Shown: positions 1-64,000 of the stretch, piece after piece | Position numbering within the stretch: the first letter of the stretch is position 1 | How the letters are laid out: every line of letters begins with the position of its first letter | Assembly (NCBI GenBank): GCA_000972765.1 | Contig: CP011265.1 | Location: forward strand, 1,907,501 to 1,971,500 | DNA from: Verrucomicrobia bacterium IMCC26134 | Lineage (GTDB): Bacteria > Verrucomicrobiota > Verrucomicrobiia > Opitutales > Opitutaceae | Direction of reading: 5' to 3' | Length of the DNA stretch: 64,000 bases | Translations under genes and position numbers: made by a program | The notes under the pieces: model-generated | Database searches by the model: none | Seen by the model: only the letters and a program-made list of their open reading frames with translations | Told to the model about the DNA's origin: nothing

Positions 1-494
1 TCCCCACCAAGCCCGACGAAGTGTGGGTCACCGATATCACCTATGTCGAAACCGGCGAAGGCTGGTTATACTTGGCCGGAGTGCTCGACCTTTATAGCCG
101 CCGATTGATCGGCTGGGCCATGTGATCGAGCCTGGAGACAGCGCTCCCGCTGGCCGCCCTGCACATGGCCTTGCGAAAACGCCGGCCGGGCGCAGGCCTG
201 CTTCATCACTCGGATCGTGGCTGTCAGTATGCCAGCGCAGCCTATCGCTCCACCTTGTCCGGCCACGGTTGCATCGCCTCCATGAGCCGCCGGGGTAACT
301 GTTACGACAACGCTACAATGGAGTCGTTCTGGAGCACGCTCAAACATGAGCTGATCTACCGCCGCCGCTTCGCCACCCGCAGCGAAGCCACCACCGCCAT
401 CTTCGACTACATCGAGAGCTTCTATAACCGAATACGCCTTCACTCGTCCCTCGGCTTTAAAAGCCCCCTCGACTACGAATCCAACCTCAACTAA
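1..494 (+). pseudogene. IS3-family transposase OrfB, partial and nonsense-mutated
   Basis: The C-terminal part of a DDE transposase with an rve-type integrase core. The acidic residues are visible in VTDITY (D), HHSDRG (D) and NATMESFW (E), with the IS3 signature SRRGNCYDNA between the last two. The reading frame enters from the window edge and is interrupted by TGA at 123-125; the homologous codon in the next copy is GGA (Gly), so a single G-to-T change inactivated this copy. An apparent ORF that restarts at 165 is only the remainder. The C-terminus (residues FYNRIRLHSSLG) is the usual IS3 end. Confidence 0.85.
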
Positions 495-519
495 CAAAAG
501 TAAAATCTAGCCCAACTAG

Positions 520-544
520 TGTCCGTTTTATCGGGGGAAGCCCA
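520..544 (+). repeat. Right terminal repeat of IS3 copy 1
   Basis: The sequence begins TGTCCGTTTTATCGGG and ends GGAAGCCCA. It matches 1600-1625 apart from one extra C there. Its reverse complement starts TGGGCTTCC, as expected for the partner left repeat, which is not in the window. The element is inferred to end at A544 because the next bases belong to a different part of the element (orfA). Confidence 0.6.
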
Positions 545-547
545 GCG

Positions 548-835
548 TTTCGTCAGCAAGCAGTGCGCATGTGGAAGCAAAGCGGGAGGTCAGCGGAGCT
601 AACTGCCCGGGAACTGGGAATCAGTGTGTTTCAGCTCTACGACTGGAATCGGACGGGGCAGCCAGCCCGGGCCGCCGGGCTGGCTGCCCCGTCCGATAGC
701 AAGGAGGTGTTGCAGGCCGAGAACGAACGACTGCGGCAAGAGCTGGCGAGGATCACCGAGCAGAGGGACATCCTAAAAAAAGCTGCGGGCATCCTCTCCG
801 AACCATCGCACAGAAGTATACCTGGATTAAAGTGA
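548..835 (+). pseudogene. IS3-family transposase OrfA, 5'-truncated
   Basis: Encodes the HTH_Tnp_1-type DNA-binding protein of IS3 elements. Visible are the start of the family pattern (FRQQAVRMWKQSGRS), a helix-turn-helix (ELTARELGISVFQLYDW) and a leucine-zipper-like helix (EVLQAENERLRQELARITEQ). The first few residues are missing because the frame begins at the junction with copy 1. It ends at TGA 833-835. An apparent GTG start at 563 exists but is internal to the conserved domain. Confidence 0.75.
775..782 (+). other. Programmed -1 frameshift signal (A7G)
   Basis: Seven A residues followed by G near the end of orfA. IS3 elements use A6-7G slippery runs here to make the OrfAB fusion transposase by -1 frameshifting. 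The site is intact although the downstream orfB is dead. Confidence 0.6.
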
Positions 836-1574
836 TGCGTCCGAACACCCAATCATAGCGATGTTCGAGGTGCTGACAGTCTCTCGGTATCCCGAGGCAC
901 GTATTAGAGTCCGCTGGTGACTGCTGGTCCTGCACAAGCCGAGGCGGTAGGCCGCAACCACTTGGCCTGATTAATGAGGGAAAATGGGCTGAAATGCCGG
1001 CGAGCCCGCAGGTATCGGGTGCGAACGGCCGATAGCGCCCACGACTATGCCATCGCCCCAAACCTGCTATCCACGGCAACCGTCCCGACCAAGCCCGACG
1101 AGGTGTGGGTCACCGACATCACCTATTTGGAAACAGGCGAATGCTGGTTATACTTGGCGGAGTGCTCGACCTTTATAGCCGCCGTTTAATCGGCTGGGGC
1201 ATGGGATCGAGCATGGAGACGGCGCTGCAACTGGCCGGCCTGCACATGGCCCTGCGCAAACGCCTACCGGGAGCGAGTCTACTTAATCATTCGGATCGTA
1301 GCTGCAGGATGGCAGTGCAGCCTATCGTTCCGCCCTGGCCGGCCACGGTTGCATCTCCTCCATGAGCCGCAGGGGTAACTGCTACGATAACGCCACTATG
1401 GAATCGTTCTGGAGCACGCTCGAACACGAGCTGATCTACAGCGTAGCTTCGCCCTTTCGTAGCGACGCCACCACCGCAATCTTCGATTACATCGAGAGCT
1501 TCTACAACCGAACTCGCCTCCACTCGGCTCTTGGCTACAAAAGCCAGCTCAACCACGAAGCCAACCTAAACTAA
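836..1574 (+). pseudogene. IS3-family transposase OrfB, multiply frameshifted
   Basis: The remnant of the catalytic protein is spread over at least three frames. The part with VTDITYLETGE lies in one frame (to about 1160). A one-base loss relative to copy 1 (GGCCGG to GGCGG) moves [12 protein letters not shown] and the HSDRS region to a second frame. Another one-base loss near 1306 moves the SRRGNCYDNATMESFW block to a third frame, which ends at TAA 1572-1574. The 5' part (840-970) has several stops. All catalytic blocks are recognisable but no protein can be made. Confidence 0.85.
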
Positions 1575-1599
1575 TAAACCATAACTCACGCCCAAGGCG

Positions 1600-1625
1600 T
1601 GTCCGTTTTATCGGGCGGAAGCCCA
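1600..1625 (+). repeat. Right terminal repeat of IS3 copy 2
   Basis: Nearly identical to the right end of copy 1 (520-544), with one extra C in the GGGCGG run. Homology between the copies stops right after this point, marking the edge of the element. Confidence 0.6.
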
Positions 1626-1911
1626 AACTGCGTCTTGTCGTATCATCCAAAACGCATCCCGCTTCTGCCGAGTAATCCCGCCGCGATTACCTAAAAAAGA
1701 CTCATGCACCGCCCCCTACCTCGGATTACCCCAAAGACAACCTCACCGTCTGAACTTCAATCGCTGAATCGGGTTTAACGCCGCTTCATTCTTAATAAAT
1801 TAGCTAACCGTTTCTGCCATACTCGAGCTTGAAACCATTACGGGCGAGGTAGCAGATCATCGCACATTATAGGGGGGCATAATTCATCCAATGTAAAACG
1901 TCCGGATGTGC
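1626..1911. other. Intergenic region between IS remnant and secretion operon
   Basis: About 286 bases with no supported gene, tRNA or convincing terminator. It follows the 3' end of gspM, where other organisms may carry further secretion genes such as gspN or gspD. No residual similarity to such genes is visible. Confidence 0.5.
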
Positions 1912-2466
1912 TCAAGGAACCGCTGGAAGTGCTACAGTGTTAGGCTTGCGAATTAGTTCAACCGAGGCGATCCGGAGGTTTAAGTTTAGCATGCCGACGG
2001 CACCACGATCGCCCTGTATGGATAGTTCCTCGAGCCCTAGATAGGGAGCACGGGATGCGAGCTCCTGATAGAACCGAAGAACTGCAGACATGTCAGCCTT
2101 ACGTGCCGATACGAGCACGGTATGAACGGCAAACTGCGCCGAGCCTTGCGTGCGTGGTGGCTCGGTATTCACAGCCAAACCGGAACGCTTTGCCATCGAC
2201 ATGATTTCGGAGACCAAAAAGGTCGCGTCGTGAGTCTTGGTGGAGTCCAGCTTACTCGCTGCCTCCGTAGCCAGTTTTTCAATGGTCTCGCGATTAGCTA
2301 GCCAGTTCGCCTGAGTGGCTAGCTCTGCTCCGGCGGCTTTAAATTCAAGCCGCGTTTTACCCAGATGCGCTCCTGCTGAAGAGAGCCAGATTATGGCAGC
2401 AAGCATGATGAAACCAATGACAAGGAGCTTTTCCCGAAGCAGTTTACTAAAGAACCAAGCTTTCAT
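1912..2466 (-). CDS. gspM: Type II secretion protein GspM-like
   Basis: 184 residues with a short cytoplasmic N-terminus, one membrane helix (about residues 13-32) and a periplasmic part with a coiled-coil stretch (about 35-75) followed by a ferredoxin-like half. This is the bitopic plan of GspM/PilO proteins, which pair with GspL at the inner-membrane platform. Similarity is structural and positional rather than motif-based. It is the last gene of the eight-gene secretion operon, and its ATG overlaps the gspL stop by four bases (ATGA at 2463-2466), indicating translational coupling. The next downstream feature is the IS remnant. Confidence 0.65.
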   Translation of the reverse strand: MKAWFFSKLLREKLLVIGFIMLAAIIWLSSAGAHLGKTRLEFKAAGAELATQANWLANRETIEKLATEAASKLDSTKTHDATFLVSEIMSMAKRSGLAVNTEPPRTQGSAQFAVHTVLVSARKADMSAVLRFYQELASRAPYLGLEELSIQGDRGAVGMLNLNLRIASVELIRKPNTVALPAVP

Positions 2467-3593
2467 TGTGAACCTCCCTTGCGAAACGCGTCCGCCTTGA
2501 ATTCGATAGCGAGCACAAAGCTAGTCACCCCGTCACGAGAGCGGACTTCGCGGGTTTTAACTTCGGCCAAAGCGGGTAAGGCCTTGAGCGCAGTGGTATA
2601 GGTGCTAACATCTTCCGCATTACCTGCCTGGGCCTCGATCTCAATGCCGCGAAGGCCTCGTGTGACAGTGCGTTGGAAAACGACCGAATCGGGCCGGCTG
2701 GGATTTATTTCAGATAACATTTCAAAAGGCATGAGACGCTTTTCGCTGAGTTCACCGATACGATTGGCCAGTGCTTGAGCGGTGTCTATTTGTTCGACGA
2801 TTGGAGCCTGTTGCTTGACTTGCGCTACGCGACGGTAGGTTTGCCAACGCAGAACCGCCGCCCCCAACTCTATCATTGAAGCGAGTGCGAGCAATGCGGC
2901 CGTGGCAATCAAAGCGCGCCAAAGCCAAAGATCGCGAACAGCGGAGCGCCGACGCGACGCTAGAAAATCAGGATCACGAATGTCGGCCGTTTCTTGCCAG
3001 CCAGGGGGAATTGCAGGGAGTGCGGTATTTCCTGCGTTAAAAGTTAACACTCCCCCGAGAGTTACTTGGCCGCTAATTGGTCCCTCGATAATTTGCACGC
3101 CGGTTTCTGTAGGTAGTCCGGAGCGGTCACGTATCTCGGCTAAAAGCTCGTCAGCGTCCGACGCCGCACCGGTTCGAATGACAACAAACGAGGGGAGCAA
3201 TTCACCTGGGAGCCATGCGAGGGCGATGAGTCGAGTTTCACTCGTGTGTAAGCGTATAAGCCCGGAGGGGCTGCTGGATGGGGCTTCACACAACGCTACA
3301 AATTCCGGAGTCACCAAGGTCGCGGCATCCCAGCCCTCTACCTCAACCGCCGCAAAGCGACGCCTGTAGGCTCCATAAACCAACGCCGAAGCGCCATCAA
3401 TCGACGGAATTGAACCGAAATACAGCTGTTCGGGAGGGAAAGGAGACATCCCTTCGAGCGCTAATTTAATCTGGGGGGCGAGCGGTTCTCCCGGCAAGAG
3501 CGTCACTTTGCGAACAAAGAAACGATCGCCGTCCACCAAGAGCAAAGGCGGCGGCGGTGGGGAAGCTGGTAGGAAGCGCGTAAACACGGACAT
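2463..3593 (-). CDS. gspL: Type II secretion protein GspL-like
   Basis: 376 residues. The N-terminal cytoplasmic part (about 15-215) resembles the actin-like GspL/PilM domain that docks the secretion ATPase. One membrane helix lies at about 224-247, then a coiled coil and a ferredoxin-like periplasmic domain of GspL/PilN type. A run of prolines at residues 11-16 precedes the domain. The gene sits between gspK (9 bases) and gspM (four-base overlap). The assignment rests on architecture and operon position; a PilM-PilN fusion would be an equivalent description. Confidence 0.7.
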   Translation of the reverse strand: MSVFTRFLPASPPPPPLLLVDGDRFFVRKVTLLPGEPLAPQIKLALEGMSPFPPEQLYFGSIPSIDGASALVYGAYRRRFAAVEVEGWDAATLVTPEFVALCEAPSSSPSGLIRLHTSETRLIALAWLPGELLPSFVVIRTGAASDADELLAEIRDRSGLPTETGVQIIEGPISGQVTLGGVLTFNAGNTALPAIPPGWQETADIRDPDFLASRRRSAVRDLWLWRALIATAALLALASMIELGAAVLRWQTYRRVAQVKQQAPIVEQIDTAQALANRIGELSEKRLMPFEMLSEINPSRPDSVVFQRTVTRGLRGIEIEAQAGNAEDVSTYTTALKALPALAEVKTREVRSRDGVTSFVLAIEFKADAFRKGGSQ

Positions 3594-3601
3594 AGGGATA
3601 G

Positions 3602-4786
3602 TCAGGAGGATGGATCAGAATCGGCAGGTGCTACGGGTAAAGGCGGAGGTGCACTGTCGAAAGATAATTCAAGAATCTTGTATGGATATTTCAGTTTTTC
3701 CTCCGTAGCTGCGACGGAGGCTCCTGAACTTGTGGCGACAGTAGTCGATGAGCTTGGCGTCGCTGGTTTGGCCGCACTTGCGGCTGCATCGCCCACAGCC
3801 TCTGTATCGGATGATGGACCTTCGGCGGGCGTTGAATTAGGCAATGCTACTTTAGGATCCACTGCGACCAATGCATTCAACCGGAGCGTAGCCGCGCCTT
3901 CTTTGAGTGATATGATGATACGGAGCAGTTTAGTTTCAGAATCGAGACCGGTCAAATCGACCTTGGGGCCGATGAGTTTGCTCACGTCTTCATTGTCTCT
4001 GAACCATGGCGGGGCGCCTGCAGGCCGTGAACCTTTTCCTGATTTGTAATTGGTCAGGGTGCTGGTTTGAAACTCATCCCATTTATGCATCGCCAGCCAG
4101 CCTGGAGTGATCGCGTTGATATTCGAATTAGTGAAACGGTAGAGTGAAACGTTTTCGTGTAGAGCAACGCCAAATGGCGTCAGGGCTCCGTTCTCATCGT
4201 AAACGTAATCTTTGGCTAGCGCAACGGCTCGTAATTCATCCCATGATCGTAAGCTGCGCAGGGGTGGCTTGTGCGGCAAAGCAGACCGCTCATAGCGGGA
4301 AGCCTCAGCCTCGATGTCCTGCGGAACATGGCTCGACTTCATCCACGTATATAAACCGTCCGAGAACTTGCGGGCATCATGGTCATCCAGCCCAAGCGCT
4401 TGAGCTAACAGTAGCATATCATCGAAATTAAGTCTTGGGAGCGAAATGCGTCCTGATTCGTCTTGAAAGGTGAACGCCACGTCCACGCCTGCCCGAGGAC
4501 CCTCCCCGGCATAGGAATAGGGATCGATCCAACCCTGTTCAGGGACATGCAGTTTTCCGTCATCAATTTCGCTTACCTCAGCCATGACGGATAACGCAGT
4601 CTCAAGCGCAGCATAGGCGTCGTCTTTGAGACGGTCCCTGTCCGCGCTACGGGTTGCCAGCACCAACTCGACTTCGCTGGTCTCCATGAACTTCACTAGC
4701 ATCAGCGAGGCAAGCATGAGAGTAATAAGCACGACCACGATTACAGAACCGCGATGACAAGCCTTCGACTGTCGGTTACTTGTCAT
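3602..4786 (-). CDS. gspK: Minor pseudopilin GspK
   Basis: 394 residues. The N-terminus has a short basic leader, then a prepilin peptidase site in HRG/SVIVVV and a hydrophobic helix (about residues 14-34). The glutamate at +5 is absent, which is normal for GspK. The large globular part carries typical GspK blocks (DESGRISLPRLN, NINAITPGWLA). The C-terminal 80 residues are Ser/Ala/Pro-rich and probably disordered. In known systems GspK caps the pseudopilus with GspI and GspJ. The start ATG shares one base with the gspJ stop (TAATG). Confidence 0.85.
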   Translation of the reverse strand: MTSNRQSKACHRGSVIVVVLITLMLASLMLVKFMETSEVELVLATRSADRDRLKDDAYAALETALSVMAEVSEIDDGKLHVPEQGWIDPYSYAGEGPRAGVDVAFTFQDESGRISLPRLNFDDMLLLAQALGLDDHDARKFSDGLYTWMKSSHVPQDIEAEASRYERSALPHKPPLRSLRSWDELRAVALAKDYVYDENGALTPFGVALHENVSLYRFTNSNINAITPGWLAMHKWDEFQTSTLTNYKSGKGSRPAGAPPWFRDNEDVSKLIGPKVDLTGLDSETKLLRIIISLKEGAATLRLNALVAVDPKVALPNSTPAEGPSSDTEAVGDAAASAAKPATPSSSTTVATSSGASVAATEEKLKYPYKILELSFDSAPPPLPVAPADSDPSS

Positions 4787-5496
4787 TATGAGCGGGTGGC
4801 TCCTTCGCCGTGGACCGGAATCTGCACCGTGCGCTCCAGTGATAGTTTTCCATGGGCAAAACGGACACGAAGTCGTTGTGGCAATGAATAGGTTCCGTCT
4901 GATTCACGCTTGGGTTCTTCCAGCAGCTCCCAGCGCTTAAAACTCGTATCGTAATACTCCCAACCCAGCGAAACCACGAATGGGGAGATCACGGTCACCC
5001 GGGGGGCTTCCTGATCACGGTTTACCTCAAGTCGTGATTGCCAGCCCAGCTCCAAACCACCGCGTTGTCCGACACAAAGAGAGAGTTCAACATCCGGCAG
5101 GGGTGCTTCAGGCCAGGCGAGGAGCCTGCTACCCTCTGGTAGCGTGAAGACGAGCTTCGGTTCGTTACCACCTGAATCCTGTTTGACCTCGCGAACGGCC
5201 AAACCGTCGGCGGTAGCGCCGATCGACGCAGCCTCCAATAACTCCTCGATGTGGGTTGTGACCGCGCGTGCGTGCTGCGCGAATAGACGTTCATTACGAC
5301 CTTTCCCCCAAGCCTCCGCCATTGAGAATACAAAAACATTCAGTGCGACGAGAAGCGATCCTAGCAATGCCAGAGCGAGCAAAACCTCGAGCAATGTGAA
5401 TCCCTTGGTGTTTCTTCTGCGGACTCGTAAGTGACCTACGCCAGCAGTCAGGCGGAAAATATAATCGAGTAAGTGAATCGAGGAGTTGGCTTTCAC
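4786..5496 (-). CDS. gspJ: Minor pseudopilin GspJ
   Basis: 236 residues. A class-III signal is present after a long leader of about 32 residues: cleavage at KG/FTLLEVLLALALLG with Phe+1 and Glu+5. The remainder is a pilin-like globular domain. It lies between gspI and gspK in the standard minor-pseudopilin order and overlaps both neighbours by a few bases. The long leader is unusual; an alternative later start would need a non-ATG codon. Confidence 0.85.
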   Translation of the reverse strand: MKANSSIHLLDYIFRLTAGVGHLRVRRRNTKGFTLLEVLLALALLGSLLVALNVFVFSMAEAWGKGRNERLFAQHARAVTTHIEELLEAASIGATADGLAVREVKQDSGGNEPKLVFTLPEGSRLLAWPEAPLPDVELSLCVGQRGGLELGWQSRLEVNRDQEAPRVTVISPFVVSLGWEYYDTSFKRWELLEEPKRESDGTYSLPQRLRVRFAHGKLSLERTVQIPVHGEGATRS

Positions 5497-5975
5497 TGCA
5501 TCGCCTCCCTTGTTTTCTTCATCCGATTGCGAGCAGACGCCACTCGTTCATCGTGCTCAGCCTTGGTCGACCAAGTAGGCCGCAGCAGGCGGAGTGTGGT
5601 GGTGCGATGCTGGAGTTCGCCGCTACCTGAAACCGGCGGCACTTCCACCTCTAGAGTCACATCGAACAAATCACTGACCGCGCTCGGGGTGATCGTAGCG
5701 CGCCAGCGTGCGGTGCGGCCGTCGGGTAAAATGACATCGCTTCCGCTTTCGGCTTTGGTGCGTTCGGGTTCGGCGAGCAAGGCGACGCGAGCCCAGTGAA
5801 AATCATCCTGCGATCCATCCATTTTGCGGAGGGCATCGTGCGTCATCAGTAAATTAACATAAGCCGAACCCAATGCGACGGTGGCTACTGCGAGTATTGC
5901 GAGGGAAACCAAAACCTCAATGAGAGTAAAACCTCGACGGTTTCCCATGGATGACCTTGGGCTCAGCGGCATCAT
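5493..5975 (-). CDS. gspI: Minor pseudopilin GspI
   Basis: 160 residues from the start chosen here. Prepilin cleavage at RRG/FTLIEVLVSLAILA, with Phe+1 and Glu+5. I chose the ATG at 5975 because it overlaps the gspH stop as ATGA (5972-5975); the frame is open further upstream to 6014, but that would add residues unlike a pilin leader. The C-terminal third is Arg/Lys-rich and possibly disordered. It overlaps gspJ by four bases. Confidence 0.85.
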   Translation of the reverse strand: MMPLSPRSSMGNRRGFTLIEVLVSLAILAVATVALGSAYVNLLMTHDALRKMDGSQDDFHWARVALLAEPERTKAESGSDVILPDGRTARWRATITPSAVSDLFDVTLEVEVPPVSGSGELQHRTTTLRLLRPTWSTKAEHDERVASARNRMKKTREAMQ

Positions 5976-6526
5976 TTGCGTTCGTCTCCTTCCGGCAACG
6001 GGGCCGCCGTCCATGGATCGATCGCATAGACGTTGCGCGCTTCGCCGCGTCTCACCTGAACTCGCACCGGATCGCAGCTGCCATCAGGGTAAAACCGCAG
6101 CCGTTTCACTGGGGCCTCTTCCAACTGGCCGCCAATCAACGAGGCCCGCGCCATCTCGGCAGCGACGAGGGTGACCTTTACTGTTTTATTTTCCGGCAAC
6201 ACCTCGACACCCGATTCACCCCACGCAAAGCCTCCGTCGTCCGGGAGGGGACGCAAATCGATGATCGTTCCTTTGGAGACCGCCTCCCCCCGGATGGTTT
6301 GCATCATTTTTAATAGAGCTGTTTCAGGATCTTTCGCCTCGTTCGCCTTGAGCAGTGAAACCGCCCCCCCGACCATCACAGAGCCCAGCAAAGCGAGCAG
6401 GGCCAGCACGAGCAATATTTCCAGCAGTGTGAACCCAGCCCGGACTGGGCGAGATTCTTGCCGGTTTCCGGATCCACTGGACAGGCGATGCGCCCGCGTC
6501 TGCATGCGTCGCCCGGGTATAGGCAT
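5972..6526 (-). CDS. gspH: Minor pseudopilin GspH
   Basis: 184 residues. The type IV pilin-like signal is at RAG/FTLLEILLVLALLALLG, after a basic leader of about 31 residues. A shorter leader is possible from Met8. The globular part is pilin-like and ends in a charged tail. GspH joins the pseudopilus near the tip. It lies 8 bases downstream of gspG. Confidence 0.8.
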   Translation of the reverse strand: MPIPGRRMQTRAHRLSSGSGNRQESRPVRAGFTLLEILLVLALLALLGSVMVGGAVSLLKANEAKDPETALLKMMQTIRGEAVSKGTIIDLRPLPDDGGFAWGESGVEVLPENKTVKVTLVAAEMARASLIGGQLEEAPVKRLRFYPDGSCDPVRVQVRRGEARNVYAIDPWTAAPLPEGDERK

Positions 6527-6534
6527 GAAAAACC

Positions 6535-6990
6535 TTACCAGTTACCGATATCGTCAGGTGTGTCGGCAACCCTGTCCGAACCCTTGGATAGCAAATCGAA
6601 GCTCCCTTTGTTTTGGGTGCCGGGATAACGGTAAATGTAATCCTCGCCCCAAGGATCGGGGGGGATCTTGCCGCCGCTAACCTCAACGTAGGGACCATTC
6701 CAGCGTTCGCGTCCATTCGGACGTGTTACCAATGCGGATAAACCTTCCGCCGTGGAGGGATAATCACCGTTATGGATGCGATATTGCACCAATGATGATT
6801 TCAATGAGTCCCGGACAAAAATACGTGCCACGGTTTCCTGACTTTGACCGAAGATCTTATCCGTATTGGAAACCGCGAGACCAACCAGTAAACCAAGAAT
6901 GGCTAGCACGACTAGAATCTCAAGTAGGGTAAAGCCTCGACGAGAACGACTCAATGTGGGGCGGGTTTTATATGCAGGGGAATTTAACAT
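6535..6990 (-). CDS. gspG: Major pseudopilin GspG
   Basis: 151 residues from the ATG at 6990. Leader of about 18 residues, then cleavage at RRG/FTLLEILVVLAILGLL. The C-terminal half carries diagnostic GspG blocks: YPSTAEGLSALV, WNGPYV, PPDPWGEDYIYRYPG and a calcium-loop-like end (LLSKGSDRVADTPDDIGNW). The frame extends upstream to 7044, but the extra residues (LLLLPYSF) are atypical for a leader. GspG forms the body of the pseudopilus that pushes substrates through the outer-membrane secretin. Confidence 0.92.
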   Translation of the reverse strand: MLNSPAYKTRPTLSRSRRGFTLLEILVVLAILGLLVGLAVSNTDKIFGQSQETVARIFVRDSLKSSLVQYRIHNGDYPSTAEGLSALVTRPNGRERWNGPYVEVSGGKIPPDPWGEDYIYRYPGTQNKGSFDLLSKGSDRVADTPDDIGNW

Positions 6991-7055
6991 GGTAAAAGAG
7001 TAGGGTAATAAAAGGAGGCGAATGTAACGCACATTGGTCGCCATTGAAGCGGCGC

Positions 7056-7613
7056 CTACTGAGCTGGCGCAGGAGCGGATGGAGGATTTGCAGGTGCGGC
7101 GGTATTCCGCATCGCCCGCCTACGACGAACCTCGGCAGCCACGGTTTGTAGGCGGTTGGCATCAGCCGCGGGATCGGAGTTCGTATTTACCTGAGGTTGA
7201 ATCCCCGCACTGTTTTGGGGCGGTTGGCGCGGTGCAGTTACGACTGCGGGACCGGCCATGATCGTAACGTGCTTGAGCGGGAGTTTGAGACTTTTCCCGT
7301 TCTGCTCGACCTCGAGTTGGTTACTGGAGGCATCGAATTGCTTTACCTTGAATGAGTCGCCCTCCCCTACCCTGAGCCAGCGCGCCTTGTTGGCCGTCGT
7401 GTCGAAGACCGAAAATGAGCTGCCTTCGGCGTCTGAAACCATGCCACGAAATTCGAGCACACTGTTTGTGGTGGCCGCATCAGTGAGGCTTTGTCCTGCT
7501 GCCTGAGAGAAAGGCGATCGGTCGATAAGGTTCTGCAATCCTTCAGCTTTGACTGTTAAAGCAGGAGCAGTGACCAAGGTGCCTAGAATAAGAAGGTGAT
7601 GAGGGTTTATCAC
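7056..7613 (-). CDS. Exported GspC/PilP-like protein heading the secretion operon
   Basis: 185 residues with a GTG start. A signal peptide is followed by a small beta-rich region (about 52-118; FRGMVSDAEGSSFSVFDTT, WLRVGEG, QLEVEQNGKSLKL) and a low-complexity Pro/Ala/Asn tail with a basic patch RRRRAM. In type II systems the first gene is often gspC, whose HR domain has a similar small-beta fold linking inner-membrane platform to secretin, so I read it as a diverged GspC/PilP-like connector. I cannot confirm homology, and there is no clear non-cleaved membrane anchor. The gap of 65 bases to gspG suggests one transcript. Confidence 0.45.
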   Translation of the reverse strand: MINPHHLLILGTLVTAPALTVKAEGLQNLIDRSPFSQAAGQSLTDAATTNSVLEFRGMVSDAEGSSFSVFDTTANKARWLRVGEGDSFKVKQFDASSNQLEVEQNGKSLKLPLKHVTIMAGPAVVTAPRQPPQNSAGIQPQVNTNSDPAADANRLQTVAAEVRRRRAMRNTAAPANPPSAPAPAQ

Positions 7614-7750
7614 GTTGTGAATATTACTTGAACGTATGTGCGATTTTAAGGCTTTGGCAACCTAGACCTAATGACGAAATTACCAACGAAAGGTTTCATC
7701 GTTTCACGTATTAGTTTATGCGTGGAGACTTTCCTTCCTAAAGTTTGAAT

Positions 7751-9283
7751 TCACCCAAGCTTCTCGCATAAGGCTTCGATCAACGCATCCAAGCTCGGAC
7801 GGGCGGCAACAAAGTCAGGTGGCATGCCGATTTCGCCAAGCGTTTCGGTTGTCTGGGCGCCAATGCTCCCGATGAGAGGCTTTTGGGCGGTTGGAACTAG
7901 TTTCAGCGAAGCACCCTGTGTGTGGTATGAATCGGCTGCGGATGAACTGGCAAAGAGTATGGCGTCGGCACCCTGTAGGCGAAAATCATCCGCCACGGGA
8001 TCATGGGTGAGATCGGTTTTCTCGGTCTTATAAAGCTGCAGGCGGTCCACGATGGCGCGACCCGCCTCCAGCTTTTTAATCAACTTATCGCGGTTAAGGT
8101 TGCCGGTCACAACAATCACCTTGGCGCTGTCGAGGCTGCCGGTTTCGATTAACGCATCGGCAAGCGAGGCACCCGTGGCGGTGTCGGGCATGCACTCAAC
8201 TTTGATGTTGTGGCGTTCGATCTCGCGGGCGGTCGCCTTGCCGACGCAGGCAAAACGAAGCAAGCCGAGCGCGCGGATGTCTGGATAGCCCTTGAGAAAG
8301 TCCTCAAAGAAATAGCGCACACCGTTCGCGCTGGTAAAGACGATCCAATCATAGCCGCCGAGTTCACTGAGAATCTCAACTAAGCCGTATTTATCGACGT
8401 CCTTGGAAATTGTAATGAGAGGCAGTTCCAGCACCTCGGCTCCGAGTGCTTCAAGTTTTTCACGCAGTTCGCTGTTTTGATCGCGGGTGCGGGTGATGGC
8501 TATACGACGGCCAAAGAGCGGCAGGTGTTCAAACCAGTCGATGGACTCGTGATCACGCACGACCTCGCCGATGAAGATGATGGCGGGGGCGGCAAGGCCG
8601 GACTTTTTAACTTGTGCGGCAAGCGTCGTGACAGTGCCGGTGACGCTGCGTTGGCGTCCGAGCGAAGCCCACTGCACCACGGCGGCTGGCGTCTTGGGAT
8701 CTAGTCCACCGGCTTGGAGCTCCGCGAGGATGAAGGCGAGATTCCCCATTCCCATGTAGATGGCGAGGGTCGTGTTTTTCAACGATCCATAGCTGCGCCA
8801 GTTTACCTGGGTTTCCTTCTTGGTTGAGTCTTCGTGGCCGGTGAGCAGAACCAGCGAGGTGCTGAGATTACGGTAGGTAAGCGGGATGCCTGCATAGGCG
8901 CCGGCGGCGAGTGCGGCGGTAACACCTGGCACGACTTCGAAGCGTATGCCGTCCTTCGCTAGGGTGCGGGCCTCTTCGCCACCGCGACCGAAGATGTAGG
9001 GGTCTCCGCCCTTGAGCCGCACAACTTTTTTGCCGGCCTTGGCATGGGTAACGAGCAGGGTCTCGATCTCATCCTGTGGCACCGAGTGAAACCCGGCTTT
9101 TTTGCCCACGTAGAAAATTTCACAATCGTCGCGGCACCACTTCACCAGCTCGGGATGAACTAGGTAGTCATAAACGAGAACATCGGCGGCGGAGATGAGT
9201 TCCTTTGCGCGAAAGGTGACAAGACCAAGGTCGCCGGGACCGGCGCCTACAAGATAAACAATACCTGATGAGGAAGACGACAT
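7751..9283 (-). CDS. cobA-hemD: CobA-HemD fusion: uroporphyrinogen-III C-methyltransferase / uroporphyrinogen-III synthase
   Basis: 510 residues, two enzymes. Residues 1-245 are a SAM uroporphyrin-III methyltransferase: GAGPGD (13-18), RLKGGDPYIFGRGGEE (89-104) and EVVPGVTAA (116-124) are all intact, giving precorrin-2 for sirohaem or cobalamin. Residues about 255-510 are uroporphyrinogen-III synthase (RRIAITRTRDQ, WIVFTSANGV, ILFASSSAADS), which cyclises the HemC product. The fusion places two consecutive steps on one chain and is known in several phyla. It lies downstream of hemC on the same strand, across a palindromic spacer. Confidence 0.92.
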   Translation of the reverse strand: MSSSSSGIVYLVGAGPGDLGLVTFRAKELISAADVLVYDYLVHPELVKWCRDDCEIFYVGKKAGFHSVPQDEIETLLVTHAKAGKKVVRLKGGDPYIFGRGGEEARTLAKDGIRFEVVPGVTAALAAGAYAGIPLTYRNLSTSLVLLTGHEDSTKKETQVNWRSYGSLKNTTLAIYMGMGNLAFILAELQAGGLDPKTPAAVVQWASLGRQRSVTGTVTTLAAQVKKSGLAAPAIIFIGEVVRDHESIDWFEHLPLFGRRIAITRTRDQNSELREKLEALGAEVLELPLITISKDVDKYGLVEILSELGGYDWIVFTSANGVRYFFEDFLKGYPDIRALGLLRFACVGKATAREIERHNIKVECMPDTATGASLADALIETGSLDSAKVIVVTGNLNRDKLIKKLEAGRAIVDRLQLYKTEKTDLTHDPVADDFRLQGADAILFASSSAADSYHTQGASLKLVPTAQKPLIGSIGAQTTETLGEIGMPPDFVAARPSLDALIEALCEKLG

Positions 9284-9292
9284 GAGAAGAAT

Positions 9293-9368
9293 TTAACGCA
9301 AAGACGCGAAGACGCTAAGAAAGGATGGACAACTGTGCGCTCTTCGCTCCTTCGCGTGTTTACGTTAA
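9293..9368. repeat. Imperfect inverted repeat between hemC and cobA-hemD
   Basis: Left arm 9293-9311 (TTAACGCAAAGACGCGAAG) and right arm 9350-9368 are reverse complements at 17 of 19 positions, around a 38-base centre that contains a further GACGCTAAGAAAGG run. The right arm covers the hemC stop codon. Sequences of the CGCAAAGACGCGAAGACGC type are often met as dispersed intergenic repeats in bacterial genomes, so this is probably a mobile or REP-like palindrome. An RNA hairpin role (3' end protection or attenuation within the hem transcript) is possible. Confidence 0.6.
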
Positions 9369-10234
9369 GAAATAGGGAAGCCGAAGTGAGTTAGGAGCAC
9401 GCGAGCCGTTTCGGCGGGATTATCAATCTGAGCGTCGCTCAGCGGGAGGGTGCGCAGGCCTATTTCGTGGTGGTAAAACCAGAGCGTATCGGCGGTGACG
9501 TGGGCAGCGAAAGCCGTTTGGCAACCGCCTCCTAGAGCGGCTTGAAACGCCCGCTCCAAGGATACGGCGCGGAAGGTGCGCTGATCTAGCACGGAGCGGA
9601 TACGCTCGGCATCTGCATTGCGTGTTTGAAGGGCGATGGCGGCCTGGCCCACCGCAGGCACCATGTGGCAGCAATCAAGCGGGTGAAACACCACGCCCTT
9701 CCAGCCCCCGATTCCAAGTCGTCGAAGTCCGGCAACCGCAAGCACCGTGGCATCGGCAACATGGTCCTGTCCTATCTTTCGGAGGCGCGTATCCACATTG
9801 CCGCGTATCTCCGTGAACTTGGCTTCGGGAAAAAGCATGGAGAGCTGAAGGCGGCGACGGGGGCTGCTGGTGGCGATGAGTCGCGGCGCATCCACTCCTT
9901 CACGTAAAACGAGCATGTCGCGAGGATCTTCTCGGGGCAGATAGCCGGCGACGGCTAGACTGTCTGGGAGTAAACCGGGCAAATCCTTGCAACTGTGCAC
10001 GGCCACATCGGCCTCGCCTCGCAGGAGTGCATCCTCGAGTTCCTTTGTGAACAGCCCCTTTCCGCCCTGCTTCTCGAGGGACCATTCTGCACGCTGGTCG
10101 CCAGTGGTGACAATTTTGAGCAGTTCGGTGTCAACGCCGAGAGAAACACGCAAATGCGCGGCAACCTGCTCGGACTGAGCCAGCGCTAGTGGACTCTTGC
10201 GGGTGACGAGGATTAGTTTTTTCAAGGACTGCAC
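9365..10234 (-). CDS. hemC: Hydroxymethylbilane synthase (porphobilinogen deaminase)
   Basis: 289 residues; joins four porphobilinogen units to hydroxymethylbilane. Visible are TRKSPLALAQ (11-20), KGLFTKELE (59-67), HSCKDLP (80-86, catalytic Asp84), TSSPRRRLQL and the dipyrromethane cofactor cysteine Cys238 in LGGGCQTAFA. The second residue of the HSxKD block is followed by Cys where most enzymes have Leu. The C-terminal domain is shorter than in the roughly 310-residue E. coli enzyme. It precedes cobA-hemD, whose product takes the next step. Confidence 0.93.
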   Translation of the reverse strand: MQSLKKLILVTRKSPLALAQSEQVAAHLRVSLGVDTELLKIVTTGDQRAEWSLEKQGGKGLFTKELEDALLRGEADVAVHSCKDLPGLLPDSLAVAGYLPREDPRDMLVLREGVDAPRLIATSSPRRRLQLSMLFPEAKFTEIRGNVDTRLRKIGQDHVADATVLAVAGLRRLGIGGWKGVVFHPLDCCHMVPAVGQAAIALQTRNADAERIRSVLDQRTFRAVSLERAFQAALGGGCQTAFAAHVTADTLWFYHHEIGLRTLPLSDAQIDNPAETARVLLTHFGFPIS

Positions 10235-10273
10235 TTTGAATCACTATTCAGGACATAGACAGGGAGCGAAAAC

Positions 10274-10312
10274 AAAAAAAGACCGGGGCCGCTAGGGCAC
10301 CCGGCCTTTTGG
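10274..10312 (-). terminator. Rho-independent terminator after ilvC
   Basis: Read on the minus strand: a GC-rich stem (GGCCGGG paired with CCCGGTC) followed by seven T residues, about 45 bases past the ilvC stop. It separates ilvNC from hemC. Confidence 0.8.
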
Positions 10313-10355
10313 GATGTTCTGAATCCTGATTTAAGGAGTCTTCAGAGCTTTGCGA

Positions 10356-11387
10356 TCAGTTCGCGTAAGCGCCCTGAACGCCGCCGATGTTGCGCTTGGG
10401 CATCCAAGGCATGAGACCACGAAGACGCTCGCCGGTCTTCTCGATCTGGTGCTTTTCACCGGCCTTGAGAAGGGCGTTGTAGTTCTTCAGACCACCCTTG
10501 TATTCGGCCACCCACTGTTTGACGAACTTGCCGTTCTGGATCTCGGTGAGGATTTTCTTCATCTCCTTCTTGGTGTTCGCATTGATCACGCGAGGACCAC
10601 GGGTGATGTCGCCATATTTGGCGGTCTCGGAGATGGAGAAACGCATGCCGGAGATGCCTTTTTCATACATCAAATCACAGATGAGCTTCAGCTCGTGGAG
10701 ACACTCAAAGTAGGCCATTTCGGGTTGGTAACCAGCCTCGACGAGGGTCTCGAAACCGGCCTGAACGAGGGCGGATGCACCACCGCACAGAACGGCCTGT
10801 TCGCCGAAGAGATCCGTCTCGGTCTCTTCCTTGAAAGAAGTCTCAAGCACGCCGGCGCGTGTGCTGCCAATGCCCTTGGCCCAAGCGAGGGCGGTCTTCT
10901 TTGCTTTCTTGGACTTATCCTGGAACACACCGATGAGAGCTGGCATGCCCTTGCCTTCGACGTAGAGGCGACGAACCATGTGGCCGGGGCCCTTGGGAGC
11001 GACGAGGATAACGTCGATATCGGCGGGAACCTTGATGAGGCCGAAATGGATCGCGAGACCGTGCGAGAAAACGAGGGTCTTGCCCTTCTTCAGGTTGGGC
11101 TCGATGTCGGATTTGTAGACATCGGCCTGCTTCATATCGGGCAAGCCGACAAGAATGATGTCGGCGAGTCGGACGGCCTCGGCCGTGGAGACGACCTTGA
11201 AGCCGTGCTTCTCGGCGACTGGCTTGGACTTCGAACCCTCGTAGAGGCCGATGATCACATTTACGCCGGAGTCTTTGAGATTCAAGGCGTGGGCATGGCC
11301 TTGGGAACCGTAGCCGAGAACGGCAATGGTCTTGTTCTTGTAGAGGCCGAGATCGGCGTCCTTGTCGGTGTATACTTTGGCAGGCAT
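10356..11387 (-). CDS. ilvC: Ketol-acid reductoisomerase (class I)
   Basis: 343 residues, the class I length. Converts acetolactate to dihydroxy-isovalerate with NADPH in valine, leucine and isoleucine synthesis. The Rossmann motif [17 protein letters not shown] is at 25-41. The catalytic His region [10 protein letters not shown] and the metal-binding [16 protein letters not shown] are present. It follows ilvN by 57 bases and has its own terminator. ilvB (large acetolactate synthase subunit) is not in the window. Confidence 0.96.
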
Positions 11388-11444
11388 GTTGGGAAAAATA
11401 TTTAAGGGTTTGGGGTGAATGAGAGGGGAAGACGTGAATCGAGC

Positions 11445-11915
11445 TTAACGCTTCAAGGCGAGGGTGCCGGTGCGGGCGAGTTCGATTATACCAAAAGGCG
11501 TGAGCAGATCGATGAAGGCGCGGACCTTGGCATCGTCACCGGTAAGCTCGATGATGAGCTCGCTCGGATCGACATTTACGATCTTGGTGCGGAAAATATC
11601 GCAGATCTGCATCACCTCGGAACGGGTCTTGCTGTCAGCCTTAACTTTGATCAGCACGAGCTCTCGCTGGACAGCCTGCCCCTCCTTGAAATCGGTGACC
11701 TCAACGACGTTGACGAGTTTGCGAAGTTGCCGAATCGCGAGCTCCAGGGCGGAATCATCCCCCCTCATGAGGACGGTGATTCGGGAGAACTCCGAGTCGT
11801 GGGTAGGCGCGACGTTCAATGAATCTATGTTAAAACCCCGGCCTGAAAACATGCCGGTGACGCGGGTGAGCACGCCGAATTTGTTTTCAACAAGGATGGA
11901 GATCGTATGACGCAT
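11445..11915 (-). CDS. ilvN: Acetolactate synthase small (regulatory) subunit
   Basis: 156 residues. An N-terminal ACT domain (RHTISILVENKFGVLTRVTGMFSGRG) binds valine for feedback inhibition; the C-terminal half is the usual ALS_ss_C domain (IIELTGDDAKVRAFIDLLTPFGI). It activates the catalytic large subunit, which is not encoded nearby. The ilvN-ilvC order is typical; tRNA-Val lies just upstream. Confidence 0.94.
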   Translation of the reverse strand: MRHTISILVENKFGVLTRVTGMFSGRGFNIDSLNVAPTHDSEFSRITVLMRGDDSALELAIRQLRKLVNVVEVTDFKEGQAVQRELVLIKVKADSKTRSEVMQICDIFRTKIVNVDPSELIIELTGDDAKVRAFIDLLTPFGIIELARTGTLALKR

Positions 11916-11936
11916 GCTAAGTTTAAGGATGTAAAA

Positions 11937-12013
11937 TGGTGGACGCTGAGGGGCTCGAACCCCCGACCCTCTCGGTGTAAACGAGATGCTCTAACCAACT
12001 GAGCTAAGCGTCC
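11937..12013 (-). tRNA. tRNA-Val (anticodon UAC)
   Basis: 77 bases with 3' CCA encoded. On the minus strand it reads GGACGCT acceptor, GCTC...GAGC D arm, TCTCG-TTTACAC-CGAGA anticodon arm with anticodon TAC, TTCGAGC T loop and AGCGTCC acceptor, then discriminator A and CCA. All stems pair. It lies between asd and ilvN on the same strand. Confidence 0.96.
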
Positions 12014-12109
12014 TGATTGGAGAAAAGGTAAAAGGTAAGCGGAGCGGCGTGCGCGGTGACAAGGGTATATTTGTTGGGATTTAAAGCTATGTTCACCGCA
12101 GAAGGCAGA

Positions 12110-13144
12110 TCAGACCGCCAACGGCTTGAGCCAACCCTCCCGGCAAACGAGTTCCGCGTTTTGCACTGCGTTGAGCGCGGCGCCCTTCCAGAGGTTGTCT
12201 CCGCTCACCCAGAAGGACAGTCCATTGTCAAAAGCCGTGTCGATGCGCAAGCGACCCACGCCGCATTTCACTTTTTCGGCAAAATCCAGGGGCGTTGGAT
12301 AACGCTTCGCTGCCGGATCGTCCACCAGCTCGGCGCCTGGGAAAGCGGCAACAGCAGCACGAGCCTCCGCCAAATTGACCGGACGCTCGAACTCGGCGCT
12401 CACCGCGACCGAGTGCGCACGCACCACGGGCACGCGCACGCAGGTCGCAGAGACCTTAAGGTTTGGAAGTCCCATGATTTTGCGACTTTCGAGACGCATC
12501 TTCTCTTCTTCACCGGTGTAGCCATCAGCACCGAATGTATCCACCTGAGGGATGCAGTTGAACGCGATCTGGTAAGGGTAAACCTTGTGGGTAAGCGGTT
12601 CGCCCTTGGAGTAGGCCGTAATCTGGTCTGCGAGTTCGCGGACTGCCTCGGCACCTGTGCCAGAAACTGACTGGTAAGTGGAAACGAAAATGCGCTTAAG
12701 TCCGAATGCGCGATGGAGCGGGTAGAGCCCCATCAACATAACCGCAGTTGAACAGTTAGGGTTGGCGATCAGGCCCTTGTGAGAGCGCAAAGCCTCGGAA
12801 TTAATTTCCGGCACCACGAGCGGCACGCCATCCGACTGACGGTGCACCGAGCTCTTATCGATAACGAGACAACCGCAGGCAATGGCGTCGGCAGCCAGCG
12901 CCCGGGTCACCGATCCGCCGGCAGCAAAAAACGCGAGGTCCACGCCCGCGAAACAACCGGGCTTAGCTTCTTGAATGACGTGTGTCTTTCCCCCATGCGT
13001 GACGGTTTTACCCGCCGAACGTGCAGAGGCGAATAGCCTTAGCTCGCTCAAAGGGAAATTGCGCTCGGCCAGCAAACGGACGAGCTCTTGACCGACAGCC
13101 CCGGTGGCGCCGACGATACCGACAACATAATTACGCGTGTTCAC
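12110..13144 (-). CDS. asd: Aspartate-semialdehyde dehydrogenase
   Basis: 344 residues from a GTG start. Reduces aspartyl phosphate for lysine/diaminopimelate, threonine and methionine. The N-terminal NADP site VGIVGATGAVGQELVRLL, the catalytic cysteine block NPNCSTAVMLM and QSVSGTGAEA are intact. I chose GTG 13144 because the Rossmann strand begins six residues later, as in the family; the frame is open to 13228 with an ATG at 13195, but that extension is not conserved-looking. This start leaves one base between it and the start of the divergent gene. Confidence 0.92.
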   Translation of the reverse strand: MNTRNYVVGIVGATGAVGQELVRLLAERNFPLSELRLFASARSAGKTVTHGGKTHVIQEAKPGCFAGVDLAFFAAGGSVTRALAADAIACGCLVIDKSSVHRQSDGVPLVVPEINSEALRSHKGLIANPNCSTAVMLMGLYPLHRAFGLKRIFVSTYQSVSGTGAEAVRELADQITAYSKGEPLTHKVYPYQIAFNCIPQVDTFGADGYTGEEEKMRLESRKIMGLPNLKVSATCVRVPVVRAHSVAVSAEFERPVNLAEARAAVAAFPGAELVDDPAAKRYPTPLDFAEKVKCGVGRLRIDTAFDNGLSFWVSGDNLWKGAALNAVQNAELVCREGWLKPLAV

Positions 13145-13145
13145 G

Positions 13146-13688
13146 ATGGATAAAAAATTAGAATTGGTCACCAAAACCTGTCTGAGGCTGGGCATCAAGC
13201 CCGCAGACCGAGTGCTTTGCGTGCACATCTCGACGCAGACAATGCAGTTTTTTCGTAAAGGCGAGTTGGTCCGTGCCTACACGGTGTCCACTTCGCTAAA
13301 ACCGGCGAGCAATGTGAAAGATTCGCTCGGAACACCACGCGGTCTGCACGAGATAGCCGAACGCATAGGCGGAGAACAGCCTTCCGGCATGGTGTTCAAG
13401 GCGCGAAAACCCACTGGACGCCATTTCTCCGAACACGAAGATAACGGCAACCTCATCACCAGCCGTATACTCTGGCTGCGCGGTCTGGAACAGGGGCTGA
13501 ATGCCGGAGTCTCACTCACCGGTGAAACGGTCGATACCTATGAGCGCTACATATACCTCCATGGCACCAATCGTGAGGATCGGCTCGGTCAGCCCTGGAG
13601 TGCAGGTTGCGTGCTGATGAGTAATCACGAAATCGTAGCAATCTACGAGGAATTGCGCGCCGGCGATCTGGTCTGGATCGCCGATTGA
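13146..13688 (+). CDS. L,D-transpeptidase (YkuD-fold) protein without signal peptide
   Basis: 180 residues. The YkuD core is recognisable: an N-terminal strand pair (VLCVHISTQTMQFFRKGELV), TPRGLHEIAERIG, and the catalytic block YIYLHGTN...GQPWSAGCVLMSN with the His and Cys of the HGT/SxGC motif. Such enzymes form 3-3 cross-links or attach lipoproteins in the periplasm, but no signal peptide or membrane helix is visible, even if the frame is extended to the GTG at 13137. It may use an undetected export route or act elsewhere. It is divergent from asd, convergent with the metal ATPase. Confidence 0.8.
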   Translation: MDKKLELVTKTCLRLGIKPADRVLCVHISTQTMQFFRKGELVRAYTVSTSLKPASNVKDSLGTPRGLHEIAERIGGEQPSGMVFKARKPTGRHFSEHEDNGNLITSRILWLRGLEQGLNAGVSLTGETVDTYERYIYLHGTNREDRLGQPWSAGCVLMSNHEIVAIYEELRAGDLVWIAD

Positions 13689-13708
13689 GGCGGTTTGAGC
13701 CGAGATGC

Positions 13709-15985
13709 TTATTTTCCGCGCTGGAAAAGCAGGCGTAACGAATTCAAGCATACCAGCACCGTGCTGCCTTCGTGAGCGGCGACGCCGAGCGCCAGAGGCA
13801 CGCGAGTGACAATTGTGGCAAGAGCCATTACCCCGACCACGCCTAGGGCGATGGCCAGATTTTGGCGGATCACATTGCGCGCACGACGGCTCAGCTCATA
13901 GGCGGAATATACGTTCTCGATACGATCGTTCATTAGCACGATCTCCGCCTGCTCTAACGCGGCATCGCTACCGCGCGCGCCCATCGCAAGACTCACATCT
14001 GCTGCCGCCAGACAGGGCGCGTCATTCACGCCGTCGCCCACCATGGCCACACGGCGTTTTCCGCCTTCTTTCAAAGAAGTGATCGCCGCCACTTTTTCCT
14101 CCGGAGTGAGTCCGGCGCGAACCTCGTCCAAGCCCAGTTCCGCTCCCACCGCATCCGCCGTGGCATGACGGTCCCCCGTCAACATAACCGTGCGAATGCC
14201 GCGTTTTTTCAAACTGGCCAGCACCGGCTCGGATTCGAGACGGATGGCGTCCTTCAATAACACTCGCCCAATGTAGCCCGGTCCCACCACCCAAACTTCG
14301 GCAAACTCCGCCGCAGCACTGGGAAGTTTCTCAGCCCATCCTTTCAGAGGACCTTTTTCCAAAAGCTCCCGCCGGCCGAGCATCACCATAGAGCCGTCAA
14401 GGCGCGCGCGCACGCCCTGGCCGGTGATTGATTCAAAGCTTTCTATCCCGCGCTCGGCCACTCCACGCGCACGAGCATCACGCACGATGGCGCGCGCCAG
14501 TGGGTGCTCGGAGCGCGCCTCAAGCGCGAACGCCAGCTCCATCACCTCCCGTTCACGCCCAGGCGGAAAACTTTCGTAACCTTGAACCACGAGTTCACCA
14601 GTCGTGAGCGTGCCTGTTTTATCGAGCGCGATGAGATTAATCTCGGCCAGTTTTTCCAATGCCGCTCCGCCTCGAAACAACACACCGTGCCGAGCCCCCC
14701 ACGCGATAGCAGCGAGAATGGCCGACGGGATAGACAACACCAAAGCGCACGGACTCATCACCACCAGTAGCGTCATCGCCCGGTAAAACGCTGACGGCGC
14801 CAGCTCGGTGCCGCGCCACGGTTCTAGCTGGAGCCCCAGCCACCAAACCAAAAACATCGCTCCACTCAGCCCGAGCACCGCGTAAGTATAACCGGTGCCA
14901 AATTTATCGGTGAAGCGCTGGCTCGGCGCCCGCAGGCGTTGCGCACCGTGAATGAGGCGGATGATCTTTTGCAGCGTGCTCTCGGAGGGTAGTTTTTTCA
15001 CCCGCCAGTCGAGGGTGCCGCCGACGTTGATTGTGCCACTGAAAACCTGATCGCCGCGAGCCTTGTCCACCGGCACCGCCTCGCCGGTTAGCGCTGACTC
15101 ATCCGCCCCACTCTCGCCGAGCTCCACCAGACCGTCAGCGCAAAATGCCTCGCCCGGCCTCACTCTCACGAGGTCACCGACCTTGATCAACTCGACCGCG
15201 AACACAGTTTCCTTGCCGTCTTCGCCGACGACCGTGGCCTGCTTGGGTGCCGACTTGAGCAACGCATCCACTTCGCGGTGCGTGCGCTCGTTGGCGTAGG
15301 CCTCCATCGCACCCGAGGCGGAAAAGAGAAACAGCAACAACACCGCCTCGCTCCATGCACCGATGGCTGATGCGCCGACTGCGACCGCAAGCATCAGAAA
15401 ATGGATATCGAGCTTCGCCTTGCGCAGGTTGACCCATGAATCGATCGCGGCATCCCAACCGCCCGTGATCAAGCCGCCGGCGAAGAATGCCGTCGGCAGC
15501 CAGCCAGGCCCAAGCGTCCAGCGCTCCGTCGCCCAACCCGCCAACCCGAGCACGCCGCAACTAGCGGCAAAGGCACCAAGTTCTCGCCAGTCCTCAGGCT
15601 CCTCAAGGTTGGAATCCTCCGGCTCGCCGCCTTCGCCCGCTGGAGGCAGGGCGACGTCCCGCCAACGCCACAAGGTCGGTGCCGTCGCGCAACTCGGCCG
15701 CGCGAGTTCAGTGAAGCCATCTTTCAACGTCAATTCATAGCCGAACGGTGCTTTTTCATCCTCGGCTGAACCGCCGCCGGCGCCACCCAGACCACGACTT
15801 TTAGCGGGCCATTGCGCTTCGATCGCAGCCATGGTGGCGGTAATGCGCGCCTCCAAGCGGGCAAGGTCAACCTCCCCGATGGTCGCGATCTGCACCTTGC
15901 GACCGATCGCGTCAAGGCGCACTGCCTCCACTCCAGGCTCATCGCGCAGGAATTCCGCCAGTTTTGCCGTCCAAGTGGTTTGCAT
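13709..15985 (-). CDS. P1B-4-type heavy-metal translocating ATPase
   Basis: 758 residues. The N-terminus (1-60) has an HMA-like fold without a CxxC metal site. Membrane helices begin near 137. The ion-site motif is SPC (411-413) rather than CPC, and the C-terminal membrane segment has HEGST (about 736-740). SPC with HEGxT defines the P1B-4 group (CoaT, CtpD, PfeT; cobalt, iron or zinc efflux). TGE (300-302), DKTGT (455-459, phosphorylated Asp), HPLARA and GDGVNDAP are intact. The loop at 62-130 is Gly/Glu-rich. No metal regulator gene is adjacent. The real cargo cannot be told from sequence. Confidence 0.9.
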   Translation of the reverse strand: MQTTWTAKLAEFLRDEPGVEAVRLDAIGRKVQIATIGEVDLARLEARITATMAAIEAQWPAKSRGLGGAGGGSAEDEKAPFGYELTLKDGFTELARPSCATAPTLWRWRDVALPPAGEGGEPEDSNLEEPEDWRELGAFAASCGVLGLAGWATERWTLGPGWLPTAFFAGGLITGGWDAAIDSWVNLRKAKLDIHFLMLAVAVGASAIGAWSEAVLLLFLFSASGAMEAYANERTHREVDALLKSAPKQATVVGEDGKETVFAVELIKVGDLVRVRPGEAFCADGLVELGESGADESALTGEAVPVDKARGDQVFSGTINVGGTLDWRVKKLPSESTLQKIIRLIHGAQRLRAPSQRFTDKFGTGYTYAVLGLSGAMFLVWWLGLQLEPWRGTELAPSAFYRAMTLLVVMSPCALVLSIPSAILAAIAWGARHGVLFRGGAALEKLAEINLIALDKTGTLTTGELVVQGYESFPPGREREVMELAFALEARSEHPLARAIVRDARARGVAERGIESFESITGQGVRARLDGSMVMLGRRELLEKGPLKGWAEKLPSAAAEFAEVWVVGPGYIGRVLLKDAIRLESEPVLASLKKRGIRTVMLTGDRHATADAVGAELGLDEVRAGLTPEEKVAAITSLKEGGKRRVAMVGDGVNDAPCLAAADVSLAMGARGSDAALEQAEIVLMNDRIENVYSAYELSRRARNVIRQNLAIALGVVGVMALATIVTRVPLALGVAAHEGSTVLVCLNSLRLLFQRGK

Positions 15986-16009
15986 GATTATTTAAAAACT
16001 ATCGCTACG

Positions 16010-16026
16010 GCTCGACCACGTCGAGC
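16010..16026. promoter_or_regulatory. Perfect short palindrome upstream of the metal ATPase
   Basis: GCTCGAC-CAC-GTCGAGC, a seven-base perfect inverted repeat about 25 bases before the ATPase start codon. It could be an operator for a metal-responsive repressor or a leader hairpin. No specific regulator is recognised. Confidence 0.35.
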
Positions 16027-16129
16027 TTAGCCCCAGTTTACTTACAAGCTTAAGTCCGCCTGCGCTACCTCAATCCAAGCGTATCCCCGTCTTGCGCTTC
16101 CGGCAAACCGCGCAACGCTTCACCCTCCC

Positions 16130-18211
16130 ATGATCGGCCTGCGCGATGAACAAGAAGCCCTGCCGCCCGCGCCTCCCCTGAGTCGCGCGCCGGAATTTGC
16201 CGCGCTCTTGTTCCAAAGCGGGGGGATTCTTCACTCCGCGCTTTCGCTCGAGCACCGACCACAGCAGGAGCACATGGCCAATGCGGTCGCCGCCGCTATG
16301 AAAGACGACACGCCTCTCGTCTTTGAGGCAGGAACCGGCGTCGGTAAATCTCTCGCCTATCTCCTGCCGGGAATCGTCCATGCGATGGACCAAAAGCGCC
16401 AACTCATCGTCTCCACTCACACCATCGCGCTCCAGGAACAGCTCGACCAGAAGGACCTGCCGCTTTGTCGCCGCGTCTTCACCGCCGACGCACGCACACG
16501 TCCCTACTCCGAATTTAAGTCCGCCGTGCTCCTCGGCAAAGGCAACTACCTCTGCACCACTCGTCTCGCCACCGCCCTGCGCGACAAGCAGGAGCTCTTC
16601 GCCACCGCCGAGCACGTGGACCTCCAACGCATAGCAGCGTGGGCCGAGACCACTCAGAACGGGCTGCGCCACGAACTCATCCCGCCGCCTTCTCCTGACG
16701 TATGGGAGTTGGTCAACGCCGACTCCTCCGCCTGCGCCCGCAAATACTGCGACTGCGAGCGCTGCTTTTATCAACGCGCCCGCGCCCGTATCCGCTCCGC
16801 CAATCTGATCGTGGTAAACCACTCACTGCTCTTCGCCCTCATCGCCTCCGGCGGCGCGGCAGCCAATGGCGGTGGCTCGCGCGGCATCCTCTTTCCCGAT
16901 GACTTCCTCGTCCTCGATGAAGCCCATACCGTGCCCGAGGTAGCCACCGATTACTTTGGTCTCCGGCTCAGCAGCTACGGCATTGAGCGGATGCTCAGGC
17001 ATCTCTTCAACCCCAAGACCCGTCGCGGTCTTCTTCAAAAACACGGCGGCCCCACAGAGCAGCAGCTTGTGCACGATGCACTCGAAGCTTCGCACCAATT
17101 CTTCGCTTTCTTGCACGAGAATCTGCTCGCCACTCAATCTATCGTGCGGGTTCGCGCCGAAGGTTTCGCCGAGGCCTGGCTGGACGGCCCACTGCTCGCC
17201 TTGCACAAGGCCGTGCGCACCCGGGCCGATAAATTCGACGAGGGCCGCGAGCGGGAAGAGCTGCTGGAGCAAGCCGGCAAGATCCGCAGCGTGCAAATCG
17301 GACTCAAAAAATTTCTCTCGCTCGAGGAGCCCGACGCCAACGTTTACTGGGTCGAACGCATGGGCCGCCGCCAGACGGTGATCGCGCTGCGCTCCGCCCC
17401 CATCGATGTCGCGCCGCAACTCAGCGAGGCTCTGCTGCAACGCTCGACTTCGGTCGTCTTTACCAGCGCCACCCTCGCGATCGCCGATAATCTTGAACCG
17501 TTCCGCCGTCGTATCGGCGCCGCTCCTGACGTGCGGGCCGAGCTGGAGCACTCGCCTTTCGATTTCGTTAAAAACATGCGCGTTTTTCTCGCTACCGATG
17601 TGCCCCTGCCGACACCGCAGGAAGCTAAACTCGCGCTCGATGTGCTCGCCGACCACATCGACTTCTGCACCCGCCGCACTGATGGCGGCACGCTAGTCCT
17701 TTTCACCAGCTACGCAGATATGAAGCGCGTAGCCGAGATCGTGGAGCCTGTCTATCAGGGTGCACACCGACCGTTCTTTATGCAGGGACGCGACGCCTCA
17801 CGCACCGAGCTCGCCAGCCAACTCCGCCAATCGGGCAACGGCATCCTCTTCGGCACTGATAGTTTTTGGACCGGCATCGACGTGCCCGGTGACGCTCTTG
17901 CGCAGGTCATCATCACCCGCCTGCCCTTTCAGGTGCCGACCCACCCCATCCTTGAAGCCCGCACCGAACACATCCGCGCCGCCGGAGGGAACCCCTTTAA
18001 CGACCTGACCTTGCCCGAGGCTCTTATGACGTTCCGGCAGGGCGTTGGCCGCCTCATTCGTAGCGCACGCGACCGGGGCGTTGTGACTATTCTGGATTCG
18101 CGCGTCGTTCAGAAGGCCTACGGACGTCTTTTTCTCCAATGTTTACCCCAACCGCACCACGTTCGTTTCAACCGCACAAACCGTGTTGAGGTTTTCAAAC
18201 CTTTTATTTGA
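16130..18211 (+). CDS. dinG: DinG/XPD-family ATP-dependent DNA helicase
   Basis: 693 residues. Superfamily 2 iron-sulfur helicase, 5'-3', thought to remove R-loops and D-loops during repair. Walker A EAGTGVGKS (66-74), four to five cysteines for the 4Fe-4S domain (Cys142, Cys202, Cys207, Cys209, Cys212), DEAH box (263-266), and C-terminal motifs FTSATL, GTDSFWTGIDVPG and QGVGRLIRS. Length matches DinG. It starts a plus-strand group with the PP2C, TPR and DUF3817 genes (gap 37 bases to the next). Confidence 0.92.
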   Translation: MIGLRDEQEALPPAPPLSRAPEFAALLFQSGGILHSALSLEHRPQQEHMANAVAAAMKDDTPLVFEAGTGVGKSLAYLLPGIVHAMDQKRQLIVSTHTIALQEQLDQKDLPLCRRVFTADARTRPYSEFKSAVLLGKGNYLCTTRLATALRDKQELFATAEHVDLQRIAAWAETTQNGLRHELIPPPSPDVWELVNADSSACARKYCDCERCFYQRARARIRSANLIVVNHSLLFALIASGGAAANGGGSRGILFPDDFLVLDEAHTVPEVATDYFGLRLSSYGIERMLRHLFNPKTRRGLLQKHGGPTEQQLVHDALEASHQFFAFLHENLLATQSIVRVRAEGFAEAWLDGPLLALHKAVRTRADKFDEGREREELLEQAGKIRSVQIGLKKFLSLEEPDANVYWVERMGRRQTVIALRSAPIDVAPQLSEALLQRSTSVVFTSATLAIADNLEPFRRRIGAAPDVRAELEHSPFDFVKNMRVFLATDVPLPTPQEAKLALDVLADHIDFCTRRTDGGTLVLFTSYADMKRVAEIVEPVYQGAHRPFFMQGRDASRTELASQLRQSGNGILFGTDSFWTGIDVPGDALAQVIITRLPFQVPTHPILEARTEHIRAAGGNPFNDLTLPEALMTFRQGVGRLIRSARDRGVVTILDSRVVQKAYGRLFLQCLPQPHHVRFNRTNRVEVFKPFI

Positions 18212-18248
18212 AGCCGGTCACACTGTTGTTACGCTCTTAACCAAGCAT

Positions 18249-18971
18249 ATGCAGTTCTCTACCGCCGCACTCACTGATTTGGGCCTTGTTCGAAGTGAAA
18301 ACGAAGACCGATTTCTGAGTGATCCAACCATAGGTTTATTCGCCGTAGCCGATGGCATAGGCGGACTTCCGCACGGTGCCGAGGCGGCTGAGTGCGTGGT
18401 ATCCACGCTGGCTGAATCCATTCGTAACAACATAGCCGGCGATAAAATAGTGGATCTGGCCGCAGCGGTAAACCAAGCCAATACGAGCGTGCTACAGCTC
18501 GGCGTCAATCTCACGCCCTCCACCGGTCTGGGCTGCACGCTTTGCGTAGGATTTATCCATTCCGGTTTCATGAAGTTAGCCAATGTTGGCGACTCTCGCT
18601 GCTATCTGATGCGAAATGGCGAAGTCAATCTGCTCACGACGGACGACACCGTTGAGCATGAGGTCGAAATGCGTCGTGCGAGAGGGGAAAAAATTCAACT
18701 CGACGAACGTTACCGCAACGCCCTCACGCGCTGCATGGGACAGCCGATGGATTTGGACCTTAAGATTTTTGTGCATGCGGTGCAAAAGGGTGATGTGCTG
18801 CTCTTCTGCTCGGATGGTATCAGCCGCATGATTTTGGAGAAAGACATTCTAGGCCGTATGCGCGACAGCGATTCACCAGACCAGGCAGCTCGCGGCTTGA
18901 TCGCCGATGCCATGGCTGCAGGTGGACATGACAACGCAACGGTCGTGGTCGTTCGCATCGACGCTCTCTAA
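18249..18971 (+). CDS. PP2C-family protein serine/threonine phosphatase
   Basis: 240 residues from the ATG at 18249. A bacterial PrpC/Stp-type phosphatase: motif 1 SENEDRF, the metal-binding VADGIGG, a GLGCTLC segment where TG and GT motifs are usual, NVGDSRCYL, LTRCMG, FCSDGISRMI and the final metal Asp in GGHDNATVVVV. No transmembrane or sensor domain, so cytosolic. Such phosphatases usually oppose a Hanks-type kinase; none is in the window. The frame is open upstream to 18183, but that part overlaps dinG and lies outside the domain. Confidence 0.9.
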   Translation: MQFSTAALTDLGLVRSENEDRFLSDPTIGLFAVADGIGGLPHGAEAAECVVSTLAESIRNNIAGDKIVDLAAAVNQANTSVLQLGVNLTPSTGLGCTLCVGFIHSGFMKLANVGDSRCYLMRNGEVNLLTTDDTVEHEVEMRRARGEKIQLDERYRNALTRCMGQPMDLDLKIFVHAVQKGDVLLFCSDGISRMILEKDILGRMRDSDSPDQAARGLIADAMAAGGHDNATVVVVRIDAL

Positions 18972-18995
18972 GCAGTCACTGCCCTACCTGTCTCC

Positions 18996-19310
18996 GTGTC
19001 CGATCGCATAGCTCAATTCAGCGCACTTGTTACGCAGCAGCCAGAAAACGCATTATTTCGCTTCAGCCTCGCTCAAGCGCTGCAATCTGCCGGTAGCGAT
19101 CGACAAGCCGAGGCAATCGAACACTACCAGTTGTGCGTTGAAGCACGGGCGGATTGGATGATGCCACGCATCCTGCTCGGCAAATTGCTGATAAGCACCG
19201 GAAAAGCTGCAAAGGCCCGACCTATCCTAGAGGAGGCATTAAGCCTCGCGATCCGTCAGGACCACGAGGAGCCAGCCGCTGAATTACGCGGTATTCTGGA
19301 CAACTTGTAA
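18996..19310 (+). CDS. Small TPR-repeat protein
   Basis: 104 residues from GTG 18996. It is nearly all helix, with about three tetratricopeptide units (NALFRFSLAQALQSAG, AIEHYQLCVEARADWMMPRILLGKLLISTGKAAKARPILEEAL read as separate helices). No signal peptide. It probably mediates protein contacts. It lies 24 bases after the phosphatase gene and 13 before the DUF3817 gene, so the three are likely co-transcribed. Confidence 0.75.
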   Translation: MSDRIAQFSALVTQQPENALFRFSLAQALQSAGSDRQAEAIEHYQLCVEARADWMMPRILLGKLLISTGKAAKARPILEEALSLAIRQDHEEPAAELRGILDNL

Positions 19311-19323
19311 GTGAGGCAACACC

Positions 19324-19698
19324 GTGACGTATTGCGATGCCAACCCGGACTTAATTTTAAAAGACCCTGAATATGCTCAGCTGTCACCAAAGCCCATGCT
19401 ATCCACTCCACTGGCCCGTCTTCGCATAGTCGGTTTTCTTGAAGCTATTTCGTTTCTTCTACTGGTCGGCGTTGCGATGCCTTTGAAATATTTCGCCGCC
19501 CAACCCCTAGCTGTGCGTTACGTCGGCATGGCGCACGGCATTCTGTTTTTGCTCTATCTTTTGGCACTCGTGCCCGTGGCACTGGATTACAAATGGAAAG
19601 CTAAAACCATCGCATGGGCGTTCCTCGCAAGCCTGTTACCCGCAGGGCCCTTCGTTTTCGACGGGAAGGTTCTGCGCGTATTGGAGCAGACGAAGTAA
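19324..19698 (+). CDS. DUF3817 integral membrane protein
   Basis: 124 residues from GTG 19324, or 100 from the ATG at 19396, where the conserved part begins. Three membrane helices with the DUF3817 signatures LRIVGFLEAISFLLLVGVA, MPLKY, GMAHGILFLLYL and LLPAGPF. Function is unknown; family members occur widely as lone genes. The extra 24 N-terminal residues of the longer form are not part of the family. Confidence 0.8.
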   Translation: MTYCDANPDLILKDPEYAQLSPKPMLSTPLARLRIVGFLEAISFLLLVGVAMPLKYFAAQPLAVRYVGMAHGILFLLYLLALVPVALDYKWKAKTIAWAFLASLLPAGPFVFDGKVLRVLEQTK

Positions 19699-19713
19699 AT
19701 AAGCAGGCCAGTG

Positions 19714-19749
19714 CCGTCGGTTATCCGAAAATCAAATCGGAGCCGACGG
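19714..19749. terminator. Hairpin between convergent genes (DUF3817 and glgP)
   Basis: CCGTCGG (19714-19720) pairs with CCGACGG (19743-19749), enclosing a second stem TCCGA/TCGGA. A further six-base stem (19753-19758 with 19765-19770) overlaps the glgP stop. There is no T tract on either strand, so intrinsic termination is uncertain; the site may instead serve as a 3' end stabiliser or Rho-dependent end. Confidence 0.4.
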
Positions 19750-19762
19750 GGCTCGCCTGAGC

Positions 19763-22288
19763 TTAGGCGACAGGAAGACTGGGGAGATACCAGATGTCCT
19801 TGGCATATTCTGATATGGTTCGATCGCTGGAAAACTTGCCGACGCGAGCGGTGTTAAGAATCGCCATCTTAGCCCAGCGTTTGGTGTCGCGGAAGGCGAT
19901 GTCGACCTTTTCATGGGCCTCCACATAGCTGCGATAATCAGCCAGACACTTATAGGGATCGCCGCCACCTGTGAGGCTGTGGTGCAAGGCGCCAAAGGCG
20001 TGTTGTTCGCCAGGGGTGAAGTAATCACTTCCGAGCCAATCGATGACGGCACGCAGCTCGACGTCGCGGTGGTAGTAATCCCAAGGGCTGTAGCCCTTGG
20101 CGTCTAGCACCTCGACCTCGGGGACAGTAAGTCCGAAGATGAAGATGTTATCTGCTCCGACCTCTTCACCGATTTCAACATTGGCGCCATCAAGCGTGCC
20201 AATGGTGAGCGCCCCATTAAGTGCGAGCTTCATATTTCCGGTGCCGGAGGCTTCTTTTCCGGCTGTTGAAATTTGCTCGGAAAGATCGGCGGCGGGAATG
20301 ATGCGTTCGGCTAGCGAAACGCGGTAGTTGGGCAGAAAAGCCACCTTTAATTTGCCGCCAATGCGGGCATCGTCATTGATGTGTTTGCCGATGACATTGA
20401 TGGCGCGAATGATGTTTTTGGCGAGATCGTAGCCAGGGGCGGCTTTGGCTGCGAAAACAAAGACACGTGGCACGATATCCAGTGCCGGATTCTGCAGCAA
20501 CCGGCGATAGAGCGTTATGATATGGAGCAGATTCAGGTGCTGACGCTTGTATTCGTGGAGTCGCTTGATCTGCACGTCGAAGAGAGCTTCAGGCGAGACC
20601 GTGATGCCGCAATCGCGGGCGATAACGGCCGCGAGCTCCACCTTATTGGCGCGTTTGACAGCCATGAACTTCTTCTGGAAATCGGCATCATCGGAGTATT
20701 TCTCCAAGCTTTGGAGCAGGTCGAGATCACGCGCCCAATCAGCGTTGCCGAGAGTCTTTATGAGTAAGGCCGACAGACGCGGATTGCAATCCAAGAGCCA
20801 GCGGCGCGGGGTGATACCATTGGTTTTGTTTTGGAATTTACCCGGATACAATGCGTCGAATTCGGGAAATAGGTCTTTTTTAAGAAGTTGGGTATGAAGT
20901 GCGGCGACCCCATTGACGGCATGTGAGCCAACGACCGCGAGGTTCGCCATACGGAAGGATTTGGCGCCGTTTTCATCAACCAGTGAGCAAACACGCTTTT
21001 TCTCGTTATCGCCGGGCCAGCGAGCCTCGACTGCATCCATGAGGCGCAGGTTGATTTCAAAGATGATCTGGCTGTGCCGCGGGAGCACGCGAGAGAAGAG
21101 CGGCAGCGTCCACTTTTCCAATGCTTCGGGGAGCAGTGTGTGGTTGGTGTAGCCAAAGGTTTTTGAGACGACGTCCCAGGCGGCATCCCACTCGAAATCA
21201 TGCTCGTCGATCAGTATACGCTGTAGCTCGGCAATGGCGACCGCCGGATGGGTATCGTTAAGTTGGACGGCGACCTTACCGGCGAAATTAACCCAAGAGT
21301 TACCCTCGCTGCGGAAGTGACGGCGAATGATGTCGCGCATTGAACAGCAAACGAAGAAATACTGCTGGATGAGGCGCAGTTCCTTGCCGTTTTCAGTCTT
21401 GTCGTTCGGGTATAGCACCTTCGATACGGTCTCGCCGATCGCCTTTTCGCGCACGGCTTCGACGTAGCCGCCGGAATTAAAAGCGGAGAGATCAAACTCC
21501 TCGGTGGAACGCGAGGCCCAGAGGCGGAGTAGGTTCACCGTCTGCGTGCCATAGCCTGCAATGGGAATGTCGTAGGGCACACCCAGGATGCGTTTGGAGT
21601 CCACCCAGCGCGGACGGTAGTTACCATGGTCATCGAAAACGTTTTCAACCGTTCCGTAGAGTTGCACTTCTTGCGTGAACTCTGCCCGGCATATTTCCCA
21701 AGGCGTGCCGAATATCATCCAATTGTCCGGATGCTCGATTTGATTGCCGTTAACAAACTCCTGCTTAAACAAGCCGAACTCGTAGTGGATGCCGTAACCA
21801 ATCGCAGGCATATCGAGCGTAGCCAGGGAATCCAGAAAACAGGCCGCCAGTCGTCCGAGACCGCCGTTTCCGAGTCCCATGTCCACCTCCACCTCGCGGA
21901 GCTCGGTCAAATCCACGCCAACCTCGGCTAACGCAGTGCGAGCAGACTCCATTAATCCGGTGTTCTGCAGGTTATTCTCGGTCAGACGGCCCATGAGGTA
22001 TTCGAGTGAGAAATAGTAAAGCCGACGCGCGTTGTTCTTGTTATGAACACCCTGGGTGGAGATAAGACGGGCCAGAATGCTTTCCCGCACGGCCATGGCG
22101 GTCGCAGTCCACCAATCCCGTTTGGTCGCGCCGCCTTGGTCTCGAGCCAATGTGTATGTCAGGTGGCGAAGCACCGACTCCTTGAAACTGGCGACATCCG
22201 CCGATGATACGGAGGCTATCGGCGCAGGGGCGTCGATAGATTTGGGAGAGGCAGCGGTCTTGCGAGTTTTGGAGGGTTGAGTGGCCAT
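19763..22288 (-). CDS. glgP: Glycogen/starch phosphorylase
   Basis: 841 residues from the ATG at 22288 (frame open to 22339). GT35 family; releases glucose-1-phosphate from alpha-glucan ends. Features: RNLQNTG-like start of domain ([12 protein letters not shown]), [32 protein letters not shown], the active-site [18 protein letters not shown], and the pyridoxal-phosphate lysine in [14 protein letters not shown]. The first 45 residues are Ser/Ala/Lys-rich and disordered. Standalone gene, without other glycogen genes nearby. Convergent with DUF3817, divergent from the ABC operon. Confidence 0.95.
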
Positions 22289-22561
22289 GACTGAAGTTGA
22301 TTGGAAGGATCCGTAAATCGAGACCACGAACCGTGCCATGCTTTAGCTCAATTTCACATTCTTTTTTGAGTTATATTCACGCAACGGCCAAGAGGCAAAA
22401 ACATAACAATGAGCAAGATCCTTACCCATTTCCGCACTTTATAGCTTGTTTTTCTCTACAGGCTAAAATCTGGCGGCAACCGATGCCGCAGCGTGACTCC
22501 AGAAAATATGGAACTTTTTTTAGCGTCTCATTTCAAAGCCGACTTCTTTTCCCCTTTTCAC
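22289..22561. other. Divergent promoter region (glgP / ABC exporter)
   Basis: 273 bases between two divergent starts, AT-richer than both flanks (for example AGAAAATATGGAACTTTTTTTAGC near 22500). It must contain both promoters. I cannot pick -35/-10 pairs with confidence. Confidence 0.4.
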
Positions 22562-23284
22562 ATGATCGAAGTCAAAGAATTGGTTAAAAACTATGGCGAT
22601 AAACGCGCCGTCGATGGCGTGAGTTTCACGGTTCGCCCGGGAGACATTCTCGGCTTTCTCGGACCCAATGGTGCTGGGAAATCGACCACCATGAAGATGA
22701 TCACCGGCTACATCCGCCCCGATGCCGGCTCCGCGACCGTCGCGGACATCGATGTCGCCAAGGCTCCCGTCGCTGTGAAGTCCCGCATCGGCTACCTTCC
22801 AGAAAGCGCCCCCGCCTACGGAGAGATGACAGTGCAGGAGTTTCTCAACTTCATCGCCGAGGTCAGAGGCTATCGCTCCTCCGCAACCCGCCGCGAGCGC
22901 GTCGAACTCGCACTCACCCGCACCCACTTGCTCCCGGTCCGCCGGCAAGTCATCGAAACGCTTTCCAAGGGCTATAAACAGCGCGTGGGCTTTGCCCAGG
23001 CTCTACTGCACGAGCCGCCTTGCCTTGTTCTCGACGAGCCGACCGACGGTCTCGACCCCAACCAGAAAAACGAGGTCCGCACCCTGATCAAAACCATGTC
23101 GACCGATCGCGCCGTCATTCTTTCGACCCACATTCTCGAAGAGGTCGAGGCCATCTGCACCCGCATCATCCTCATCTCGCGCGGCAAGGTGGTTGTCGAC
23201 GAAACGCCAGATGCGTTCCGCGCCCGCAAACCAGGAGCCCGCCTCGACTCCATTTTCCGCGATCTTACTAGCGCCGACGCCTGA
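22562..23284 (+). CDS. ABC transporter ATP-binding protein, GldA-like
   Basis: 240 residues from ATG 22562; the longer frame to 22493 adds no domain. Walker A GPNGAGKS (34-41), a signature region reading LSKGYKQRVG, Walker B CLVLDEPTDGLD and the H-loop STHILEE. The ABC-2 export class fits the next gene. In Bacteroidetes the GldA/F/G ABC complex is linked to gliding; outside that phylum the same trio is common and its cargo unknown. First gene of a four-gene operon with gaps of 56-60 bases. Confidence 0.88.
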   Translation: MIEVKELVKNYGDKRAVDGVSFTVRPGDILGFLGPNGAGKSTTMKMITGYIRPDAGSATVADIDVAKAPVAVKSRIGYLPESAPAYGEMTVQEFLNFIAEVRGYRSSATRRERVELALTRTHLLPVRRQVIETLSKGYKQRVGFAQALLHEPPCLVLDEPTDGLDPNQKNEVRTLIKTMSTDRAVILSTHILEEVEAICTRIILISRGKVVVDETPDAFRARKPGARLDSIFRDLTSADA

Positions 23285-23344
23285 GCTCCTCTCTCCAACG
23301 ACTCAACGGCAACACCCTTTTCCAACTCCCTTCGCTTCCCATCC

Positions 23345-24067
23345 ATGTCCCAAATCACTCCAGTGTTTAAGCGCGAGTTTCTCGGCTACTTCCGCTCCCC
23401 CGTGGCCTACGTTTTCCTCATAGTTTTCCTCACCGCCTCTGTCGGCATGGCCTTCTTCGTCGGCGGCTTCTTCAAGGCCAATCAAGCGTCGCTCCAGAGT
23501 CTCTTCGTTTTTCAACCCTGGCTCTACCTTTTTCTCATCCCCGCCGCCGGAATGCGCCTCTGGTCGGAGGAACGCAGAGGCGGCACGATTGAACTGCTAT
23601 TCACGCTTCCACTTACAACCCTGGACGCGGTGCTCGGCAAGTTCCTCGCCGCCTGGGCCTTTCTCATCCTCGGGCTCGCACTCACTTTTCCTCTCGCGAT
23701 CACCGTGGGTTGGCTGGGTGACCCCGATTGGGGTGTCATAGCGGGAGGTTATCTCGGGAGTGCATTGATGGCGGGCGCTTATCTCGCTCTTTGCGCCCTG
23801 CTTTCCTCTCTCACCAAAAACCAGGTCATCGCCTTCGTGCTGGGGGTCGTGGTCAATCTTGTCCTCGTTTTCCTCGGTTGGAGCGTCTTCAACGGCGTCC
23901 TTACCGGTTTCCTTCCGGTCAACGTCGTCGATTTCATCGCCAACCTCGGCTTCATCCCGCACTTCGATGCCTTCGCCAAGGGCATCCTCGATCCACGTGA
24001 CTTCGCCTACTTCGGCTCGGTCATCGCCCTCGCCTTGACGCTCAACGTCGTCGCCCTCGAGCGCTGA
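23345..24067 (+). CDS. ABC-2 type permease, GldF-like
   Basis: 240 residues with six predicted membrane helices. The first cytoplasmic part (FKREFLGYFRSPVAYVF) and the loop MRLWSEERRGGTIELLFTLP are typical of the GldF/ABC-2_membrane family. It should pair with the ATPase upstream and the GldG-like auxiliary protein downstream. Confidence 0.85.
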   Translation: MSQITPVFKREFLGYFRSPVAYVFLIVFLTASVGMAFFVGGFFKANQASLQSLFVFQPWLYLFLIPAAGMRLWSEERRGGTIELLFTLPLTTLDAVLGKFLAAWAFLILGLALTFPLAITVGWLGDPDWGVIAGGYLGSALMAGAYLALCALLSSLTKNQVIAFVLGVVVNLVLVFLGWSVFNGVLTGFLPVNVVDFIANLGFIPHFDAFAKGILDPRDFAYFGSVIALALTLNVVALER

Positions 24068-24123
24068 GCCGCCGCATCCGGGATCCACGCCACTCTCGAA
24101 TTTAACACCTTCCTGTTCCACCC

Positions 24124-26007
24124 ATGAAATCAGGCCTCGTTAAAGCAATCGCCGTCGTCCTGCTCGCCGCCGTCCTGCTGCTGGTGAATTTCCTCGCCGC
24201 CCGTCTTCCGGCCCGCGGCGACCTGACCGCCGGCAAAATCTACACTTTGTCCGAAGGCACCCGCTCCTTGCTCGGTAAAATCGAGGAGCCCGTTTCCTTG
24301 CGTCTCTACGCCTCGCATGGCGTCGCCGGCCTGCCGGTCTCGTATAAAAACTACGCCGACCGCGTGGAGGAGATGTTGCGCGCCTATGTCCGCGCCTCGT
24401 CGGGTCACCTTTCCCTCGAAGTCATCTCTCCTTCACCCGACACCCCCGAGGAGGAGCGTGCGCAGGCCGCCGGTCTCCAGCCGCAACAGGTCCCCGGCTC
24501 GGGCGAGCCATTCTACCTCGGTCTGGTCGTCACCCAGGCCGACCAGCAAAAGGCGCTCCCGACCTTCAGCCCGGATCGTGAGGAACTGCTCGAATACGAC
24601 ATTTCCTCCCTCCTTAACTCCGTCCAGCAGCTCAACAAGCCCAAGCTCGGCGTCTTCACCCGCCTGCAACTCGCAGGCGAGCCCTACAACATGATGATGA
24701 TGCAGCAGGGTCGCCGTCCCACCCAGGCCCAGCTCATTCTCGAGGAGTGGAAGCGTTCCTACGATGTCGTCACTATTGACACCGACTTCACCACTTTGCC
24801 GAGCGGACTCGCCGCGCTCGCCGTGCTCCACCCCGCCGGCATCAAGCCCGCCCAGGAGTTCGCCGTCGACCAGTTTTTGCTCTCCGGCAAGCCCGTGCTC
24901 GTCGCCGTCGATCCGTCGTCGTCCTACTTCAAGCGGCAGGGCGGCCAGCAGGCCATGTTCGGCGGCGGCAGCCCCGACGTGTCCTCCGATCTCCCCACCC
25001 TGTTCAAGGCCTACGGGGTGACCTACGACAGCCAGCAGGTCGTCGGCGACCAGGAGCTCGCCACCCAGGTCAACGCCGGCAACGGCCAGATCGCCCGCAT
25101 GCCCGTCTGGCTTTCTCTCGCCGCCAAGAACCTCAACTCCGCCACCCCCGCCACCGCCCAGCTCAAATCCCTCCTCTTCGTCGAACCGGGCAGCGTCTCC
25201 GTGGAGACTCGCCAGGGCCGGGAGATCACCCCGCTCATCGAATCTTCGGCCACCGCCGGCACCGTGCCCGCGTCGACTTTGCAGTTCTCCGGACCCGACG
25301 AGGTCAGCCGCACCCTCGTCGCCGGCACGGCCAAGAAGAACCTCGCCGTCCTGATTCGCGGCCCCTTCACCTCCGCCTTCCCGAAAGGCGCGCCCAAGGC
25401 CGACTCCGCCGCCGATAAACCCGCCGACCCCGCCAAGCCCGCGGCCTCGTCGCTCAAGTCGGGCTCCGGCACGCTCGTCGTCATCGCCGACACCGACTGG
25501 TTGCTCGATGATTTCTCTGTCCGTCGTCAGGCGATCTTCGGCCAGGAGATGGTCGAGCCCCTCAACGACAATCTCTTCTTCGGCTCCAACCTCATCGACT
25601 TTCTCGCCGGCTCACCCGACCTCATCGCCTTGCGCGGCAAGCGCTCCGCCCAGCGCCCCTTCGAGGTCGTCGCCCGCATGGAGGCCGACGCCCAAAAGCA
25701 ATTCAACAGCAAGCTCGCCGCCCTCGAGACGCGCATCGCCTCCGTCCAGTCCAAGCTCGCCGAGCTTCAGCGCAAATCACCCGACGGCGGCCGCCTCGTC
25801 GCCACGCCCGAGGTCCTCAAGACGATCGAGGAGTTCCAGGCCCAGGAGCTCTCCATGCGCCGCGAGCGCCGCGATATTCGCCGCTCTCTCCGCGTAGGCA
25901 TCGATGCCCTGGAGACCAAGCTCCTCGTCATCAACCTACTCGCCTCGCCGGTTCTGCTCGGCTTTTTCGGCGTCTGGTTTACCCGCCATCGTCGCCACGC
26001 CGCGTAA
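24124..26007 (+). CDS. GldG-like ABC transport auxiliary protein
   Basis: 627 residues. N-terminal membrane helix (about 7-26), a large extracytoplasmic region with the ABC_transp_aux (GldG) features, starting LTAGKIYTLSEGTRSLL and including a DUF4350-like glutamine-amidotransferase-type fold, a predicted coiled coil (about 530-590), and a final membrane helix followed by RHRRH. Residues 420-450 are Ala/Pro/Lys-rich linker. It probably forms the periplasmic part of the exporter. Coding sequence is strongly C-biased. Confidence 0.82.
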   Translation: MKSGLVKAIAVVLLAAVLLLVNFLAARLPARGDLTAGKIYTLSEGTRSLLGKIEEPVSLRLYASHGVAGLPVSYKNYADRVEEMLRAYVRASSGHLSLEVISPSPDTPEEERAQAAGLQPQQVPGSGEPFYLGLVVTQADQQKALPTFSPDREELLEYDISSLLNSVQQLNKPKLGVFTRLQLAGEPYNMMMMQQGRRPTQAQLILEEWKRSYDVVTIDTDFTTLPSGLAALAVLHPAGIKPAQEFAVDQFLLSGKPVLVAVDPSSSYFKRQGGQQAMFGGGSPDVSSDLPTLFKAYGVTYDSQQVVGDQELATQVNAGNGQIARMPVWLSLAAKNLNSATPATAQLKSLLFVEPGSVSVETRQGREITPLIESSATAGTVPASTLQFSGPDEVSRTLVAGTAKKNLAVLIRGPFTSAFPKGAPKADSAADKPADPAKPAASSLKSGSGTLVVIADTDWLLDDFSVRRQAIFGQEMVEPLNDNLFFGSNLIDFLAGSPDLIALRGKRSAQRPFEVVARMEADAQKQFNSKLAALETRIASVQSKLAELQRKSPDGGRLVATPEVLKTIEEFQAQELSMRRERRDIRRSLRVGIDALETKLLVINLLASPVLLGFFGVWFTRHRRHAA

Positions 26008-26065
26008 TCCGTAGCGTGAAATCCCATCTAATCGCTCGATTTTAAAAAAACGTCTTCCTCCCGCC

Positions 26066-27178
26066 GTGAAACTTCGTCCCCTTATTCTCACCCTAGCCGT
26101 TCTTATTCCCGCCGCCGGCTCCATCTACTGGTTACAACGCCCCGCGCCCGCCGCCCAGGCCGCCGACTCCCGCATCGGCCAGCGCCTGGCCGATCCCGCC
26201 CTCCTCACCAACGCCGTGCGCGTCCAGCTCAAGGCCTCCGGCAACTCCCTCGAACTCTCCCGCAACGAGGCCGGTCGCTGGACTGTCGCCGCCACCCAGA
26301 CTTCCCCTGCCCTGCCCGCCGACGCCTCCCGTCTCACCAACCTCACCTCAAGCCTTGTCTCGACGAAGATCGAGCGCCTCGTGACGTCCAACCCGTCCCG
26401 CCTCTCCACCCTCGAGCTCGACTCCACCAACCTCACCTTCCTCGACGCCGCCGGCAAGTCGCTCATCGCCCTCGACCTGGGCAAAACCGCCGACGGCGGC
26501 GGCCGCTTCGTGCGCTACGGCACCGAGGCCAAGGCCTACCTCGCCCGCTTCGAATCCAGTATCGACGCCGACGCCGCATCCTGGCGCGACACCGCCCTCG
26601 CCGCCGATCTCAAGCCTGAGAACATCGCCTCGATTTCGTTCACGTTCCCCGACTCTCCCGCCGCCGTGGTGCTCTCCCGCCACGACGCCAAGTCCGCCTG
26701 GACCAGCCCCGCCACTCCAGCCGGCAACCAGATCAAATCCTCTATCATCGATACCCAGCTCAACACCCTCACCGGGCTTCGGTTCACCAACGTCACGCCC
26801 GTGGTCGATCCCGGAGTCATCGCCGCCCGCATTGTCACCCGAGATGTCAAACTGACCACGTTCGAAGGCCGGTCGGTAAAACTCAGCCTCGGCCGGGCCC
26901 TCGAGCTCCGCAAAAAACCGCAACCCGTCCCGCCCGTCCCGCCCGAACCGCCCCCCGCCCCACGACCGGTTTACGTCGAGATCACCGATTCCAAGCCTGA
27001 CGCTATCCTCGCCGCCGCCGCGACAACCCACGCCTTCGAGATCGCCGAGTGGACGCACTCCGGCCTGCCGGCTAATTCCGCAGACCTCTTCGAGCCCGTG
27101 CACGTCGCGCCAGCGCCCCAAGCCACTGCCGTCACACCGCCCCTATCAGCTCACGCCCACGCTCCAAAGTCTCCGTAA
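26066..27178 (+). CDS. DUF4340 domain protein of the GldFG-type operon
   Basis: 370 residues from GTG 26066. A single N-terminal membrane helix or uncleaved signal, then repeated DUF4340-like beta modules (VQLKASGNSLELSRNEAGRWTV as two short blocks; SLIALDLGKTADGGGRFVRYG). A proline-rich run (PVPPVPPEPPPAPRPV) sits near 300 and the tail is Pro/Ala/His-rich. DUF4340 proteins regularly follow GldG homologues, so it is likely a partner of the exporter. Function unknown. Confidence 0.78.
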   Translation: MKLRPLILTLAVLIPAAGSIYWLQRPAPAAQAADSRIGQRLADPALLTNAVRVQLKASGNSLELSRNEAGRWTVAATQTSPALPADASRLTNLTSSLVSTKIERLVTSNPSRLSTLELDSTNLTFLDAAGKSLIALDLGKTADGGGRFVRYGTEAKAYLARFESSIDADAASWRDTALAADLKPENIASISFTFPDSPAAVVLSRHDAKSAWTSPATPAGNQIKSSIIDTQLNTLTGLRFTNVTPVVDPGVIAARIVTRDVKLTTFEGRSVKLSLGRALELRKKPQPVPPVPPEPPPAPRPVYVEITDSKPDAILAAAATTHAFEIAEWTHSGLPANSADLFEPVHVAPAPQATAVTPPLSAHAHAPKSP

Positions 27179-27279
27179 AATTGAATTATGCGCCTGGGTG
27201 GTTTGTGAGCCGCTCCTAGTCTTTCCCTTATCACTCGGGTTGACGCAGCCCTGCATCTGTCCACGGATAGCTGCACCTT

Positions 27280-28632
27280 ATGAGCGAAACCATCGCCGCA
27301 CTCATTGCCTTCCTTGTCGGCGCCGCCTTGGTCTGGCTAGGCTTGCGTTCCAACGCAGCCACCATCCGTGAGCGTTTAATTGCCCGCGAGGCAGACATCA
27401 CCCGGCTCACCGCCGATCTCGCCTCGCGCGATACTGACCTCGCCTCCGCTCGTCGCGCGCTAGACGACGAAAGAGCCGCCCATGCCTCCACCGCGTCCTC
27501 GCTCGCGGCCGAGCAGGCCGCCGCCACCGAGAAAATCGCCGCCCTCACCGACGCACACACCCGTCTAAGCGCCGAGTTCAAGGCCCTCTCCGCCGACGCC
27601 CTTCGCGCCAACAACGAAGCCTTCCTCAACCTCGCCCGCGAAACCCTCGGCCGCACCCAGCAGGCCGCCGCCGGCGAACTCGAAAAACGGCAGCTCGCCA
27701 TCGACGCGCTCGTCAAACCCATCCGCGATTCGCTCGAAAAAGTGGACGCCAAGATCACCGCCTTTGACCAGGCCCGCGCCACCACCGCCGCCGCCCTCGC
27801 CCAGCAGCTCACCACACTCTCCACCGCCCAGGCCGGATTGCAAACCGAGACCGCCCGCCTTTCCACCGCCCTGCGCTCCACCACCACCGCCGGCACATGG
27901 GGCGAGATTCAGCTCCGCCGAGTGGTCGAGCTCGCGGGCATGACTGCCTACTGCGATTTCACCGAGCAGACTTCCGTCACCACCGGCGATACCCGACTCC
28001 GACCCGACATGGTTGTGCGCCTCCCCGGCGGCCAGTCTATCGTAGTCGATGCCAAGGCCCCCAACGAGGCCTACCGCGACGCCGCCTCCGCCCCCGACGA
28101 GGCCACCCGCGCCGCCCGCCTCGCCGATCACGCCGCCAAGGTCAGAGGCCACGTCGATGCCCTCGGCGCCAAGGCCTACTGGGAACAGTTCCAACCCGCC
28201 CCCGAGTTCGTAGTTTTATTCCTTCCAGGCGACCAGTTTCTCGCTGGCGCCCTGCAGGCCGACCCAGAGCTACTCGAGCGTGCCATTCTCAAAAAAGTCC
28301 TCCTCACCACGCCAGCCACCCTCATCGCCCTGCTCAAAGCCGCCCACTACGGCTGGCGCCAAGAGACCGCTTCGCGCAACGCCGAAGAGATCGCCCTGCA
28401 GGCCCGAGAACTCTACGACCGCGTCACGGTGTTCACCGATCATCTCGCCAAAGTCGGCGCAGCCCTCGACTCCGCCACCAAGTCCTACAACCAGGCCATC
28501 AGTTCCTATGAAGGCCGCATTCTCCCCGCTGGACGACGCCTTGAAGATCTCGGCGCCAAAGGCACCAAAGACCTCGCCGCCAGCATCCCCCTTATCGAGC
28601 AGACTCCGCGCGAGCTTACCAAACGCGCTTGA
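27280..28632 (+). CDS. rmuC: DNA recombination protein RmuC
   Basis: 450 residues. N-terminal membrane helix (about 4-22), a long Ala/Arg/Glu coiled coil (about 30-190), then the RmuC domain with a PD-(D/E)xK-like nuclease fold: TWGEIQLRRVVELAGM, RPDMVVRLPGG, VVDAKAPNEAY and FVVLFLPGDQFL. In E. coli it limits inversions at short inverted repeats. The extreme NNC codon use continues through this gene and stops at its end. Confidence 0.9.
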   Translation: MSETIAALIAFLVGAALVWLGLRSNAATIRERLIAREADITRLTADLASRDTDLASARRALDDERAAHASTASSLAAEQAAATEKIAALTDAHTRLSAEFKALSADALRANNEAFLNLARETLGRTQQAAAGELEKRQLAIDALVKPIRDSLEKVDAKITAFDQARATTAAALAQQLTTLSTAQAGLQTETARLSTALRSTTTAGTWGEIQLRRVVELAGMTAYCDFTEQTSVTTGDTRLRPDMVVRLPGGQSIVVDAKAPNEAYRDAASAPDEATRAARLADHAAKVRGHVDALGAKAYWEQFQPAPEFVVLFLPGDQFLAGALQADPELLERAILKKVLLTTPATLIALLKAAHYGWRQETASRNAEEIALQARELYDRVTVFTDHLAKVGAALDSATKSYNQAISSYEGRILPAGRRLEDLGAKGTKDLAASIPLIEQTPRELTKRA

Positions 28633-28687
28633 TCAATCGTTTTCGGCTCAAGCACTTTGTCGGCAACTATAAGTTGGCACGTATTCG

Positions 28688-28983
28688 ATGAAGACAACGC
28701 ACTGGCTTATCTTGTGCTCGGCCGCCCGCACCGGCATGGTTGCCTTTGCTATCCCTTGGCATGATGTCGAAAGGCGCGTTCACCATGGATTTCACCGAAA
28801 CACGAGGCCGCACGATTTACGCGAAGGTGATTTCGGTCGAAGCAGACGCGGTAAAAATTCGCCGCGAATGGCGTGGAATTAAAACCAGAAATCGTGATCC
28901 GGGCCAAGGAGCGGCGCAAGATCACGGAGCAGAGGGCGATACTTGAATCACAGGGTGCAATCGTCAGTGCGTCGAACGGTTGA
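28688..28983 (+). pseudogene. Remnant of a small exported protein, frameshifted
   Basis: Three consecutive frames are needed to read one coherent small protein: a signal peptide in the first (MKTTHWLILCSAARTGMVAF), a core in the second (FTETRGRTIYAKVISVEADAVKI, seen in two parts) and a helical tail in the third (PEIVIRAKERRKITEQRAIL, ending at TGA 28981-28983). The core resembles the N-terminal SLA1-homology-like segment (RTFxxxxGRxIxAxVxxV) frequent in small exported Verrucomicrobia and Planctomycetes proteins. Two frameshifts within 300 bases make a pseudogene the best reading; a sequencing error is possible. Confidence 0.5.
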
Positions 28984-29096
28984 GCAAATCGTCAGCTGTC
29001 CGGATGCTTACTTAGGATCGCCGCGAGCAATCGTGGCGCTCAGAGCTAAGCGGTTATCACAAGTAAATCGGCGAGCCTCACCCTCAATGCGCGCAG

Positions 29097-29813
29097 CTAA
29101 CTGATTAACAGCAACCGCGCAGGCTGCCCAGGCTGCGTATTGGGCGCACGGTGAATGCACGGCGGCACCGGACAACCTGGATAATCCACCGCGATCCGCC
29201 AAAGATTCCCCACCCCTAACGAATACGGGCGAGCCCCTTGCACCGGTGCGTAGTGAAGATCGTAGCAATGCTCGTTCAAAAATTCGCGAAACTCCGCCTC
29301 GTCCGTTCCGCCAAACAGCCGCCATAATTCCGCGCGCGTGTCCGGCATATCGACCCTGCGCAACGCCTCCTCATTGGCCAGACCTTCACTCGACGGACCA
29401 TGATAAGTGCAAAGCCAAGTGGCGGTCGCAACCGGCGCGCTGTCGGCGTGATAAGAAAACACATCCGTGGCCACCGGCCCCGCCTCATCATCGCGAGGAT
29501 AACCGTGTATGCAGTTCAAAACCGGATCGAGCTCATGCGCCCGCAGCATCCTCAAATCCGCCAGCATCACTTCCGCCGCCACGCGCCCCGCCGTGCTCAA
29601 GGGCAGATCCCGCATTCGTGATTCATCGAGGACTGTGATTGCCTCCCCGCCACCGTCACCCAGCGAAGCCACCACCCCGGCAAAATCACCCTCTAGGACC
29701 CGCGGCCAGCAAACCGCGTTCACCCCTTCAGCGAACGGTGTGTTTAGCAGCTCCTGAAAGCTGTTAACTCTTTTGATATTAGGTGCGTTTAAGTCGACCG
29801 ATAACGAAGTCAT
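29097..29813 (-). CDS. DUF1826-like protein of unknown function
   Basis: 238 residues from ATG 29813 (an upstream GTG at 29855 would add 14). No signal or membrane helix. The middle block FSYHADSAPVATATWLCTY followed by HGPSS, and the C-terminal IHRAPN...PARLLLIS, resemble the DUF1826 pattern (HxD...RLxxTYxGPGT and HRSP). In some proteobacteria DUF1826 genes sit beside zinc-responsive CobW-type genes; no such neighbour is here. The family call is from memory of the motif and is moderate. Confidence 0.5.
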   Translation of the reverse strand: MTSLSVDLNAPNIKRVNSFQELLNTPFAEGVNAVCWPRVLEGDFAGVVASLGDGGGEAITVLDESRMRDLPLSTAGRVAAEVMLADLRMLRAHELDPVLNCIHGYPRDDEAGPVATDVFSYHADSAPVATATWLCTYHGPSSEGLANEEALRRVDMPDTRAELWRLFGGTDEAEFREFLNEHCYDLHYAPVQGARPYSLGVGNLWRIAVDYPGCPVPPCIHRAPNTQPGQPARLLLIS

Positions 29814-30366
29814 ACTTGAACTCGGATCGATTGACGCACTGTAAGCAAGAAACACTCAGCTCGATAAACCAATACCTACTCAGTAACTCATCTTCACCGA
29901 ACTGCACCGCTAGGGAGCAACAGCCCGTCGCCATCCGTCTCAAAAACAGCTGATCACGAGGGAAAAGCAAAGTGTGAAGCACAAGCGAAGTAAAAACACA
30001 TTGAGAATTTTTTCCACGAACCACGTGACACATATGGAACTCCAACGCTAAAATAAGCTATGCCCTTTGCCTATCTGATTCGTGTTAATGCTTTCATACC
30101 CTGTAGTTCTCTTACAACTACTCATGCCTCGAAATTAACAGGGCGAACCCATTCATTCCTTTATGGCAACGCCCGCAGCAAAAGCATCGAATCGCCTAAC
30201 GCGCGTCCCTAGAGGCCATGGGTTTCATTAATACCATGAATGCGTTTTGCTTATGTCGTGCGTATAATTGGAATAATCGCCCTGAAATTGTAGCTTGATT
30301 ACCCCGAATGGCTGCGAACGCTTCTGCGCTCGTGCCCGCAAGGCCCAAGCCCGACTTAAACGACCC
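29814..30366. other. Long intergenic region upstream of coxB
   Basis: 553 bases without a supported gene. It is AT-richer than its surroundings and carries the promoter region for the oxidase operon on its right side (see 30263-30268). An 88-codon minus-strand frame (29779-30045) has no recognisable domain and overlaps the neighbouring gene, so it is not called. No tRNA or terminator was seen. Confidence 0.5.
30263..30268 (+). promoter_or_regulatory. Candidate -10 element for the cox operon
   Basis: A perfect TATAAT about 100 bases before the coxB ATG. At 17-base spacing the -35 position reads ATGCGT, a poor match to TTGACA, so an activator or another sigma factor may be involved. The assignment is by consensus only. 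Confidence 0.35.
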
Positions 30367-31626
30367 ATGAGTTTCGCCACCACTTCCCGCCGTCTGGCGA
30401 CCGCTATCGCGGTCGCATCCATATCGCTTTTCACGAGCGGTTGGCTGTCCGGACCACAATCCACCTTTGAAACCAAAGGTCCCGTTGCGCGCTCCCAGCT
30501 CGATGTCTTCTACGTCACGCTCTGGGTGACGATGATAGTCTTCATAATCGTCGCCGGAGTGCTCGCCTATGCCACGCTAAAATACAAAGCGCGCCAGGAT
30601 GACGTAGATAAACCGATCCCGCCACAAGGGCACGGTAACCCTTTCGTCGAGCTTGGCCTCATCGCTCTCTCGATAGGAGCCTTGGTCATTATCGCGGTTC
30701 CAACACTGCGCGCCATTTGGTATACCTACGATATTCCAGAATCCGAGCGTGCCAACGCCTACGAAGTGAACGCACAAGGTCTTCAGTGGTGGTTTCGCTT
30801 TGAATACCCTTCTGAACAAATTGATGGCACGGGCATCCTCGTAAACGCCAATGAGCTTGTTATCCCCGCCGGCCGGCCGGTGCGAGTTAATCTCCGCACC
30901 GCTGATGTCATCCATGCATTTTGGGTTCCCAAGCTCGCAGGGAAGGTAGATATGATGCCAAACCGTGGAAATCATCTTTGGCTTAAAGCCGATGAACCCG
31001 GATATTTCTGGGGACAATGTGCCGAATTCTGCGGCGAGGATCATGCGGTCATGCGTTTCCGCGTCATCGCCTTGGCCCAGGATGATTTTACTCGCTGGAT
31101 AGCCAATCAAAAGGCACCGGCACGCACTGTAAGCGTAACACCCGAACAACCTAAACTTCAAGCTGCTGGCTATGTTCCGCTCGTAAACCCAAAACGCAAC
31201 GCGCCTGGCTACACGGCGGGATTTGACGCCGATCCGTTTGGCGGATGGAAGCGCATGCAGGAAGTCGATGCCGGAGAAGAAGCTAAACTGGCTTTAGATG
31301 GACGTGCTCTTTTCAAAGAGAAAACCTGCATAACCTGTCATACTGTTCGCGGTCACGATGGCATGGGCGTAAACGCCCCTGATCTTACCCATTTCGGCTC
31401 TAGAACTACCGTCGCTGCAGGTCTCCTCGAAAATTCCAAACAGAACCTCCATCGCTGGATCACCAACCCGAACAACGTAAAGCCCGGTAACAAAATGTAT
31501 GTGGGCGTAAATGGCATGTCGGGTTACATCAAGCCCGACGAAAAAGGCGACATGACTATCGAGCACATCAAACTCAATGACAGCGAAGCACGCGCCATCG
31601 TGGAATACCTCCACAGTCTCAAATAA
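30367..31626 (+). CDS. coxB: Cytochrome c oxidase subunit II with fused cytochrome c domain
   Basis: 419 residues from ATG 30367. Two membrane helices (about 47-69 and 93-115), a cupredoxin domain with all CuA ligands (His183, Cys218, Glu220, Cys222, His226, Met229) and a C-terminal haem c domain (CITCH, 321-325; likely Met ligand in GNKMYVG). This is the caa3-type layout, in which the fused cytochrome passes electrons to CuA. The N-terminal signal-like helix lacks the lipobox cysteine often seen in caa3 subunit II. First gene of coxBACD. Confidence 0.95.
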   Translation: MSFATTSRRLATAIAVASISLFTSGWLSGPQSTFETKGPVARSQLDVFYVTLWVTMIVFIIVAGVLAYATLKYKARQDDVDKPIPPQGHGNPFVELGLIALSIGALVIIAVPTLRAIWYTYDIPESERANAYEVNAQGLQWWFRFEYPSEQIDGTGILVNANELVIPAGRPVRVNLRTADVIHAFWVPKLAGKVDMMPNRGNHLWLKADEPGYFWGQCAEFCGEDHAVMRFRVIALAQDDFTRWIANQKAPARTVSVTPEQPKLQAAGYVPLVNPKRNAPGYTAGFDADPFGGWKRMQEVDAGEEAKLALDGRALFKEKTCITCHTVRGHDGMGVNAPDLTHFGSRTTVAAGLLENSKQNLHRWITNPNNVKPGNKMYVGVNGMSGYIKPDEKGDMTIEHIKLNDSEARAIVEYLHSLK

Positions 31627-31694
31627 TCCGGAGACACAGTCACCGCTCCAGCTCCTCCCGCTCAATTTTCATCATCACAATCCTATCCTTCCCC

Positions 31695-33653
31695 ATGGAA
31701 GCCGCCCTTAAGACATCCTACACCGAAAAAGACCACGCGCCGAAGCCATCTTCACGCCCTTGGTTTTTCACCCGTCCCACCGCCAAAACAGGCCTCATCT
31801 CTTGGCTGACCACGGTGGACCACAAAAAGATCGGCCTGCTCTACGGTATTTTCTCACTGTTCTTCTTCCTCGTTGGTGGCTTCGAGGCTCTCCTGATACG
31901 CGTTCAACTGGCGGTGCCTAACAACACCTTTCTAACGCATCAGCTCTACAACGAGATGTTCACCATGCACGCGACTACGATGATCTTCCTCGCCGTCATG
32001 CCACTCTCGGCCGCGTTTTTCAATTATCTCATGCCGCTGCAAATCGGCGCACGCGACGTAGCTTTCCCCCGTCTAAACGGCTTCGCCTTCTGGGTCTTCC
32101 TCGCCGGTGCTATTATCCTAAACGTAGGTTGGTTTGCTAAATCAGGCGCCCCCGACGCAGGCTGGTTCGGCTACGCTCCGCTTACATCCACCGCATATTC
32201 CAATCAATTTGCCGGCGACTCTTCCACCGATCTTTGGGTAATGGGTCTTCAGATCCTCGGCGTCTCTTCCGTGATCGGTTCGCTTAACTTTATTGTTACG
32301 ATCGTCAACATGCGTGCGCCGGGACTCACCATGATGCGTCTGCCAGTGTTTACTTGGATGACGCTTTTTACCGCTTTCCTGATTATTCTTTCGTTCCCTG
32401 CTATCACGATCGCGCTGGTCGAGCTCATGATGGATCGTTCCTTTGGCACCAGTTTCTTCGAGGTTTCCAAGGGTGGCTTACCTATCCTATGGCAGCATCT
32501 ATTCTGGATTTTCGGACACCCCGAGGTTTATATTTTGATTCTGCCCGCGATGGGTATCGTGTCTGAGATATTGCCCACCTTTTCGCGCAAGCCTCTGTTC
32601 GGATATCCCATCGTGGTATTCTCCGGAGCGGTCATAGGCTTCCTGGGCTTTGGAGTGTGGTCCCACCATATGTTTACTACCGGTCTCGGCACCATGGCGA
32701 CGGCTGCATTCTCCCTAGCAACCATGGCAATCGCCGTGCCCACGGGCGTTAAGATATTCAACTGGATAGGCACCCTCTGGGGCGGCCAAATCCACACCCG
32801 AACACCCATGATGTTCGCCCTCGGATTCATCTGGATGTTTATGATGGGTGGCTTCTCTGGCGTTATGCACTCCGCTGCTCCGGCTGATGCCCAGCAGCAA
32901 GATAGCTATTTCGTCGTAGCCCACTTCCACTACGTGCTGATCGGCGGATCCATTTTCGCGCTGTTAGCTGGCGTGCATTTCTATTTTCCGTTGGTGTTTG
33001 GCCGCATGGTCTCTGAATTCTGGGGCAAGCTCTCCTTCTGGGTCATTTTCATCGGCTTTAACGTTACTTTCTTCCCTATGCACTTCCTTGGCCTCAACGG
33101 CATGCCGCGCCGCACCGCCGTTTACGACGGTAACATGGGGTGGAATTCAGGCAACTTGATCGCCTCGATCGGAGCATTCATCCTAGGAGTTGGTATCTTC
33201 ATCTACTTCGTCGTCATTGTTTATACTTACCTCAAGGGTAAGATCGTAAGCCGTGATCCATGGGATGCCCGCACCCTTGAGTGGGCGGTGCCTACCGTTC
33301 CGCCGCCCGAACATAATTTCCATGTCACCCCGACTATTCATGCCCGTGACGCATTCTGGTATCAGAAGACTCACACAAAAGAGATCGCCGAAGAGAACGA
33401 CAAGCATGCAAAGGAAGAGGAATCCCACGGCGGCATTCATATGCCTAGCCAATCCTGGTTTCCTATCATAACCGCCTGCGGTCTCTTAATCGGCGGACTT
33501 TTCTTTACCCATCACCATTTCCTCGCCGCCATCGGCGGCGGTGTGATCGTATTTCTCGGGGTCGTTGGCTGGGCTTTCGAAGGTCCGGGCGGTTACCACC
33601 TCCATCTCGACAAGGATGGCAATCCAACGGATTCCCACGGCGATAAGCACTAA
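31695..33653 (+). CDS. coxA: Cytochrome c oxidase subunit I
   Basis: 652 residues. Twelve core helices plus two extra C-terminal ones (about 585-630), as in long caa3-type subunit I proteins. Haem a ligand in MHATTMIF (His92), the His-Tyr pair and D-channel Glu in GHPEVYI (His275, Glu278, Tyr279), CuB histidines in WSHHMFT, and haem ligands in VVAHFHYVL. It reduces oxygen to water and pumps protons. The tail is His-rich (HLHLDKDGNPTDSHGDKH). 68 bases after coxB. Confidence 0.97.
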   Translation: MEAALKTSYTEKDHAPKPSSRPWFFTRPTAKTGLISWLTTVDHKKIGLLYGIFSLFFFLVGGFEALLIRVQLAVPNNTFLTHQLYNEMFTMHATTMIFLAVMPLSAAFFNYLMPLQIGARDVAFPRLNGFAFWVFLAGAIILNVGWFAKSGAPDAGWFGYAPLTSTAYSNQFAGDSSTDLWVMGLQILGVSSVIGSLNFIVTIVNMRAPGLTMMRLPVFTWMTLFTAFLIILSFPAITIALVELMMDRSFGTSFFEVSKGGLPILWQHLFWIFGHPEVYILILPAMGIVSEILPTFSRKPLFGYPIVVFSGAVIGFLGFGVWSHHMFTTGLGTMATAAFSLATMAIAVPTGVKIFNWIGTLWGGQIHTRTPMMFALGFIWMFMMGGFSGVMHSAAPADAQQQDSYFVVAHFHYVLIGGSIFALLAGVHFYFPLVFGRMVSEFWGKLSFWVIFIGFNVTFFPMHFLGLNGMPRRTAVYDGNMGWNSGNLIASIGAFILGVGIFIYFVVIVYTYLKGKIVSRDPWDARTLEWAVPTVPPPEHNFHVTPTIHARDAFWYQKTHTKEIAEENDKHAKEEESHGGIHMPSQSWFPIITACGLLIGGLFFTHHHFLAAIGGGVIVFLGVVGWAFEGPGGYHLHLDKDGNPTDSHGDKH

Positions 33654-33700
33654 TCGCTCCTACCGATAGTATCCTTCTTAAATAACCTTTTTTTCGTTTC

Positions 33701-34552
33701 ATGAGCGCTCACGCCGGCACCATCGATCATCATCATGATCACACTACCACCACGGGCATTCCAAACAAGAAGCTCTTCATGTGGGCCTTCCTTGCTTCGG
33801 ACTGCATGTTCTTCGCTGCCCTGATATCGACCCATGTGATTTACCGGTTGCACCCTACTCCCGACGGTCCTGACCCGAAGAAAATATTTTCGATCGAACT
33901 TACATCGTTCTCAACGTTCATCCTTTTGATGTCCTCCTTGCTTATGGCGCTCGCCGTCAGCGCGAGCCAGAAGGGGAAGGTGGAGGCAACGCGGAAGATG
34001 ATCCTGGGGACAATCGCCTTCGGACTTATATTCTTGGGCTGTCAGGTTTACGAATTCAGCCACTTTGTGCACCTCGGGCTGACGCTCTCCAGCAGCATGT
34101 TTGGCTCGACCTTCTACACGTTGACCGGGACTCACGGTGTGCACGTTGCCATCGGCGTGGTCTGGCTAGTGCTTACCTACATCAGGACGTTCAAGCCTGC
34201 CAACGAGGCCAAGGCATGGATCATTCGCTCGATCGTCCAATTCGTAGCCTTTGCCGTGGCAGTCGTCTCCATTATGGTGATGATGCTGGCTGTTACTCAC
34301 GCCGGCGCTGAGCACGGATATTCACTTTCTTCGGTGCTTCATGCCCTGCAGACTAACTTTATAACTAGCGTCTCCACTGCCGCCTTTGCCGTGTCCACCG
34401 CTTTACTCTTCGTCCTCGGCCGCTCAACTGGCGAAGTGGATTTCGGTGAGGTCAATGCCATCGATGTAGAAGGCATGGGCCTCTATTGGCACTTCGTCGA
34501 CATCGTCTGGATCATCATCTTCACTGTCGTTTACTTGCTGGAGTATCTATAA
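33701..34552 (+). CDS. coxC: Cytochrome c oxidase subunit III
   Basis: 283 residues, about seven membrane helices. Family blocks KKLFMWAFLASDCMFFAAL, GCQVYEFSHFVHLG, LTGTHGVHVAIGVVWL and YWHFVDIVWIIIFTVVYL are clear. The N-terminus begins with a His/Thr-rich stretch (DHHHDHTTTT). It stabilises subunit I and proton uptake. 47 bases after coxA. Confidence 0.95.
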   Translation: MSAHAGTIDHHHDHTTTTGIPNKKLFMWAFLASDCMFFAALISTHVIYRLHPTPDGPDPKKIFSIELTSFSTFILLMSSLLMALAVSASQKGKVEATRKMILGTIAFGLIFLGCQVYEFSHFVHLGLTLSSSMFGSTFYTLTGTHGVHVAIGVVWLVLTYIRTFKPANEAKAWIIRSIVQFVAFAVAVVSIMVMMLAVTHAGAEHGYSLSSVLHALQTNFITSVSTAAFAVSTALLFVLGRSTGEVDFGEVNAIDVEGMGLYWHFVDIVWIIIFTVVYLLEYL

Positions 34553-34600
34553 TCCGGCTACTCCGAGCCTATATATTAATTAGCCTAAACTATTTCGCAG

Positions 34601-34990
34601 ATGTCTTCCGCCGTTCCCCTTACACATACAGCATCCAGCATTGATCAAGCCCACGCAGATGAGGGCAAGTTCCACCTCTTCGTGCAAATCGCCATGCTAC
34701 TGGGCGTCATCACTGGCGTAGAGATCATTATAGTCTATCTACCTCTCGCCAAATGGCTGGTGGTAACGGCGCTTTCGGTGCTTTCTTTAGTCAAGTTTCT
34801 CTACGTGATTTTCTATTTCATGCATTTAAAGTTCGATAAACTTTTTTGCACGATTCTGTTCTTTATCGGACTTGTTCTAGCGGGCGGAACTGCCACTGCA
34901 TTACTAGCCATTTTCTCCAGCAAAGACAGCATACCTGAGACAGCAAAAGTAATATACGCCGAGCGCGCCGCCGCTTCCGTAACGAAATAA
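34601..34990 (+). CDS. coxD: Cytochrome c oxidase subunit IV (prokaryotic type)
   Basis: 129 residues with three membrane helices and a short hydrophilic start. The pattern VKFLYVIFYFMHLKFD is characteristic of the small COX4/CtaF-like subunit. It is the last gene of coxBACD, followed by a strong terminator. No haem a synthase or Sco assembly gene is in the cluster. Confidence 0.85.
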   Translation: MSSAVPLTHTASSIDQAHADEGKFHLFVQIAMLLGVITGVEIIIVYLPLAKWLVVTALSVLSLVKFLYVIFYFMHLKFDKLFCTILFFIGLVLAGGTATALLAIFSSKDSIPETAKVIYAERAAASVTK

Positions 34991-35023
34991 GAGCGAAACA
35001 CCGACAAGCACAGCGAGACCTAA

Positions 35024-35048
35024 GGCACTCGAACAGAGTGCCTTTTTT
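35024..35048 (+). terminator. Rho-independent terminator of the cox operon
   Basis: GGCACTC-GAACA-GAGTGCC, a perfect seven-base stem with a five-base loop, followed by six T residues. It begins 33 bases after the coxD stop. Confidence 0.92.
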
Positions 35049-35107
35049 ATGTTCTAGTGATATTACCGCAGTCATTCGACCGCCGAAGTTTAAAAACTCT
35101 TCCCGCC

Positions 35108-35356
35108 ATGAACCTTAGCCCTATTATAGAGGAGGTCGCTTCGCAGGCCGACGATTTACTAACCGGTAGAAGTGATCGCACCCAAGCACTCAAAAGCATT
35201 GCTGATTTTGTTACCCAAGACTACCCCAAGCTACGATCAAGCGATCATAGTATTATAGTTAACGGCGTGATGGCTATCCTGGAGCATGAAGGGGTGTTTG
35301 GGGAGCGGTTCGTAGATTCCTTCGACGCCGATCAAAATACCGAGAATAATTCCTGA
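35108..35356 (+). CDS. Small hypothetical protein
   Basis: 82 residues from ATG 35108 (the frame opens at 35057). Predicted helical and acidic, ending in Asn/Glu residues; no signal, membrane helix or recognised domain. It is nine bases ahead of the DUF5069 gene, so the pair is probably co-expressed. It could be a small partner of that protein. Confidence 0.6.
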   Translation: MNLSPIIEEVASQADDLLTGRSDRTQALKSIADFVTQDYPKLRSSDHSIIVNGVMAILEHEGVFGERFVDSFDADQNTENNS

Positions 35357-35365
35357 AAGGAAAAC

Positions 35366-35821
35366 ATGATCACTTTTAACGCACCCGATTTCACGCAACA
35401 TCCTCCACGCAGTCCGCGCGTTAAGTTGGGCGGTTTTGTCCATCTGCCGCGCATGCTCGACAAAGCCCGGGCCGTCGTCAGCGGCAACCTTGGTGAGTTC
35501 ATTTTTCCTTGTCCACTCGACCAACGACTCTTCGCCTTCACCGGTCTTAAAGCAGAGGAAATTCTAGAAGAAGTCAAAAAAGGCTGCTCCGACACGGAGA
35601 TGCTCTCGTGGGTTCTGGCCAACTCAAATCCCATACGACAAACATGGGAAATAACCACTTGGTCAGACTATCTTTCAGCTCTATCAGCCGGCGATATTAA
35701 GCGGCACCAACTATTCGCAGAAACGATCCAATCCCTTGCTCCAGCCCGTGCCGACATATTCACCTACTTCGATAGACTTGATCTTGATGACTATGTAACT
35801 TACTACGGAAACGCTAAATAA
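35366..35821 (+). CDS. DUF5069 family protein
   Basis: 151 residues. It opens with the conserved PPRSPRVKLGGFVHLPRMLDKARA (seen here in two adjoining blocks), followed by FPCPLDQRLFAFTGL and an Asp/Glu-rich helical C-terminus. The family is frequent in Verrucomicrobia and has no known function. No export signal. It is preceded by the small gene at 35108. Confidence 0.8.
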   Translation: MITFNAPDFTQHPPRSPRVKLGGFVHLPRMLDKARAVVSGNLGEFIFPCPLDQRLFAFTGLKAEEILEEVKKGCSDTEMLSWVLANSNPIRQTWEITTWSDYLSALSAGDIKRHQLFAETIQSLAPARADIFTYFDRLDLDDYVTYYGNAK

Positions 35822-35844
35822 CGCATATTTTTATTTATATGCGT
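35821..35844. terminator. AT-rich hairpin right after the DUF5069 gene
   Basis: ACGCATAT (35821-35828) pairs perfectly with ATATGCGT (35837-35844) around TTTTATTT, and starts at the last base of the stop codon. There is no T run after it, so it is a possible 3' end structure rather than a sure terminator. Confidence 0.4.
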
Positions 35845-36104
35845 GACTGATTGCTACTACACTTTTATAAATTAATACATACTACGCCGATTCGCATTAA
35901 GGAAGTAGACCAAGAATAATTATCGAATCATAGATAAAGAGCCATGCAGTGACAGCGCGCCAAGTGCCCCGTATCGCCATAAGCGAGGTGCAAATTTTGA
36001 TTTAACGAATCAATAGAACCGGAGTGCCCACCGACACCTGCAACAAATTATGACTCTAACGCAAACCGATGATCGCCCATGGCCATTCCTAAAGAACTCT
36101 ATAC
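35845..36104. other. Intergenic region before ispH
   Basis: 260 bases, AT-rich at its left end. No gene or RNA is recognised. It should contain the ispH promoter. Confidence 0.4.
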
Positions 36105-37874
36105 GTGAACGTCCCTCAGTTTTTGACTCTTTCTTCTTCGATGTTGTCTTCAAATGACCTCGTCCTTGTCTTTGACGCCAATAACCGCCTAGCCGTGCGA
36201 AAGTCGAGCAGCGGTCTGGTTCCGGTCGAGGCCGAGCGTTTCTCCAGCGCGAGCCGATCTGCGATCGCATTCAATTTCGAGTTCTCTGACGTAAAATACA
36301 GGATCGTTCTCGCAAGCCTCCCGAATGGCGTAGCCAGCGATCTTGAGGTGTGCTTCGCATCTCTCGATCAGCTAACTCAACCCGATGGAAAAGCCGCCTG
36401 CTCCTTACTACTCAAGGCCCTTCTGCCTGCGCTCGACCCTTATCTTGTAGAACTTCCCTATCTCCATCTGGGCGAAAACGATTTCATCTACAAATTTCGC
36501 CCGGCACAGGAGCGCAACTCATCCATCTACGCCCGCGATGAATCGTCACGCGCCCTATATCAATCCACCCTTTGCTCGGCCATCAAGGCCCTCGCCCGGC
36601 GCCATGAACGCTCCGCCGCCGCCCCCGTCCCTTTGGATTTCGGTGCTGTTAAATACCTTCTCCCGAGCCACTTCGGCTTTTGCTTAGGTGTAAAAAACGC
36701 CATCGAACGCGCCTATGAGACCCTTGCTGAAAACCCGGGGCGTCGCGTTTTCATGCTTTCAGAGTTAATTCATAACCCTTTCGTAAACGACGATCTCCTC
36801 CGACGCGGCCTGCGCTACCTGCAATCCGATAAAGGTGTCCCTTTCACCGTTTCGGGGCGCGCCGCAACCTCCACCCCGACCGTCTCGGCAGATAATACTT
36901 TAGATTCGCTGCGATGGGATACCCTGACCCCCGACGATATAGTCATCATCCCCGCCTTCGGCGCGACCGACGACGACAAACGCAGACTCGTGCGCCGCGG
37001 CCTCGCTGTCTGCGCTTACGATGCCACCTGCATGCTGGTCGAGAAGGTATGGAAAGCCGCCCGTGCCTATGGTCGTGATGGATACACCGTTATTATCCAC
37101 GGTAAGCACGAACATGAGGAGACCAAGGCCACATTCGCCAACACCTGCCGCCATGCGCCTGCGGTCATTGTGCGTAATCTCGCCGAGACTCGTCTCATAG
37201 CCGAGCTCATCCCGCTAAGGCACCACCCCGACGCCCAAACCCGTTTCGAAGCCGCCTTTGCAGGCCGCTACTCACTGGGCTTCGCCGTCGCACGCGACCT
37301 CGAACGAGTCGCGGTCGTTAACCAGACGACCCTTCTCGTCAATGAAACCCGCGAGATCATCGAGCACCTCCGTTCTGTCTACAATTCCGCTTTTGGAACC
37401 GACGTTCCTGGGCTACCAGACCGAGTAGGAGGCAGTGGTCGCACCGATACGCTGTGCTATGCCACCCAAGTCAACCAAGACGCACTCGGTCGCGTCCTCG
37501 CCGAACCGCTGGACGCAGCCTTCGTAATAGGTGGAAAAAATTCTTCCAACACCTACCAACTCCACCGCCTTTGCGAAGAGCGTCTTGGATGCCTGGCATT
37601 TTTCATCCAAAGCGAGGCTGACATACATTCGATCTCCGAAGTGTCGCACTACGTATTCCCTGCTCACGGACCAGGCGCCTGCGATGGCGGCCATACCGAA
37701 TTGCGTCAACTCTGGCCGGGAGAAACATTCTCCCGACCACGTCGTATTTTAATCACTGGTGGTGCATCTTGTCCTGATGGGCTGATCCAGCAGGTTATTG
37801 CACGAATCAACGGCCTTTTCCCAACCACTAAACTCAGGTCCTGCGAAACCGTATTGGCAGAGTTAAAAAATTAA
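36105..37874 (+). CDS. ispH: IspH (LytB) with an extra N-terminal domain
   Basis: 589 residues from GTG 36105, or 577 from ATG 36141. Residues about 183-589 are 4-hydroxy-3-methylbut-2-enyl diphosphate reductase, the last step of the MEP isoprenoid route: iron-sulfur cysteines Cys193 (SHFGFCLGV), Cys309 (YDATCMLVEKV) and Cys556 (TGGASCPDG), the glutamate block HGKHEHEETKAT, VVNQTTLLVNE and the substrate Ser/Asn site KNSSNTYQL. This resembles the long form known from plants and cyanobacteria. Residues 14-175 form an additional domain of mixed strand and helix without recognised relatives; it begins NDLVLVFDANNRLAV. Confidence 0.9.
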   Translation: MNVPQFLTLSSSMLSSNDLVLVFDANNRLAVRKSSSGLVPVEAERFSSASRSAIAFNFEFSDVKYRIVLASLPNGVASDLEVCFASLDQLTQPDGKAACSLLLKALLPALDPYLVELPYLHLGENDFIYKFRPAQERNSSIYARDESSRALYQSTLCSAIKALARRHERSAAAPVPLDFGAVKYLLPSHFGFCLGVKNAIERAYETLAENPGRRVFMLSELIHNPFVNDDLLRRGLRYLQSDKGVPFTVSGRAATSTPTVSADNTLDSLRWDTLTPDDIVIIPAFGATDDDKRRLVRRGLAVCAYDATCMLVEKVWKAARAYGRDGYTVIIHGKHEHEETKATFANTCRHAPAVIVRNLAETRLIAELIPLRHHPDAQTRFEAAFAGRYSLGFAVARDLERVAVVNQTTLLVNETREIIEHLRSVYNSAFGTDVPGLPDRVGGSGRTDTLCYATQVNQDALGRVLAEPLDAAFVIGGKNSSNTYQLHRLCEERLGCLAFFIQSEADIHSISEVSHYVFPAHGPGACDGGHTELRQLWPGETFSRPRRILITGGASCPDGLIQQVIARINGLFPTTKLRSCETVLAELKN

Positions 37875-38136
37875 ATCGAGTCACGCCCATACTCATGGAC
37901 CTACGTTGGCTAAAGAGAGTAAATTTAAGCCATTTCATATAAGAGCTTTTTACACTATTTTCTAATGATTCCAAAATCAGCGTATGTAGCCCAGATTCGA
38001 TGGGGAAATGTGACTTACAGTTCTAATCCTTCTATGCTTTCAGCCGAAGTTGTTATCGAAATCATTTTGCCGCGATGAATACCGCTAACGACTCGTCTTT
38101 GATTTCGACCGATTCCCCAAAAAACTGAACGAGTCT
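37875..38136. other. Intergenic region before the GreA/B-like gene
   Basis: 262 bases, AT-rich. An 17-codon frame (38075-38128) ends eight bases before the next gene; it is too short and unspecific to call. No hairpin or tRNA was seen. Confidence 0.35.
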
Positions 38137-38610
38137 ATGAACAAAGAATCCTTACGCGCCTCAGTCCTGGCCAAATTAGAAGACGAGCTGGCACGCCAGA
38201 CACATGCCGCGCTCGATTCCCGTGAAGAATCAATAAGCGAGGAAAGCCGCGCCGAGAATAAATACGACACTCACGCACAAGAAGCCGCTTACCTAGCAGA
38301 GGGGCAGGCCCGCCTCGCCGCTGAACTAGCCGAGGGTATTGCGGCATGGCGTTCACTGGTGTTTCCAGCGGACGGGCATTATCGAGTGCAGCTAGGTAGC
38401 CTAGTAACGGTCGTTGCCGGTTCGCGCATCGACCATTTGCTTCTCGGTCCAAGCAACGGAGGCTTATCCTTAACCCTCGATAACACTGAAATTACAGTGA
38501 TCACCCCCGTCTCACCGATCGGCCGGGTATTACTTGGACAAACATTAGGCACCGTCATACCTACACTTCGTAAAGGAGCTCCATCTGCTCACATCGCAGC
38601 CTTGGCATGA
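38137..38610 (+). CDS. GreA/GreB C-terminal domain-like protein
   Basis: 157 residues. N-terminal helical hairpin or coiled coil (about 1-70; KYDTHAQEAAYLAEGQARLAAEL) followed by a GreAB_C-like FKBP-type beta domain (VQLGSLVTVVAG, GGLSLT, ITVITPVSPIGRVLLGQTLG). This matches the family of GreA/B-like proteins that bind the RNA polymerase secondary channel region; the acidic tip typical of cleavage factors is not evident. Its cellular role is unproven. Standalone gene. Confidence 0.7.
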   Translation: MNKESLRASVLAKLEDELARQTHAALDSREESISEESRAENKYDTHAQEAAYLAEGQARLAAELAEGIAAWRSLVFPADGHYRVQLGSLVTVVAGSRIDHLLLGPSNGGLSLTLDNTEITVITPVSPIGRVLLGQTLGTVIPTLRKGAPSAHIAALA

Positions 38611-38825
38611 TTTGCCGAGCGTGATAATTTCATGCACCAATGCTTACACGCGTTAAGCTATCCTGAACTCGATTGCAACCAAGGTCAGTTCCCCTGTCTT
38701 TAGTTTGGTGATCAAGTCGCTCCAATCGGGCTAAACCCACGTCCCCACACCCGCTCGCATACGAGGGAATAAGCCTTCCTTTATTCGTTTCTTTCCGCGT
38801 TATCCGCAGATACCCAACTCGCTCA

Positions 38826-39581
38826 ATGCCACGTTTATTTTCTACTTTCACTATCGTTGCCCTCTTAGCCGTGTTACCAGCCTGTTCGCCTCCCGCCGAT
38901 GACGTTGGGCATAGGTTAAAGACGGCTAAGACTACTATTATTCCCATGCCGCCGGAGTTGACGACAGCTCTATCCGCTTATCGTGCTAGCGGACCAAAGG
39001 GATGGGCTTTCACTCAAACCAGCGTGGGAACCGGTAAAAACCTTATCGAACGATTCGACCCTCGCGTGCGCGGTCCGGCACGCTGGACGCTTCTTCGTAA
39101 AGATGGGCGCGAACCGACGGTCGAAGAACAAACCGAATACCGCCAGCAAAGTCTCTCCAAGCACGAAGCCGAGGGCGGCGGTGTGCGCGATCAAATAGAC
39201 CTGTCGACGTGCGCACTTGTAGCGCGAGACGACAGAACCGCGTCTTATCAATTCGCCCTTCGTCCTGCAGATAAACAGGACACGGCCGCAGCCCACATGC
39301 GTGCAGTCTTCACTTTAGATTCCCCAACCGGTGCCATCGTCCGAGTAGAGTTATCGAATTTCGAGCACTTCTCGCCGGTTATCAGCCTTAAGGTAGAAGA
39401 GGCTAGCACTATCCTGAGATACTCATTACCGAACACCGACCAGCCCAGTCTATTGAGTGACATAAGTATCAAGCTAAAGGGGCGTCGGCTCTGGTTTCGT
39501 TCATTCACACAGGATATGAGTATGATCTACTCTGACCAAGTGCGCGCCATTTTTCCCAACAGTGAGGTCGCAGCCAAATAG
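38826..39581 (+). CDS. Predicted lipoprotein of unknown function
   Basis: 251 residues. Signal peptide with lipobox LPAC (Cys20), so probably membrane-anchored in the periplasm. The mature part has a mixed fold with no recognised domain; blocks include GWAFTQTSVGTGKNLIERFDP, split by charged loops. No close neighbours: 215 bases from the gene before it, and a strong terminator after it. Confidence 0.7.
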   Translation: MPRLFSTFTIVALLAVLPACSPPADDVGHRLKTAKTTIIPMPPELTTALSAYRASGPKGWAFTQTSVGTGKNLIERFDPRVRGPARWTLLRKDGREPTVEEQTEYRQQSLSKHEAEGGGVRDQIDLSTCALVARDDRTASYQFALRPADKQDTAAAHMRAVFTLDSPTGAIVRVELSNFEHFSPVISLKVEEASTILRYSLPNTDQPSLLSDISIKLKGRRLWFRSFTQDMSMIYSDQVRAIFPNSEVAAK

Positions 39582-39719
39582 GACTAGATAAACTGCTCAC
39601 AGAGCAAACGCGCATTCAAAACTGCCCTGCCCCGTGCAGACAATCATACGCTGCTCAGTCACGGAAGACCGAGGCCCACTCCCACCCAGTCCTGCGCCCA
39701 GCCGCGCCCGCTTTAACAT

Positions 39720-39751
39720 AAAAAAGCCGGCCCTAATAGGCCGGCTTTTTT
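39720..39751. terminator. Bidirectional rho-independent terminator
   Basis: GCCGGCC-CTAATA-GGCCGGC, a perfect seven-base stem flanked by A residues on the left and six T residues on the right, so it can act on both strands. It lies between the convergent lipoprotein and pilC genes. Confidence 0.93.
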
Positions 39752-39774
39752 GTGTCCTGGACTGCTAAAAAAGA

Positions 39775-41079
39775 TCATCCACCTGAGAGCGTCTGAATGA
39801 TCTTAACGAGTGGCAGGAAAAGGGCGATGACGATGGTGCCAACCACAACAGCCATGAATACAATCATGATAGGCTCGATAATTGAAGTGATAGACGTCAC
39901 TGCATTGTCGACTTCCTCGTCGTAGGTATCGGCGATGCGTGTCAGCATCTCGGGTAAAGCGCCGGTTTCCTCGCCGACCTCGACCATCGAGGTCACCATG
40001 GTGGGGAATATCTTCGTCGCCTCGAGTGGCTTGCCAACACCTTCACCCTCTTTCACGCGATCATGCACGCTGTTTAGCGCCTCGGCGATGTGGACATTAC
40101 CCGAAGTGTCGCGCGTGATGATAATAGCCTGAAGAATGGGCACACCGGATGAAAGCAATGTTCCGAAAGTGCGGGTAAAACGGCCCACGGCAGCTTTTAG
40201 GAAAAGCGGTCCGAACGCCGGTATTTTGATCTGAATATAATCAACAATACGACTGCCTGTTTTTGTTTTACAAAGCATGCGAAAGCCAACCACGGAGCCG
40301 ACAACTAGACCGATAGTCGCCAGAATCTGGTTTTTCAGGAAGTTTGAAACCGCGATAACCCCTTGAGTAAGAAGCGGGAGCGGTGTGCCCTTTAATAAGC
40401 CAGAAAATATCTCCTCGAACTTCGGAATGACGAAGACCATCAGGGCGGCGACGATGAGGACAGCAACGCACATGATAATGACCGGGTAGGTCATGGCGGC
40501 TTTAACCTTACCTTTGATCTTCTCTGCCTTCTCCATGAAGCGCGATAGGCGATCCAGAACTGTGCCAAGCACACCGCCTGCCTCACCGGCCTTCACCATG
40601 TTAATGTAAAGGCGATCGAAGACTTTAGGATGCTGTGATAGACCGTCTGAAAAAGTGCCACCCGAACGGATGGTCTCGCCAACCTGCTCTAGCACATACT
40701 GGAACCCTTGGTTTTTCTCCTGGCGGGCGAGGGTTTCCAGTGAGCGCAGGATAGGCATGCCGGCGTTCACCAGGGTAGATAACTGGCGGGTAAACACCGC
40801 TAGCCCTTGGTTACTGATAACTTTCCCCAATGCCATGGGCCGCTTCTTCTTTTTCTCAGGGGCAGCCTTTGAAACAAAGGCACCGCCGGAACCGGCTTTA
40901 TCGGGAGCAGCCATCTTGGCGCCCATTTTAAAGCCGCCAGCCGCCGCTACCACTGAGGTAGGGAGCAGTCCCATGTTTTTAAGATCCAGCGCAGCTTGTT
41001 CCGAATTGGCGCTGTCAATCACGCCTTTCTTATCTTTGCCAGTAGATGAATCGATGGCGATGTAGGTGAACTTAGGCAT
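39775..41079 (-). CDS. pilC: Type IV pilus / type II secretion platform protein PilC (GspF family)
   Basis: 434 residues. The N-terminal 90 residues carry the small PilC N-domain (FTYIAIDSSTGKDKKGVIDS) and a Lys/Ala-rich linker. Two T2SSF domains follow, each ending in membrane helices (FTRQLSTLVNAGMPILRSLETLA and FTRTFGTLLSSGVPILQAI as two repeats). The platform couples the motor ATPases to the pilus base. Last gene of the pil motor group; the same protein could also serve the GspG-M system, which has no gspF. Confidence 0.9.
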   Translation of the reverse strand: MPKFTYIAIDSSTGKDKKGVIDSANSEQAALDLKNMGLLPTSVVAAAGGFKMGAKMAAPDKAGSGGAFVSKAAPEKKKKRPMALGKVISNQGLAVFTRQLSTLVNAGMPILRSLETLARQEKNQGFQYVLEQVGETIRSGGTFSDGLSQHPKVFDRLYINMVKAGEAGGVLGTVLDRLSRFMEKAEKIKGKVKAAMTYPVIIMCVAVLIVAALMVFVIPKFEEIFSGLLKGTPLPLLTQGVIAVSNFLKNQILATIGLVVGSVVGFRMLCKTKTGSRIVDYIQIKIPAFGPLFLKAAVGRFTRTFGTLLSSGVPILQAIIITRDTSGNVHIAEALNSVHDRVKEGEGVGKPLEATKIFPTMVTSMVEVGEETGALPEMLTRIADTYDEEVDNAVTSITSIIEPIMIVFMAVVVGTIVIALFLPLVKIIQTLSGG

Positions 41080-41205
41080 GGGAATGGGGATTATCGTGAA
41101 TTACGCCCTGACGGGAAAACCTTTGGTGTAGAAAACAATATGAATACGCTAAGTTTGAATGCGACACGGATTTCGAATTATTGGTCTAGTAGTAGAATGC
41201 CTAGA

Positions 41206-42903
41206 CTAGGTGTATTTGACGACTTCTTCAATGGATGTGGCACCATCAAAAATAGCCCGCAAACCGTCATCGCGCAAGGTGCGCATACCTTGTTCGAGCG
41301 CTTTTTGCTTAATCACAAGCGTAGGGGCACGCTCAACCACCAGATCACGAACTGCCTCGCTCATGCGAAGCCACTCATAGATGCCCATGCGGCCCTTGTA
41401 GCCGGTATTGTTGCAAACTCCGCAACCTTTACCGAAGAAAAATTCGCGATCACCGATATCAATTGGATCAATACCTAACTGATGAAGCAAGGTCGCGGGT
41501 GGCTCGTAAGCGGTGCGGCAGGTGGCGCAAACGCGACGCACCAATCGTTGCGCCAAGACCGCCTCGACTGAAGAAGCGATCAGGAAAGGCTCCACCCCCA
41601 TATCCACTAGACGCGTAACTGCGCCGGCGGCATCGTTGGTGTGCAGAGTGGAGAGCACCAAGTGACCGGTCAGTGAGGCTTGAATTGAAATCTGCGCCGT
41701 CTCCAAGTCACGAATCTCGCCCACCATGATGATGTCGGGATCTTGGCGCAGGAAAGAGCGGAGTGCCTTCGCGAAAGACAGGCCTACGGTATGATTGACC
41801 GGAACCTGCATGATGCCCTCGATTTCGTATTCAACAGGGTCCTCGGCGGTAAGGATTTTGACATCGGGACTGTTAACGATCCTGAGAGAACTGTAGAGCG
41901 TGGTGGTCTTGCCTGAACCCGTGGGGCCAGTAACGATAAAGATACCGTTGGGACGCTTTACGATTTCGTTGATGCCCTCGAAAACGTCCTCGGGCATGCC
42001 GAGTTGGGAAATATCCAACTGAACCGCACTTTGATCCAAAACACGGAGCACGACGGATTCTCCAAATTGAGTAGGAAGCGTGGAGACGCGCAAATCCACG
42101 GGGCGTCCTGCGATCGTGAGTTTGATACGACCATCCTGGGGTATGCGACGCTCTGCGATATTAAGATTCGCGAGCACCTTTACACGCGAGGTTATGGAAA
42201 GTGAAAGATGCTTAGGGGGCGGCGACATCTCGTAGAGAGAACCGTCGATACGGTAACGAATCTTAAATTCGTGCTCGAAGGGTTCAAAATGGATGTCGGA
42301 CGCCTTGTCCCGAATCGCCTGACCAAGCACCAAGTTCACGAAGCGTATAATCGGCCCCTGGCCCGCCATCGCCTCCAGATCGGTAGCGTTGAGATCTTCT
42401 CCTGCGAAACCGGCGGACTGGTCGCCCTCTTTAAGGTCGCTCAGAAGATCGTCAAAATTATGCGCCTCCTCCGGATAGTGATCCTTGATCAATGACTCGA
42501 CGCGGGAGGGATCGCAGACAATCAACCGAACATCCTTACCCAAGGCAAAGGTCAGGTCGTCGATGATCTGGGAGTTAAACGGGTCAACGGCCAGCAGATC
42601 GACACTTACCGAGTCGGCGCGATAGGGCACCACCGCATAATTACGGGCCTGCGCGACATTGACCGCGCCTGCGACATCGCCAGACACGGAGTTGGGCACG
42701 TCGGCCAGGTATTCGGCATCAAGATACGAGGCAATCTCGCGCAGCAACACCGGCTTGGTCACCATTTGCAGCTCGATGGCCAGATTGGCAATGGAAGTGC
42801 CGGTGAGACGGTGCTCTTCCTGGACGGTGGTGAGAGACTTTTCGTCAAGGCGAAGGCGCTCGCGTAGAATCTCAATTATGGCCTGGGAGTGGTCTTCGAA
42901 CAT
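41206..42903 (-). CDS. Second PilB/GspE-type secretion ATPase
   Basis: 565 residues. N-terminal MshEN/GspE_N region (1-150), then the hexameric ATPase core with Walker [16 protein letters not shown], Asp box [11 protein letters not shown], Walker [14 protein letters not shown] and the zinc-finger cysteines CATC and CGVC. It differs clearly from the pilB at 44087 in its first 150 residues. A pilus polymerising ATPase or the ATPase of the type II system (gspE) would both fit; position beside pilC and pilT does not decide it. Confidence 0.85.
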
Positions 42904-42959
42904 GGAACGGATGGGCGGCTTAAAGGAAAGGGGGTTCAGGGCAAACTTGGCCGGGACGA

Positions 42960-44042
42960 TCAGATGGTCTTCAAAACGGCGCCGAGTTGGGTGAGTTTTT
43001 CACGCATCGCGATTGCGTCCTGCGCCTTGTCCATAGCCTCGTCGGGGGTGATGAGCTGGCGATTAACCAGACTGAGGAGATGCGAATCCATGGTGATCAT
43101 TCCAAGATTACCGCCCGTCTGGATGTCAGAGGTGATACGGAATGTTTTATTTTCGCGGATCATCGATGCGATCGAGGTCGTATTGATCATGATCTCGTAT
43201 CCGGCGATACGTCCGCCGCCGATTTTTTTACATAGAACCTGAGAGATGACGGCTACCAATGACGATGCGAGCTGAGTGCGGATCATCTCTTTCATGTTCG
43301 CGGGAAATGCATCCACGATACGATCGACCGTCTTGGCCGCGCTGTTGGTGTGAAGCGTGCCAAACACCAAGTGACCGGTTTCAGCCGCCGTGATGGCGGC
43401 CTCGATCGTTTCAAGGTCACGCATTTCACCTACGAGGATGATATCCGGATCCTGACGCAGGGCGCGTTTGATGGCCTCGGCGAAATTGCCGACATCGACC
43501 CCTATTTCACGTTGCGTGACGATACAGCGCTTATGGGTGTGATAATACTCAATCGGATCCTCCACCGTGATAATGTGGCCCTCGCGGTTCTCGTTGATGT
43601 AATTTACCATCGAGGCTAGTGTGGTCGACTTACCCGAGCCGGTAGGACCAGTGACCAGAATGAGACCACGCGGACGGTAAAGGAGCTCTCTCACCTTGTC
43701 GGGCAAGCCGATCTCTCGCAGGCCATACATCTTATTTGGAATTTGGCGTAGAACGATACCGTAGTTGCCTTTGGAGCGCAGAACCGAAACGCGGAAACGA
43801 GCCTTCTCGGCGAACGCAAAACCGAAGTCAGTCCCACCGTTTGTCTTCACGTTTTGCTGGTGGAGATCAGAGGTGATCGCCAGCATCAAGTGCTCTGTAT
43901 CGGCCGGTGTAAGATTCGGACCCTCGATCGGCACCATACTGCCGCTAATACGTAGGGTCGGAGGCTGCCCAACCTGACAGTGAAGATCCGAGGCGTTTTG
44001 CTCCACCACCAGATCCAGAAGATCGTTCATTTCGTAGCTCAT
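42960..44042 (-). CDS. pilT: Type IV pilus retraction ATPase PilT
   Basis: 360 residues, the usual PilT length. Start block [14 protein letters not shown], Walker [10 protein letters not shown] (131-139), Asp box [11 protein letters not shown], Walker [14 protein letters not shown], His box [15 protein letters not shown] and the PilT-specific stretch [15 protein letters not shown]. No zinc-finger cysteine pairs, in contrast to the two PilB-type neighbours. Presence of PilT argues that a real retractile pilus is built. Confidence 0.93.
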
Positions 44043-44086
44043 AGCGAAAAATAGGGAGTTGAGTTAATGAGGTTGTAAAAAACTGC

Positions 44087-45808
44087 TTAAGTGGCGTCTC
44101 CAACGGTGATGGACACGACCTCTTCGATGGTGGTCATACCGGTGAGAACCTTGCGTAGACCGTCTTCACGCATCGTCCGCATGCCCTGAGCGCGAGCCTT
44201 ATCGCGCAGGCGGGAGGTGCCTGCGTTTTCATAGATCATGCGCTGCAGTTCATCATTGGTGACGAAAATCTCAAAGATACCCGCACGTCCGCGATAGCCG
44301 GTATTGTGGCAATTATCGCAACCGCCGCCCTTCATGAAAGTGGCATTCGTAGCCTGTTGGGCGGTGATGTTGAGCGAGCGAAGCTCGCGAGGATCCGGCA
44401 CATAGGCTTGCTTGCAACGCGGGCAAATCTTGCGGGTGAGACGCTGAGCCATGACTGCCCTCAACGAGGTCGATACCAGGAAAGGCTTCACCCCGATGTC
44501 GATCATACGAGTGACGGCGCCCGGCGCGTCGTTAGTATGCAGCGTAGAAAACACCATGTGACCGGTCAGGGACGCGTTGATGGAAATCTCCGCAGTCTCC
44601 AAGTCGCGAATTTCGCCTACCATGATGATATTTGGCGCTTGGCGCAGCATGGAGCGCAATGCGTTGGCGAAGGTCATGCCGACTTCAGCGCGAACCGGAA
44701 CCTGATTAATACCAGACAACTGATACTCCACGGGGTCCTCAACCGTGATAAGCTTACGATCGGGTTTGTTAATGAAATGCAGACACGAATAGAGTGTCGT
44801 CGTTTTACCCGAACCAGTGGGACCGGTAACGAGGAAAAGACCATCGGGAAGCGAGATGATGCGCTCCATGGTCGCCTGGTCGTCGCTCAAAAAACCGAGC
44901 TGAGGCAAGCCGAGTTGCAGACCCTCTTTATCGAGAATACGCATGACGATGGATTCGCCGTGTCCGGTGGGCAGAGAGGAGACACGCAAGTCAATCGGCT
45001 TGCTGCCGACGGTGACTTGAATTCGACCGTCTTGGGGGATGCGTTTTTCGGCGATCGATATATTCGCCATGATCTTGATGCGCGAGATCATCGCGAGTTG
45101 AAGCCGCTTAGGCGGATTATCGACCTCGACCAACACACCGTCTATGCGGTATCGCACACGGAAACGTTTCTCAAGGGGTTCAAGATGGATGTCCGACGCA
45201 CGGCGCTGAAAAGCCTCAAGGATAATCTGATAAACAAGCTTGATGATAGGCGCGTCGCCAGCATCACCTTCGCCTTCAGAACCCTTTGGAGCAGTGATCA
45301 CATCATTTCCAGAACTGGTGGAAATGTCGTTCAACAACTGATCCATGGACTCCTCATCCTTGCCGTAAAAACGGTCGATGTGCGCCTTGATTTCCGACGC
45401 CGGAGCGATGACGGGCTCGACCGATAGCTTGAGAAAATGGCTCAAGCTATCAATCGCATCAACATCGAGCGGGTCGCTGATCGCAACTCGCATCGAATGT
45501 CCATCACGGGAGACGGGGAAGGCAGTGAATTTAACCGCCAGATTGCGAGGCAATAGGGCCATGAGCTCGCTGGAAGCGCGAACGTTAGTCATGTCGACCA
45601 TCGACATCCCGAACTCGTCCGCCAAAAGCTTGGCGAACTGCTTCGATGAGATGCCATGCTCGGCAACGAGCACATCGACCAATTTGGGAGGATTGGTCGT
45701 GAGGTCGGTATGCTCGGCTACGCGAAGGCGGGCGGCAGCAAGCTGAGCTGGTTTCAGCAAGCCTTTGTCCAGTGCTAGTTGGATTACGAAATCGTCGGCG
45801 GAGGTCAC
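44087..45808 (-). CDS. pilB: Type IV pilus assembly ATPase PilB
   Basis: 573 residues from a GTG start. N-terminal MshEN domain (about 5-150), ATPase core with Walker [45 protein letters not shown] and two CxxC pairs (CPRC, CDNC). Powers pilus extension. First gene of the minus-strand group pilB-pilT-ATPase-pilC (gaps 44, 56 and 126 bases). The pilin genes are not in this group. Confidence 0.9.
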
Positions 45809-45884
45809 GGTTGGGAGATGGGGCGGGCGGTGAGCCAGTGTGGGACTGCTAGAGTAACGCGGAAAACAGGCAAATTTCGCTCAA

Positions 45885-48029
45885 TTACCGATTTAGACTC
45901 AACAAGAATTCAGCGTTGGTCCGGGTTTTCTTTAGGCGTTGGATAAACATGTCCATCGCCTCGATAGCTGGAATACCCTGCATCGCACGACGTAGTCCGT
46001 AAACCCTGAGCATTTCCTCGGGATGGTAAATGAGCTCCTCTTTGCGAGTGCCCGAGCGATCAATGTTGATTGCAGGGAAAATACGTTTGTCGGACAGGCC
46101 GCGGTCGAGATGAAGCTCCATGTTGCCCGTGCCTTTAAACTCCTCGAAGATCACTTCGTCCATGCGCGATCCCGTGTCCACCAGCGCGGTGCCAAGGATG
46201 GTGAGGGAACCTCCGCCCTCGATGTTACGCGCCGAACCAAAGAAGCGCTTGGGGCGTTGCAATGCGTTCGACTCGATACCGCCGGACATGGTCTTGCCGC
46301 CATTGCCGGCTATCGCGTTATAGGCGCGCGCCAGACGAGTGATCGAATCAAGCAGGATAACAACATGCTTGCCCAATTCGACTAAGCGACGGGCTTTCTC
46401 GATAACCATCTCGGCAGCGTGAACGTGGCTCTCCGGTGCCTCGTCAAACGTAGAGCTTACCACTTCTCCCTTCGTATGCCGCCTGAAATCCGTAACTTCC
46501 TCCGGTCGTTCGTCTATCAGCAGAAGAATCAGCGTAGACTCGGGGAAATTGTGAGAGATGGAGTTTGCGATGTTTTGCAACAGCACCGTCTTGCCCGTGC
46601 GGGGTGGCGCTACGATCAAACCACGCTGGCCGAAACCAACCGGTGTCAAAAGATCGATGGCGCGCATCGATATGTCCTTATGGATTTCGGGCGCCTCGAG
46701 CAGTATTCGACTGAGCGGGTAGTAAGGGATAAGTTCCTCGAAGAGTGTAGCCTCGCGGGCCTTTTCAGGAGCGACACTCATAACACTTAATACACGGACG
46801 GCCACCGGACAACGCTCGCCTGGTTGAGGCGGCTGAACGATGACTTCAAGTTCTTGCCCGCGCCGCAAGCCATGCCGGCGAATAAGTGCCGCAGGCACAC
46901 AGGTGCTCTCGGGATACAGGCGATAGCTGTTGGCGCTATGAACGATAAACCCGAAGCCGGCGTCGGTGACATCGAGCCATCCACGCTCATGGAAAGCGCG
47001 TTTTTCGCGAGCCGCCCATGCGAACACCATTTCAACAAGCGAGCGTCGTGAAGGAGCACCCACTGGCGCCTCGCCCAATGCACGTAAACGAGGCAGCAAT
47101 TCGGCGGCCCCGGAAGCGTGGATTTCGGATAGTTCAAGCGGTGCCTCGTCCTTGGCCAACTCGTCAGCAAGTAAATCCAAAGCGGCCGCATCGGCATGCT
47201 GGGCTTTTTCAGGCAAGGCACCGATTTGCGGCGCGAATGCCGGTGGTGGTGGCTGCTGCGGCGGGCGGTCTGAACCGCCCCCCTGTTGGCCGCCGTGTGC
47301 TCCGCCAACATGTCCCGAATGGCCGCCGTGCGCTGAACGGCTTTGCTGCTTCTCCAACCACTTTTGCTTTTTTTTCTCCTTCTTGCGCTCCCACCAAGGC
47401 TTACGGTCATCGATCGCACCAGCGGCAACCGCTCCGCCTTCATCAGCGTGACGAGTTGTAGCGGCAGTATTGTCTGAATGTCTGCCTGGCTCAATATTGG
47501 TTTCCTGAGATGCGAGCGTTGAGGCAGCAGGCGAAATCGCGGAGTCTTCAAGACTTTCAAAAGCAGCCCCTCCTTGCGAGTGAGGATCAGCTTCGCTGCG
47601 TTGCGATGGCGAAAACACCGGACGTTGAGCAGGTTCGTCGGTTAACTCTGAATCCGCTCCCCCCCCTTTTATGCCATTATCCAGATCGTAATTCATATCG
47701 CCAGAACGGATGTCACGAAGCTCAGGCGCGGACACGGGTAATGGCGGAGGGGTTGAAGCATCGGTTGTATCAACGCCAAATAAATCAGGGCTCGACGCCT
47801 CCCCTTCTGATACCTGACCACGTCGACTCCGCCCACGTTTAATCGACTTTGATTCTCCACCAGCTTCGGAATCAATGGATCGAGTTTCGCTGGCTTCATT
47901 AACCACCGTCGCATCACCTTGATTATCCGGTGAAGAGTCGGGCCGCGCTCGTTTAGTAGCAGGCTTACGGCCTTTCTTGATGGGATTCGCGACGTTTAAT
48001 TCGCCGATTTTTGGGTCCTGGTCGTCCAT
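45885..48029 (-). CDS. rho: Transcription termination factor Rho with a long disordered N-terminal region
   Basis: 714 residues against 419 in E. coli. Residues about 345-714 are canonical Rho: RNA-binding OSB fold ([16 protein letters not shown], near 350), Walker A APPRTGKT (474-481), the Q-loop-side block and R-loop region ([30 protein letters not shown]). Residues 1-275 are disordered, acidic with basic KKGRKP and KRGRSRR patches, then [19 protein letters not shown], a Gly/His-rich stretch (230-252) and a proline run. Long N-terminal insertions in Rho are known in high-GC bacteria and can bind RNA or phase-separate. Followed by coaE upstream on the same strand. Confidence 0.95.
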
Positions 48030-48102
48030 GAAAATATATAGGGATGAGTTGAAAAATTGAGTCGCTAATAAGCTTACTGCTGTCGCGCGACTAGGTATCC
48101 AA

Positions 48103-48684
48103 TCAGCGAAGGGCTATAGTGCGGGCTAAATGAAGGACCTGCGCCTTTAAAAAGGCGATGTCTCCGTCATTCCAAATTACGGCGTTTGAGAACTTAAATT
48201 TATGGGCCAAGGGCAATTGGGAGGCTATTCTTTGCCTGGCCTGCGCTTCTGACATTCCCCGCGCGATCAGCCTAGCAATTTGAACACTCTCACTAGCACC
48301 GACCGAAATCACAAAATCAAACCCTTTTTCAAGTCGTGCCTCGAAGAGAAGGGGAATTTCAACGATCCAATCGCATTCGGGAGCCATCGCAACGTCTTTA
48401 CGCCAGTGAGTTTCAACCTTGGGGTGAACCAACTGTTCCAGCCAGCGACGTTCCGTAGGATCGGAGAAGACAATCTCCGCAATCTTAGCTCTCTGCAGGT
48501 TTCCATCATCCGCCAAAAGGCTTTTTCCCCACCGGTCGGTCACCGCAGCGATCACCTCGGGCGAGGTTAATACTTTCTCCCGCACAATAAGGTCAGCGTC
48601 ACGAACACGATAGCCCGTTGCACCGAACAATGCGGCGGAACTGGATTTACCACAACCAACTCCTCCTGTAAGCGCGATGAGCAT
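48103..48684 (-). CDS. coaE: Dephospho-CoA kinase
   Basis: 193 residues. P-loop GGVGCGKS (7-14) and the CoaE lid region ([26 protein letters not shown]). Last step of coenzyme A synthesis. It precedes rho by 73 bases on the same strand, an arrangement found in related genomes. Confidence 0.9.
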
Positions 48685-48762
48685 TAAGGCAAATTAGACA
48701 CGTTTGAAATGGACTTATAAGTGAGATGCGCAACTAATTACGCCAAACTATAAGTTCAAGCT

Positions 48763-49656
48763 GTGACATCTACCGACCAAAAAAATTCGGATTATCCATC
48801 GCCCCTTACCGGCGTGAACTCAGTTGAACACCTGCGCGTAGCAATTCATCGCGTGTTTAAAGTCACAGGATCAAATATCGCTTTCGGGGAAAGAGCCCTC
48901 GATCTGGCGGATCGCTTGTTTCGAGGTGAGATTTGGAATTCTCAACCCAGCAGTCTTCACTATCACGATTTTTCACACACTATCCAAGCCTCCTATTGTT
49001 TTCTCGATCTGGTTGCGGGGCATGCACGCGTCGAATCAGTGAAGCTCGCTCCCAGAGAAGTTGAACTTGGTCTCGCGGGTATACTTCTCCACGACTCCGG
49101 TTATCTAAAAGTATCAGGAGACAATGATGGCACCGGCGCGAAATACACCTACTCCCATGTGTTACGAAGTTGCGGACTCGCAGCGTCACTTCTCCCCCTG
49201 ATTGGGTGCCGTCTTAATGAAATCACACTGGTCATTGATGCCATCAGTTGCACAGGGATCAGTGGAAATCCTTATTCGGTCAATTTCCCGTCAGACAACT
49301 CCCGTGTGATAGGCTGCATGATAGCCACCGCTGATTATTTGGGCCAAATGGCGGCACTAGAGTATCCTGAAAAGCTGCCTCACCTATTCAATGAATTCAC
49401 GGAAGCGGATGACTTTAATAACGTTCCCTTTGAACAACGCGCATTCCCCTCAGTCAGCGCCATGCTCGCTGCCACCCCGAGCTTTTGGACCAGTTTTGTT
49501 CGTCCCAAAATGGATGCCGATTTCGGCAGCGTGCACAAATACCTCTGCCTGCCGGATCGTCCCGACTACAACCCCTACATTGCCGCCGTGGAAAAAAACG
49601 TGCTGCGCATCTCTGCCGAACTGAAGAAAAACGCCAAACCGATCGCGCCGAGGTAG
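48763..49656 (+). CDS. HD-domain phosphohydrolase-like protein
   Basis: 297 residues from GTG 48763. HD-type metal motifs are visible: a first His-Asp in HYHDFSHT, the HD doublet in LLHDSGY and a later Asp in ATADYLGQM. This fits cyclic nucleotide phosphodiesterase or nucleotidase-like HD proteins; substrate unknown. No sensor, signal or membrane segment. Divergent from coaE, and about 94 bases ahead of comM. Confidence 0.7.
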   Translation: MTSTDQKNSDYPSPLTGVNSVEHLRVAIHRVFKVTGSNIAFGERALDLADRLFRGEIWNSQPSSLHYHDFSHTIQASYCFLDLVAGHARVESVKLAPREVELGLAGILLHDSGYLKVSGDNDGTGAKYTYSHVLRSCGLAASLLPLIGCRLNEITLVIDAISCTGISGNPYSVNFPSDNSRVIGCMIATADYLGQMAALEYPEKLPHLFNEFTEADDFNNVPFEQRAFPSVSAMLAATPSFWTSFVRPKMDADFGSVHKYLCLPDRPDYNPYIAAVEKNVLRISAELKKNAKPIAPR

Positions 49657-49749
49657 GCCCCAAGAAACACCATTGACCACTTGTTCCGTAGCCCGGTCAA
49701 AGCCACTCGCAGATCACCTGATTTACAAGCATCCGATCCAGCCCATCCG

Positions 49750-51288
49750 ATGTTAGCCACTCTGTTTTCAGCCGCTCTGCAGGGAATCGAAGCCCTTCCC
49801 GTCCATGTCGAAGTTAATCACGGGGAAGCCGGAGACCCGAAATTGGTTTTAGTCGGGCTGCCTGACGCCGCGGTCAAAGAATCAGACGACCGAGTCTTCT
49901 CCGCCCTGGCCAACTCCGGGTTCGGGCTGTTGCGCACTCGCACCACCATTAATCTCGCCCCCGGCGATCTGCGTAAAGAAGGTCCACTCTATGATCTTCC
50001 CATCGCGCTCGGTATTCTGGTCGCAACCGGCCAGATTTCAGCCCCCACGATAGCCGACTACCTTATCGCAGGCGAACTCGGCCTCTCGGGCGCAACCCGA
50101 CCGGTGCGCGGTGCGCTGGCCTTCGCGCGTCTCGCTCGCGACCGAGGGTGCAAGGGCTTGCTGCTTCCCGCTGGTTGCGCTGGCGAGGCCGCCTTGGTCG
50201 AGGGTGTATCGGTTTATCCTATACAAAACTTGGACGAAGCCGCCCGATTCCTCTCGGGGCAACTTCCCCTGGCACCCCTCCCCGCTGCAAGGCCCGTCTT
50301 TGATATCTCGGCCTCCGCTGTCCACACCGGTGATTTCTCCGAGGTCAAGGGGCAGCATTCCCTGCGCCGGGCCATCGAAGTTGCCGTCGCAGGCGGGCAC
50401 AATCTGCTCATGATCGGACCGCCAGGTTCCGGTAAATCGATGGTTGCGAAACGTATTCCATCTATCATGCCCGCGCCGACCTTGGATGAGTCGCTGGAGA
50501 TCCTCGCCATCCACTCAGCTGCGGGCCAGACTCAGGGGCAGTCGCAGCACCTATTCCGTCGTCCGGTGCGCACCCCGCACCACACCATTTCCGACGTCGG
50601 ACTTATTGGCGGAGGCACCATACCCGGCCCTGGAGAAATATCACTTGCCCACCATGGCGTGCTTTTCCTCGACGAGCTGCCGGAGTTCAAACGTTCCGCC
50701 CTTGAGGTGCTGCGCCAACCCCTCGAGGACGCCTCAGTCACCATTTCTCGCAGCGCCGGTAAAATCACCCTTCCCTGTGCTTTTATGCTAGTCGCGGCCA
50801 TGAACCCATGTCCCTGCGGCTATCTGGGCGACGCACGCCACGAATGCCGGTGCTCGCCAACACAAATCCAGCGCTACCGGGCAAGAATCAGCGGGCCCCT
50901 GCTCGACCGTATTGATATCCACATCGAGGCCCCTGCCGTTACCATTTCCGAACTACGCAACGCCGCGTCTGGCGAGACATCCGCCGCTATGTCCACCCGA
51001 GTGCAAGCCGCGCGTAACCGGCAACTGGAACGCTACAAGGGGACGCATACGATCGCGAACGCACGCATGACCCATCCTCAGATCCGCACGCACATACCGC
51101 TCGACTCCAACCTGGGGGACTTACTACAGCAGGCGATGGAACAGCTCTCCCTCTCCGCCCGTGCCTACGATCGGATTCTGAAAGTAGCCCGCACCATTGC
51201 CGACTTGGCCGGCAGCGAACGGGTAGAGGCAAACCACCTTCTCGAGGCCATCCAATACCGCTCATTGGATCGCAAGGTGTTTTACTAA
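49750..51288 (+). CDS. comM: ComM/YifB family AAA+ ATPase (magnesium chelatase-like)
   Basis: 512 residues from ATG 49750; the open frame from 49681 is longer, but the family starts at [16 protein letters not shown]-terminal ChlI-like domain ([26 protein letters not shown]), AAA+ core with Walker A GPPGSGKS, Walker [10 protein letters not shown], the zinc-like CPCG...CRC loop and the C-terminal Mg_chelatase_C domain ([19 protein letters not shown]). ComM acts in branch migration during natural transformation; type IV pili in this genome make that context attractive. Confidence 0.93.
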
Positions 51289-51337
51289 GCATTTTCTCGG
51301 CTCGCACCGCGCGCGTTTAACGTTCCCGTATTAGCGC

Positions 51338-52417
51338 GTGCCCGCCGCCCTCCAGACTCCGAACATTCGTCTCGACGCCCCCATGCTCGCGCTTGCGCCG
51401 ATGCAGGATGTCACCGACCTCGCCTTCATGGCTCTAAGCGCCAGGCACGGAGCACCGGATTATTTCGTCACCGAGTTTCTACGTGTCCACTCTCAGTCGA
51501 GGCCGGAAAAACATATCCTCCGTTCCATCGATGAGAATCTCACCGGTCGCCCCGTCTTCGCCCAGCTCATAGGCGAGGAGATTCCCCACATTACGCGCAC
51601 CATCACCGAGCTATTGCATCATCCCATAGCCGGCATCGATCTGAACCTCGGTTGTCCCGCTCCGAAAGTTTACAAGAAAAACGTCGGCGGCGGTCTTCTG
51701 CGCGACCCCGATCATGTGGATGCCATAATCGCCGCCATGCGCGCCGCCTGCCCTGGACTCTTCACCGTAAAAATGCGCATCGGCTTCGAAGATACACGTA
51801 ACTTCGATCGTATTCTGGCTTCCGTCGCACGCCACCGTGTCGATCTACTCGTCGTCCATGGTCGCACGGTGAAGGAAATGTATCGAAGCGAGGTTCGCTA
51901 CGCTGAGATTGCCCGGGCGGTGCGCTCCGTCCCCTGCCCTGTCATCGCCAACGGTAATGTCACGTCCGCCAACGCCGCTATTCGCATCCTCGCGGAGACG
52001 GGTGCCGCCGGTCTAATGGTCGGTCGCCACGCCATCCGCAATCCGTGGATTTTCCGTCAAATTCGTCAAAAAATCGCCGGCTCCCCCGTCTTTGCGCCCA
52101 CGTTGCGCGATGTTCACGCTTACATCACCGACCTCTTCGCCAGCACTTGGCACGAAGGGATTCCTGAGCTCGCCCACGTGAACAAAATGAAGAAATACCT
52201 GAACTTCGTCGGCCAGTCCGTCGATCCAGCCGGGGCGTTTCTCCACGCTATGCGACGGACCGCTTCCGCCGCGCAATTATTCGAGGTATGCGACGAGCAT
52301 TTGCTCTCGCGCGGGGCTTCCCCTTTCTCCGACGAACCTTACGCAGGTGTCGTCGCGCGTCCGAATTGCGAGACGCCCGACGCCGACGGTTGCTCGCTCG
52401 AAAGCATCACCGCCTGA
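51338..52417 (+). CDS. dus: tRNA-dihydrouridine synthase
   Basis: 359 residues from GTG 51338 (internal Met at 51383 is an alternative). TIM-barrel flavoenzyme: LAPMQDVTDLAF, the catalytic-Cys block NLGCPAPK (Cys106), VGGGLLRDP, TVKMRIGF, VHGRTVKEMY and NGNVTS...GLMVGRHAIRNPW. Reduces specific uridines in tRNA D loops. The subfamily (A, B or C) cannot be fixed here; the block resembles DusB. Convergent with hemW with only nine bases between. Confidence 0.9.
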   Translation: MPAALQTPNIRLDAPMLALAPMQDVTDLAFMALSARHGAPDYFVTEFLRVHSQSRPEKHILRSIDENLTGRPVFAQLIGEEIPHITRTITELLHHPIAGIDLNLGCPAPKVYKKNVGGGLLRDPDHVDAIIAAMRAACPGLFTVKMRIGFEDTRNFDRILASVARHRVDLLVVHGRTVKEMYRSEVRYAEIARAVRSVPCPVIANGNVTSANAAIRILAETGAAGLMVGRHAIRNPWIFRQIRQKIAGSPVFAPTLRDVHAYITDLFASTWHEGIPELAHVNKMKKYLNFVGQSVDPAGAFLHAMRRTASAAQLFEVCDEHLLSRGASPFSDEPYAGVVARPNCETPDADGCSLESITA

Positions 52418-52426
52418 ACGAATCTG

Positions 52427-53602
52427 TCACGCTTCGGATAGCACCCCGACTAACTCGCTGCCGACCGAGTCGGCCAAGAGACGGCCTCGTCTGCTGAGTT
52501 TCACCACCGCTTCAGTTCGCTCGACCAACCCCTGTTCGGACAGCCGCGTGAGGGTGCGGTCCAGGTCAGCCCAGCCTGCAGCGGGAAACCGGGTCTTGAG
52601 TGCTTGCAAGTCCACGCCGACGTTCATTCGCAGGCCAAAAACCATAGCATCCTCGACTAGAAGGCCAGAGGTCAGCCGCACGCGATCGTCGGTCATGCGT
52701 TCGCCGCGAGCGATGCCTTCCATCCACTTGTCCAAGTCTGCCGTATTGGCCCCGCGCAAGCAATCATGCTGCCCGGCAGCCGATGGGCCAATGCCCACCC
52801 ACTCATGCATGCGCCAGGTATTCAGATTATGCGCACAGGCATGGCCTGGCCGGGCGAAATTAGAGACCTCATACTGCGAATAGCCCGCCCCATCTAAAAT
52901 GTCCCAGGTGCGTTCATAGAGTCGCGCCTCATGCTCGGGGTCCAGCTTCACCTGTCCCTTGGAGAGCTTTATCCAAAGCTTCGTATCCTCCTCAAAGGTC
53001 AGGCAGTAGGTGGAAAGATGATCCGGCGCCAGATCGATGGCAGTTTTCAGATCCAATTCCCATGCCGCCAAGTCCTGCCCGGGCAATGCGAACATCAGGT
53101 CGAGGTTAACACTCGCAAATCCAGCGTCCCGCACGCGGGCGTATGCCTTTAAAACCTGCTCACGGGTGTGCTGGCGACCGAGCGCGTCGAGTAAGGCATG
53201 GGAGAAACTCTGCACCCCTAACGATACACGCGTGACTCCCAGTTCCTTCAAGACCGCCAGCCTCGCATCGGTGACAGAAGCTGGCGCCAACTCGATCGTC
53301 CACTCGGCGGGGCGTTGACCACATGCTCCCAGCACAGTGTCGCCCAGGGTGCGGAGATCTTCGGGGGCAAGTAGTCCGGGGGTGCCGCCACCCCAGAAAA
53401 CCGTGTCCACTGGCTTGCGCAACCGCACCAATTCAAGTTCTTGGCGAACGGCGTTCAGATAGCCTTCAACGCCGCTTCTGGTCGGCGTAGTCTGGTAAAA
53501 TGCGCAAAAGTCGCAGGTGCTGGCACAGAATGGCACATGGACATACAGGCCCAAGGGACTGCGGGCGAACGCATCGTTAAGGGAGAATTCAATTTCGCTC
53601 AT
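52427..53602 (-). CDS. hemW: HemW-type radical SAM protein
   Basis: 391 residues from ATG 53602 (also ATG at 53608 and 53623). The radical-SAM cysteine motif CASTCDFC occurs in VHVPFCASTCDFCAFY, then GGGTPGLL, TIELAPASVTDARL, SLGVQSFSHALLDALGR and YEVSNFARPG. HemW resembles coproporphyrinogen oxidase HemN but acts as a haem-handling protein. The CxxxCxxC spacing is normal; C-terminal HemN_C-like winged helix is present. Confidence 0.88.
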   Translation of the reverse strand: MSEIEFSLNDAFARSPLGLYVHVPFCASTCDFCAFYQTTPTRSGVEGYLNAVRQELELVRLRKPVDTVFWGGGTPGLLAPEDLRTLGDTVLGACGQRPAEWTIELAPASVTDARLAVLKELGVTRVSLGVQSFSHALLDALGRQHTREQVLKAYARVRDAGFASVNLDLMFALPGQDLAAWELDLKTAIDLAPDHLSTYCLTFEEDTKLWIKLSKGQVKLDPEHEARLYERTWDILDGAGYSQYEVSNFARPGHACAHNLNTWRMHEWVGIGPSAAGQHDCLRGANTADLDKWMEGIARGERMTDDRVRLTSGLLVEDAMVFGLRMNVGVDLQALKTRFPAAGWADLDRTLTRLSEQGLVERTEAVVKLSRRGRLLADSVGSELVGVLSEA

Positions 53603-53658
53603 TGCCATGACGCGACCATCCATGTTGGATCAGCTTCTCATTGGACACCCAAATCTCG

Positions 53659-54576
53659 ATGCAAACTTCCACTCGTTTCAGCCTGCCGCGAATTCTCCGT
53701 GCCGTTTTCTGTGCCGCCACTCTGGCGCTCCTGGCCGGCTGTGAGCTGCAAATTACCAATCTCACGCCCAAAGTGCTGCCCGAAAATCCTTCGCGCATCT
53801 ACACCTTCGCCGTGAATGTAAAGCCCATCTCCCGCGATGTGGTTGTGTCCAGTATCAACACCACCATCGTCATCGACGGCGAAACGCACAAGATGCAAGC
53901 CGGCGCCCTGGGCAAAGGCGTGTTTGAATACGAGTTCCAGCTTCCCGCCGGTCGCGACGAAGTCGCCTATTATTACGTGATTGATTACGAGGTGTTGGTA
54001 AACGGATTCCGTCGCGTCCGCCAGGAATACATCGACGTGGTCCGCGCCCGCGTGGTCAGCCGCTACGTTATGTCCCTCGAAACCAACCGCGGTCCCGTAG
54101 GCTCGCGCATCAGCGTCGTAGGTCGCGGGTTTGGTAACGCCGATATCATCAAGTTCGACGATGTCGCCGTCCGCACCATCAACGAGTCCTCCAACTCGCT
54201 CAGTTTCATTGTTCCCGCCGTCCAGACCGGTCGTAATTACCGCGTCACTCTCGAGGGCGCGGCCGGCAACTCGCCCGTCGGCACTTTCCGCGTCGATTCC
54301 GCATCCGTAGACATTACCCCCTCATCCCTCGCGCTGACCACGGATGGCATCCAGCCCGTCACCTTCACCGTTTCTGTTCCCGCTGGCGTTGGTGGACAGC
54401 TCCTCGACGTTACCACCGATATTCCCGAGAGCGTGATCATGCCCGAAGTCATCGTGCCCGAGGGCCGCACTTCCGTGACCATCGACGTGAAGGGTGGAAA
54501 ACCTGGCGCCGGCAGCCTTTACCTGAAGGGCTACAGCGCCACGGGCGAGGTCAGTATTCCCGTCACGGTTAAATAA
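53659..54576 (+). CDS. TIG-domain lipoprotein of unknown function
   Basis: 305 residues from ATG 53659. Signal peptide with lipobox LAGC, so lipid-anchored. An N-terminal beta domain (about 30-140) is followed by an IPT/TIG-like domain (about 150-215; GPVGSRISVVGRGFGNADIIKF) and a C-terminal beta region with ITPSSLALTTDG. All-beta, likely extracytoplasmic binding or structural protein. The function is not known. Divergent from hemW. Confidence 0.75.
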   Translation: MQTSTRFSLPRILRAVFCAATLALLAGCELQITNLTPKVLPENPSRIYTFAVNVKPISRDVVVSSINTTIVIDGETHKMQAGALGKGVFEYEFQLPAGRDEVAYYYVIDYEVLVNGFRRVRQEYIDVVRARVVSRYVMSLETNRGPVGSRISVVGRGFGNADIIKFDDVAVRTINESSNSLSFIVPAVQTGRNYRVTLEGAAGNSPVGTFRVDSASVDITPSSLALTTDGIQPVTFTVSVPAGVGGQLLDVTTDIPESVIMPEVIVPEGRTSVTIDVKGGKPGAGSLYLKGYSATGEVSIPVTVK

Positions 54577-54600
54577 GTCTCTCGGCACTGGTCGGGACAA

Positions 54601-54629
54601 AACGGAGCCTCATCGGGCTCCGTTTTTTT
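54601..54629. terminator. Rho-independent terminator after the TIG lipoprotein
   Basis: AACGGAGCC (54601-54609) pairs with GGCTCCGTT (54616-54624) around TCATCG, followed by a run of seven T residues. It lies between convergent genes and is strong on the plus strand. Confidence 0.92.
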
Positions 54630-54655
54630 ATACCCGTCCGGCACGGGCGCGGCCT

Positions 54656-55588
54656 TCACCTTGAAGCGGCGTGTAAACTCAGCACGACCGGTCGGTGATC
54701 GCTCGCGATTGCCGTTTCGGAAAGATCACAGATCCAGGCGCGGTCCACACAGGGCAATAAGGCGGGCGATACCAGCATCTGGTCGAATCGTGAATAGATC
54801 GCCTGTCTCGCGTAGGCATGCGTCCAACGATGACCTCTGCTGTCGGCCGCGTCGATCCAGTGCGCCAGCACTCGCTTACCTTTGGTTTGAAGAGCACGCA
54901 AAGGCCTGCTCCCGGGCACATCGTTAAAATCCCCCAGCACAACAAACCGCGCGGACCGCGATATCACCGCTCCGTCAGAATCCTTCGGCAAACGCAGCAA
55001 AATCCGTTCGCGCACCGCCATAGCTTCCGCGGCCCGTTGTTCTTCGGAGGCGGGATCAGCCTTGTCGTCACTCAACCGACTCTTGAAGTGCACCACGAAG
55101 AGCGTGACGTCCCCTCCCTGCCATGGCACGGCGACTTCAAGCAGCCCGCGCCGAACCGGATCGGATGTTTCCCCTTTATTGGCTCCGGCGCGCACGCCCA
55201 CCAGATCACGATGCTCGGTTACTTCACCTAATGGCACGCGGCTCAGCACCGCCAATCCACGTTTTTCATCAGCCGCCAGCATCGCAGCTCCGTAAGGATA
55301 CCGTATCCCTTCCGTGGCGAGGTCACGCCGCAGTTCTTCCAGAAACGACGCGCCCCCCACCTCCTGGAGTGCGATCACATCCGCATTGAGCACCCGGATC
55401 ACCGCGCGCAGCGCCGCCTTCTCCACCTCGGGCTTAGGGTATTCGGGCCTAAAGCCCCCGTTCGCGGTCAGCTGACGATCTTCGAGCGTGTAATTCTGAA
55501 CGTTGTAGGTCGCCAGAGTCAGCGTATCCGCCGCTCGTAAAGCAGAGAAAAAAAACAGGAAACCGATCGATAAGATGCCGCGCTTCAT
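54656..55588 (-). CDS. Exported endonuclease/exonuclease/phosphatase (EEP) family protein
   Basis: 310 residues. Signal peptide (about 1-20), then an EEP fold: ATYNVQNYT, the metal Glu in ALQEVGG, GDFNDVPGSRP and the catalytic C-terminal SDHRPVVL. It could be an extracellular nuclease, a phosphodiesterase or a sphingomyelinase-like enzyme; I cannot tell. Located between the lipoprotein terminator and the M48 protease. Confidence 0.85.
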   Translation of the reverse strand: MKRGILSIGFLFFFSALRAADTLTLATYNVQNYTLEDRQLTANGGFRPEYPKPEVEKAALRAVIRVLNADVIALQEVGGASFLEELRRDLATEGIRYPYGAAMLAADEKRGLAVLSRVPLGEVTEHRDLVGVRAGANKGETSDPVRRGLLEVAVPWQGGDVTLFVVHFKSRLSDDKADPASEEQRAAEAMAVRERILLRLPKDSDGAVISRSARFVVLGDFNDVPGSRPLRALQTKGKRVLAHWIDAADSRGHRWTHAYARQAIYSRFDQMLVSPALLPCVDRAWICDLSETAIASDHRPVVLSLHAASR

Positions 55589-55618
55589 TGGGGGCCCCCT
55601 CCATCTTCCCTTGACGGG

Positions 55619-56866
55619 TTAGCCAGCGTTCAGCGAACGCTCCCGCTCCACCAGCGCGGGATGAGAATAATACACCGCGCTGAAGAGCGGATGGGGCGTC
55701 AGGTTTACGAGGCTTTTCTGCGCCAGTTTACGCAAGGCGGCGACCAGCGGCTCAGGCCCTCCCATCGCCTCACGCGCGAAGGCATCGGCCTCAAACTCGT
55801 GTTTGCGCGAGACCCGGTTGCCTAGTGGCGCAAACCAGAAAAAAACCAAGCCGCTAGTCAGTCCGAATAATAAAAAAGCCGGTGCCAGGTCGCCTGCCGA
55901 AAAACCGAAGGCAGGGTTGAACCACGTGCTGCCTGCCAGTGCCGCGATCGCCGCAAATCCGCCGAGCTGAAGCGCGGCAGAGGTGGCGAGCATTTTAGGC
56001 ACATGGCCCTTGCGATAGTGTCCGACTTCGTGCGCCAGCACTGCCTCAACCTCCGTTGGGGTCAGCTGGTTGATCAGGGTATCCAGGAGCACAATGCGCC
56101 GAAACCGCCCGAAACCGGTAAAAAATGCATTCGCATGTCCCGACCGTTTGCTCCCATCCATGACCTCGATGGTCGCGGCCTTGAAGCCGGTTCGGCCCGC
56201 CAGGGCGAAGAGCCGTTCGCGCAGCTCACCATCGGGCAGCGGTGAGAGTTTGTTAAACAAGGGCAAAATCAGTCGCGGATAGAGCACGACCATCAGCAAC
56301 TGGAACCCAAAGAGCAGCCCAAAGCCCCAGAGCCACCAGGCTGAGCCCACCCAGCCAACCAACGAAATCAGGCCCCATAAAATCGGGAATCCCAGCCCAA
56401 GTGCCAGTGCCGCTCCCTTGAGCTTGTCGCTGACCCAGAGACGGGGCGTGGTCTTGTTGAAGCCAAAGCGGGCTTCCAACCTAAACTGTTCCCACCACTC
56501 GAAGGGCAGGCCCGGCAGGCTCGCGAGCACCCCAGCCCCGAGAATGAAGAGGGCGTCATCCCACTTCGCCGCCGGTGCCCACGAGATGAGGTAGGCGTGC
56601 AGCCAAGGTAACACCCCTGTGCTCAGGATGAGGATCAGTAAACCAGCCTCGAATACATGGTTGATCATGCCGAATCGATTTTTGGCCAGCGTATAGGCGA
56701 CGCTGTTACGATAGGTGGCCGCATCCACCATGGCCGCGACGGCCGGTGGAGCCGCATCCGCATGGCGTAGCACTTCACGCCGGTTTAACGCCGCCAGGCC
56801 TAGCTCGGCCAACAGCTTCAAGGCGACTAAACCCCAGACGAAAAAAATCACATTCGCTAAATCCAT
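55619..56866 (-). CDS. M48 (Ste24-type) membrane metallopeptidase
   Basis: 415 residues from the ATG at 56866. An N-terminal CAAX-prenyl-protease-1 N domain and several membrane helices (near 75-95, 155-200, 295-345). Zinc motif HEVGH (near 279-283), third ligand in KHEFEADAFARE. Full length for Ste24/HtpX-like membrane peptidases. It usually serves in membrane protein quality control. 30 bases upstream of the EEP gene, same strand. Confidence 0.9.
   Translation of the reverse strand: MDLANVIFFVWGLVALKLLAELGLAALNRREVLRHADAAPPAVAAMVDAATYRNSVAYTLAKNRFGMINHVFEAGLLILILSTGVLPWLHAYLISWAPAAKWDDALFILGAGVLASLPGLPFEWWEQFRLEARFGFNKTTPRLWVSDKLKGAALALGLGFPILWGLISLVGWVGSAWWLWGFGLLFGFQLLMVVLYPRLILPLFNKLSPLPDGELRERLFALAGRTGFKAATIEVMDGSKRSGHANAFFTGFGRFRRIVLLDTLINQLTPTEVEAVLAHEVGHYRKGHVPKMLATSAALQLGGFAAIAALAGSTWFNPAFGFSAGDLAPAFLLFGLTSGLVFFWFAPLGNRVSRKHEFEADAFAREAMGGPEPLVAALRKLAQKSLVNLTPHPLFSAVYYSHPALVERERSLNAG

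Positions 56867-64000: not shown

Follow-up and report, generated by a model that had tools for sequence, protein, structure and literature searches.

The window analysed here, a stretch of 64,000 nucleotides of contig CP011265.1 from Verrucomicrobia bacterium IMCC26134 (positions 1,907,501 to 1,971,500), carries an ispH gene whose product has a long N-terminal extension. Cytochrome c oxidase genes lie upstream (30295-34990, recognised by eye from their translations) and the type IV pilus genes PilC, PilB and PilT downstream (39775-44042, also by eye), and both sets look ordinary. The features of the gene, in window coordinates, are as follows.

36105..37874, + strand: ispH open frame (GTG start, 589 aa), from the LYTB match
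36141..36143, + strand: favoured start codon, ATG (residue 13; product of 577 aa), inferred from matches to relatives
36141..36452, + strand: predicted degenerate Nudix-fold domain, residues ~13-116 (AlphaFold2, Foldseek, VIA)
36453..36650, + strand: connector, residues 117-182 (NF009911 alignment and same-class IspH alignment)
36651..37871, + strand: IspH catalytic part, residues 183-589 (Pfam, NCBIfam, VIA to E. coli IspH)
36681..36683, + strand: cluster cysteine C193 (FGFC)
37029..37031, + strand: cluster cysteine C309 (DATC)
37455..37457, + strand: cluster cysteine C451 (DTLC)

The Pfam family LYTB spans residues 188-568 (E 1.9e-60; 204.9 bits against a curated cut-off of 24.5), and this was the only LYTB match that the profile search found in the 4.0 Mb genome, therefore presumably the working IspH of the cell. 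C193, C309 and C451 are invariant in 26/26 aligned sequences and all lie inside residues 183-589, which fits the placement of the cluster and substrate residues in the first-pass annotation. The predicted catalytic part superimposes on E. coli IspH with a Z of ~25 at 2.7 Å over 287-291 residues (VIA). The window protein is presumably the ordinary [4Fe-4S] IspH reductase of the cell, of the long plant/cyanobacterial-like type, and family knowledge suggests that its reductase chemistry would be that of IspH, which reduces HMBPP to IPP and DMAPP, the building blocks of isoprenoids. Translation may begin at the ATG at 36141 instead of the GTG at 36105, because matches to relatives mostly begin at residue 12 or beyond of the 589-aa frame; this evidence is weak, since the relatives' own starts were assigned by a script rule, and by eye no clear ribosome-binding site precedes either codon. 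A start near residue 175, which would have removed the extension altogether, disagrees with the relatives, which share the N-terminal part and among which that part appears to be under purifying selection.

The extension had been described as one new N-terminal domain of about 170 residues. A real and conserved extension does precede a complete IspH, but it is not a single domain; it consists of two parts, residues ~13-116 (hereafter the N-domain) and ~117-182 (the connector), the latter well conserved in the family and the former variable. The best NCBIfam model was NF009911, the plant/cyanobacterial-type IspH, in which residues 146-572 align to profile positions 29-397 of 405 with 317 bits, a score under the curated cut-off of 440. 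With a 409-aa IspH of the same class, too, the core and a part of the connector can be aligned. Judged from this profile and this one same-class protein, residues ~117-182 appear similar, over at least some of their length, to the N-terminal region of IspH of the plant/cyanobacterial type. Model confidence is low at residues 111-119 (577-residue numbering), within the connector. In the sections available of PMC12605070 (also PMC9044040 and PMC4746011), the N-terminal conserved domain of plant and cyanobacterial IspH is described as needed for complementation in E. coli, and the first of these papers cautions against inferring function from sequence alone. Compared with that type of IspH (PRK13371, NF009911), the core and part of the connector align, and the window protein has ~105 residues more in front, which are predicted to be Nudix.

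The first-pass annotation assigned the extension to no known family, and in the sequence searches this held for residues ~13-116, which no Pfam or NCBIfam family recognises. No Nudix profile was among the 11 Pfam families at E<=10 (26 members searched), the NCBIfam search of the window protein at E<=1 showed no Nudix or isomerase model, and a PDB profile search with the N-domain returned three designed proteins only (best E 0.0074) and no Nudix protein. It did not hold in the structure searches, where predicted models of the N-domain match the known Nudix fold with both Foldseek and VIA. The AlphaFold2 model of the full-length protein was built from 77 sequences (mean pLDDT 85.4, pTM 0.81), and seven of its first ten 10-residue blocks average a pLDDT >=90. 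In the 577-residue numbering the N-domain is predicted to contain strands at 5-11, 17-22, 25-28, 38-48, 51-59 and 70-73 and helices at 75-79, 89-97 and 99-104. Among the best 50 Foldseek matches of this model, 12 IspH rows are followed by MutY, MutT, Ap4A hydrolase and other Nudix proteins (E 0.013 and weaker); a few ribosomal entries and a single nitrogenase-complex entry come lower down. The VIA matches at ranks 9-50 are all Nudix-type except 3rh7, and are headed by MutY with a Z of 9.1 over 96 residues. For the full model the Nudix rows thus have E >0.001 and Z ~9, only a little higher than the range of 7-8 which the tool itself regards as common. The isolated N-domain of a relative, L068, was modelled at 119 residues (pLDDT 87.2) with an extra helix predicted at 37-47, the segment of which is absent from the window's sequence. 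This model gave 59 Foldseek matches at E<=0.001, the best 50 being Nudix-type or 3rh7, and VIA matches with Z up to 12.8, including 592 of 1000 chains at Z >=8. Some of the matches in these searches we take to be Nudix proteins from general knowledge rather than from their entry titles. Taken together, the models make it very likely that residues ~13-116 adopt a Nudix fold. The entry 3rh7 is a putative oxidoreductase from Sinorhizobium meliloti whose C-terminal part matches the N-domain; it may be a further case of a redox enzyme that carries an inactive Nudix domain.

For the analysis of motifs, a set of 115 N-domains was assembled (108 rows and seven added), in which some genes are present twice under two locus ids; L099 and L101, where the pattern was not found, and a row with unknown residues were left out. 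The Nudix box GX5EX7REUXEEXGU occurs in 0/115 N-domains, as does C[CGS]H, so that the isomerase cysteine motif N-x-C-C-[GS]-H is absent as well; the looser pattern C[CGS][HSP] retrieved only a CGS in L029 and a CSP in L044. The complete cysteine motif is present in sequences from 14/14 loci above the TIGR02150 cut-off; the pattern used to collect those isomerase sequences itself requires such a cysteine motif, and no locus was lost by it. With Nudix box and cysteine motif both absent, the N-domain should be catalytically dead, an expectation from sequence that we hold with considerable confidence. The clearest trace of a motif was seen in L029 (genome G027), which has W-x4-C-G where IPP isomerases have W-x-N-x-C-C-G-H, and L026 has a G-D-S-x2-A stretch where the Nudix box would start. 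TIGR02150 did not match the window protein at E<=1 in the NCBIfam search, and the one TIGR02150 match of the genome lies elsewhere, at 56.4 bits against a cut-off of 105.8.

Profile comparisons with hhalign point to a particular Nudix branch. The 115 N-domains matched a 44-sequence set of isomerases and isomerase-like proteins with a score of 40.2 and a probability of 88% over 106 columns, and matched 14 true isomerases alone (36.2, 79%) and 17 isomerase-like proteins alone (37.5, 82%) about equally; as both sets score alike, an origin from one cannot be separated from an origin from the other. Scores were 14.4 with a MutT set (11 sequences), 15.3 with a 22-sequence set of TIGR00052 hits and 19.9 with all 17 non-isomerase sequences of the first collection, and probabilities were <=3% with Nudix sets free of isomerase-like proteins. 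The TIGR00052 set is ADP-ribose-pyrophosphatase-like, and the family is over its cut-off in only 1/189 genomes. Random 11-sequence samples of the isomerase set scored 27.8-40.7 over 102-107 columns in 8/8 cases, samples of the TIGR00052 set 12.3-15.7 in 6/6, and column shuffles at best 15.6 (30 shuffles, 44-sequence set) and 17.2 (20 shuffles, true isomerases). The Nudix-set patterns yielded a sequence from 14/14, 17/18, 30/34 and 22/30 loci. The isomerase signal rests mainly on distant members, 15 of which alone reached 78%, against 7% for 25 helix-less rows (the window's genus and a few others) and 5% over 106 columns for 75 helix-bearing Opitutaceae rows; true Nudix branches match one another at 96-99%. 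The signal appeared once the Nudix sequences were split by branch, earlier comparisons having given 22% over 20 columns (26 mixed Nudix sequences) and 27% over 24 columns (30 mixed sequences including 13 isomerase-like). This split was made after the structural hits and is therefore not an independent prediction.

The predicted structures do not decide the branch, since isomerase is tied with many Nudix families. The top VIA match of the L068 domain is Salmonella IPP isomerase (Z 12.8, 115 residues, 2.5 Å), tied with an Aquifex Nudix protein (12.7), MutY (12.3) and ADP-ribose diphosphatase (12.1). The domain might instead derive from another Nudix branch, for example that of the MutY C-terminal domain, the isomerase signal then being due to chance or to the choice of sets. 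MutY tops the Nudix rows for the window model and is among those tied for the L068 domain, and the comparison of branches, which covered isomerase, isomerase-like, MutT, TIGR00052-hit and mixed non-isomerase sets, was made once the structural hits were known. Nevertheless, the MutT, TIGR00052-hit and mixed non-isomerase sets scored near the shuffled level while all eight isomerase samples scored in the range given above, and we regard another origin as unlikely. Descent from the IPP-isomerase/isomerase-like Nudix branch is, on the sequence profiles, probable. The MutY C-terminal domain, the part of a DNA glycosylase that recognises 8-oxoguanine in DNA, is likewise a Nudix fold carried by another enzyme (Z 9.1 with the window model and 12.3 with the L068 domain). 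IPP isomerase type I (Idi), together with the isomerase-like Nudix proteins, is the best profile match of the sets tested and the first, but tied, structural match; compared with Idi, the N-domain is without the Nudix box and the cysteine motif, has a shortened loop region and is fused to IspH.

The distribution of the fusion, which the first-pass annotation had proposed to survey, was examined among sampled relatives. With a whole-protein profile the long form was found in 35/37 genomes sampled from the genus and family of the window and in 9/33 other genomes of its order; in four of the latter the profile match starts at 61-84, and their N-terminal part was confirmed by direct reading. G017 and G035, the two family members that lack the long form, have a conventional IspH (LYTB over 267 and 266 positions, frames of 349 and 378 residues). 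Among the matches listed for same-class genomes, all lie downstream of the Nudix part, starting no earlier than model position 135, and the frames that hold them are 402-721 residues long; this result concerns the profile match itself. Across the nearer relatives the long form was present in 36/57; it was found only as short fragments in G004 and G028 and cut at contig ends in G002 and G007. The best 80 of 260 relatives have record titles such as Opitutaceae, Opitutae and Verrucomicrobia, with a single Akkermansia muciniphila (L040, CAMCZZ010000016.1), whose copy is 74% identical to the window's protein and which is perhaps a mislabelled Opitutaceae bin. Among cultured relatives, Geminisphaera colitermitum TAV2 (L100) has the fusion. 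At L032 (G019:C1:7102305-7104106) the match to the fusion is split into two parts that lie in different frames on either side of a proline/leucine-rich coding stretch, possibly a frameshift or an assembly error.

No stand-alone N-domain was found in 288 genomes of the phylum sample, where the 23 profile matches at E<=0.001 all lie at ispH loci. This search scored at most the 15 best candidates per genome and had limited sensitivity, missing the fusion carriers G265, G327, G046, G093 and G102 and finding G155, G187 and G245 only weakly. One candidate, G002:C12, was rejected as a stand-alone copy; it lies at a contig end and looks like the cut-off start of the same gene. Same-class matches to isomerase-like Nudix proteins, e.g. 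G075:C1:1880764-1881207, lie within open frames of ~454 aa, a length which suggests that the isomerase-like domain there may be fused to something else.

Selection on the N-domain was estimated from pairs of relatives, which are not independent of one another and do not include the window's gene. Its dN/dS is <1 in 39/39 pairs with measurable divergence (0.05-0.95) and above that of the catalytic part in 36/39, and by this measure of sequence change the N-domain is under purifying selection among the relatives. In 13 pairs among the seven closest loci (L037-L043) dN/dS is 0.20-0.95, and the helix segment is missing there; for these two reasons the role of the domain may be weakening in those loci. 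The same two features would suit a fading relic without a role, kept because the start codon precedes it. Such a relic is improbable, given dN/dS of 0.05-0.50 in the 26 other pairs and the presence of the N-domain in other families of the order.

The preferred reading is that a dead Nudix domain of the isomerase branch was fused to IspH and serves as a structural accessory, an explanation that, taken whole, we favour with moderate confidence. An ancestor of Opitutaceae-like Verrucomicrobiota would have fused a Nudix domain of the isomerase-like branch to the N-terminus of IspH; the domain would then have lost its metal-binding and catalytic motifs and ceased to be an enzyme, and would now pack beside the connector and the IspH core, helping with folding, assembly or protein contacts. 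The accessory role taken by itself is put forward tentatively. It is the simplest proposal because the domain was not found alone in the genomes searched and stays with this type of IspH across families, and because it shows no conserved polar pocket and for the most part changes more rapidly than the core does. In the alignment of 77 rows (L058, L081, L094 and L109, 4/80 loci, were left out of the alignment sets for a short or masked start) an F and an A are invariant, and the positions conserved at >=90% are L, N, L, R, F, L, P, L, L, P and L, plus the start M and the final PYL. Conserved positions in the N-domain are thus few; apart from N27 and R32 they are mainly hydrophobic residues or prolines, in keeping with a structural role.

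Conservation also bears on a second use of such a domain. A dead Nudix domain might still bind a diphosphate (IPP, DMAPP, HMBPP or a nucleotide) and tune IspH as a feedback sensor, an idea that comes from the similarity in profile to the isomerase branch, since isomerase ligands are the products of IspH. Over the family cut-offs, IPP isomerase type I was found in 2/57 relatives and type II in 0/57, so most of them may control the supply of IPP and DMAPP at some other point; across the phylum sample, 13/288 genomes have a type I enzyme over the cut-off. However, the 77 rows show no conserved polar set for a pocket, the stretch expected to carry the ligand loop is absent from the window's sequence, and five fusion carriers (G033, G034, G202, G265 and G327) also have a true type I isomerase, all of which leaves the sensor rather improbable. 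A bolder form of it, which we consider more doubtful still, is that the protein is a fossil fusion of two enzymes that follow one another in isoprenoid synthesis, IspH and a Nudix protein of the IPP-isomerase type, in which the former isomerase part would have become a non-catalytic IPP/DMAPP sensor setting the flux through IspH or the IPP:DMAPP ratio; this form concerns bacteria that mostly lack a recognisable separate isomerase and is, for them too, a long shot. The N-domain was also considered as a replacement for a lost isomerase; this was not adopted because a true isomerase is present in the five carriers and no catalytic motif is left.

IspH requires an external electron donor, and the first-pass annotation had suggested that the extension might bind that donor or regulate the enzyme. 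An added N-terminal domain could widen the face on which ferredoxin or flavodoxin docks. Against this, the conserved positions include no charged patch, only one arginine, and the window's gene neighbours are seldom near ispH in the 80 loci: within flanks of up to 6 kb, some of them shorter, the GreA-like gene was found 22 times, the lipoprotein gene 15, DUF5069 eight and the four cox genes 0 times. None of the results speaks specifically for ferredoxin binding, and docking of the donor seems very doubtful. The gene neighbourhood, being mostly unshared, gives no hint of function, and regulation of IspH by the N-domain in some form is possible.

Few fusions of IspH have been described. Those named in the part of Rao et al. 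2015 (PMC4746011) available to us are with RPS1, UbiA, CMP kinase, a helicase, fructose bisphosphatase, UDP/PNP phosphorylase and the N-terminal conserved domain. As here, proteins such as IspH-RPS1 and IspH-UbiA join IspH to another domain, but in none of those named (PMC4746011) is the partner a Nudix or isomerase domain, and the word Nudix is absent from the text of Rao et al. 2015. Searches by title, in a partial coverage of the literature, retrieved no paper on an IspH-Nudix or IspH-isomerase fusion and nothing pertinent on degenerate Nudix domains. The window protein combines a known enzyme with what is very likely a known fold, a combination that we have not found described.

What had stood as the unknown domain of the extension is replaced by a testable one. 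A dead Nudix relative, perhaps related to the enzyme that follows IspH in the pathway, carried by IspH throughout a family would be a natural test case for the change from a catalytic to an accessory domain. IspH is essential in many bacteria and is a drug target, and the N-domain might point to a means of adjusting the IPP:DMAPP output of the enzyme.
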